The notes under the pieces are model-generated. The model was not told the origin of the DNA and ran no database searches. It was given only the letters and a program-made list of their open reading frames with translations. A program made the position numbers and the translations under genes. A stretch of DNA of 64,000 bases from Crambe crambe (lineage: Eukaryota > Porifera > Demospongiae > Poecilosclerida > Crambeidae), in the NCBI GenBank assembly GCA_963924555.1, contig OZ004582.1, positions 8,837,927 through 8,901,926 of the forward strand, read 5' to 3'. This document shows, piece after piece, positions 1 through 64,000 of this stretch; position 1 is the first letter of the stretch; each line of letters starts with the position of its first letter.

Positions 1-1
1 C

Positions 2-700
2 CTTGTACCAACACAAACGAATAATTCTTCATCCTTACCTCTCAGTGGTAGCAGCAATACTGGTACTGGTTGGTCTACTGGAATAGGAATGGGACCTGGA
101 CAGAATCAGAATGTGAATACAGGAATGGATTCCCGTGGAACACAAGAAGCTCAATCTTTTCAAGCTTCTGGATGGTCTGGTAACATTGGTGGAATGGCAC
201 GGAATTCAGCCAATTTAGGTTCCAATTCTGCCTCTGGGTGGTCACCAAATATCGGAACCAGACGAGTTGATGCATCTCAACAAATTGGTACTGGTAGTAT
301 GGGAATGAACCCACAGCAGATTGGTCAGCAGAATAGATATGGAATGGGAATCGATCCACAGCAACACTCCCAGTATGGTTCTGGAATGAAACAGCATAAC
401 AGTGGGGCAAACTGGTCATCCAACATTCAACCTCAACAAAGCTCTCAACCAGTTGGTGGAACTAATTTCATATCAGGGGGAAGTCAACCATTGGTTCCCT
501 CACCTGCACCCGGGGGTCTTGCAGGGGGATACCAGCCACTGATCCCCTCACCTGCACCCGGGGGTCTGGCAGGGGGAAGCCAGCCACTGATCCCCTCACC
601 TGCTCCAGGGGGTCTGGCAGTGAGTATAGCCAGTGGGACAAACTTAAATAAGCCTGCACCTGGTGCAAACCCATTTGCCGACTTGAGTTTCTTGAGTTAA
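2..700 (+). CDS. 3' terminal exon of a Gly/Ser/Pro/Gln-rich protein (partial)
   Basis: An open frame enters from the left window edge and runs to TAA at 698-700, giving at least 232 codons; the true start is outside. The protein is low complexity. It has a GW-S-x-N/G-I-G motif repeated about four times in the first half, a Gln/Met/Asn-rich centre, and three near-identical 17-18-residue repeats around PSPAPGGLAGG between bases 480 and 625. It ends in NPFADLSFLS. An NPF tripeptide is the classic ligand of EH-domain endocytic proteins, so an epsin- or adaptor-like C-terminal tail is possible, but no folded domain is visible to prove it. It converges with transporter gene A, whose last exon ends at 1724. 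Confidence 0.7.
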   Translation, partial: LVPTQTNNSSSLPLSGSSNTGTGWSTGIGMGPGQNQNVNTGMDSRGTQEAQSFQASGWSGNIGGMARNSANLGSNSASGWSPNIGTRRVDASQQIGTGSMGMNPQQIGQQNRYGMGIDPQQHSQYGSGMKQHNSGANWSSNIQPQQSSQPVGGTNFISGGSQPLVPSPAPGGLAGGYQPLIPSPAPGGLAGGSQPLIPSPAPGGLAVSIASGTNLNKPAPGANPFADLSFLS

Positions 701-852
701 GAGTCTAATTAGGTACTACAATTTTTTGCTATGTGTAACTTTAAAATTAAAATTTGTGTTATGATTTTTTCAGTGTATGGAGAAATCTTATCAGTTTGCT
801 CATTAGCTACAGTAATGAATTCATGTCTTGACTGTATCACTCGTGATCCAGT

Positions 853-1205
853 TTCAAATGAGGAATTCTTTAATATCTGATCACTCATGATTGAGGAAGA
901 GTCTCATTACTCTTGGTATCACTCTTGATTGAAGAAGAGTCTCAATTCTTAGCTGTATCACTCGTGATTGAGGAAGAGTCTCAATTCTTAGCTGTATCAC
1001 TCGTGATTGAGGAAGAGTCTCAATTCTTAGTTGTATCACTCATGAGGAAGAGTCTCGTTAGCTGTATCACTCGTGATTGAGGAAGAGTCTCAATTCTTAG
1101 CTGTATCATTTGTGATTGAGGAAGAGTCTTAATTCTTAGCTGTATCACTCGTGATCCAGTTTCACATGAGGAAGAGTCTTATAGCCGTATCACTCGTGAT
1201 CTACA
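853..1205. repeat. Degenerate minisatellite, unit about 39 bp
   Basis: About eight partly degraded copies of a unit built on CACTCGTGATTGAGGAAGAG followed by TCTCAATTCTTAGCTGTAT. The array lies in the 3' flank of the Gly/Ser-rich gene. The rest of 701-1723, between two convergent genes, shows nothing I recognise. Confidence 0.85.
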
Positions 1206-1723
1206 GTAGTTTCAACGGATGAGTGCCACTCTTGATTCAAAGTAGGGAAGGATCTTTTTATAAGATGACAGTTCCTTCACTGTATATATATCGGTAGCTA
1301 TGACTTACATGTATGTATGGATTAATTACCAGTACATCCTAGTAACACGAAACGCCTTTTTAACAATATTAAAGATCTGCTTATTATTCTCAGCTAACAT
1401 GATAAAAATTGTTTCATAAGCTAATTTTATGAGAACTAATTCTATTGAATATTAAAGATGTAGCTAGTTTCTTCCATGAAATTGATAGCTATTCAGAAAT
1501 AGCCCGCCTGTAGTGTGTCACTGGATGTGCTATAATATAATCACCATGCAGTTTATACCACTATGAACTATATAGAAAGTGGAGGAGGGAAACACCTCAG
1601 TATACCTCAGTATACCCATGCAATCACAATAATTATATATTTATAGTGTTAAATCCATGGTACATATGTACGTAGTTAGGTAGTCAGTGTGTGGATGTTT
1701 GCAGTATATCAGTCCTGAACTTG

Positions 1724-4700
1724 CTACACATATCGATCAATCAGTGCTATGGCCATTACCAAGATAGCCTGCATAAACACAACCAACATAGTATTTAATA
1801 TACCAGTAAGCTTATGCTTCTATGTATATGTACCAAAGAACTTCCTACAAGGGGTCATAACAGCTTAACTTTATTAGTGCATAAAATCCTGTTATTATAT
1901 CGTTCCAGGAGAAGAATTCTTGCATACATATTTAAAAATTCAATACTCCTATTATTGCCTGTAGCAGTAGCTATATACTATAGCAAAATAACCTGTGCCA
2001 GTGCAAAGGATGAAAACAGAAATGCAGTCAGTGGGAACGAAGCCACAGTCCTTAACACTCCTCCAAGCAAGGATCCAAAGAATTGACTGCATTGTTTGAG
2101 AGAGTTGAAAGTAAACTCAGCTAAGTGTGTTAATGCTTTGCTCTGTATCCTTATATACTGGCGCAATGTTTAAAAATTGATACATGGTTTTCAAGAATAG
2201 ATAGCTACATGTGTAGCTTTACAGTGGAAACTCCAATAAATTCTGATGTAGCTAGCAGCATGCAATAAGCTAAGCATCATTATATTATAGAGTCAAAACT
2301 CCTTACCCAATGCTGAAAGAAGTGGCAACTATTCCAGAGATAAATGGAATGATCACCTCTTTACTGTGCTCAGCAGAGGCGTACCTTCTATAAAGCCATC
2401 ATTAGTGTGCAAGAGATATTATAGTGAGAGGTAATAATATTAACTTGTTCTTGTTATTAGCTTCACTTACCCAATTATGACAAGCATTTCTGGGTAAATG
2501 GGCACAACTGAACAGCCAGTACCAACACCAATGATGATAAATCCAACTGCTATGTATGCGTAATTCCTATAATATATATATAACAAGTTTTATTTTGCTA
2601 ACTTTTATTATTAAGTTACATACGGTGTTCCTGTGAAGTATGGAAGAGATACCACAAAGTATCCAAATGCAATCGAGAACAAACCAACAATAACGAAAAC
2701 TTTACGATGCCCCTGAATGCAATAGAAATCTCAGTTCGATGGTGTGTGTCCTTCAAATAATTCAGGGGGGGTCAATATTAAATGAGAGGAGAAGGAAATA
2801 CGGTGGAAAGTGGACAGTGAAAACTCCAAGTAAAGGATATTCAGGTCCTTTGTAGAGAGGTTGTCCTTTCTCAAAGGCATACATAGGTGTATTAGCAGTT
2901 ATCTTTCAGAGTGAGGAGGTTTCACTGTGGTTGTCCTACTTCTCCTTCCCTTCTTATTGTTACCCCTTCCCATCCCTTCTCTGCTAACCAGGATAAGGAA
3001 CTTGTGCATTAGCTACTAACTCACAATTTTGTCTGTGATTAATCCAAATGGTAAGGAAGATACAAAATAGGAGAAGGCAAGGATCAGGATTGTCAAACCA
3101 ACAATTGAAGGTGAATAATGAAACTGTATGGAAGATAATATGCATTGAATTTGTGTAGCTACCACAATGATATATTATATATAATGTCTTTTTGCATTCA
3201 CCTTCATTGTTATAACCTTGACCAAATTTCAAATTTGAAATGCTGGCAGAGAGAGTGGATAATCAGCTCTCTGTTGATGCTTTAAACTAGAAATTTGGTT
3301 AAGAATTGAGAAAGTTATAGCAGTTAGCAATAGTGAGTGACCAAGGAGTCAGGTGAATGCAAATAGACTTTAGCCATGCAGGTAATGTACTCACATGTTT
3401 CACAATATAAGGCTCAAGGGTAGGGAACATGAAACCAATAGCAGCCATTGCTAAGAGCAGTGTTAAAGCTATTGAAAGAGAGAGAAAATAATTGCAGTGT
3501 AGCATTTTCTAAAGCCAGAGAGTTGGTTTCATTGTAATACCAATAATATACAGAGCTAAATCAATGACACACTGGGAGTGCTTATGATAAGGAATTGATA
3601 TTGACCAGATATATATTATATCTCCACAAAGTATAGTTTATCCTAACATTTAACTGGACATTGCATCAGTGCATATGCATTTTAACCAGTACTTTTGTCC
3701 TGAATAATGACCAGATATATGCCAATATTGGCCGGAAAATATCAGGTGTCAGGCTGTTATCATAAGCTCTGTACTGGTAGGCTGCATTACATCACATAGC
3801 TAACAGCGTTTTACCTAGTAGCATGAAGTAAACATTTGTCAAGATCCTTACTGCAATTTTGAAAGGAGTTACTTTTTTCTCCTGCTTCTTAGCTACATGT
3901 ATTCAGAAATTAGTGTGGAAGTAATAAATTAGACATTAATGAAGACTTGAAGCCCACAGTGTTGTGTCAACTATAGGGGCCTATAGGAGGGGGGTCTCCT
4001 CGAAGATGATAAATCTTTGCACATTTCTTAGAAAAAGTGTTTAGATAGAACCCTGTCAGACTAGTTATGTGCGAAAAATAACAACAAATGAACAAAAACA
4101 AAATAACACGACAACAAACTTACCTGCTGTTCCCACCAATAGTACAGCAGGTATGACAATCGCCAGCACCATTATCCCTGTTACTATGAATGGAAGTTTA
4201 TATCCACCAAGCTATAATACATCACAAAAAAATAATGATAATCTGAAGGTTCGAGCATAGTGCTGCCTCCCTTTTTAGTTAAGTAAATGGCAATTAACAG
4301 CAAGCCATCAGGTTCCAGTGAACTGAGAATTTGACTTAGACTATGGTTAATCAAGCCCTATGTGCTAAGTCCCCAATTCATTGAATTTTGCAACTGCTGC
4401 TACGTATTATGCAGAAAAGTTTCCTACACATACATACGTACATCAAATAGCGCAGATCCAAAGGGTGCCCCCAGGACAAAGCCTAATCCACCTACCAAGT
4501 CAAAGACCCCCTGCAAAAAACAACAATAAACGACAAACAAACAAACACCATATATATCTATTAGCTTCATTGATGGCCAGGCTATGCTTGTTATAAATAC
4601 TCTAACATAGTTAAGCTGACCTTCAGGTATGGTACAATGGTACAATGTTATAGCTCCACCAATAGCTACATAGATTGCTGTTGAACGAACACAACTTTCA

Positions 4701-6069
4701 TGTTTGGCCACAAAATTAATTTTAGCAATGAAGTTAGGTAACAAAATTAAGCCACAAGATAATTATAATAATTATAATGGTAGCCATAATAGCTAATACC
4801 AATGAATCAAACCAGCAAGCTAGCTATTGTAACTGCTTACCATGACAGTTCCGACATTTTCAGGATAGAGATTTGGCATAATGATAAAAGCTGCTGTTAC
4901 ATACATGGCAGTGCCTACCCCCTCGATGATTCTCAGCAAGAAAGCCACCACAATGAAGATCCAACTTATGGGAATGTAAACTAGGAACCTGCATTGATTG
5001 TACTTGATCCTACAAATTCAGCTATCTACATTAGTTGCTAGCTATAAAGATAATATTTTTATTGATAAGCTAGCTAACTAGTAACTACATTGTTTAAGCG
5101 CTAAGGTGTATAATTCTAAATAAGGTGTAGCTATAGACCTTCAGTAAAATGACTCAGGCATAGCTATATATGTCCCTGCATACATTTGGAATAGTAATTT
5201 GGCAACTAGATAACTGCTCGATCGATACGTACGTAGGTGACCAGATCTAGGAAAAGGGAAAACTTAATTACAAGCTACGTAGATAAAGTGAAATTTACGA
5301 ACCACCATAACTATGGAACCAAACGAGTTATGAATTTATTTTTATTCGAAAGCTTTAGATGAGAGGGTCGATAATTTTTGCTCCCATGAGGTCCTTTTTC
5401 TTAGATCCGGTATTTTAATTTTTAACTAGCTAGCCTACCCAAATAAGAGGCATGAAATTCCAACTTGAAGTAGTCCAGCTCCCACCATGACTCGTATTCC
5501 AATATAGTTACCCTATAATTCAATTTATTAAGTCCACCCATTTTGATTATAGCAATGCACATGTTTATACTAACTTCCACCACAATCATGTAGATAGCTA
5601 GGCTATGCACATTGAGAGAATGTGGATGCTTTTGGACCTGTTTAGAGACTGAGGTGTCCTTATTTCAGTATAGTGTCTAGATTTCATAAAGTCTATATAT
5701 ACAGTTACTCCAAAAGAGGACAAACCTCTCAACAAAGGACAATCTAAAGGTACATAGCTATATATACACTCTATATGAAGTAACCTCCCTCTTTAAAGGC
5801 TGGGTCCACACTAAGGACAATTGAAAAAAGTACATACATTCTATATAAAATAACCTCCAAAGACTCTTAGAGGAGAACCTATCTAAAGGCTGCATGGGTC
5901 TCCCAAGTGTGTCCATTATTTGGAGGTTCCACTGTTGCATGCGCATACATCATTGAGTGAATTATTACTGTACCAGATATCCGAATACTGGTGACAAAAT
6001 AGCAACAAAAAGAGGAGCACAACTGATGATGGCACCAACGACAAAAGAAGAGGCTCCCTTTTTCTTGGC

Positions 6070-6156
<87 letters not shown>

Positions 6157-7326
6157 CACACAGTCACACAGACATGTACACGCAGACATACACAAACACA
6201 CATACAAGCACACACATACCCATGCACACACACATACACACACAACAAAATGTTTATTTAATGGGGGCTGCTAGCTATGGGTTATAATTATTATAGCTAA
6301 AACCTATACTTAGTTATGTAGGTATGTTGGGGTATCCATGAAAATGTATGCATAGAATAACTTGATAAGCAATTAGCCAAGACTATAGTGTCTTCATAAA
6401 TATAGCTAGTAGCCATGCTGGCAGCAGGGGCTGATCCAGAGTTTTTGGAAAGAGGGGGCCGGCCAGAGAACCCTGCGCACTTGCACCATGGTTGGAACCT
6501 TCACTACAGCTGGTACGTTTCAAAATACTTAATTTAAAAAATATTGTTTATGTTCAACTATATTATACTAAACCTTAATTCAGTAGCTATGTAAGTCCTT
6601 CATAATATTTCAGTTTCAGATGCATATCATGCTGGATCAGCCCATGATAATAGTTATCCAAAATGCCTGCCACTCAGAGACTAGCATTCTCAAATAGCTA
6701 TATGGATTATCCTTAGCTAATTACCTGAGAACTACAATGAATCAAATGCTTTGAATAACCTAATGGTGCTGTGGAAAAATTTTTGCTCACTTTTGACCAA
6801 CCACTGTGGCTCATTCACAATATTATCTACAGCTATATTGCACCAATGCAGTGAGTACTGTGGCTAATTGTAATGAAAAAAGGGGGGCCCAGGTCCCTTA
6901 GGCCCCTACCTGGATCAGCCCCTGGGCAGAGGTTGCAGCTGTATCTTATGCAGTAACCACTGCTGACATACGTACCTCATCTGGAAAAAAAGGTGCAATC
7001 AGTGAGAATTCTAGGTTTACCATAATCTCAGCTAGACAGAAACAGGATACTGCGGCTATTTTTTTCAATTTTTCCTTTCTCTTTGACTTAGTAGAATCCG
7101 GTTTTTCCAGTTCAGCTACTTTTTCTGGCAGAGGTGGAGGAGGTGAAGAAGATTCATCTAGCTTATCGCCACTAGGTATAGTTTCTAGTGTAGGACTCTT
7201 TGGTGAGGCTTTTGCCAAATTCTGCAGAAAAACGTCCTCTTCTTCATCCTTGTGATGTGGTAAACCGTCTCCTTCATCTATGCTAACAGTCTTCAAAAAT
7301 GTAATTGAATCTCTCCTAGTAAACAT
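1724..7326 (-). CDS. SLC18B1-like: Gene A: SLC18B1-like vesicular MFS transporter, 493 aa
   Basis: Fourteen exons, read downward: 7326-6976, 6069-5974, 5512-5439, 4988-4841, 4510-4442, 4211-4124, 3892-3815, 3468-3395, 3123-3025, 2712-2624, 2566-2471, 2387-2307, 2086-1993, 1768-1724. Splice phases agree throughout and the frame is intact (1482 nt). An approximately 90-residue acidic Ser/Pro-rich cytosolic tail precedes twelve hydrophobic segments. Family landmarks are PFFPDE followed by AKKKEAS after TM1, RIIEGVGTAMYVTAA (TM4-5), GFVLGAPFGSALF, and FGLITDKIGHRK, the MFS motif-A loop between the halves. Vertebrate SLC18B1 carries polyamines into vesicles by proton exchange; the substrate here is inferred only from family. 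Exon 13 uses a weak donor (GTTATT). Intron 1 holds a long CA microsatellite. Confidence 0.88.
5705..5937. mobile_element. MITE of the 'GGAGGTTCCACTG' family
   Basis: A region in intron 2 of gene A with internal inverted motifs (AGGACAAACCTCTCAACAAAGG and related) and a right end reading TTGGAGGTTCCACTG. The same family recurs at about 11205-11508, 28137-28282, 26624-26773 and as fragments near 37430, 52380, 56460 and 60170. The CAGTGGAACC-type ends resemble pogo/Tigger-related MITEs, but I did not fix the target duplications. Confidence 0.55.
6071..6155. repeat. (CA)n microsatellite
   Basis: An uninterrupted CA run of about 85 bp immediately upstream (on the - strand) of exon 2 of gene A, followed to about 6243 by interrupted CA-rich sequence. 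It sits within about 2 nt of the splice acceptor, so length variation may touch the polypyrimidine tract. Confidence 0.97.
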
Positions 7327-7557
7327 GTCTTAAGGATAGCTATAACTATATAAACTACTAGTATAAATGATATTTATAATAGCACTACTTGCATTATATT
7401 AGCTAGCTAGCTATACAGTGTATAACTAGCTATATTAAATTCTGAAAGTGTCTTTTCATATCCCCAAGCAGTGTAGTTTGGCTTCCTTCACTATACACTG
7501 CTAATTAGCTGCACTCATTTCTCCTCCTTAGACCTACTTCTTTATTATTCAGCGAGT

Positions 7558-7594
<37 letters not shown>

Positions 7595-7868
7595 CTCGCC
7601 AATTAGTAGCGTTGCGCGTGCCTAATAGCCGATCCCCAGGTCCTCCGCATCCGCGATCCGAGGCTACGTGCATAATGAGCTAGATTGTTTTCAACTACTA
7701 CCTATCTCTCTAAGTGGATTGTAGGCACTTGGCTTATTTATTAACTCTCCACATAATTATACTTACCTATTTAAAACAATATCATATAAAACACACAGGG
7801 TGCCACAATAATTATAACAGTTATAACCTTAAAGAAAGAACTTAGAAAGTATGTAAGAGTTCTTTTAG
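7327..7868. other. Intergenic spacer A-B with a 37-nt poly(G) run
   Basis: Upstream region of gene A and downstream region of gene B. It contains an uninterrupted run of 37 G at 7558-7594. The last exon of gene B begins at 7869. No coding potential or RNA gene is recognised. The block 7330-7540 resembles the segment upstream of gene B (12340-12520), so it is the duplicated promoter region of the A/B pair. Confidence 0.8.
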
Positions 7869-10800
7869 TCACACAAAATGGTCTATAAGTGCAGTTGCCA
7901 TGACCACAATTGCCTGCATTTGGGTAGGTGGGGAAGGAAGAGGAGTAACTAATCATATATACTGATTGACAGACTTAAATAATTGGTCTACCTGTGCCAA
8001 GATACAACTCGCAAACAAAAACGCAGTGAGTGGAAATGACACTATAGAGCCTAGTGCTCCTCCAAGCATCGATCCAAAGAATTCACTGCAAATTAAATAA
8101 ATTTATTTTATTTGAGAAAACGTAATGATTAGCTGAAGCGGACTCTCCATAGCTATATATGTGGTGCCAAGAAGACATCAAGAAGTATATATAACCTTGC
8201 CATTCTGACTCCTTCTGGGAGGAGGGATCCTTTCTAGAAGTGTCCTTTTTAGAGGCAAGGTTTTCCTTATTTATTAAAAAATTAATGATGGCAGTCATAT
8301 TCATGATTATGAGCAAGTTTCACTTGTTTGGCCAACTCTATTGAGGGGAGGCTTTCTAAGCTAATGGTATAACACTTGATAAACTAGTGTAGACATTAAT
8401 CTTCTCCTTACCCCAAACTTAGGGCAGTAGAAGTGATGCCAGATATGAATGGAGTAATGACATCACGATCATACTCAGCAGTGATATACCTCCTGAAGAA
8501 GGGTAGAAATCAGCTTTTTATACGTAACGTAGAATAACTTAATAGGAGCCTTCTACTTACTCTGTTGTCTTGAGCATCTCAGGATAAATGGGGACGACTG
8601 AACAGCCTCCACCAATACCGATGACGACAAATCCAACAACTATGTAAGCATAGTACCTAATTATTGGGAAAAAAAGGCTTTAATACATCATTATATTATG
8701 TTACAAATTTAGTATCTATTTCATGGCATATTAGGTCAGATGATTTTCAACCTCTCTCTCCCTCTTCCCTCTTTCCCCTCTCCCTCCCTCTTCCCTCTTT
8801 CCCCTCACCCCCAGCTTCCCATTTCCCTGTTTACTTACGGCTCTCCTGTGAAGTATGGAATTGAAATGAGGAAATACCCAACACAAATGAGGATCAATCC
8901 AACTGTAATGAAGACTCTCCGATATCCCTATAGGAGAAGGGAGGGAGGGGAGGGAAGGAGGAGGGGGAGGGAGGGGAAGTGGAGAAAGAGAAGGAGGAAG
9001 AGGAGGAGGGAGGGAGGGGGAAGTGGAGAGAGAAAGGAGGAGAAGGAGGAAGTAGAGGAGAGGGAAGGTGATGGAGTGGGAAGAGAAGAGAAGTAGGAGG
9101 AGGGAAGGGGAATGAGATGGAGAGGGTGGGGAAGAGGTATGTACTTACAAGTTTGTCGGTGAGTACTCCAAATGGCACAGATGATAAAAAGTAGGAGAGG
9201 GCAAGAATTAGGATAGTCAAACCGACAATTGGAGGTGAATAATGAAACTATAAAAGAAAAATAAAACTTGTTCATTTAAAAAATACTTATTTGTGGATTA
9301 CTTCCAAGTAGTTTCTACTCACGTGTTTAATCATGTACGGTTCAAGGGTAGGGAATAAAAATCCCACGGCTCCCATTGATAAGATCAACGTTAGAACTGA
9401 TGGATAATAATTATGTAATAAGAGTCATAGTAGCATGTTATTGTACAGTGGACCCTCCCGATCTGTCACTTTCATGATAGAGATTAGAGATCAGAGAGAA
9501 GTATCACAAAGTTATGACATACTAAAAGTGCCTTGATTATTGAGGGGTTCCACAAATTGAGGGGTTCACACATTTGAGGGGTTCCATAGCCAAACCATTC
9601 CCACTTGACTTACTCAGCAACATGAAGAAAACATTTGTCAATATCCTCAAGACAGTTTTGAAAGGTATTATTTTCTTCTCCTTTTTTACATCTGCAAAGT
9701 ATTCATAAATAGCTATGGAAATACTGCACTCCTTTCATTTGTGGTCAATACAGTAAATCATTGGAACTTACTTGCTTTGCCTACGAATATTACACAAGGT
9801 ATGACAATTACCAGCACCATTATTCCTGTTACTATGAACGGGAGTTTATATCCTCCAGCCTGTAATGATTGTAATATAATTTAAAGTTACTCATAAAATG
9901 TAATATGCAAGACATCATAGGTAGTGGAACAGGGCAGGCCAGTCAGGCCCAGGCCTGACCAATATTTTGGGAAAAGCAGGTTAAGTAGCTACGTATCAAT
10001 CAAAAACAAAAGAAAGATGCTCAAATATAACAAATTGTAGAGCTTTCAGTTGTCTGTGGGATTAGGTACTCAAGCTTCCAACACCTCTGGACATTGATAT
10101 TCATACTTTATAATCAGGTTATCCAATGATGTTATAGGTTATCCAATGATGTTATAGGTTAGCTAATGATGTTATAGGTTAGCTAAAACAATGCTAATCA
10201 TAGTACCTGGTAAAGCGCAGATCCAAAGGGGGCTCCCAAGACAAATCCAATTCCACCGACCAGATCAAAAATCCCCTGCAATGAAAATAAATTCATTACA
10301 GCTTATCACTATATTAGTAAGCTGACGTATAAGGTGAGTACTTTAGCTAGGTACTTACTATAACAGTCCCGACAGAGTCAGGGAAAATGTTGGGAATAAC
10401 GGCAAATGCTGCTGTTACGTACATGGCAGTGCCTATCCCCTCGATGATTCTCAGCAAGAAGGCCACCACAATGAAGGCCCAGCCCACAGGAATATAAACT
10501 ATGAACCTGTAGTTATAATCAATTAAGTAGCTAGCTTCAAAATAAAGTGACTAGCTGTCAAGACTGTATCACATTTTGTCCAGTATCAACTAAATAGACC
10601 AACATGAGTTTTAGGTGGCAAAGTATAAAGAGATTTCTTTCCAATTGTAAAGAGGTTAGAGAAGTATATGTGGTAACTTATTATGTTGGCAAGTTATTTC
10701 AATTATGCCCTCATAAGAGGTATAGATAGGCTATATATGTAGCTAATGATCTATGCTGCCATGAGGATGAACTGATCTCAAAGATATCAGTTAGCTGAAA

Positions 10801-12332
10801 TATTGTCACCCAGTTTAATTTTTGAATAAGAGATATCAGCTAACATTGTTACTGAGGTTAAATAGGTTAGGTAAACAGCAAGCTGACATACATGTGACAC
10901 AAACTAGTTACTACAGAGCCGATATTTTTGATATTTTGATTTATTAGAATAATAATCATGATTAATAATACTAGCCTACCCATATAAGAAGCCTGAAATT
11001 CCAACTTGAAGTAGTCCAGCTCCCACCATGACTCGTATTCCAATATAGCTACCCTATAATTAAATTTATTAAGTCCACCCATTTTGATTGTAGCAATGCA
11101 CATGTTTATATTAACTTCCACAAAATGCACAATCATGTAGATATGCACAATGAGAATGTGGACAGTTATAGCTAGTACTTCAGTAAGTCTAGCTATATAC
11201 TGTCACAGTGGAACCTCTGATAAGGACACTCTGAAAGAGGACAAACCTCTTAACAAAGGACAATCGATAGTTATAAACACTCTATATATAAAAACCTCCC
11301 TCTCTAAAGGCTGGGCCCACACTAAGGACAATTGAAAAGTACTATATAAAATAACCTCCAAAGACTCTTAGAGGAGTGGAGTTCATACTATACCAGGTAA
11401 GAAGTGCCTGTCCACTAACTAGATGCAAAAGAACTGTGACCTTTGCTGTGAGGGTGAGAACCTATCTAAAGGCAAGTGTGTCCATTAGCTATTTGGAGGT
11501 TCCACTGTTAGTAGTAGAGAGGTATAATTATATGAATAGCTACATCATTGAGAGAATTATTATTACCAAAAATCCGAATACTGGTGATAAAAAAGCGACA
11601 ACAAGAGGAGCACAACTGATGATGGCACCAGTGACCAAAGGAGAGGCTCCCTTTTTCTTGGCCTGGACACACACACACACAGACAAGCACACACATATGC
11701 ATGCACACACATACACATGCAACAAAATGCTTGTTTACGCTGATTTAATGGGGGCTGCTAGCTATGGTCTATAAAATCTACATTAGTAGATATAGGTATG
11801 TTTCTATAAAGCTAGGGTATACACATTGTCCATTCAGAGCCATGAAAGTGCACATGATAACTTGATAAGCAATTAGCTAAGGGGCATGAAGTGTAGTGTC
11901 TTCATAAGTCAGCATAAGTATAGCTAACTATGCTGGCAGGTAGCAGCTGTAGCTATAACTAAATAAATTTTATGTGGTCATACGTACCTCACTTGGAAAA
12001 AAAGGTGTAATCAGTGAGAAGTCTAGGTTTACCATGATCTCAGCTAGACAGAAACTGGCTATTGCGATTATTTTTTTCAACAACTCCTTTCTCTTTGACT
12101 TAGTAGAATCTGATTTTTCCGGTTCGGCTACTTTTTCTGGCAGAGGTGGAGGAGGTGAAGAAGATTCATCTGGCTTATCACCACTAGCTAGTGTAGGACT
12201 CTTTGGTGAGGCTTGTGCCAAATCCTGCAGAAAAACATCCTCTTCTTCATCCTTGTGATGCGGTGGTAAACCGTCTCCTTCATCTATGCTAACACTCTTC
12301 AAAAGTGAAACTGACTCTCTCCTAGCAAACAT
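7869..12332 (-). CDS. SLC18B1-like: Gene B: SLC18B1-like vesicular MFS transporter, 491 aa
   Basis: Fourteen exons: 12332-11988, 11662-11567, 11053-10980, 10506-10359, 10275-10207, 9859-9772, 9691-9614, 9396-9323, 9247-9149, 8927-8839, 8656-8561, 8492-8412, 8085-7992, 7913-7869. All junctions stay in frame (1476 nt). The N-terminal tail (about 90 aa) is acidic and contains a run of Pro (SSPPPPLPEK). TM1 is followed by PFFPSE-AKKKGAS, close to the PFFPKEAEKKGAS of human SLC18B1 as I recall it. Other landmarks: RIIEGIGTAMYVTAA, FVLGAPFGSALYQAGGY, and FGVLTDKLGYRR. The protein ends IDHFV. It is nearly identical to gene C in the membrane core and diverges in the tail, indicating recent duplication. 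Introns 9 and 10 carry polypurine and polypyrimidine tracts. Confidence 0.9.
8744..9115. repeat. Pyrimidine- and purine-rich low-complexity intron blocks in gene B
   Basis: A TC-rich block (8744-8825) and a GA/GGA-rich block (8930-9115) flank exon 10 of gene B on both sides. The equivalent exon of gene C has a shorter (GGA)n block at 13750-13830. Such strand-asymmetric tracts can form triplex DNA. Confidence 0.85.
10110..10195. repeat. Short tandem repeat, unit about 21 bp
   Basis: Four copies of a GTTATCCAATGATGTTATAG-like unit in intron 5 of gene B. Confidence 0.8.
11205..11508. mobile_element. MITE of the 'GTGGAACCTC' family
   Basis: Begins ACAGTGGAACCTCTGATAAG and ends TTGGAGGTTCCACTG, an inverted terminal match of about 13 bp. 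It contains repeated GAGGACAAACCTCT-type internal motifs. It lies in intron 2 of gene B at the place equivalent to the copy at 5705-5937 in gene A, so it predates that gene duplication. Confidence 0.7.
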
Positions 12333-12796
12333 GTCTTAAGGCCATATAAACTAGTAGTAAAAATGATATTTTTTGTAATAGCACTACTTGCAATATATTT
12401 GCTAGCTAGCTATATAGCTTTTAGCTGCATAGCTAGCTATATTAAATTCTGAAAGTGTCTTTTCATATCTCCCAAACAGTGTAGTTTGGCTTCCTTCACT
12501 GCACTGCTAATTAACTGCACTCTTAATCATCATGCTTCTTGATAGACTAAGTGATAGGTTTGAGCTAGCCTCGTCCTCAGGCGATTCCATGCAATAATTG
12601 TGCATGGAATCGCCTCTATCTTGATAACAGTTACAGAGCACCCCCAAAGAAGTCATAAATTCATCAACTCTCCATATTCTATTTTTATAAACGCACAGAG
12701 TGTCATGGATTTAATAAGAAATTGGAGCAATATAGCCATAAAAAAGAACTTAGAAAGTAAGATAAAACTTATGTGGCTACATAAGAGTTCCATTAG

Positions 12797-15700
12797 TCAC
12801 ACAAAATGATCTATAAGTGCAGTTGCCATGACCACAATTGCCTGCATTTGGGTAGGTGGGGAAGGAAGAGGAGTAACTAATCATATATACTGATTGACGG
12901 ACTTAAATAATTGGTCTACCTGTGCCAAGATACAACTCGCAAACAAAAATGCAGTGAGTGGAAATGACATCATAGAGTCTAGTGCTCCTCCAAGCATCGA
13001 TCCAAAGAATTCACTGCAAATTAAGTTCATTATTAATGATTAGCTGAAGTGGAATCTCTATAGCTATGTCTGTGGTGCCAAGAAGATCAAGATCAAGAAG
13101 TATATGGAACCTCTACATGTGTCTTTCAGACTCCTTTCTAGAGGTGTCCTTTTTAGAGGCAAGATTTTCCTTATTATAATAAAGCAGTCATATGAAAGGT
13201 TCACTTGTTTGACCAACTCTATTGAGGGGAGGCTTTCTAAGCTAATATATAACACTTGACAAACTAGTGTAGACATTAATCTTCTCCTTACCCCAAACTT
13301 AGGGCAGTAGAAGTGATGCCAGATATGAATGGAGTAATGACATCACGATCATGCTCAGCAGTGATATACCTCCTGAAGAAGGGTGGAAGCCAGCTTTTGA
13401 TATGCGGTATTGCTTAATAGAACCTTCTACTTACTCTGTTGTCTTGAGCATCTCAGGATAAATGGGGACGATTGAACAGCCTCCACCAATACCGATGATG
13501 ACAAATCCAACGACTATGTAAGCAAAGTACCTACATTATTATTATAGTGCTGGGTATCCATTTCATGGCATATTAGGTCGAATGATTTTCATCCTCTCCC
13601 TGTCCCCCCCCCCCCATATACATACGGCTCTCCTGTGAAGTATGGAATTGAAATGAGGAAGTATCCAATGTGAATGAGAATCAACCCAACTGTAATGAAG
13701 ACTCTCCGATATCCCTATAGGAGAAGTGTGAAAATATTCACTGGGATGGGGGGGGGGGGGGGTAAGAGGAAGGGAGGGGAGGAGGAGGAGGAGGAGGAGG
13801 AGGGAAGGAGGGAGGGAGGGAGGGGGGTACTTACGAGTTTGTCTGAGATAATGCCAAATGGCACAGATGATAAGAAGTAGGCAAGGGCAAGAATTAGGAT
13901 AGTCAAACCGACGATTGAAGGTGAATAATGGAACTATAGGAGAAAATAAAACACGTTCATTTTTCACTTGTTTATCAATAGTTTCTACTCACGTGTTTAA
14001 TCATGTACGGTTCAAGGGTAGGGAATAAAAATCCCACGGATCCCATCGCCAAGACCAACGTTAGAGCTATGAAGTGCAATGATAACATTATGTAATAAGA
14101 GTCATAGTAGCATGTTATTGTACAGTGGAACCCCCAAACCGTCACTTCCATGATAGTGAGATCAGAGAAGTATCATAAAGTAACTTATGACATACTAAAG
14201 TGTCCAGGATTCCACACATTGAGGAGTTTCACACATTGAAGGGTTTGGCACATTGAGGGGTTCCACCATTGAGGGGTTCCACACATTGAGAGATTCCATA
14301 CATTAAAGGATTCAATATTGAGGGGTTCCACACATTGAGGGATTCCATACATTGAAGGGTTCCACACATAGAGGGGTTCCAGGGTTCCACATTGAGGGGT
14401 TCTACATTGAGGGATTTTATATATTGAGGGTTCCACACATTGACCACATTGAGGGGTTCCAGTTCCACACATTGAGGGGTTCCACATTGACGGGCTCCAC
14501 ACTGCAGGGATTCCACACATTGAAGAGTTCCATACGTTGAGGGGTTCTACACATTGAGGGGTTCATACATTGAGACATTCCACACATTGAAGGTTCACAC
14601 ATTAAAGAGTTCCACATTGAGGGGTTCCACACTCTGAACTACACATTGAGTGATTCATACATTGAGTGGAGGGTTTCACACATTGAGAGGTTCCATTGTA
14701 TCAGCTAACTACTATTCCCTCTTGACTAACCAAGCAACATGAAGAAAACATTTGTCAATATCCTCAAGACAATTTTGAAAGGTATCATTTTTCTCTCTTT
14801 TTTTACACCTGCAAAGTATTCATAATAGCAATGTATGGAAACACTGCACTCCTTTACATTTGTGGTGGCTACTAATGAATGCAGTAAATCATTGGAGCTT
14901 ACTTGCTCTGCCTACGAATATCACACAAGGTATGACAATTGTCAGCATCAGTATTCCAGTTACTATGAACGGGAGTTTATATCCTCCAGCCTGTAATGAT
15001 GTAATCATTACTATGATTGTACTATATTGTGTGCCTAGCTGCGCCAGTACCCAGGCTATGATGGTACGAAGCTATGCCCTACACTGAAAATTGTTTTAGC
15101 TAACTCATAGGATATAGCTAAAGTATGAGTGTCAGTATCTTGCATTATCAGTGTACCTGGTAAAGGATGGACCCAAAGGGGGCCCCCAAGACAAATCCAA
15201 TTCCACCGACCAGATCAAAAAGCCCCTGCAATTAAGAACAAATTTATTACAGCTTATTGAGCTGACATAGAAGGTGAGTGCCTATAACATAACTACTTAC
15301 TATAATAGTCCCGACAGAGCCAGGGAAAAGGTTGGGAACGACGGAAAATGCTGCTGTTATGTACATGGCAGTGCCTATCCCCTCGATGATTCTCAGCAAG
15401 AAAGCTGCCACAATGAAGGCCCAACTTATGGGAATGTAAACTATGAACCTGTAGTTATAATCAGTTGAGTACTTAGCCAGAACTTCAAAATAAAGGGACC
15501 AGCTATCAAGGCTGTATCACATTTTGTCCAGTATCAGCTAATCGCCATTAATAATCATTTGGACTGCATGAGAATAAACTGTGCATGATCCCAATAAAGC
15601 CCTGTTATATACAGAGATATCAATATTGTTGCCCAGTTTAATTATTGAATAAAATTGCTACAGAGATATCAGCTAGCATTGTTGCCGAGGTAGGTAAACA

Positions 15701-16897
15701 GTAAGCTGACATGCATGTGACACAAACTACGTAGTTACTATGTAGCCCATAACTAGCCAACATGGCTATGTATACTGATTACCCTGGACACTGTTGGTAA
15801 TGTTTGTGGCAGCTAACATACCCCATTAACAAACAGGTGATTCCAACTTGCATCAATCCAACTCCAATCATAACTCGCACTCCAATCAAATTGATCTATT
15901 ATTATATGAATCCAATACTTATACAGTGAAACCTGTATCAAGAGACCACCCTATTCAGAGAGCACCTAGTGCTTGTACCATTGATTTCAACCTCTGTAAA
16001 GAGAGTCAGACCACCTCCATTAAGAGACCATTTTTTGGTGGTCAGTATAGACAGGTTTCACTATCATGTTGGCTAACATAATGGTATAGCTATAAGCCAT
16101 ATTTATAATGCAGCTTAGCTAACTATTTTATGCATGCATTCATTATGAATCATCCAAAGCAAAGTTACAATATTATAATGTAGGAGTATTCTACCAATAT
16201 TCCGAATACTGGTGATAAAATTGCCACAAGAAGAGGAGCACAGCTGATGATGGCACCAGTAATGATAGGAGAAGCTCCTTTCTTCTTGGCCTGCACCGAA
16301 AATAATGTAGCTATGTAGCTAGCATATTGGATCGATTGGCTACATGTTAGCTTGGAGAGTATACTGTATAGCGAAAAATTTTCGTGGGTCAAATTTTTTC
16401 GTGGTTTTACAAATAGATGTATGAACCATATAGACTCCCTTATTCTCGCATATTATTTTTTTCAAAACCACGAAAAATTTGCGCTATATGGTGATTATAT
16501 CATCTGTAAAAATATCCCATCCCTATCTCTATCACATCTCTGTTTATCTATTAATATGACATCCCTGCCATTAGCTATTTGTAGTTATGAAATGTACCTG
16601 TTCTGGGAAGAAGGGGGATATTAATGAGTAGTCCAAGTTCACCATGATCTCAGCTATGCAAAAGCTTGCAATGCATACTATCTTTCTCCATTTTCCCACA
16701 GATTTCAATTCAGATTTATCAGCAGCAGCTGCATTGGGATCAGACTCTGGAAGAGGTGATGATGTTTCTTGGTGCTTGTCATTCAAAGTTATTTCAGCTT
16801 CTGGTGCGACCTTGTTGCTGCTTGATGGTGCAGCTTGTGTCAAATCCTGGAGTAAGATCTCTTTCTCTTGATATGATGAATTATTATCACTTTCCAT
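12797..16897 (-). CDS. SLC18B1-like: Gene C: SLC18B1-like vesicular MFS transporter, 476 aa
   Basis: Fourteen exons: 16897-16598, 16290-16195, 15895-15822, 15448-15301, 15225-15157, 14990-14903, 14808-14731, 14066-13993, 13933-13835, 13714-13626, 13530-13435, 13372-13292, 13013-12920, 12841-12797. The frame is intact (1431 nt). The ATG at 16897 (MESDNNSSYQEKE) is chosen because the upstream in-frame extension has no ATG. The tail is 15 residues shorter than in gene B and different in sequence, while TM1 onward is close (AEIMVNLDYSLISPFFPEQ, then AKKKGASP). FGIISDKLGYRR marks the central MFS loop. The C-terminal exon is identical in translation to that of gene B. Exon 7 uses donor GTTAGT. Intron 7 contains a 0.5-kb minisatellite absent at this size from the other paralogues. 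Confidence 0.9.
14195..14700. repeat. Minisatellite of CACATTGAGGGGTTC units
   Basis: More than 30 tandem variants of a 13-16-bp unit (CACATTGAGGGGTTC, with substitutions such as CATACATTGAAGGG) in intron 7 of gene C. A three- to four-copy seed of the same unit lies at 9538-9580 in the equivalent intron of gene B, so the expansion happened after B and C separated. Confidence 0.93.
15924..16063. mobile_element. Pogo/Tigger-type MITE, about 140 bp
   Basis: The left end (A)CAGTGAAACCTGTATCAAG and right end TAGACAGGTTTCACTAT form inverted repeats with flanking TA. Internal AGAGACCACC and GGTGGTC are also inverted. It sits in intron 2 of gene C. Confidence 0.7.
16367..16495. mobile_element. Hairpin MITE with CGAAAAATTTTCGTGG ends
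   Basis: The left part, TATAGCGAAAAATTTTCGTGG, and the right part, CCACGAAAAATTTGCGCTATA, are inverted copies about 75 bp apart, giving a foldback element of about 125 bp in intron 1 of gene C. Confidence 0.75.
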
Positions 16898-18228
16898 AAT
16901 GATAGTGGATTTAATCAACTAACTGATCTCTAAATCAATAGCTGCTGTATTGTTATCTATAGCTATAGCTTCTTTGTACATGGCCAGAGTTCAGTCAAGA
17001 ATAATTATGCATTCAACCTCCCTTGGCGTGTAGCTAGCTGGTTGACTACACTGCTGGCTAACTAGCTAGCTATATTAATAAAAATATATTCTGTGGTTTA
17101 TCTTATGCAATAAACATGCATGCTGACATGCTAAGGAAGCATCAATTCACCTGTCCTTTCTGCTTCCTTTACTGGCTGCATGGTGCCTCACTATACGTGA
17201 GATGACATGGATATAGCAGCAATGGGATAGAACTCACACCTACCAGAGTGGGAGGGGCTGGGGCTGAAACTAACTATAAATGGACCATTGGACAGTGGAA
17301 GGAGGATTCAGTGGCACTTCACAATGGGCATAGGCTCCAACTGTCCTTAAATCTGAAGGACAGTCCTTAATTTTTAGACTTCCATTTATTCCATTAATGT
17401 GGGTGTGATTGGGGCGTGGTTATGTTAATTAGGGGCGTGTTGATTAAATTATAGATGGGTGTGGTTTGTGTTCAGTTGGAGCCTATGAATGGGAGACCTT
17501 TCAGCACTTGAGGTCTGACAGTGATGCTTGGGTGGAACACAATTGTGCTGCTGCAGTATATTATGGAGGAGCCTGGTTGGTACGTTCAGTTGCTGCTTAG
17601 AACCGGAAAGTATAAGTACTCCAAAAGGTGGTGGAGATGTTGATCACAGAGTAGCTAGCTAACTAGCTAGACTTATCTGGTGGATTGGATTGGATCTAGC
17701 TATAGCTAATAGTCTCAATACATTAAAGTTCACAACAAGATAACACATGCAACTAAACATACATCCAGTTTGTATACTAATCCTTAGCAACATGTTGTCA
17801 AACTTTCCTTCTGTATTAAATGTGTTGGTCAAAAAATGAAATGGCAACCTCATGGATGGTAAGCTCATTATAGTAAAGAAGCCTCATTGATAATTATAAT
17901 CATACGTATCATTACCAGTCCTAGCTATGTCCCACTGAAATTCACTGCTACTGAGATCATTACCCAAGTGGCTAGCTATCACATGATTATCACATGATTT
18001 CCACAGTTGGAGTCAATTATAGTAATTGATTATTAGGTGTGCATTACATAGGAAAAAGAACACATACGTAGAGCAGACAGACCACACAGTAAAAATATAA
18101 TGACATGAACGTAAGGATAAATAATTAATTACAAACAAAGTGCAATCCATTTCACATGATCCAATGTAAATTGATTATTACTGGTGACACAGTGATACAG
18201 TCATAAAAATAATTCTGACATTCATTTT
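16898..18228. other. Intergenic spacer C-D
   Basis: Upstream of gene C and downstream of gene D. It contains a complete small MITE at 17329-17487. Otherwise it is AT-rich sequence with no supported gene. Confidence 0.7.
17329..17487. mobile_element. 159-bp MITE with 15-bp TIR and 6-bp TSD
   Basis: Perfect terminal inverted repeats CATAGGCTCCAACTG and CAGTTGGAGCCTATG. Flanked by the direct repeat AATGGG at 17323-17328 and 17488-17493. The interior is non-coding and contains the GGGTGTG and GGGCGTGG motifs common in sponge MITEs. Confidence 0.88.
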
Positions 18229-20649
18229 TTATTTTATGAAGTGGTCAATAACACTTATGGCCGTCAGCATAATTGTCTGTGGAAAAGAAAAGAATAAAGG
18301 AAAATGATAAGATACAGAATGCAATACCATCCAGGCACAAGTATACAATCCATGAATAGTTATACTGCCTCTGAATAAGGACCAGCCATTTTGAGAGGTT
18401 GTCCTCCCTTTTGGATGATTAATATAGGTTATGTCTCTGTTATTCACACACCAAAGGTCACAGGCCTGAGGCTATTATGACTGTGTAAATTGCACAGTTA
18501 TTCAAATACATTAATCACCTTAGAGAGTGCAGCTAATGAATTTTTTTGTAGGATTCTCCAATTTTATCGACCTCAAATGCAACAATTCTATTGGCTCCCT
18601 CCCCCATCCCCCACCCCCCAATTTCTAGATGAACCCTGGCATATTCATATCACTTTACCTGAGCCAATGCCACTTCTGCAAATACCAGCGCCATGAGAGG
18701 AAAAGATATGAACTCTGTGAGTATTCCTCCAAGCAAAGATCCAAGGAATTCACTATATGGAGGGAGAAAGGAAGAAGAAAGAAAAAAAAAGAAAGAAAGA
18801 AGAAAGAAGGAAGGAAGGAAAGAAGGAAAGAAGGAAGGAAAGAAAGAAGAAAGAAAGAAAGAAAGAAAGAAAGAAGGAAGGAAGGAGGGAAGGAAGGAAA
18901 GAAGGAAAGAAAGAAAAAAGAAATGAATGAGATACAACTGAATGAAAGAATTTTTTTTACCCAAAATTTAATCCACTAGATGCTAATCCAGATACGAATG
19001 GAGTGAATATTTCTTCATCTACTTCATTCTTTGTTTTTTTCCTGCAGTATTATTTATGAAAACATGATCAGCTGGCTACAGTGATACTTATGTAAGTGAG
19101 GTAAAAATCCATTGTTTTGTGTACAAAAGAGTGAATGAACCGTGGTGAGAGTGAAAAGAGGATCGTGGATCCTTTATCACATGTGGTGGGAGTGAAGTGC
19201 CCCTTATCAGATGTGGCGAGGATGAACAGATTTTCATCTCACCACGCTGAATAATCAAAACATCTGCTATGCACTACTTACACTTATACCCAAATTAAAA
19301 ACAAAAAAATAACAACAAAAAACAATAAAAAACGACAACAAATTTTTGCTATGGAATGGGAAAATTTCATTGTTAAGTTGTTGTCCATTACCCTATAATC
19401 ATAATTACAAGTAAGCTGCTGAAGAAAATCATAAAAAATTGTTGCTACTTCTCTCAGCTAGCTGCACATGCTATGTAAAACTTCTCTAGATAGTTACGTA
19501 CTAGCTTAGAAATGTGAAAAGAATTTTTAAAGTTAGTATCTAGAGAAGTTTTACATATGAATGACCAATATAGGACTGCAACACACACTCAACTAAAAAT
19601 TGAGTTATTGATTGTTATATACCTGGCTCGATTGATCATATCAGGGAAGACGGTGATCATCCCGAAAGCCATTCCTATTCCCATGATGATGAATGATGCG
19701 ATAATGTACCAATACTCCCTGTACATGTGATAGACATAATATTGTCACATGAAATTTTAATTCACTATCACCTCTACTACTAGGGAAATGCAAGCATTGT
19801 GGGGCAAGCGCGCATGCTCAACTAGCCATCTTTTGGTTGGGGAGGGGAAACAACTTAGCTAGAAGATTTGCATGAAATTTCCCAGTGTCCATTATGGACT
19901 TGGGACCCAGGTTTCTGTTCTTTAAGAGGTTATCCTTCCTTTGGAGGTTATTTGTATCCAGTGCCTTATAGGAAGTTCCAAGAACCAATATGAACATACG
20001 ATTCTCCTGTGAAATATGGAATAGATAAAATGAAACAGCTCAGGACGATCAAGAACGTTCCAGTGATGCTGAAGGTCCTGCGATGTCCCTATAAGATAAG
20101 TTGAGTACTCCAAGGAAGTACAACATGCATAATTATTGCATGTCATGCTTGTGATAACCACACAGGATGTATAGTCAACAATTCTTCAGCTAACAGTGTA
20201 CCAAGTAGACAGTTTACCAAGATGATGCCTTGTTCTAACAGTGTACTAAGATGATGCCTTGTTTGGGTGGGCAGACATTTTTAGGGGAGGTGGGGGGTGA
20301 GTATTTTAACTTGTAGATGAAGTCATGCACATAAGTGTGGTTTTATAAGAATCTCTGGCCAAGTGGCTTACCATTCGGTCGGAGATTAGTCCTACAGGAA
20401 ATGCTGACAAGAAGAATGTCAGGGCTGCTATGAAGCTGGTCAAACCAACGAGTGCAGGGGTCAGGTTGAACTGGATGGAAACAAGAGAAAATAACATCTT
20501 GGTGTGCATGCTTCAAATAGTTTACAACTCACATTTGCTATAAGATATGGTTCCAAAGTTGGTTGCATGAGAGCCAAGCTTGCAAAGGCAAGGATTGCAT
20601 TGATAACTAAGGAATGAATAGAGTATTAGGTTCAGAGGAACTGTATAAC

Positions 20650-20713
<64 letters not shown>

Positions 20714-21888
20714 CACTGCATTTATTTACTAACATAGAAGAATGAAGATGGCATCAGTTAAAATACTGCACATGCTCTTCATTGGGACCACTTTACTCTT
20801 CATATTTGTGGAATCTGCAAGAATTTTGAAAGAAAGGGAAAAGTAGTTCGTTCTATAATGAGCTGGACTTACTACTTTTCCTCAGCAGTAGGACACATGG
20901 AATTATCATCAACAGTATTGGTATTCCAACAACAAAGAAAGGCACGAGGTAACCTCCAAGCTATAATTATAAGTATTAGCATAATGATTGATACACACAC
21001 AATCAGCTACAATAATGTATGTAGATTGCTAGCCACATGCAGCAGCAAATTTAACTGTCAGTGTATGCTACAGGGGAGCACCACATTGCACAAGAATATG
21101 CATAAACAAGTGTGTTACTGTACACCTGTTCTTTCCTTTTCCTTACTAGTCCCAAAAATGCCTACATCACTGCAAACAAAAGGTGTAAAAACACCCATTT
21201 TTAGGTTATCTGAGTTGTAAATAGTAATGCAGATAACCACTTTTAAAAAGTGGTATGATTCCTTAGTTACACAATCTTAGCTGGATCTATATGCTAGACC
21301 GCGGCTTCAGTTCCTAACACAACCTACTTCAAAGAGGGCTCCACCTAAGGGGAACCCCAAAGAAAATCCAATTCCTCCAGCCATGTCAATCAGCCCCTGC
21401 ATGTGCATGGATAAAACTGTCATGAAATACACTAGACATACATGCAGCCAGTAAAACTTGCTTTGCTGCAACTGCCTATCCATGGACCAGGAACAAGTGG
21501 CCTTTATTAATAGGGAGGTGTATGGTCTCTTGTATATAATTATGGAGTTTGAAATAAATATTTAACTGGAAATATGTGTTGTTGGGACATGGTGGAATGA
21601 CCTTAATTACACATAATAGGTGCATGATCTCATAATAGAGGAAGTATAGCTAGATAGCTGTAGTTATTAATCCATGATAATTCCAGCTATAGCCTATAAA
21701 CATGTGTAATCCTTGAGCTGCTGCAATCAAAAAGCATACTATAATGGTTCCTATGGATTTTGGGAAGAGGGCAGGCAGTCGTGAGAAGGAGGCAGTCTTG
21801 AACATGGCTGTACCAACTCCTTCAACTGTTCTTAGCAGAAAAGCTACCAGGATGAAGAGCCAGGGATTAGGAATATAAATTATGAAGC

Positions 21889-21977
<89 letters not shown>

Positions 21978-23256
21978 ATGTAGCACACATATATAGCTAT
22001 AGAGAAAGATGGTGTTACTTACGCAAGGAGTATATATGCTGTACCAACAAGAAGTAATCCCAAGAAAACAACGAGTCTTGCTCCAAGTATGTTGAACTGG
22101 AGGGATGAGTTATAATCATACAAAAAGCATGGAACTATAACTTATAATTAGCACAGATCAACTAATAGTATATAGAATTTTCTGCTTTATTAATAATAAC
22201 AAAAACAACAATGAATAAATAAATTCGAAATTCGAGCTAGCAATCATGTTAGCTATAAATTTCATTAAAATGAAAAGATAATTAATCGATTGATAACTGT
22301 ATATGTGTGTCTGTACTGCAGAAGTAGAGAGAACCTGTTTTTCAAATGAGCAGTTGCATACAGTTAGAGTTAGGGACATGCAATTTATGCTTTTTCTCTC
22401 ACTAGTATGCTATGCTCCAATGCCAGAATGCCTACCCCATTTATGCTCAACAAAAATATGCTGATATGAGTTGTTATTCACAACTGCAGCTTCTTTTAGT
22501 CATCCATTGTTTATTGTAACAACATTATTGCAGCATCTAAGACTAAGTAATCTTCTAGCAAGTTAGCTAGCTTGCATGCTTGAGTAAAGAAAACAGCAGC
22601 AGGAGATGATCATTTAGTAAAGAAAACAGAAGCAGGAGATGGTTGTGCTTGAGCATTTAGTAAAGAAAACAGCAGTAGGAGATGGTTGTGCATGTGCTGA
22701 GCATTTAGTAAAGGAAATTTAATAGCAGCAGGAGATTGTTGTGGTGAGCATTTAGTAAAGGAAATTTAATAGAAGCAGGAGATGGTTGTGCTTGAGCATT
22801 TAGTAAAGAAAACAGCAGCAGGAGATGGTTATGCTGAGCATTTAGTAAAGGAAATTTAACAGCAGCAGGAGATTGTTGTGGTGAGCATTACAGTAAAGGA
22901 AACAGCAGCAGGAGATTGTTGTGGTGAGCATTTAGTAAAGGAAGCAGGAGATGGTTGTAATAATTACCGACTTCCAATTAGGGCTGCTCTTGCTACATTT
23001 TCATCCAACAATTCAAAACAGCAAGAATCAACATCATTATGCCAGCATTAATTATGCCGGCGTCAACCCATTATGTCCCAAAACTATGCCTGCATGTCCT
23101 TAGTCAGAGTAATGATTATTACATTATCATGTTCAGTGCATTGATAATAGCTAGCTACATGCAAAAGAAAACTGTGTTTTGACAATAATTGTCTAGAGCA
23201 TAGATTAATTTCAAAAGCAGTGTAAAAAGAACAGGTAGCTATTAGTTATTGTGCAT

Positions 23257-23308
<52 letters not shown>

Positions 23309-24778
23309 CAACAACAACAACAACAACAGCAATTACTACTAGGGAAATGCACAGCATTGTGGCGAGCGAAGCTTTAGCCAATGACATCACCTTATCACAA
23401 AGGATGAATCCGGAAATAGAAGAACATAATAGCTTAATATAGACTATTACGACATGACTATAAAATATCACCCTAGTTGTGATACTACTATTCTCTATGG
23501 GACATGCTCAGTAGCTACATAATAATAAATAATAGCTAATATAATAGCACTCTCTCGACATTGGACCCCCTATAGTGGCAAATAGGAAACCAGATACCCT
23601 AAAAGTGGGTGTGATTTATCTGATTGAAGTTGTCATGGAATTGACTATCAAAAGGAAACCACTATCAATGAGGCTCCAGCCCACACAATAGCAGGGCTAA
23701 AACTTTTTTTTTGTTATTAGCATGCTCGTGTTTGGCATGCAGGTATTTAATTACTACTGCATGTCATGGTAGCTTTGTGTGGATAGCAAAGGTGGTTAAT
23801 CATGAACCTATGAAATCATTATCACTATATTAGTAGTGGCCATCTTTAAAATTTTGACGCTTTTTGTGTTAAAATTGTTATATTTCATAGGCTTAGCCTA
23901 GAGTCTAGCATCTCAACGAAGAGTTCTATGAATCCACTTGGCACCTATGTAGCTGCCACATAAACAAGTATAGTTACCAGTACACATGATATACATAGCT
24001 ACATGTTGAGTCTTGATTGAATGGAAAAGTATGATTCACTTGATACCTACATGCATAGCTTGATCATTTACTATATCTACTCAATTGCTCAATTCTTGAT
24101 CAAATTTCACACCAGCAGTGAGCTGATCACCCATGAGCTAATTTGAAAATTGAGAAAGTTATGGCAGTTATAATAATTATAATGAATGACCAAGGGATCA
24201 AGTGAACACTATATTAATAGACTCTACCATCATAAGTATGCACATAGGTCTTTAACATTTACACACTCAAGAATTGATAAAGTAGTTACACAAATGCTTT
24301 AATTAAGTGATAAGATGCTCAATGTTGTAGCTAGAATAAGTGGCTTACAATAAAGCCAATCACAGGGGATAGGACTGCAACCCAGAATGGAGCTGCACCA
24401 ATAATGAGACCGACAGTAATAGGAGATGCTCCTTTGTCCTTTGCCTGCATAATTACATAGGTGCATATCAAGTGACTAATATAATTTTTACAATGAGAAA
24501 TGTAAAAAGAAAGTCTTGCTAGTCTTATTTCTGATTCTTACTACATTAGGGAAGAAAGGATTGATCAGGGAGTAAGCTACATTGGTGATTGCTGTAGCCA
24601 GTAAGAAGACCAGAAGAGTACCCACATCCCTGCACTTCCTTCTCCTCCTAATCTTAGCAGATAATAATGGCTCTCCCTCATCTCCATTGATATCAGTCAG
24701 CCATGAACCGTTGATCAGCAGGAATTCTCCTGATTCTTGCCATTTCTCAGCCTCTGTGATGAGTTTTTGAGTGGACAT
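18229..24778 (-). CDS. SLC18B1-like: Gene D: SLC18B1-like vesicular MFS transporter, 457 aa
   Basis: Fourteen exons: 24778-24542, 24444-24349, 22096-22023, 21887-21740, 21396-21328, 20960-20873, 20814-20734, 20606-20533, 20470-20372, 20088-20000, 19718-19623, 19041-18961, 18752-18659, 18276-18229. The frame is intact (1374 nt), and the length nearly equals human SLC18B1 (456 aa as I recall). It belongs to a second subfamily with gene E: RTVEGVGTAMFKTASFSRLP replaces the RIIEGIGTAMY motif, the tail is short with a basic RRRRK stretch before TM1, and the loop reads GLISDRMGHRR. The tail carries a di-acidic/di-leucine stretch (DEGEPLL), a plausible sorting signal. Introns are larger than in A-C (intron 2 is 2.25 kb) and carry several microsatellites. 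Confidence 0.9.
18766..18925. repeat. (GAAA/GAAG)n polypurine tract
   Basis: About 160 bp of pure A/G on the + strand, in intron 12 of gene D just past the acceptor of exon 13. On the - strand this is a very long polypyrimidine stretch within the intron. Confidence 0.95.
20653..20711. repeat. (TC)n microsatellite
   Basis: A run of about 59 bp of TC dinucleotides in intron 7 of gene D. Confidence 0.97.
21894..21971. repeat. (AG)n microsatellite
   Basis: About 78 bp of AG dinucleotides directly abutting the acceptor of exon 4 of gene D. On the - strand it forms the CT-rich acceptor tract. Confidence 0.97.
22578..22965. repeat. Minisatellite, unit about 42-45 bp
   Basis: Eight to nine copies of a unit containing GAGCATTTAGTAAAGGAAA, then AACAGCAGCAGGAGATGGTTG, in intron 2 of gene D. 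Copies differ by small indels and alternate AAAGAAAAC and AAAGGAAATTTAA subtypes. Confidence 0.93.
23257..23332. repeat. (CAG)n(CAA)n trinucleotide repeat
   Basis: About 14 CAG-type units followed by about 9 CAA units in intron 2 of gene D. No supported exon covers it, so the poly-Ala/poly-Val translations are not treated as protein. Confidence 0.95.
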
Positions 24779-26190
24779 TCCATCAATAGCTAGCTAGCTT
24801 GCTAAGCGACTAGTTATCGGGCTAGCTATGGACAATGAGTTGATTTGAGCCCGATGGACCTGTATAGCTAAGTAGCTATTCACTTAGGCTGAGCTACATG
24901 AAGATAGCAATGCAGAAGCTATACTTTTATATATACATAACATGCTATGTAATCTCGATCTCATGCGCATCCGGCTGAGGGCCAGCTGGTTTACACATGA
25001 CTGTGGCATTTCTGGTCTTTTGTTTGAAGCGAGCTCGGCCCACACATTCATCATAATGACCGTATTTAGCTCTAGCTAAAATGATAATGCACACGGGGAC
25101 CCGAAAAAAAAAATGTCATGGTTCTGTACCGGTCTATTGAGTTTATAACTGGTGTAAGGTTTATGATAAGGTTTATGATCCTTTCTAAGGCTGCTGTAAT
25201 TAATTTTGTAGTCCTGAAAAATAGCTAGCTTCGTAGGATATGGAACTGACTTGGCTAACTATTTCTTCAGAGGTAGCTCTATCTTGGGGTTTTATTACTG
25301 CTCAGTATATACTTAGTTGAAAATCTTTGCTGTGGCTGGCCATGAATGACCTTTTTCACGTGTGCGTGATGGAATTCATGATAATGAATCAAGCTAGAGA
25401 GGTGACATCCGGCTCTGTACACGTGGTAGAACAGTATGACATCAGATCTCTCAACGGCACACACCAGTGCTAATATATCTGCGTGAAGAAGATCCTCATG
25501 GAGTCTGGAACTCTATCAAGGAGCCTGGCTCAAATTTAGATTGTTATTCTATGAAGTGGAATGGAACACTATTTTATGGCATCAGAATTATATTTGTGTT
25601 TATCTGATAGCTAGCTAGGCCGGACACAACTGTCCTGGAATCATGTCCAGGACAGTCCCGTTCTGTCTCGTGTCTGGATGGCTTTACTACTAGTCTATTC
25701 ATTGTTTGTCCTGGTACCCCTTATGGTATATCCCTTATGTAGTCTCGCGGGCCGACCCTTTACCAACCCAAGGTAAAGGGTCGGCCCGCGAGACTAATGC
25801 TTATGTATACGTATATGTAAAGGGTCGGCGCCGCCAGACTACCCTTGTGACATTTTTGAATTTCAGCTGCCCACAACACATCAGTGCTGATAATAGGTGT
25901 AGCTAAGGTGTGGTTTTCATATTTTAGAGGTGTGGTTTGTGGGTGTGCTTTTGTCATATGTCCCCTTGAATTTCAGCTGCCCAGTTCCAACACTGATAAT
26001 AGGTGTAGCTAAGGTGTGGTTTCATATTTTAGAGGTGTGGTTCATGGGTGTGGTTTTATGTCCCTGGGGTACATGCCCCCATACGACCACCTCTAGATGG
26101 TATTATGTTCGACCACATCCTACTTAATTTCAGTGTAGCTACAGAGAATCATTGATAAAAATTAAAATAAAAAAAAATTTAGCTAGCTAG
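24779..26190. other. Intergenic spacer D-E with MITE and tandem duplication
   Basis: Contains the foldback element at 25740-25841 and, at about 25855-26075, two tandem copies of a block of roughly 110 bp (TTTCAGCTGCCCA, GATAATAGGTGTAGCTAAGG, ATGTCCC). Part of this spacer is repeated at 55860-56040 next to the gene E-derived pseudogene. No gene is recognised. Confidence 0.7.
25740..25841. mobile_element. Foldback MITE with TAGTCTCGCG ends
   Basis: The first 57 bp (25740-25796) form a perfect hairpin with 25-bp arms and a 7-nt spacer. A third copy of the arm ends at 25841 (GCCGCCAGACTA). The flanks CCCTTATG and CCCTTGTG look like an 8-bp target duplication with one change. The TAGTCT(C/G)GCG end resembles that of the element at 39059-39641. 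Related GACCCTTTACC fragments occur near 30300 and 55780. Confidence 0.8.
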
Positions 26191-29100
26191 TTATATTTTT
26201 GCATAGTGATCGATAAGACTCATAACCAGGAGCAACACAGCCTGTGGGCAAAAAATACATTATACTCAGCTTGGTAGATAAATTGCTTTAGCTATCACAC
26301 GACATGGTATGCAGGTATTAGATTACCTGAGCCAGCATCACTTCTGCAAAGATTAATACCATGAGAGTGAAGGATAGAAACTGTGTTAGTATCCCTCCAA
26401 GCAAGGATCCAAGAAATTCACTATGGAGCAAGAGATTATTGATCAAGGAAGAGGCATGAATCAACTAATAAAACATACCCCAAGTTTAGTCCACATGAAG
26501 CTATTCCAGATATGAATGGAATATATACTTCTCGCTCTATTTCATTGTTCGTACTTATCCTGAATTTAATGTCAGGCCGCATGCAGGTCATCATCATCAA
26601 TGTCTATTCGTACAATTACTATCAGTGGAACCTCCAATAAAGGAACCTCTGAGAAGAGGACACAATAGGTACAAAGGACATAAATTAGCTATTCACCTTC
26701 AAGGTCATTTTTCTACAAGGGATAAAATGGCTGTCCCCAGCATCTCCTTTTATTATGGCGGTTCCACTGTGCTATATATACCTGGCTCGATCAATCATAT
26801 CAGAATAAGCAGTGATCATCCCAAAAGCAATTCCTACTCCGTCAATAAGTAATGACACAACAAAGTACCAATATTTCCTGTAGATATAGAGCCGGGGGGG
26901 GGGGGGGGGGGGGGGAGTGGGGGGAGGGTGGTGGGGGAAGGGGTAGGAAACAAATTTTACATACACTGTAGCAAGACTAGCTAGCAGGGACAGTTCATCT
27001 AAGTAGCTATGATGAGAATTCGAAATGGTTAAATTTAAATAGGACAGTATTCAATTTCTATCTGCATGGTATTGTCACATCGTTATTTTAGCTAGCCATG
27101 CAGTTAGCAAGATCCATTACATACGGAACTCCTGTGAAATATGGTATAGCTAATATGATGAAGCTCAGAACAATTAAGAATGCTCCAATGATGCTGAAGC
27201 TCCTGCGATGTCCCTGCAGTTAAAATTTTTTGTGCAGATAACTACTAATATGGATACTGTCAAGTTAAACTCTTTAGCTACTATCAAAGATAGCTAGCAC
27301 CTTACTATTTTGTCTGAGATTATTCCTACAGGAAATGCTGCCAGGAAAAACGTCAGAGCAGAAATGAAAGTTGTCAAACCAACAAGAGCAGGGGTCAGAT
27401 TGAACTGCATAGAGGGGAATATATTACATAAGCTCAAACTTAGAGCTCATGCATGCACTCACATTTGCAATCAGGTATGGTTCCAATGTTGGTTGTAGAA
27501 TTGACATGCTCGCAAAGGAAAGGGTCATGTTAATAACTGCATAACATATAATCATTGTCAATAAAAATTTATAGCTATAGCTAAGGTTTTAAAAAACAAT
27601 ATAGTTAAGAAGATGTATTCCTTAGGTTAGCCTACTTAAAGGTTAACTACTGTAGACTATAGTGGTTTTATACAACTAACACAGAAGAATTAGGACTGCA
27701 TCAGCTAAAATCTTGCCCATGCTCTTGACAGGGAGTGGTTTCTCCTTCTTCTTATCTGCAAGGTTTTTCAAATTAGCTCCTCAGGAAAACATACGATATA
27801 AACCTTACCTGCTTTCCTCACCAGTAAAACACATGGTATAATCATTGCCAGTGTTGGTACTCCAATAACGATGAATGGTAGATGAAAACCTCCAAGCTGA
27901 AAACATTAAAGCTATAGCTATATATATAGCAGTGAGTATAGGGCGCTAAAAGGTTGTGGCATATACAGTAGATTGAACCACAGTAAAGAGGGGTACCAGG
28001 GGGGCAGTGCACCCCAATCTCCCACAGAACACGGAATGCACCGTTCAACCTATAAAATTCCTGGGGGGCATATGTTCCCAGACCCTCCCTGGTCCCCCAC
28101 CCATGGTGCATTATACTGCACACTTTCCTACTGCTAAAGTGGAACCTCCGATACAAGACACTCCAAAAAGAGGACAAACCTCTCAGCATATACACTCTAT
28201 ACCTCCAAAAGAGGACAACCCCTCTACAAAGGATAAAAGGCTGGGTCCCAAGTGTGTCCATTATTTGGATGTTCCACTGTGATCCAGTTTTGGGTAGGTG
28301 AAACACACATACTTCAAACAGAGCTCCTCCTAAGGGAAATCCAAAAGAGAATCCAAGTCCTCCAGCCATGTCTATCAATCCCTGGAAAATAGAGTAGCAA
28401 TATATTGTGTAATAGCTAATGAAATGTGGTGCTACTGAGAAGTTGTCACATACTGAGATGGTTCCTATGGATTTTGGGAAGAGGGTAGGCAGTCTTGAGA
28501 AGGAAGCAATCTTGAACATGGCTGTACCGACTCCTTCAACTGATCTTAGCAGGAAAGTTACCAGGATGAAGAGCCAGGTGACAGGAATGAAGGTTACAAA
28601 GCTAGAAAATGTAGTACAGTGAAGCATTAAAGTTTGATTAACATGCAGCACTGTGTAGAGAAAAATTATCTTCACTTACGCTAAGAGGATATACGCAGTA
28701 CCAATGAGAAGTAATCCGAAGAAAACCATAAATCTGGTTCCAACTATATTATGCTGAAAATTTAAATAGAATATTATGACCATGATAGCTATACAGCTTT
28801 AGCAATACTAATTATAGTTCCATAAATTGATAGCCCCGGCCTTTCAAATAACCTGACATATGATAGTGCCATGTAGAAATCACTTTTTTATTAGCTGGTT
28901 TTGATGAATTAATTCCAAACTTCAGTCCACATTATGTGTAATGGCAGGCCATCGCCACTATAGCTAGTAATCATGAGTTATGGTGAGCCAAAGAAAGTGG
29001 CCAAAAGTGAATTGCTGCTTGAGACTGTCACATAATGAGCAATCTCCTTTTATGAGTATATAAATAGGCATGCGGTGCATGCATATGAATTTTTTTTTTC

Positions 29101-30013
29101 TAAAATCAATCACCTTCCACTATAAAAATTGAAAACTACGACTACAAATAATTGTATGATAAGGCAAAGCGGGGCTATTCCGTAGGGTCAAATATTTTCA
29201 AAAGTCCATGAGCTTACAAGCTCTATTTTGAAAGAGATTATATCCTCCAACATTGAGCTCAGAAGTCTCAGTAGTTTCAACCTATGGAATAGCCCCACCA
29301 TTTGAAATAGACCTTAGCTATTTTATTTTGCTCAGAGTTCCAAGGAAACAATCATGTAGTGAGGCAGTATTTTTCACATTCCTGTGCCTACTCATAATCA
29401 CACACATAGTATATCATATAGCTCTGTAGCTATAGCAACATGCAACATGATTCAAGGTCAGTATCGGAGCACACCTACATATTAATAGGAACCAGATTGT
29501 ATGAGCATGGTAGGTAGCTAAACATCCAAATAGCCAGCTAAATGGCTTACTATAATGCCAACCACAGGAGAAAGAATTGCCACCCAGAATGGAGCTGCAG
29601 CAATAATGATACCAATGGCAGCAGGAGTGGCCCCTTTTTTTTTAGCCTGCAGTACAAGAATATTGTCTTGAGTCCACCTCTGGACTTCAAGTTTGGAATA
29701 TAATTATACTTACCTCATTCGGGAAGAATGGTCCCATTAAAGAGTAGGCAGCATTGGTGATTGCAGTTGCTGCTAGGAATATAACAAGCGTGCTAATATC
29801 CCTGCACTTTTTCCTAGTTTGGGACTTAGCAGAAGATGATTCTGTCTCTTCTTTGATACTTTGGACTGAAGAAGATGACCTAAGTGGTTCTAGTGGTAGA
29901 GCTGGTGATGATGATCTTGAATCAAAATCTGATGACGAATCTTGCTGTTGAAGTAAATGTCCATTTTGTTTCTTGCTAACGAGTCTTCTATTTGAAATCC
30001 CATTAGATATCAT
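26191..30013 (-). CDS. SLC18B1-like: Gene E: SLC18B1-like vesicular MFS transporter, 477 aa
   Basis: Fourteen exons: 30013-29714, 29646-29551, 28753-28680, 28601-28454, 28381-28313, 27896-27809, 27755-27681, 27536-27463, 27404-27306, 27213-27125, 26877-26782, 26559-26479, 26420-26327, 26241-26191. The frame is intact (1434 nt). The cytosolic tail is Ser-rich (DSSSDFDSRSSSPALPLEPL, a likely phosphorylated stretch) and ends in a basic segment before TM1. Landmarks: PFFPNE then AKKKGATPAAIG, RSVEGVGTAMFKIASFSRLP, SFGFPLGGALFE, and VGIISDKIGHRR. It pairs with gene D. A decayed, rearranged second copy of this gene is at 54128-57203. The 300-nt first exon and upstream sequence to about 30345 are shared with that copy, so that block is the duplicated promoter. 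Confidence 0.9.
26894..26915. repeat. Poly(G) run of 22
   Basis: A homopolymer G run just upstream of exon 11 of gene E. The same position in the pseudogene copy has a 20-G run at 56689-56708, so the tract predates that duplication. Confidence 0.95.
28137..28282. mobile_element. MITE of the 'GTGGAACCTC' family
   Basis: Starts AGTGGAACCTCCGATACAAG and ends ATTTGGATGTTCCACTGTG, with internal GAGGACAAACCTCT motifs. It lies in intron 5 of gene E. Confidence 0.65.
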
Positions 30014-30793
30014 GGTAGCTAAGTGCTAGAGCTGGTGTTGGCTAGATCACTACTGTCTATTAGCCATAGAAATCGAAATGAACTTGAGAAATTTTTTCTG
30101 CTTAGCTACCACGAAAAAAAAAGCCTCCCATGCTTTGGTTAGCTAGCTACCTACTCTTATGAATGAAAGGTACTTGAACTTCCTTACAGTATAATAACTA
30201 ACATAAGTATTGTCCAAAAAATAATTTAGCGTGCGAAAAATTCCACGTCGCGACCACGCCCATTAACCACACCCACCGCCCAACTCGCGTAATCGACCCT
30301 TTACCACATTCCCGTATTCCTATTTATGGTAAAGGGTCTATATAGTTGCCAGGCTTCTAGCTATGTTAATTCCATATGCGCATATATATATATATATATG
30401 CGCTTACGTATGTGAAATTTTTTCCCCAGGGTTAAAAATAACAGGAAATCGACTTCCTGCCTATCAGCAATCTATGCCACGCCTAGCGCATTCCAGAGTT
30501 TTCCTCCATGTAGTACTCACTAAAGACAGTGAAGCTAGCTGATTCTGATGCAGCGCGAACGGAGTTTCTACGTTGAACGGTTAGAGATCTACAAGCGCTT
30601 GTTGTCAGTTGTTTAGAATGCCATATACCAAGGATGCTTCAATTTTGAGAAGGGTTTGAAAGACAATGCTGGAAAGACCATGAAAAATGAGACAAGGTGA
30701 GCTGTCATCCAAGGTGCTACATTTTTTCCAGTAAGAGTTATGCGAGATTTAATATTAGACTATTATTGTATGGACATCCTTTCACTTCTAAAA
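30014..30793. other. Spacer between gene E and the RAG1-like gene
   Basis: 30014-30345 matches the upstream flank of the gene E pseudogene (55518-55840). 30372-30405 is an AT-rich palindrome (ATGCGC-(AT)n-GCGC). The rest, to the stop of the RAG1-like gene at 30794, shows no terminal inverted repeat that I can match to the other side of that gene. Confidence 0.65.
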
Positions 30794-33700
30794 TTATTCT
30801 TCTTTTTTCCTCCTTTTTACAGGAGGGAGCAGTGTTATGTTTGCTGGTGATATTCTGAGATGATGCTCCTTGACCACCGATAGCAGTCTATCAACCCTGT
30901 TGTGTATCATGTTGGCAAATGATCGTTCAATGGAATTGAAGCTGGCGTGAATGGATTCTGCTCCCTGCTCACCCATCATTCCGAATCCCAGGTGCCATTT
31001 TCTTAGCCAAGGTACCATGTGAGATTCCATGAGGTGCATTTTTGGAAGGACGGATGCTTGAGGAAAGGTGGAGCGATAAAACCCCATGAAGGCCTCTATG
31101 TTTTTTTCTAGAATTTGAAAGTAAACAACATTAATGACAATGTTGTCAGGTAATAGATATATAATACCTAGTTGATCTATCTGGTGATCTTCTAGGTAAT
31201 TGCCATTGTATATGTTATGGCAGGCTGAAAACTTGCTGAATGCCTCTAGGAATCGTTTGCTGATGACTGTGGCATCACTGACAAGGGTTGGACACACTTT
31301 GCGAGCAGTATCTACTATGGCCTCGCATAGGGTTTCAGTGTTGGAAGACTGTGATACAATCATTTGATTACATTATACTTCACTGTTGCTTTGTAAGTTA
31401 CCTTTGTGAACATGGTTGCCTATGAATGTTCCACCATAGTAGGCCTGGCGTTCTACTTTGAACGATTTCAAGGCAGCATCCAGGCCTTTCACGAAGGGCC
31501 CATCCTCTAAACTGAAACCCTTTTTGAGTTTCCCTTCCAAATCTTTGACTGTAGCATCCTATTACAGAGAATTGGTGAGCGCAGCTACACAGTTTTTTTA
31601 TAAATAAGTTTTGGTTATACCGTTGCTTGAAGAGCAAGTCTCTTGACTCTGGCCTCTTTCCTCACTCCCTCCAATACAGAACTTCCTTGTGGAAGTGTTA
31701 GGGCCAGTAGAGTGCTGATCTGCTCAAGTACAGTCGCTGCCTGCTCTTCCCTTTCCCGCTGCTCCTTCAATAGGGACAATTCATTCAAGGCACTGACGTA
31801 GCTCTCAAAGGAAGCACCACCCTGATGGTCAATGGAGCCTGTTTTCTGGGCAACTTCCAGATCAAGCTTGTTGCATGCTTCCTCCATAAGGGTATAGATG
31901 CGGAAGAAGATACCCAAGCTAATATGGAGCCCTGGAATGCACACCTAAGGTATGTTGTGTGTAAATTGTTATTGTGCAAAATCTATGTGGTAATGTACCT
32001 GATCCAATGGGATATCAAATAAAGAAGGGCATATGGCATTGTTGTATCTCTTAGCGTCGGAGTGAATGGCGCCGTTAGCCAAAAACTTTGAGTGATCAGC
32101 CTTCAGAGTCTCTAGTGTGCGTGGCTGCACAGAACCTGCTCGTCTGGAAGTTGGAGGCGTTTTCAGCTCAGTGGAAGTGATGGCGCAAAAGAGACAGCAG
32201 TGACGCCCTAAACCACCACAGATCTCTCAATATGGCAGTAAGTAGTGAATAGACCATACCTGAAGCTCCAGAGATCCCATACATTTTTCCCAGAAATTCA
32301 TAATCCCCAGAAAGGAAAACCCTCAGGGACTTTTGTCTGGTTAAGAAGGAGGTACTAGACTTAATTAATACCACACAAAATACAATCATGTACCTCCAAA
32401 TATGGGACTGGAGTTGACTAATTTGCTCCTGGTATCTTTGCAGAGTGATGTTGAGGTTTGATCTGCTATCTGGGGCTTCAAATGCTGTGAAGACGCAGGT
32501 GTTTTGGATGGAATTTGGGTGAGCTATATTGACTATCTGGAAGTTCATCTTGAAAGATGAACCTCCCTTGTCACCACCTAGCTTTACCCACAACTCAGTG
32601 TTTGGAATGCCTTCATTCCAAACCAACCTGCCAGCCCTTGGTATGAAAAATAGGCTTTTAATTACTAATTTCTAAGCAGTGCATTTATTATGCCTACTTG
32701 TCATTTTCCTCAATGAGTGTGATCACCTTCGTAACCAGATTAGGGACATAGCAGCAAGCCTTTGCCCTGATCTCCTCCCCCCCAGTTTTCTTCAGCGGGA
32801 AAGTTAGGGGCACTGATTCTGCTTCCAAATTTCCCCCTAGCAGTTTCCTGGCAACTTTCCTCTGTTTGCCTTCACTACTAAGTGAAATCCCCCACTGATG
32901 CAGCCACCTATGGGGATATCCCTATAAACTTTTGAATGGATGATCTAGGATATACGTATATTCTTGCCTCCTGATCACTCTTAGTTTGTTCCATGGCAGG
33001 TCCAGATCTGCCTTCATAGCTAAACCCTGCTCTGCTGGGATTTCAAGGGTAAATCCTGTATTCTGAAGGAGGTCCTGCCGCTCATCTTTGTTGAGGTGTT
33101 GAATTTCCTCCTTCAGCTGTGTAGAAGAATCATCAGCACTGACGAGGTCCCTCACACGGTCCATAGCCTTGTTTCGTCGTGCAATGGTCTTGCTGCTGGC
33201 ATCGCAAGTTGACACAACAGAGTGAGGAACTCTGACCAGAGTGAGTGGCTATATCATTTTAGAGATGATCATAATGTAGCTACAATAATAAGTGATTACC
33301 ATCACCTTTCCAGCTGTAGGCACACTGATGGTAGCTCCATCTTTACTCTCTGACAGCAGTCTCTTTATTACATTACTTGCTGTGGATGCTGGTGGCCCAG
33401 ATGGAGCTGGCTCTAGGTGCTCTTTGCACTTTGTATCCAAGTGCTTGGTGTGATCACCTGCTCTAACAACCTGGAAACAGTTGCTACAGGTGATGAGCAA
33501 GTTTTCAAGCACACTCAGGAGCACTTTTGAGGGTGAACGGACAGTAAGTGGGTGGACAGCATGGCAGCAGGGACAGCACTGAGAGGGTGAGATCTTTACC
33601 CACTTCTGGCAGCACTCTGAACATACCAAGTTGTCACAGGGAAGGAGTTCAATGGGTTTATGCAAGATGTCACAGCATATGGGACATTCAAGGTCTGTTT

Positions 33701-34207
33701 TAGTCAGGGGTGTCCCCAGTGGAAATACATGTACCCCTAGATAAAGACGGTTGAGGCCTGTTGGTGACTCAGCATTTGTTATAGCTCTGAGAGTAGTCTC
33801 TTTGCTATTGCTACTAGGTCGACCTCTCTTTCGGGATTTGGGAGGGCGACCTGCTCTGTGATGTGATGCAAAGTGTTCACAGATCTAAAATGTACATGTA
33901 TGTATAAATATTACTATTTTCTATTCTTTTTTCTTACTCTGCAGTGTGTTTCACTATGTGGCATCCAATTAAAGGGAGTGAAAGTGGTTGTGGGATGCTC
34001 TCTCTTCATCATAACAAAACATCTATTGCAGAATTTTGGGGGGTGAATGTGGGATTCATCATCTCGTACATCGAGCTCAAAAGACTTGTGGAGTTCCTGA
34101 AAGTGAGCTGAACAACTATATGTGACTCTTTGTTTCACAATAGACTCCCCACATATCCTGCAGTGGTTGAGGAGCTCTGTTTTATGGGAAGTTGGACCAT
34201 CCATCAT
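30794..34207 (-). CDS. RAG1L: RAG1-like recombinase/transposase protein, about 947 codons, 11 exons, one out-of-frame junction
   Basis: Exons: 34207-33938, 33884-33306, 33248-32968, 32907-32698, 32636-32394, 32336-32260, 32207-31999, 31944-31621, 31558-31402, 31348-31168, 31107-30794. Domain order follows RAG1: CRIC zinc region, FELDVRDDESHIHPPKFC and a final CEHF (aa 16-95); basic RGRP stretch; RING from aa 157 (CPIC, CDNLVC, CCPCC) where the usual His is Asn; SPSKVLLSVLENL; a zinc finger; core. Putative catalytic residues are Asp469 (LGGDKGG), Asp539 (LSGDYEFL) and Glu in GEQGAES. Zinc ligands are C558xxC561 and HLMESH. A Lys/Glu-rich coiled-coil-like insert lies in exon 8. All junctions agree in phase except exon 9 to 10, where the frame is off by one. 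The exon 3 donor is GC. No RAG2-like gene lies nearby. It may be a transposon copy or a domesticated gene. Confidence 0.85.
31108..31167 (-). other. 60-nt in-frame intron of the RAG1-like gene
   Basis: Donor CTAG|GTATTA and acceptor TTCTAG|AAAA. The length is a multiple of three and the intron has no stop, so retention would add 20 residues just before the FMGFYRSTFP segment. Removing it joins QL-EKNIEAF, which matches the RAG1 order better. Confidence 0.6.
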
Positions 34208-34751
34208 CAAAAGACAAAGTGTAGCTGCTGTGTGTACATTATTTTTACATAAAGATTATTGAAATTTTTGTTAGTTTTGATCGCCTAGTATCTCTTAAGG
34301 GAAAAAATGTAGCAACACATACTCTTGTGTTAGGACTTCCTCAATGCATTGACTACTAATTAGTGTTAACATACCGCACAGGAAAATTGAATTCTTTTGG
34401 TGACGCCTTCTTTACCCACAGGATATGAATACCGGTTGTGGCAGGACGCTTGAGGTTTGAATGTACAGCTGCTGCGCGTTGGTATAGCGTTTGTGATTTG
34501 CATGCGCAGATGGTTGCTAGGGGTTTATTATAGCCCATAGTACTACAATAAAGTGACAAACAGCTATCATAGCAACATTTGTGCATTATAGGACAGTTGC
34601 TATAGTACCAGGATTAAAAAAGAATTTAATTGTGAAACGCGTGGGCGGACATAACAATACCGTAATTACGTATGTTAAATTTAATTATCCGTAAATGTCT
34701 GGAATGAAACGGCTGTGATGCATGCACTGTATACCTGTTGTTTGTTTATAA
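34208..34751. other. Upstream region of the RAG1-like gene
   Basis: No further coding exon can be supported. An ORF at 34356-34586 on the - strand has no recognisable domain. This is the putative promoter side of the RAG1-like gene, which is transcribed away from SRCR gene G. Confidence 0.5.
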
Positions 34752-35533
34752 CATAGTTCCCAACTGTCCCGAAACGTCCGGGACAGCCCCGGATTTATCA
34801 GCTCTGTCCCGTCCCGCCACGGAAGTGTAAACTGCCTATTGTTTGTCCCGGAAGCTCGTTTTTACTAGCTACAGACTACAGTAGTTTGTTTACTCAGTCA
34901 CTAATGAATGCACCACACTGACTGCACAGCATTCAGACAATGCAGTAAGCTAAGACAGCTGCATGTATCAATCAACAGTGCACAAGGTCCAATATCCAGT
35001 TCATGAAAACTGTTCTTCTCCACAGTAGTGATTCCGGAAGCTAGACCTGCCCACATATAACTAGCTCTATCTCAAAGATCAATCAACACATGAACGCTTA
35101 ACTCGTATCCAGCAGCAGCTTAATAAATGTACTAACTACTCAAACACCAAATGAACCAGTGTGTTATGTTCACAGTTAGCGCCGTTGATTTTTAGTTCTA
35201 TGGAGATTTATATGGGGAAAACGGTAAATCTGTATAACATCTATGTGCTTCACCTGTTCCTTGGTTAACCCACACCAGCAGGTAGGCCTTGTTATAAGCT
35301 AGCTAGTGATACCTAAACATCAAGCGCTTCTATAACCGTCAGGCTGCGCTGGCCGGCCAAAGTTTCAGGAAATGTATGGCTTCCGGAATCGCTATCCACA
35401 GTTCTTGAGTCCTTCTGTCTTCAGTCAGTGGCCAGAATATGGGCGTGGTACAGGGGCGGGACTTCAAAAGTAGGTGTGACTTGTGGTAGAATTTAGTGTC
35501 CCTGACGTTAGTTTCTCAAAGTTGGGAACTATG
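34752..35533. mobile_element. DNA transposon remnant, CATAGTTCCCAACT ends (copy 1)
   Basis: Perfect terminal inverted repeats CATAGTTCCCAACT and (A)AGTTGGGAACTATG, flanked by direct TTATAA (34746-34751 and 35534-35539). Non-coding. The outer parts match the element at 41409-42003 in reverse orientation, and this copy is about 190 bp longer. It ends 58 bp before the start codon of SRCR gene G. Confidence 0.88.
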
Positions 35534-35591
35534 TTATAAGCAATTAATCACATAGTAGCTTACTTGCAGACTTCTATCGTGTGAATCGAAA

Positions 35592-38091
35592 ATGGTCAAA
35601 ATAAAAAGCGTTGATGTCGTAATTGTTCTGGTACTCTCTGTCTACTCTTCTCTGGCTGCAGGTATAATTATAGCTATAGACTAGCTATAAATTAATAAAT
35701 CCGCAGCTAGCTGGCTAAAAAAGTAAGATCAAGTCTTGATGATTATATGTTGCAGCAGGATTAATAATAAGTATTATGTAGTGGCAGTCTGAAAGTCCAT
35801 TCTGCTTGGATCCATAGCTAATAATTGTGTCAGCTAATAATTGTGTCCATAGTGAAGATACTGTTGGGTTGAAGATTGACTGAGAGAAGAATACTGACAG
35901 GTCTGTAGCCAGAAGTTAAAAATAGAGGAGGCAATTTGAATAGATGTGGCAGCTATGTTGGGCATTTGCCTTCCTACTACTGTAGCTGTAGTGTTTAGTG
36001 ATTTATATGTATCAAGATTATGTATTGTGTATGTATCACTCATGTTATTGTTGTATCATTAACATGTGATAGACATGTGATCATGATGCACCATGGCATG
36101 TAGCTAGATGTAGCACAATTTGAAGTTTGAAAAGAATCTGTTCTAATCTAGTAGCATCCATAGAGTTGAAATACTACAACTGGTGAGGAGGATTCAACAA
36201 GATAGTTATAACAGTTGTTTCAAAGTGCTTCAATTTTGGTTATCAAGGTTGAAGCTATGCCACCCCCAATGTTTATGACCCATGCATGTTAATAGTTATG
36301 GCATGAGGCTCCTACCACCCAATCTTGCTCCTATATTCCATAATGTCTTCCTCCACCTATGCAGTATAGAGCACAGAACTATGTAAGTGTTCTCCTAGTG
36401 ATAATAGCTATAAGGTTTGAGAAGGCAATTATCTTACTTGCCTCATGCTGGCTAGAGTACTGGGCTCATAGAAGCTGTGCGTGCGTGCTTGCTTCTAATG
36501 CATGCCAGTAAAGATATGTGTGTGATATAATTAGTGTGTATTACATAAGTCTCTTTATGCTATAGGTTGCATATAGTGAAGGTTCATAGAACTAGTGAAA
36601 ACTGCTACTTGAATTCCCCCACTACCCCTTTACTGGATGGATAAAGAGCAAAGGGATAAGCTCATGCATCAGACATCTGATCATGATCTGATCATAGTTT
36701 TGGGAAAAAATTCTTTGGGAAAAAAAATTTGGGAAAAAATATTTGGGAAAAAAAATTTGGGAAAAAATATTTGGGAAAAAAAATTTGGGAAAAAAATGCA
36801 GGGTGATGTAGAGATGTATTAGCTTTGTTTGTTCAGATGGTGATTTGAGGCTGATTGGCTCCTTTTCCTCTTCAAGTGGTCGTCTGGAGATTCACTACAA
36901 TGGAATTTGGGGAACAGTGTGTGGTGATGATTTCAGCTCCACTGATGCTAGAGTTGCTTGCAGACAACTTGGTTATTCTACTTACAGTATATATGGAAGA
37001 GTTGGAACCCTTGGGTTAGGGATTAGTTTAATTTTACTTTTAATATAATGATTGAGGTCTCATGCATGTTTTATCATAATATGCAGCTATAGTCAAGGAA
37101 CGGGGAGAATTTGGTTGGATAATGTCAACTGCTATAGTTATAGCACTCGACTATCACAGTGCAGCCATAGTGGATGGGGAGTCCATGACTGTAGCCACTA
37201 TGAAGATATTGCCCTGCAATGTTCTTCATCCAGTGGAAGTGAGTTGGAACAGGATATCATACTAGGATATTAGGATAATTCACCATTAGTCCTAATTCCT
37301 CAGCATCCTCTGTTCAGTGAGGAAGTACTCTCTCTCACACACACACACATGGTGAAACCATGGACACACTTAGGATCCATCCTTTTGGAGGTATTATACG
37401 AAGGCACTTTTAGATTGTCCTTTGTTGAGAGGTTTGTCCTCCATATTGGAGGTTCCACTGATTGTAAGCCCCCTAAGTTAGTAGATACATTCCACATCAC
37501 TGAGCAAACTCTAGTTTTACTATGGACAAAGCCTCAAAGCTTCTGTATGTCCACAGTGGAGAGGCTCCAATACAGTATACGTACTTTCGGTGTATCAAAA
37601 TACTTTTATACTATGTAGCTACTGGGGACAATTACAATTCAAGTCCAAGGCATGCAGATGGAGCTTCCACTGGAGGAATACTTGTTGGAGGCATCTTCAT
37701 GATTATATTTTGCATTGTTATAGTATATGCTGCAGTCCGTAAGAGCGGAGGGTGTATTCCTAGAATACCTCCTCCCGTGACCCATTCAGTTTGTTCTAGA
37801 TCCTACAATTTGGCAGCCTTATCTCATCGGAGAACAACCGCATCAACCACTTCCCCATACAGCACCAAACCACAAGAGCCTCCAGCTACTTTTCCAGAAA
37901 AATCTGAGCTTCAAACAGCTCCACCTCCTTCATACAATGATGCTCACAAGTACCCCCCAGGGGATAAGAGCATACCAAATAGACCTGGACCTTGTCCAGC
38001 TGCCACCAACCTCTCTCCCCAGCCCCCCTGCTCTGATTATCCGAACCCAGCAGCTTGCCATGACTCTCCTCATAAAGAAACTACAGTTTAA
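35592..38091 (+). CDS. Gene G: single-SRCR-domain type I membrane protein, 290 aa
   Basis: Four exons: 35592-35661 (signal peptide [20 protein letters not shown], phase 1 donor), 36837-37014 and 37087-37238 (the two halves of one SRCR domain), 37619-38091 (membrane span and tail). The frame is intact (873 nt). Six cysteines (TVC, VAC, VNC, SQC, HDC, LQC) and the two-exon structure make it a group A SRCR domain; TVCGDD replaces the usual TVCDDG. TM segment: GGILVGGIFMIIFCIVIVYA. The cytoplasmic tail of about 115 aa is Pro-rich with PPSY, a WW-domain or Nedd4-type ligand, and many Ser/Thr. SRCR receptors in sponges have been linked to aggregation and innate recognition; a similar role here is inference. 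Confidence 0.85.
36702..36799. repeat. (TTTGGGAAAAAAA)n short tandem repeat
   Basis: About seven copies of a 13-15-bp TTTGGGAAAAAAA/TTTGGGAAAAAATA unit in intron 1 of gene G, ending about 40 bp before the SRCR exon. Confidence 0.93.
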
Positions 38092-38380
38092 TTTACATAA
38101 TACATTCCAGTGACTCAGAAAGTATGTGTTTGTATGCCACCATTTTTATTACTCAATATTCATATTTTCGAGACCAAGTTTGCTACATGATTATGTATGC
38201 AATTGCAATCTTATCCAATAGCTATCCTTGATCTGATTTTGTATTGCTGTTTTCTGCATTATTCTTTATTTGAGACTATATATATAAGTGTGCTACATGG
38301 TTAGAAATACGTATGTTCTTGATCAGTTTTGCTGGCTGTTTCTCATTATTTCATGCATTATTCTTTAACCGTTACATTTT

Positions 38381-38570
38381 AATAGTGTCCTCACCTGGAA
38401 TATGCAGTATGGGACCCTCACCTTGTCGAAATACTTGAAAAGGTTCAGAAGTTTGCATGTGTCTGCATCAGTGGGATTGTGGCTACAATGATCTCCTAAA
38501 CAAAGCTTGACTGCCTACTCTAAGAAACCGAAGAATGTTTCTGAAGCAATAGCTACACCCTGTTCAAAAT
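38381..38570 (+). pseudogene. Non-LTR retrotransposon reverse transcriptase fragment
   Basis: Translations in two frames read CPHLEYAVWDPHLVEILEKV, then QKFACVCI, and after a frame change WDCGYNDLL and LPTLRNRRMFLK. That is the C-terminal order of CR1/Jockey-type reverse transcriptases (LEYA-VWDPHL, VQKFACR, W-Y-LL, LPTL-RR-LK). The sequence contains stops and frameshifts. It lies between SRCR genes G and H. Confidence 0.7.
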
Positions 38571-38869
38571 ACACATTATTTCCCAAGTGATGTCTTTGTT
38601 CGTAAAACTGATAGGGATGGTTGTCTGCTTAGATTGCTGTACATATCTACTCAAGAAACTTTATTCATCTATCCCTGCATGCACATAGAAAAATGAACTC
38701 CTGCACTTAAAGTACAGTAATGATTATCTCTTCTCATGCAGTGTTTTTTGTTGTTGTTTTTTTTTTGCAGAGTAAACAACACCCCCATGCATAGCTATTA
38801 TCTTAGTCTCCATGGCAGCATGCTATGAATACCATTAAAGAATCCCACGAATAACCGCAATTTGTATTG

Positions 38870-38994
38870 AACTCCAACTGTACCCGGATATGCTGTTTGC
38901 ATATCGCTTTTTGGAAAGTATATAACGTAGAGTTTAGCTGATACATGTAGCTAGCTAACAGTGTAGGCTGTAATAACAGACTGCGTTAGTGAAA
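38870..38994 (+). promoter_or_regulatory. Upstream region of gene H, conserved with gene I, with TATA-like box
   Basis: GCAATTTGTATTGAACTCCA and ACCCGGATATGCTGT are shared with 59497-59560 upstream of gene I. A TATATAA box at 38919-38925 lies about 70 bp before the ATG, at the place where gene I has TTATAAA. Confidence 0.5.
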
Positions 38995-52690
<13,696 letters not shown>

Positions 52691-52693
52691 CTA

Positions 52694-54125
52694 TGTAGTT
52701 ATTTTACTGTCATTAGTCATAGAGTGTGTGTTCTGTAGTCATTAGTCAGTTAGCTATACTATCTTAATTGAGCTGTGAGTATTATTATATAAACTAAGTT
52801 CATTACATGGTGTCAGAGGTGGGATACAATGGCAGCCTACCAGATCCCAGCACTCGAGAAATTCTTCTTCAAGCCCGAAGAATGGCCACACTGGATTAGC
52901 TAGGCGCTTTGAAAGATTTCGTCAAGTGTCAGGATTAGCCACTAAAATGGAGGAGAACCAAGTGAACACTCTTGTTTATTCTATGGGCGAAAAAGCGGAT
53001 GAAGATGCCAAAAAGACTGTCAAAGATAAATTTGAAGCTCATTTCGTAAAGACGAGAAATACTATTTTAAGAGAGAGCAAAATTTAGGGTAGGTGTGGGT
53101 ATTATGAGTCGGCTAGGTATTGTTGTTCTTTTCTTGGAAATGGATTATCTAAGAATGGCTCCAGATATAAAATAAGTTATATAGAACTAATGTGTAGAGA
53201 AAGTAATAAAAACATTGCATCTTGTAGATAGGAGTTATGACCTTACATGATACACTCAGGAAGGTATTATGAGTCAAAGGTATGAATTATGAGTCACTGG
53301 CTTGATTTTTGTCTCTAAACTAAGAATTGATAATGTAGCTAAGATTTCTACAACTTCTTGTAGCATAATTGCTTCCCCGTGCTTTTGAAATTCAGATCAG
53401 TCAGTTCTTATTTAGTATGTCTATGCATGAATAAGGCATTTTCTGGATGATCAAAAGTTTTCATATCTAAAGTAGCTATCAACTCTTGTAGATTCTTGAT
53501 AAGTCGTGAATCCATAATAGGGACTGACTCATAATACCCACACCTACTCTAATAGCCGCAAGCAGGGAGAAAATGAAACAGCTCATGATTTTATTGTTAC
53601 AGTTCACTGTCTAGCTGAACACTGCGTTTGTAGAACTACGAGACTGATGAATTAAATAGTAGTCGGTATTAGAGATGCAAAACTTCCAACTGAACGCAAA
53701 GCTTACCCTGGAAAAAGCCGAAACTGAGGTCATGCAAATCAGCAACAAGGTACGATCAGAACCAGCCAAGATACAGAAGATATTGGAACCATCAAAGGTC
53801 ACATTGGACAGCTGCAGACATTTACGAGGTCAATAGCTACAAGAAATCAGAGCAGCCAAGCGATTCAATCCTACAATACAATCTACACAAATCATGTACA
53901 AGATGTGGTCAGTCTCCCCCTCATAGCAAGCCTCAATGTATATGTCCAGCCAGAGATAGACTAAATCATCTCCATGGATGTCAACTGTGTCTATCAACAA
54001 GAGAAAAATCTAATTCAAAGTTGATACTGGAGACGATGTAACTGTCATCCCCAAGAATGAATACTGCAACATGCAGTCCTAATCATGCAGGACTTGAGCA
54101 ACAAGGTACGATCAGAACCACTGCT
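52694..54125 (+). mobile_element. Decayed Ty3/gypsy-like LTR retrotransposon (LTR, gag, protease start)
   Basis: A possible short LTR runs from TGTAGTTATTTT (52694) to TTCATTACA (52807), followed by a primer-binding-like TGGTGTCAGAGGTGGGA. Gag-like reading begins at ATG 52829 (ALEKFFFKPEEWPHW) and continues after a frameshift with RFERFRQVSGLATKMEENQ, LVYSMGEKAD and FVKTRN. After the MITE at 53087-53549 come SRKQGENETAHDFI and LAEHC. A zinc-knuckle-like TRCGQSPPHSKPQC lies near 53910-53940, and a protease-like DTGDDVTVIPKNEY near 54023-54063. Stops and frameshifts are numerous. No polymerase is present. Confidence 0.8.
53087..53549. mobile_element. 463-bp MITE with GGGTAGGTGTGGG ends and TA TSD (copy 1)
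   Basis: Ends GGGTAGGTGTGGGTATTATG and CATAATACCCACACCTACTC are inverted, flanked by TA on both sides, as in Tc1/mariner insertions. It interrupts the gag fragment. The internal sequence matches 58568-59127 in the same orientation. Confidence 0.9.
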
Positions 54126-54127
54126 TC

Positions 54128-55517
54128 ACTTACGCTAAGAGGATATACGCAGTGCCAATGAGAAGTAATCCGAAGAACATAAATCTGGTTCCAACTATAT
54201 TATGCTGAAATTTAAATAGACCACGATAGCTATAGCTAATAATACAGCTATAACAATAATAATTATAGTTCCATAAATTGATCATGATAGCCCCGCCCTG
54301 GCCTTTCAAATAACCTGACATATATGACGGTGCCATGCAGAAATCACTTTTTCATTAGCTGGTTTTGATGAATTAATTCCAAACTTCAATCCACATTGTG
54401 TGTAATGGCAGGCCATCACCACTATAGCTAGTAATCATGAGTTATGGTGAGCCAAACAAAGTGGTTAAAAGTATTGCTGCTTGAGACTGTCACATAATGA
54501 GTGATCTCTTTTATGAGTATATAAAAATAGGCATGCGGTGCATGCATATGAAATTTTTTTTGCTAAAATCAATCACCTTCCACTATAAAAATTATCTAAT
54601 GAAAACTATGACTGTATGCTTAGGCAAAGCAGGGCTATTTCGAATGGCAGGGCTATTCCGTAGGGTTAAATATTTTCAAAAGTCCATGAGCTTACGAGCT
54701 CTATTTTGAAAGATATATTCTATAGTAGATTATATCCTCCAACATTGAGCTCAAAAGTCTCAGTAGTTTCAGAAATATTTGAACCTATGGAATAGCCCCG
54801 CCATTCGAAATAGACCTTAGCTTTTTTATTTGCTCAGGGTTCCAAGGAAATAATCATGTAGTGAGGCAGTATTTTTCACATTCCTGTGCCTACTCATAAT
54901 CACACGCATAGTATACTTATAGCTCTGTAGCTATAGCAACATGCAACATGATTCAAGGTCAGTATCGGAGCACACCTACATATTAATAGGAACCAGATTG
55001 TATGAGCATGGTAGGTAGCTAAACATCCAAATAGCCAGCTAAATGGCTTACTATAATGCCAACCACAGGAGAAAGAATTGCCACCCAGAATGGAGCTGCA
55101 GCAATAATGATACCAATGGCAGCAGGAGTAGCCCCTTTCTTTTTAGCCTGCAGTACAAGAATAAGTGACAGAAGGAGGTGGCATTTTGATTGTCTCAAGT
55201 CCACCTCTGGACTATTCCGGGAAGAACGGTCCCATTAAAGAGTAGGCAGCATTGGTAATTGCAGTTGCTGCTAGGAATATAACAAGCGTGCTGACATCCC
55301 TGCACTTTTTCCTAGTTTGGGACTCAGCAGAAGAAGATTCTGTCTCTTCTTTAATATTTTGGACTGAAGAAGATGACCTAAGTGGTTCTAGTGGTAGAGC
55401 TGGTGATGACGACGATGATCTTGAATCGAAATCTGATGACGAATCTTGCTGTTGAAGTAAATGTCCACTTTGTTTCTTGCTAACAAGTCTTCTATTTGAA
55501 ATCCCATTAGATATCAT
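54128..55517 (-). pseudogene. Gene E-derived pseudogene, N-terminal part (exons 1-3)
   Basis: Exon 1 (55517 down to about 55212) is almost identical to exon 1 of gene E, but a deletion removes the splice donor and creates a stop right after PFFPE. Exon 2 (55147-55052) is intact. Exon 3 (54204-54134) has a 3-nt deletion. The similarity stops a few bases after the exon 3 donor, at about 54126, next to gag debris. Upstream similarity with gene E extends to about 55840. Confidence 0.9.
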
Positions 55518-56103
55518 GGTGCAGAGCTGGTGTTGGCTAGATCACTACTGTCCATTAGCCATAGAAATCGAAATGAGCTTGAGAAATTTTTTTCTGCTTA
55601 GCTACCCTAAAAAAAACCCTCCCATACTTTTGTTAGCTAGCTACCTCCTGTTCTGAATGAAAAATACTTGAACTTCCTTAATAGAGTATAATAGCTGACA
55701 TAGAAATAATTTAGCGTGCGAATAATTCCACGTCCCGGCCACGCCCATAAACCACACCACCATGTTCGCGTAGTCGACCCTTTACCACATTTCCATATTC
55801 ATATTTATGGTAAAGGGTTTATAGTTGCCAGGCTTAGTAATATTATGTCCGGCATGTACCTATGGGTGTGGTTTTATGTCCCTGGGGTACATGCCCCTTG
55901 AATTTTCAGCTGCCCAGTTCCAACACATCAGTGCTGATAATAGGTGTAGCTAAGGTGTGGTTTTCATATTTTAGAGGTGTGGTTTGTGAGTGTGGTTTTA
56001 TGTCCCTGGGGTACATGCCCCCATACAACTACATCCTACTTAATTTCGGTGTACAGAGAATCATGGAGAATTGATAAAATAAATCTAGCTAGCTATGTTT
56101 TTG

Positions 56104-57203
56104 CATAGTGATCGATAAGACTAGCAACACAGCCTGTGGGCAAAAAATACATTATACTCAGCTTGGTAGATAAATTGGCTATCATACGACATGGTGGTAC
56201 ACAGGTATTAGATTACCTGAGCCAGCATCACTTCTGCAAAGATTAATGCCATGAGAGTGAAGGATAGAAACTGTGTTAGTATCCCTCCAAGCAAGGATCC
56301 AAGAAATTCACTACAGAGTGAGAGATTACTGATCAAGGAACTGGAAGAGACCTAAAACGTACCCCAAGTTTAGTCCACATGAAGCTATTCCAGATATGAA
56401 TGGAATATATACTTCTCGCTCTATTTCATTGTTCGTACTTATCCTGAACCTCCAATAAGGACAAATTATTGACCTTCAACGTCACAAATGTTCACTTTTC
56501 CCAACCTCTCTACAAGGGATAAAAATGGCTGTCCCCAGCATTTCCTTTTATTATGGAGATTCCACTGCCTGGCTTGATCAATCATATCAGAATAAGCAGT
56601 GATCATCCCAAAAGCAATTCCTACTCCATCAATGAGTAATGACACAACAAAGTACCAATATTTCCTGTAGAATAGAGCCGGGGTGGGTGGGGGGGGGGGG
56701 GGGGGGGGAACAAATTTTACATACACTGTACATAGGGGGCCATCTAACTGTAAGTCGCTTCATCATACTTCAGCTATTCAAGACTAGCTATAGCAGGGAC
56801 AATTCATCTAAGTATGATGAGAATTTGAAACGGTTAAATTTAAACAGGTTTTCTATCTGGTATTGTCACATTATTATTCATTTGTTATTTTTAGCTAGCC
56901 ATGCAGTTAGCAAAATCCATTACATATGGAACTCCTGTGAAATATGGTATAGCTAATATGATGAAACTCAGAACAATTAAGAATGCTCCAATGATGCTGA
57001 AGCTCCTGCGATGTCCCTGCAGTTTAAAAACACAATTTTGTGCAGATATAATGTATAGCTACTAAGATTAAGGGATACTGTCCTTTACTACAATGGTAGA
57101 ACCTTACCATTTTGTCTGAGATTATTCCTACAGGAAATGCTGCCAGAAAAAATGTCAGAGCTGCTATGAAAGTGGTCAAACCAACAAGCGCAGGGGTCAG
57201 ATG
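56104..57203 (-). pseudogene. Gene E-derived pseudogene, C-terminal part (exons 9-14)
   Basis: Order on the - strand: a truncated exon 9 (to about 57200, no acceptor), exon 10 (57017-56940 region), exon 11 (about 56667-56572, donor GT changed to GC), exon 12 (about 56440), exon 13 (56316-56223) and exon 14 with an 11-bp deletion. It lies upstream, in transcription terms, of the N-terminal part, so the two parts cannot make one gene in order. Exons 4-8 of gene E (27405-28670) are missing. Confidence 0.88.
56689..56708. repeat. Poly(G) run of 20
   Basis: Counterpart of the run at 26894-26915 in gene E. Confidence 0.95.
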
Positions 57204-57934
57204 GGATATATATATAGTACAGCAGTTTAGCAATTTTTTGTGCACCATGAATTTTGATACATAGTCATTACACATCATAAAGGTTATTTTCAGATAGGGA
57301 GCCCTCTTGAAATTAACTCCTGGTGACCTCTAGTCATCAATTAACTTTGAAAACCACGACCTCCTATTTTAGAACCATTTATACTTGGATTGACTATGGG
57401 TATGAGAACGAAGCTGACACTTTGAGGAGTAAAATGAGATCAGAATCACACCCTGGTCCCATATCTCATTCCACTCCAAAGTTATGATAATTTTAATCTT
57501 ATTTTGCATAAATGCAATGTATGCACCTCTAAAAGTTGCAAGCACATGTCTGAAATTGCAAGCACATTCAAGGAATTACAGTCACTCTGATTACTGTGCT
57601 CTGATCTGCTACCAAGTCAAGTAAGTTAGCTCGGTATTTGCTAACTACCACACTTTATTGCATGTAGCTATAGGTGAATTAGCTAGCTAGCGTCGTGTTA
57701 ATGGCAAAATGTCACATGCATGCTTGTAAATGCTACTGTATCCACATTAAAACGACCTAAATCAGCTGCCATCATTGATTGGGAGTACAATAACAAGGCA
57801 CCAATTGGTGGTGGCTACAAATCTTTAGCGCTTTTGAGTTGTTCAATGTCAATGTTCATTGGCATGTATCAATGTTCATTGGTACGTATGTATCTAAGTC
57901 TTGGATACATGCCAATGAACATTGACATTGAACT

Positions 57935-58366
57935 CAGTGGCGTATCTAGCGAGGTGCTCAAGGTGCTCGAGCACCCCCCTCAGCTGCTAGCTAGCTTTTT
58001 CAGTAGGCTCGCTTCTATAGTTATCTATCCAATTATTTAAAGCTGATCATCTAGCAAGAGTTTAATATTACACTTACAGAAAGAGCAGATATCACATCGG
58101 CGAGGCGCATGCGCCCGGCACGTTTTTACCCTAAATAATGCACATCTCGATCTAAAATTTCTGTGCTTCTTTATTCAGTCTGCACCAGTGTCTTCTCACT
58201 TCTGATCCTGTACCCTGGTAAAGTAGGGTAGCTAATACTTAGGCCATCATCTGGGTATAATAAAGAGGGTGTGGTTAATCAAAAGTGGGCGTGGTTCGAA
58301 AAAATTTCGCGCGCGCTTACGTAGCTAGCAAGCACCCTCCTAGCTCAAACTCTAGATACGCCACTG
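57935..58366. mobile_element. 432-bp MITE with CAGTGGCGTATCTAG ends
   Basis: Ends CAGTGGCGTATCTAG and CTAGATACGCCACTG are perfectly inverted. Flanked by the 5-bp direct repeat GAACT at 57930-57934 and 58367-58371. Subterminal GAGGTGCTC and GAGCACCC are also inverted. The superfamily is uncertain; the ends look hAT-like but the duplication is 5 bp. Confidence 0.88.
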
Positions 58367-58567
58367 GAACTACTTGATGATTGGGATGCATGGCCAGAGG
58401 CACTGCTACGGCTGGTACGGCCATGCACCATTCAGAGTTTTTTTGTTTGTTTGATAATAACAATGACTTATAGTTAGTACATGGCATTGCCTAGATCATA
58501 CCAGATTGAAATTGAATCAATAACATTAAATTTTACTGGAGGGCTTCCTCCCCAGATGGTAGCTATA

Positions 58568-59127
58568 GGGTAGGTGTGGGTATTATGAGTCAGCTAAGTA
58601 TTGTTGCTCTTTTCTTGGAAATGGACTATCTTAGAATCCTGAAAATTGCTCCAGATATAAAATAGGTTATGTAGAACTAATGTGTGGAGAAAGTAATAAA
58701 AATATTGCATCTTGTAGATAGGAGTTATGATCGTACATAACATACTCAGGAAGGTATTATGAGTCATAGGTATGAATTATGAGTCGCTGGCTTGATTTTT
58801 GTCTCTAAAAATCGATAATGTAGCTAAAATTTCTACAAAATAAAAATAATAACTTTAGATTACTTTAAAATTCATTTTTTACTCCATCTTGTGGCATCAT
58901 TGCTTCCCTGCGCTTTTTTAATTCAGATTGGTTACGATTGTACCCATTTTTAAACTTCTCATTTAAGATTATGTTTATGCATGAATGAGATATTTTCTGG
59001 ATGATTTTATTTGATCAAAAGACCAAAAAAATGATTAAGTTTTCATATCTAAAGTATCAACTCTTGTAGATTCTTATCAAGTGGTGAACCCATAATAGGG
59101 ACTGACTCATAATACCCACACCTACCC
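58568..59127. mobile_element. 560-bp MITE with GGGTAGGTGTGGG ends and TA TSD (copy 2)
   Basis: Inverted ends GGGTAGGTGTGGGTATTATG and CATAATACCCACACCTACCC, flanked by TA. It is longer than the copy at 53087-53549 by internal AT-rich segments. Confidence 0.92.
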
Positions 59128-59494
59128 TATGCATGGCCGCACCACTACAAATGAGCTGGATCCAGTTCTGGTATGGCAACATTGATGAGACATCATGCTG
59201 GCTAGCATTAATTGAAGTTCAACCAAACGAAATTGGAACAACTGCAGAAAAAATCTGAAGAAAAAGTTGGTACACCAGCACCTGTGCAAACACTTTCAAT
59301 AAATTAACAGTTGACCTCAAGGACACCAAATGTTTCCTCTATAAGGATCTGTAGGTCTTCACAATGCTTCTACCTACAATATTGATGAGAAGGTTTGGGC
59401 ACCCTCTGCTCCCCATTCTCATGCAGTGTTATTTATTTATTTTGCAGTGCATAGCTACACATGGTGAATGGACAGAATCCCCTAAATGCATTAC

Positions 59495-59640
59495 TGCAAT
59501 TTGTATTGAACTCCAACTGTGTTGTGTACACGGATATGCTGTGTACCCGGATATGCTGTAATGCATTATAATCATCGCTATTTATAAAGCAACGTACGTA
59601 GACTTAGCTATTATTAGCTAAACAGACAGCGTTGGTGAAA
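59495..59640 (+). promoter_or_regulatory. Upstream region of gene I, conserved with gene H, with TATA-like box
   Basis: Shares GCAATTTGTATTGAACTCCA and ACCCGGATATGCTGT with gene H. TATAAA at 59583-59588 lies about 55 bp before the ATG at 59641. A duplicated CGGATATGCTGTGTACCCGG element precedes it. Confidence 0.5.
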
Positions 59641-62557
59641 ATGGTCAAAATAAAACTTGATGTCGCACTTTTTCTGGTACTCTCTGTCTACTCTTCCCTG
59701 GCTGCGGCTGCAAGTATGATAGACTAGCTATAAATTTAATAATTCCACCCGTAGCTATAGCTAATTATATCGCTCATAGGCTGACTGATTTTTTGTCTAG
59801 CTAGATTTTTTTTTAAAATAACTACAGTTGGCCTTTTTCATATGTAAGATTCTGGCAGAATGGACTTGTGGTTGAAAGCAGCAGTGCTAACTAAATTTTC
59901 ATGGGGGGGGGGGGGGGGGGGGGGGGGGAGAAAGAGAGAGAGAGAGAGAGAGAGAAGGGTTATAGTAACAGAAGGCAGATCAAGTCTTGATGGATTATGC
60001 TATAGCAAGATTACTTTTTGAGAAAATAAATAAGTAGCTAGGACTCTGAGTCAAAAGAGTAGCTAGTGGCAGTTAAAAAAAAAAAAAAAAAAAAAATAAG
60101 TCCATTCTGCCACTTTGAGTATCCGTAGCTAATAATGTCACCTCAACAATATTAAGTAGCTATATACAATGGAACCTCTAAATGTGGACACCTTTGGGAC
60201 CAGCGAAAAGTGTCCTGATTAGAGAGGTGTCCCTATTTCAGGGGTTAAATTATACACATTTATATTGTGTTGGGACCAGCGAAAAGTGTCCTGATTAGAG
60301 AGGTTTTTGCATTTCAGGGAGTCCACATTTAGGTACTTCTCAGTAATGTCAACCTCTGCTTGTAACAAGGTCATCATACCCATATTATCAAGGTCAAAGA
60401 TCACAACTTATACATTATGTACTAATTAAGTATAGTATTAGTCCTGCAGACCACAGATGTGTATCTGTTTAATTCAAGGTAACCACACCATGCAAGGTCA
60501 AAGATCAAAACAAGTACAGCTGCTTGCTTCAAAATCATATAGACTCTTCCTGCATCTCTTCAACTGCATAGCACTGTTAGCCGCTTCTATAGCCTTGATG
60601 GTGTCAAAGCGGACAATGGTCCATCAGGATTGGAGAGATCCCTATACCAGGTGCAACTATTTGAGAAGAGCCACAAGCAGCTTTTGGAGCAGTTGTCTTA
60701 CAGCAGTCTCTAGCTAGCTCTCGCACGAAGCAATCGTGATTGACGATCTACCACGTGAAAAAAAAAAATGCGTGCAAAAATTTATGACAGTAAAAATTAT
60801 GAAAAATAAAACTTCAACTCTTTATACCAATGGTGAAATAGATAAATTTTTTCCCTGACGAAATTAACCCGCCCTATGGTAGCTAATATAAAGCATTTAT
60901 AGCACAACCTTAAATAGGGGTCATGAAAGATGTGGTACTTCTATGTAAGCAGTAGCTATAGAACATACAACTTTAGTGTTCCTAGTGTCAAGTAGTCAAA
61001 AAATCAGAGGAGGCACCTTGGCTCACTTTTCTCATGCTGGCTACAGTGCTGGATATTAAGCTCATGCATCAGGCAACGTCAATATATGCAGCCAGGAAGA
61101 TTGATTCAGGCACATGATCAATATATACCTTGTTATTCATAGGACGATTGATTCTGCACTTTAAAAACAAGAGTGTACTTTATACCATAACAGTAATAAA
61201 GGTTATAACTGTTTACGGAGAGCATTCTTTAGATATGCAATACACACTTTCATTTTAAAGTGTGTTTGGAGTTCTTGTTGATTTGATTTAATACTTGGGA
61301 AAGACATTTCAAAAAAAAAATACAGGGTGATGGCATGCAGAGCCAGAAATAACTGGTCACTGATCAGGAAATAGCTGACCAATGACTATCTGACCAAATC
61401 TTTATACTGAGGGTTATAGTGTTCTTGTTTGTTTTTTTTTGTTTTTTTTTTGTTGTTGTTTTGTTCCAGATGGTGATTTGAGGCTGGTAGGCTCATCTTA
61501 CTCCAACCGTGGTCGCCTGGAGATTTACTACAATGGAGTGTGGGGCACAGTGTGTGATGATGGTTTCAGCTACACTGATGCTAGAGTTGCTTGCAGACAG
61601 CTTGGTTATTCAGGATACAGTAGATATGGAAGAGTTGGACTCCTTGGGTATGGATCTTTTCTTAATATGCATGTATATATATACAGTGATTGTGCTATCT
61701 TTATCACACATGCAGCTATAGTCAAGGAACAGGGAGAATTTGGTTAGATAATGTCAACTGCTATAGTTCTAGTACTCGACTATCAGAGTGCAGTCATCTT
61801 GGATGGGGAGTCCTTCGTTCTTGTAGCCACTATGAAGATATTGCTCTTCAATGTTCCACTACCACTATCACTCCTACTACTCTTCGTTTCAGTGAGTACA
61901 TTCATTCAAGAAATAGATTCTATTTTAAAGTCTAATTTCATTAGGGGAGGGGACAGGGGGAGGGGATAGGGGAGGGGATAGGGGAAGGATAGGAGAGGGA
62001 AATAGGGGAGGGGATAGGGCAATGAAGGGAAAGGAGGGCTAGTTGGCTATCTGCTGCATCTATGTCATAAGTATACAAATTGACCTGATCAGTGACATTC
62101 CATCACTCACACACATAACTATGCCAAATGACACTGCACATACATTACTCTACTAGTTATAGCACTGAAGGGAGTGTTGTATGTGTAATATAGCACAAGA
62201 AGTGTGATCAAGAGGCCAATAATTTATAGCACGAGGCGAAGCCAAGTGCTATATTGTGCCTCGAGACCACACTTTGAGTGCTATATTACACGACCTTCAG
62301 TGCTCTAAGTAGTTTTTTTTACAGAGGAGCACTATACTATATCTATGCGAAGCCAAGTGCTATATTGTGCCTCGAGACCACACTTCGAGTGCTATATTAC
62401 ACGACCTTCAGTGCTCTAAGTAATTTATTGTAGTTTTTTTTACAGAGGAGCTGTACCACACTATGTCTATGAGGACATAAGGTGACAAGTCAATCTTGAT
62501 GACTATGATTGATGATGTTGATTGGGAATGTTGAGCTCCCCCACCCCCTCCCCCTGC

Positions 62558-62588
<31 letters not shown>

Positions 62589-64000
62589 TAAAATAAAAAT
62601 AAAAATTAAATACTGTAAATGGTATAGTGTCAATCAAGTTAATGTTCATGGTACAGTTGGAGTAATTTCCTGAGAATCCAAGTATATAGGTGCATGTAAC
62701 TTTTCTCCTCAGACTTTATCTTCAATTTTTACAATTTAATGATATTCATTGAGTCTTGATTGAATTTTTTGGTTAATAATCACATTGTTTGGAAACCACA
62801 GAGCCCAACGCATTCTGTAAAACTGTGAGTCTATTGGCTTGCTTTGTAACTGTTCTAGCGTGTTCCAATTGGTGCATAGGTGGATCAGTTGTGCTTTGTG
62901 CGGCTTCCCGTGTTGACTTTATCGTGCATTTGCACGCTAAAGCGTGCTAAATCGTGACAATAAATGGCGCATGTAGCTAGACGTTATTTTCCACGAGATT
63001 ACGCGAGATTATTGCCGTTTCTACACCTTTTTCAGCAGAATTATACGATAAAGTGCTCTTAGCGCGTATCTACGGCGTATTATTGCGTACTTACACGCTT
63101 TAACAGATTGTACGCGTAATTGTGTGCTGAATTCTACACGGGTTGCTTTGTAACTGTGTTCCAATTGGTGCATAGCTGGATCAGTTGTGCAATTCATTGC
63201 ATGCATCCAGCACTGTGCTGCATGGGCTGAACTGTATGAGTTTCATACAGCACAGCCTATTCAAAAATCAAAAATGGTGCTGTATGAAGGATATAGCACA
63301 GTATACTGCTCCTTTGATCCATCCACGCAAGTACAATAATATACTATATGCCATTGTAGGATGCATGTGATCATTCAGTGTACTCTGCACACCTATAGTG
63401 TGTGTATTGGGACATTTTAGTGCTTCTGGCTTCTTTTTGGAGTGTGAGATTCTCTAAGTGGTTATGAAAAGGAATGTTGACTTTTTAAAGAGATGACTTA
63501 GCAAGCCCCAAATAGGATGACGGGTCATACTGTATCCTTGATACCTTACTAGTATAGTATTATTCATCATCCTGTTTGCTAAGTCAGCTCTTCCCAAAGG
63601 ATATGTTATATCCTTTGAAATTTCCTGCACAGTAAGTGCATAATCATGCAGTGCACGCTAATAAGAAAATATTGCTTTTGCTTCAGATGGTGATTTGAGG
63701 CTGATTGGCTCCTCTGGCCGTGGTCGTCTGGAGATTTACTACAACGGGACATGGGGCACAGTGTGTGATGATGGTTTCAGTTCCACTGAGGCCACTGTTG
63801 CTTGCAGACAGCTTGGTTATTCTACTTACAGCAGATATGGAAGTGTTGGAACCTTAGGGTAGGGATCAACTTTAAATTTTTCACTCAAATGGCTACATAA
63901 GTAGCCATTTGAGTGATACAATCATTATAATTATCACCATATAAAGTAGCCTACTTTATATGGTGATAATTATAATACTTAATTGTTTATCACACATACA
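59641..64000 (+). CDS. Gene I: SRCR receptor, 5' part (continues past the window)
   Basis: Exons: 59641-59713 (signal peptide [20 protein letters not shown], then AAAAS, phase 1), 61470-61647 and 61716-61891 (SRCR module 1), 63687-63858 (first half of module 2). The second half should begin just past the right edge: the usual pre-acceptor sequence TTATCACACATACA is the last thing in the window. Domains have the group A pattern ([31 protein letters not shown]). Modules 1 and 2 match modules 1 and 2 of gene H, including the shorter SGRGRL start of module 2, so H and I are tandem duplicates of a whole gene. Everything visible in gene I is intact. Confidence 0.85.
59903..59928. repeat. Poly(G) run of 26 followed by (GA)n
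   Basis: Homopolymer run followed by AGAGAG to about 59954, in intron 1 of gene I. Confidence 0.96.
62149..63343. mobile_element. 1.2-kb composite insertion in the intron between modules 1 and 2 of gene I
   Basis: The flanks CACATACATTACT and ATGCCATTGTA are nearly contiguous in gene H (43185-43205), so the segment is extra in gene I. It contains inverted AGCACTGAAGG...CCTTCAGTGCT ends (62160-62300), a duplicated unit of about 112 bp (GCGAAGCCAAGTGCTATATT), a poly(C) run at 62560-62579, and direct repeats TGTTCCAATTGGTGCATAG at 62863 and 63157 that bracket a GCACGCTAAAGCGTGC-rich piece. Confidence 0.7.

Follow-up and report, generated by a model that had tools for sequence, protein, structure and literature searches.

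Does a single locus outside the bilaterians join the N-terminal zinc region of RAG1 to a RAG1-type catalytic core? The question was raised by the window, a 64,000-nucleotide stretch of DNA in which a minus-strand gene had been predicted to follow vertebrate RAG1 over its whole length. We found that this collinearity holds for the N-terminal third of the protein (RAG1 residues 102–379) and fails in the core, which is of the DUF1280/Chapaev type and belongs to elements with a 4-bp target site duplication (TSD). Almost certainly, the locus is a Chapaev-superfamily (CMC group) element in decay: a copy of a cut-and-paste transposon whose transposase pairs a Chapa zinc domain with a RING-like finger.

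Gene model and N-terminal region

Eleven minus-strand exons, at window positions 34207–30794, make up the gene and give a 957-codon frame as modelled; the predicted coordinates and exon structure were thus borne out, with GT/GC-AG junctions and a frame that is open as modelled. Introns were 51–62 nt long, including one with a GC donor, and the sole exception was the intron between exons 9 and 10, which was modelled at 30 nt; the frame closes there only if such an intron is assumed. This odd intron is due to damage in exon 9 as modelled (31379–31558): compared with the nearest copy, on contig C1, the window lacks 8 bp near 31405, whereas the C1 frame runs on there. Because this loss is out of frame, the transposase gene of the window, which continues in exon 10 (31168–31348), is probably frameshifted. 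Scavenger receptor (SRCR) domains are encoded in plus-strand open frames at 36812–37048 and 49658–50200, roughly 2 and 15 kb from the element, respectively.

Exon 1 (33938–34207) encodes the Chapa zinc domain, which corresponds to the importin-binding-like region of RAG1 (Pfam RAG1_imp_bd, E = 1.6e-8, residues 39–116) and in which the profile match to RAG1 starts, from RAG1 residue 102. Exon 2 (33300–33884) encodes the end of the Chapa domain, a GRP/basic linker, the RING-like region, an SPxK helix, and a C2HC finger. RAG1_imp_bd exceeded its cut-off in all four proteins scanned (those of the window, C1, L012, and L017). A family profile built from three proteins (L009, L012, and L017) matched RAG1 residues 102–379 without interruption (E = 1.5e-21), the targets being the full-length chains 6oem and 9jpu, which are presumably from mouse, and the window protein alone matched RAG1 residues 155–375 (E = 2.3e-9). 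These sequence comparisons strongly support the view that the first ~240 residues are homologous to and collinear with RAG1 102–379, and the original prediction was therefore correct in placing the N-terminal zinc region, basic linker, RING-like region, SP-K helix, and zinc finger in RAG1 order. Among the best 60 PDB matches of the N-terminus, RAG1 ranked first and no Chapaev protein was listed. The AlphaFold model of exon 2 alone had a mean pLDDT of 38.

A resemblance of this kind might arise by chance if an unrelated RING protein lay beside an unrelated transposase fragment, and the RING fold is indeed common, with weak matches to many RING proteins. However, the match to RAG1 runs unbroken through Chapa, RING, and zinc finger, and sister families that are 42–43% identical at full length keep the same order of parts. 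Moreover, intron phases agree among all three families for the last eight introns, whereas the N-terminal part of L012 is a single exon and the N-terminal junctions of L017 were modelled differently. We consider the chance explanation vanishingly improbable.

The RING reading is based on alignment to RAG1 and other RING structures, not on Pfam, as Pfam scans of four proteins (window, C1, L012, and L017) yielded no RING match. Asn occupies the His position of the RING (33630–33632, exon 2) in the proteins of the window and C1, whereas RAG1 and two sister proteins have His; in addition, the last Cys pair is CxC in the sister families instead of CxxC. Given these changed ligands, the transposases may carry a RING that is modified or no longer active. 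Pfam DUF4674 showed a weak match over window residues 218–336 (approximately 33503–33110; E = 2.2e-6, 28.3 bits against a cut-off of 28.6), which reaches across the zinc finger into the first part of the core; it was weaker in the C1 protein and absent from L012 and L017.

The catalytic core

The core starts in exon 3 (32968–33248, with the GC donor), where a match to Pfam DUF1280 begins at residue 307; the match extends through exon 4 (32698–32907) to residue 526 (E = 1.3e-16, 61.4 bits). The C1, L012, and L017 proteins scored 61.6, 54.2, and 48.0 bits, respectively, all above the curated cut-off of 25. DUF1280 has been described as comprising putative Chapaev transposases and was grouped with RAG1 in one clade of RNase H-like endonucleases (PMC3985635). 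The hallmarks given for Chapaev, namely a TSD of 3–4 bp, CAC/GTG termini, and the C(2)C, LH, and H(4)H motifs (PMC4079192), are all present here, and the D-D-E candidates and the three motifs were invariant in 3/3 aligned proteins.

Catalytic residues were assigned by motif position. In the numbering of the C1 protein, the candidate first catalytic Asp is D471 in exon 5 (32394–32636, GGDKGG) and the candidate second is D541 in exon 6 (32260–32336, SGDYEFL), both invariant. Exon 7 (31999–32207) holds the C(2)C motif with invariant C560/C563, and exon 8 (31621–31944) the LH motif (PGLHI) with invariant L631/H632. Exon 11 (30794–31107) contributes H(4)H, the candidate catalytic Glu (GEQGAESIH), and the stop codon; H873, H878, E895, and E899 (C1 protein numbering) were invariant. 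This alignment covered L009, L012, and L017 of the 13 copies examined, with four residues ahead of the first Met trimmed from L012 and L017. The remainder were left out as near-copies of L012 (L013, L014, and L015), for the exon 9 deletion (the window copy), or as deleted, decayed, or truncated (L010, L011, L016, L018, L067, and L068). C(2)C and H(3-4)H are common to CACTA, Mirage, Chapaev, Transib, and RAG1 (PMC12730594), and therefore do not separate Chapaev by themselves; DUF1280 and TSD length do. The Chapaev assignment is based on DUF1280, the TSD, the termini, and the motifs.

Could the locus nevertheless be a true RAG1-like gene (TransibVDJ/RAG1L), with a RAG1 N-terminus and a Transib-type core, in a non-bilaterian? 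The N-terminal match speaks for this reading, as does the placement of RAG1 and DUF1280 in one clade (PMC3985635). The core also shows the RAG1 spacing D(18)C(2)C when compared by eye, as well as H(4)H followed by EQGAES, where RAG1 has SEGNES; this comparison used the RAG1 residues that we take to be catalytic. However, none of the four proteins (window, C1, L012, and L017) was hit by the RAG1 core model PF12940 at E ≤ 1, although the same model scored 1254 bits on mouse RAG1 as a positive control. Alignment of the core profile to RAG1 with hhalign had a probability of 0.1%, with a short alignment setting GAES over GNES at the Glu. In shuffle tests of the whole core against RAG1, the observed score was reached by 75/100 shuffles for L009 and 41/100 for L012, i.e., at chance, and by 1/100 for L017, the one core protein of three that scored at or above 99 of 100 shuffles. 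For the second-Asp region, the corresponding numbers were 12/300, 130/300, and 1/300 (L009, L012, and L017), and for the Glu region they were 79/300, 166/300, and 4/300. The signals of L017 and the like weakly point towards a distant kinship with RAG1. The predicted match to the "CLAI...HKMYRTVKAITG" (NBD-like) part of RAG1 was at chance, with 237, 184, and 89 of 300 shuffles scoring at least as high as the three family proteins.

The prediction of a RAG1-type catalytic core was consequently not sustained. Membership in RAG1/Transib proper was rejected on the absence of PF12940, the hhalign result, and the shuffle tests. Profile searches place the core outside the Transib/RAG1 clade, the outcome that was to refute the prediction, if that clade is understood as RAG1 with Transib. 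In a broader sense, Chapaev has been described as a separate, distant clade inside the Transib superfamily (PMC4411706); together with the grouping of DUF1280 and RAG1 (PMC3985635), this makes the core a distant cousin of the RAG1 core rather than an unrelated protein, and on sequence grounds such a cousin is at most what it would be. The genome itself, when searched with a RAG1 core protein, PF12940, and PF03089 (RAG2), in searches run without a positive control, gave no match.

Copies, ends, and target sites

The transposon copy occupies window positions 30404–34717 on the minus strand, limits that are set by the extent of similarity to the C1 copy; the outermost 38 bp are gone at the low-coordinate end. 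Over this span, the C1 copy (C1:195222-199581) differs by 28 mismatches in 4313 aligned bases (99.35% identical), and it keeps both ends and an open frame. One terminal inverted repeat (TIR) survives in the window, at 34700–34717, where it reads CACAGCCGTTTCATTCCA on the minus strand and occurs once. The C1 and C3:693k copies each carry the same sequence at either end, as a perfect 18-bp inverted repeat of the CAC...GTG type; the C3:693k copy is internally deleted, and its outer limits match those of the window copy within one base. In place of the lost left end, the window has an (AT)n-rich palindromic tract (30364–30403) that directly adjoins element sequence. A second family, represented on C6, C12, C17, and C21 by copies that are 98–99% alike, has CACGGGTGTTTTG at its ends, and the termini of a third family (C3:3.09 Mb) are a variant of this sequence. 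Ends start with CACAGCC in the window family (5/7) and with CACGGGT in the second; an RSS-like heptamer would be CACAGTG, and a CAC start is shared by all of the group.

We examined 13 copies for ends (the window copy, L009–L018, L067, and L068). Both TIRs were present in six (L009, L011, L012, L015, L017, and L067), and all six were flanked by an exact 4-bp TSD (CTAG, ACCT, GGGT, CCTC, GAGG, and CACA). Five of these copies were located by their TIRs alone. L067 was located by a script that demanded a TIR together with a 3-, 4-, or 5-bp TSD, and its TSD is thus not independent of the search. Applied to seven copies, the script returned paired ends in four (L009, L012, L017, and L067), in each case with 4 bp only; the TSD of L009 sits within a TAGC-rich tract. 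A single end was found in the window copy, L013, and L014, and no end in L010, L016, L018, or L068, of which L010 and L018 were probed with the end sequence of the window family alone. As the window copy has a single TIR and lacks a TSD, its class is taken partly from its 99%-identical sister. As a separate observation, L068 (C3:2.07 Mb) retains the N-terminal half and the first-Asp exon without stops, after which the core breaks off; the sequence beyond appears retroelement-like by eye.

Transib and RAGL elements have a 5-bp TSD. Elements of the present group resemble Transib, ProtoRAG, and RAGL in being cut-and-paste elements with ends starting CAC, and differ from them in the 4-bp TSD (6/6) and in the absence of a detectable PF12940 core. 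RAGL elements encode RAG2L, whereas the 4.3-kb element found here is too small to accommodate a RAG2 partner. Taken with the behavior of the core, these features make a true RAG1-like gene a very improbable reading. The 4-bp TSD falls within the 3–4 bp of Chapaev (PMC4079192).

Domestication, by which a host gene derived from such a transposon would have been retained for a host function, is suggested by the lack of the left TIR in the window copy and by an excess of synonymous changes relative to C1. The coding comparison, which skips 12 codons at the end of exon 9, gave 9 synonymous changes over ~639 sites and 9 nonsynonymous changes over ~2197 sites (ratio 0.29, Fisher P = 0.009). However, a near-identical copy with both ends and a TSD exists elsewhere, the window copy carries the 8-bp out-of-frame loss, and near-identical copies likewise occur in another family of this genome. 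Such constraint is also already predicted for the source elements, and the substitution pattern would be that expected from recent descent from working elements. We therefore regard domestication as highly unlikely and retain the reading of a decaying Chapaev-type copy, which is probably immobile.

We envisage that the zinc and GRP regions of the transposase would serve to bind the 18-bp ends, that its RNase H-like DDE core would cut, and that insertion would occur at 4-bp staggered sites. By analogy with RAG1, the RING may be a ubiquitin ligase, with its zinc ligands altered here.

Across the 143-Mb genome, the first-Asp exon (exon 5) had 33 matches, two of which overlap; the RAG1 importin-binding model had 20 and DUF1280 had 24. 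Seventeen of the 33 matches (16 of 32 places) fell on contig C3 between 0.45 and 3.97 Mb, i.e., in ~4 Mb or 2.8% of the genome (P about 3e-18 or 5e-17 by a binomial test, with the limits of the stretch picked after seeing the data), and 14 of these 17 were 42–60% identical to the window. Of 150 reverse transcriptase matches scored, out of 801 candidates, only 3 fell in this stretch. It is possible that the cluster reflects local hopping or an old reservoir. On contig C8 (8.06–8.14 Mb), six copies of CACAGCCTTTTCATTCCT in one orientation, spaced 12.7–18.6 kb apart, suggest a tandem array of something unrelated.

Relation to known elements and significance

The closest described relatives are the two Chapaev subgroups in which Kapitonov and Koonin (2015) reported Chapa together with RING (PMC4411706). 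The present elements share with them the Chapa zinc domain, the RING, the DDE core, and CAC/GTG ends, and differ, as far as the published description allows comparison, in constituting new families in another genome and, in the window, in having Asn for His in the RING. The Chapa-RING-core architecture is thus already known in print. In the portions of that paper that concern these elements, Chapaev is identified in lancelet and sea anemone and the hosts of the RING subgroups are unnamed; Hydra and Nematostella are among the species in its tree, and a Chapa-RING architecture in a non-bilaterian is therefore probably in print as well. Pairs of RAG1L and RAG2L have also been described from three cnidarians, the Aurelia protein being reported without the RING dimerization domain (PMC7204232). 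The novelty first claimed for the locus, the joining of two RAG1-like halves in a non-bilaterian, is weakened by these publications.

Compared with vertebrate RAG1, the N-terminal region aligns throughout residues 102–379 and the core keeps the order D-C(2)C-H(4)H-E, whereas the core has no detectable profile similarity. The finger after the RING is C2HC instead of C2H2, and a GRP motif stands ahead of the RING, whereas RAG1 has GGRPR after it. Unlike RAG1, the present gene exists in many copies, some with TIRs, and its element has no RAG2 partner. The RAG1 N-terminal zinc region and RING do not occur in all Transib-type elements (PMC4411706), and portions of this N-terminus may also be present in RAGL proteins (PMC7204232). 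Aplysia N-RAG-TP likewise has RAG1 N-terminal-like sequence inside a transposon; by its published description (PMC8355894), it differs from the elements here in consisting wholly of such sequence.

Relatives were also sought elsewhere. None was confirmed in viral contigs or prokaryote genomes, each scanned with two peptide patterns, and phage records held no relative of the exon 1 protein. In a mainly open-access literature, no paper was found whose title or opening of the abstract concerns such elements in sponges.

A striking resemblance to RAG1 in a raw genome is thereby explained by a known transposon superfamily. A sponge host, as supposed in the original prediction, would, if true, modestly extend the range of Chapa-RING Chapaev elements. 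In that case, it is conceivable, though we hold it doubtful, that a RAG1-type N-terminus and a RAG1-related DDE core were already joined before the divergence of sponges from other animals; if so, the RAG1 N-terminus would be ancestral and not a later addition, unless the elements were horizontally transferred. What the genome offers is a set of young Chapa-RING Chapaev elements, with an open transposase frame in three families, which could help to test by what route the N-terminus of RAG1 was assembled and whether a transposase RING is an active ubiquitin ligase.
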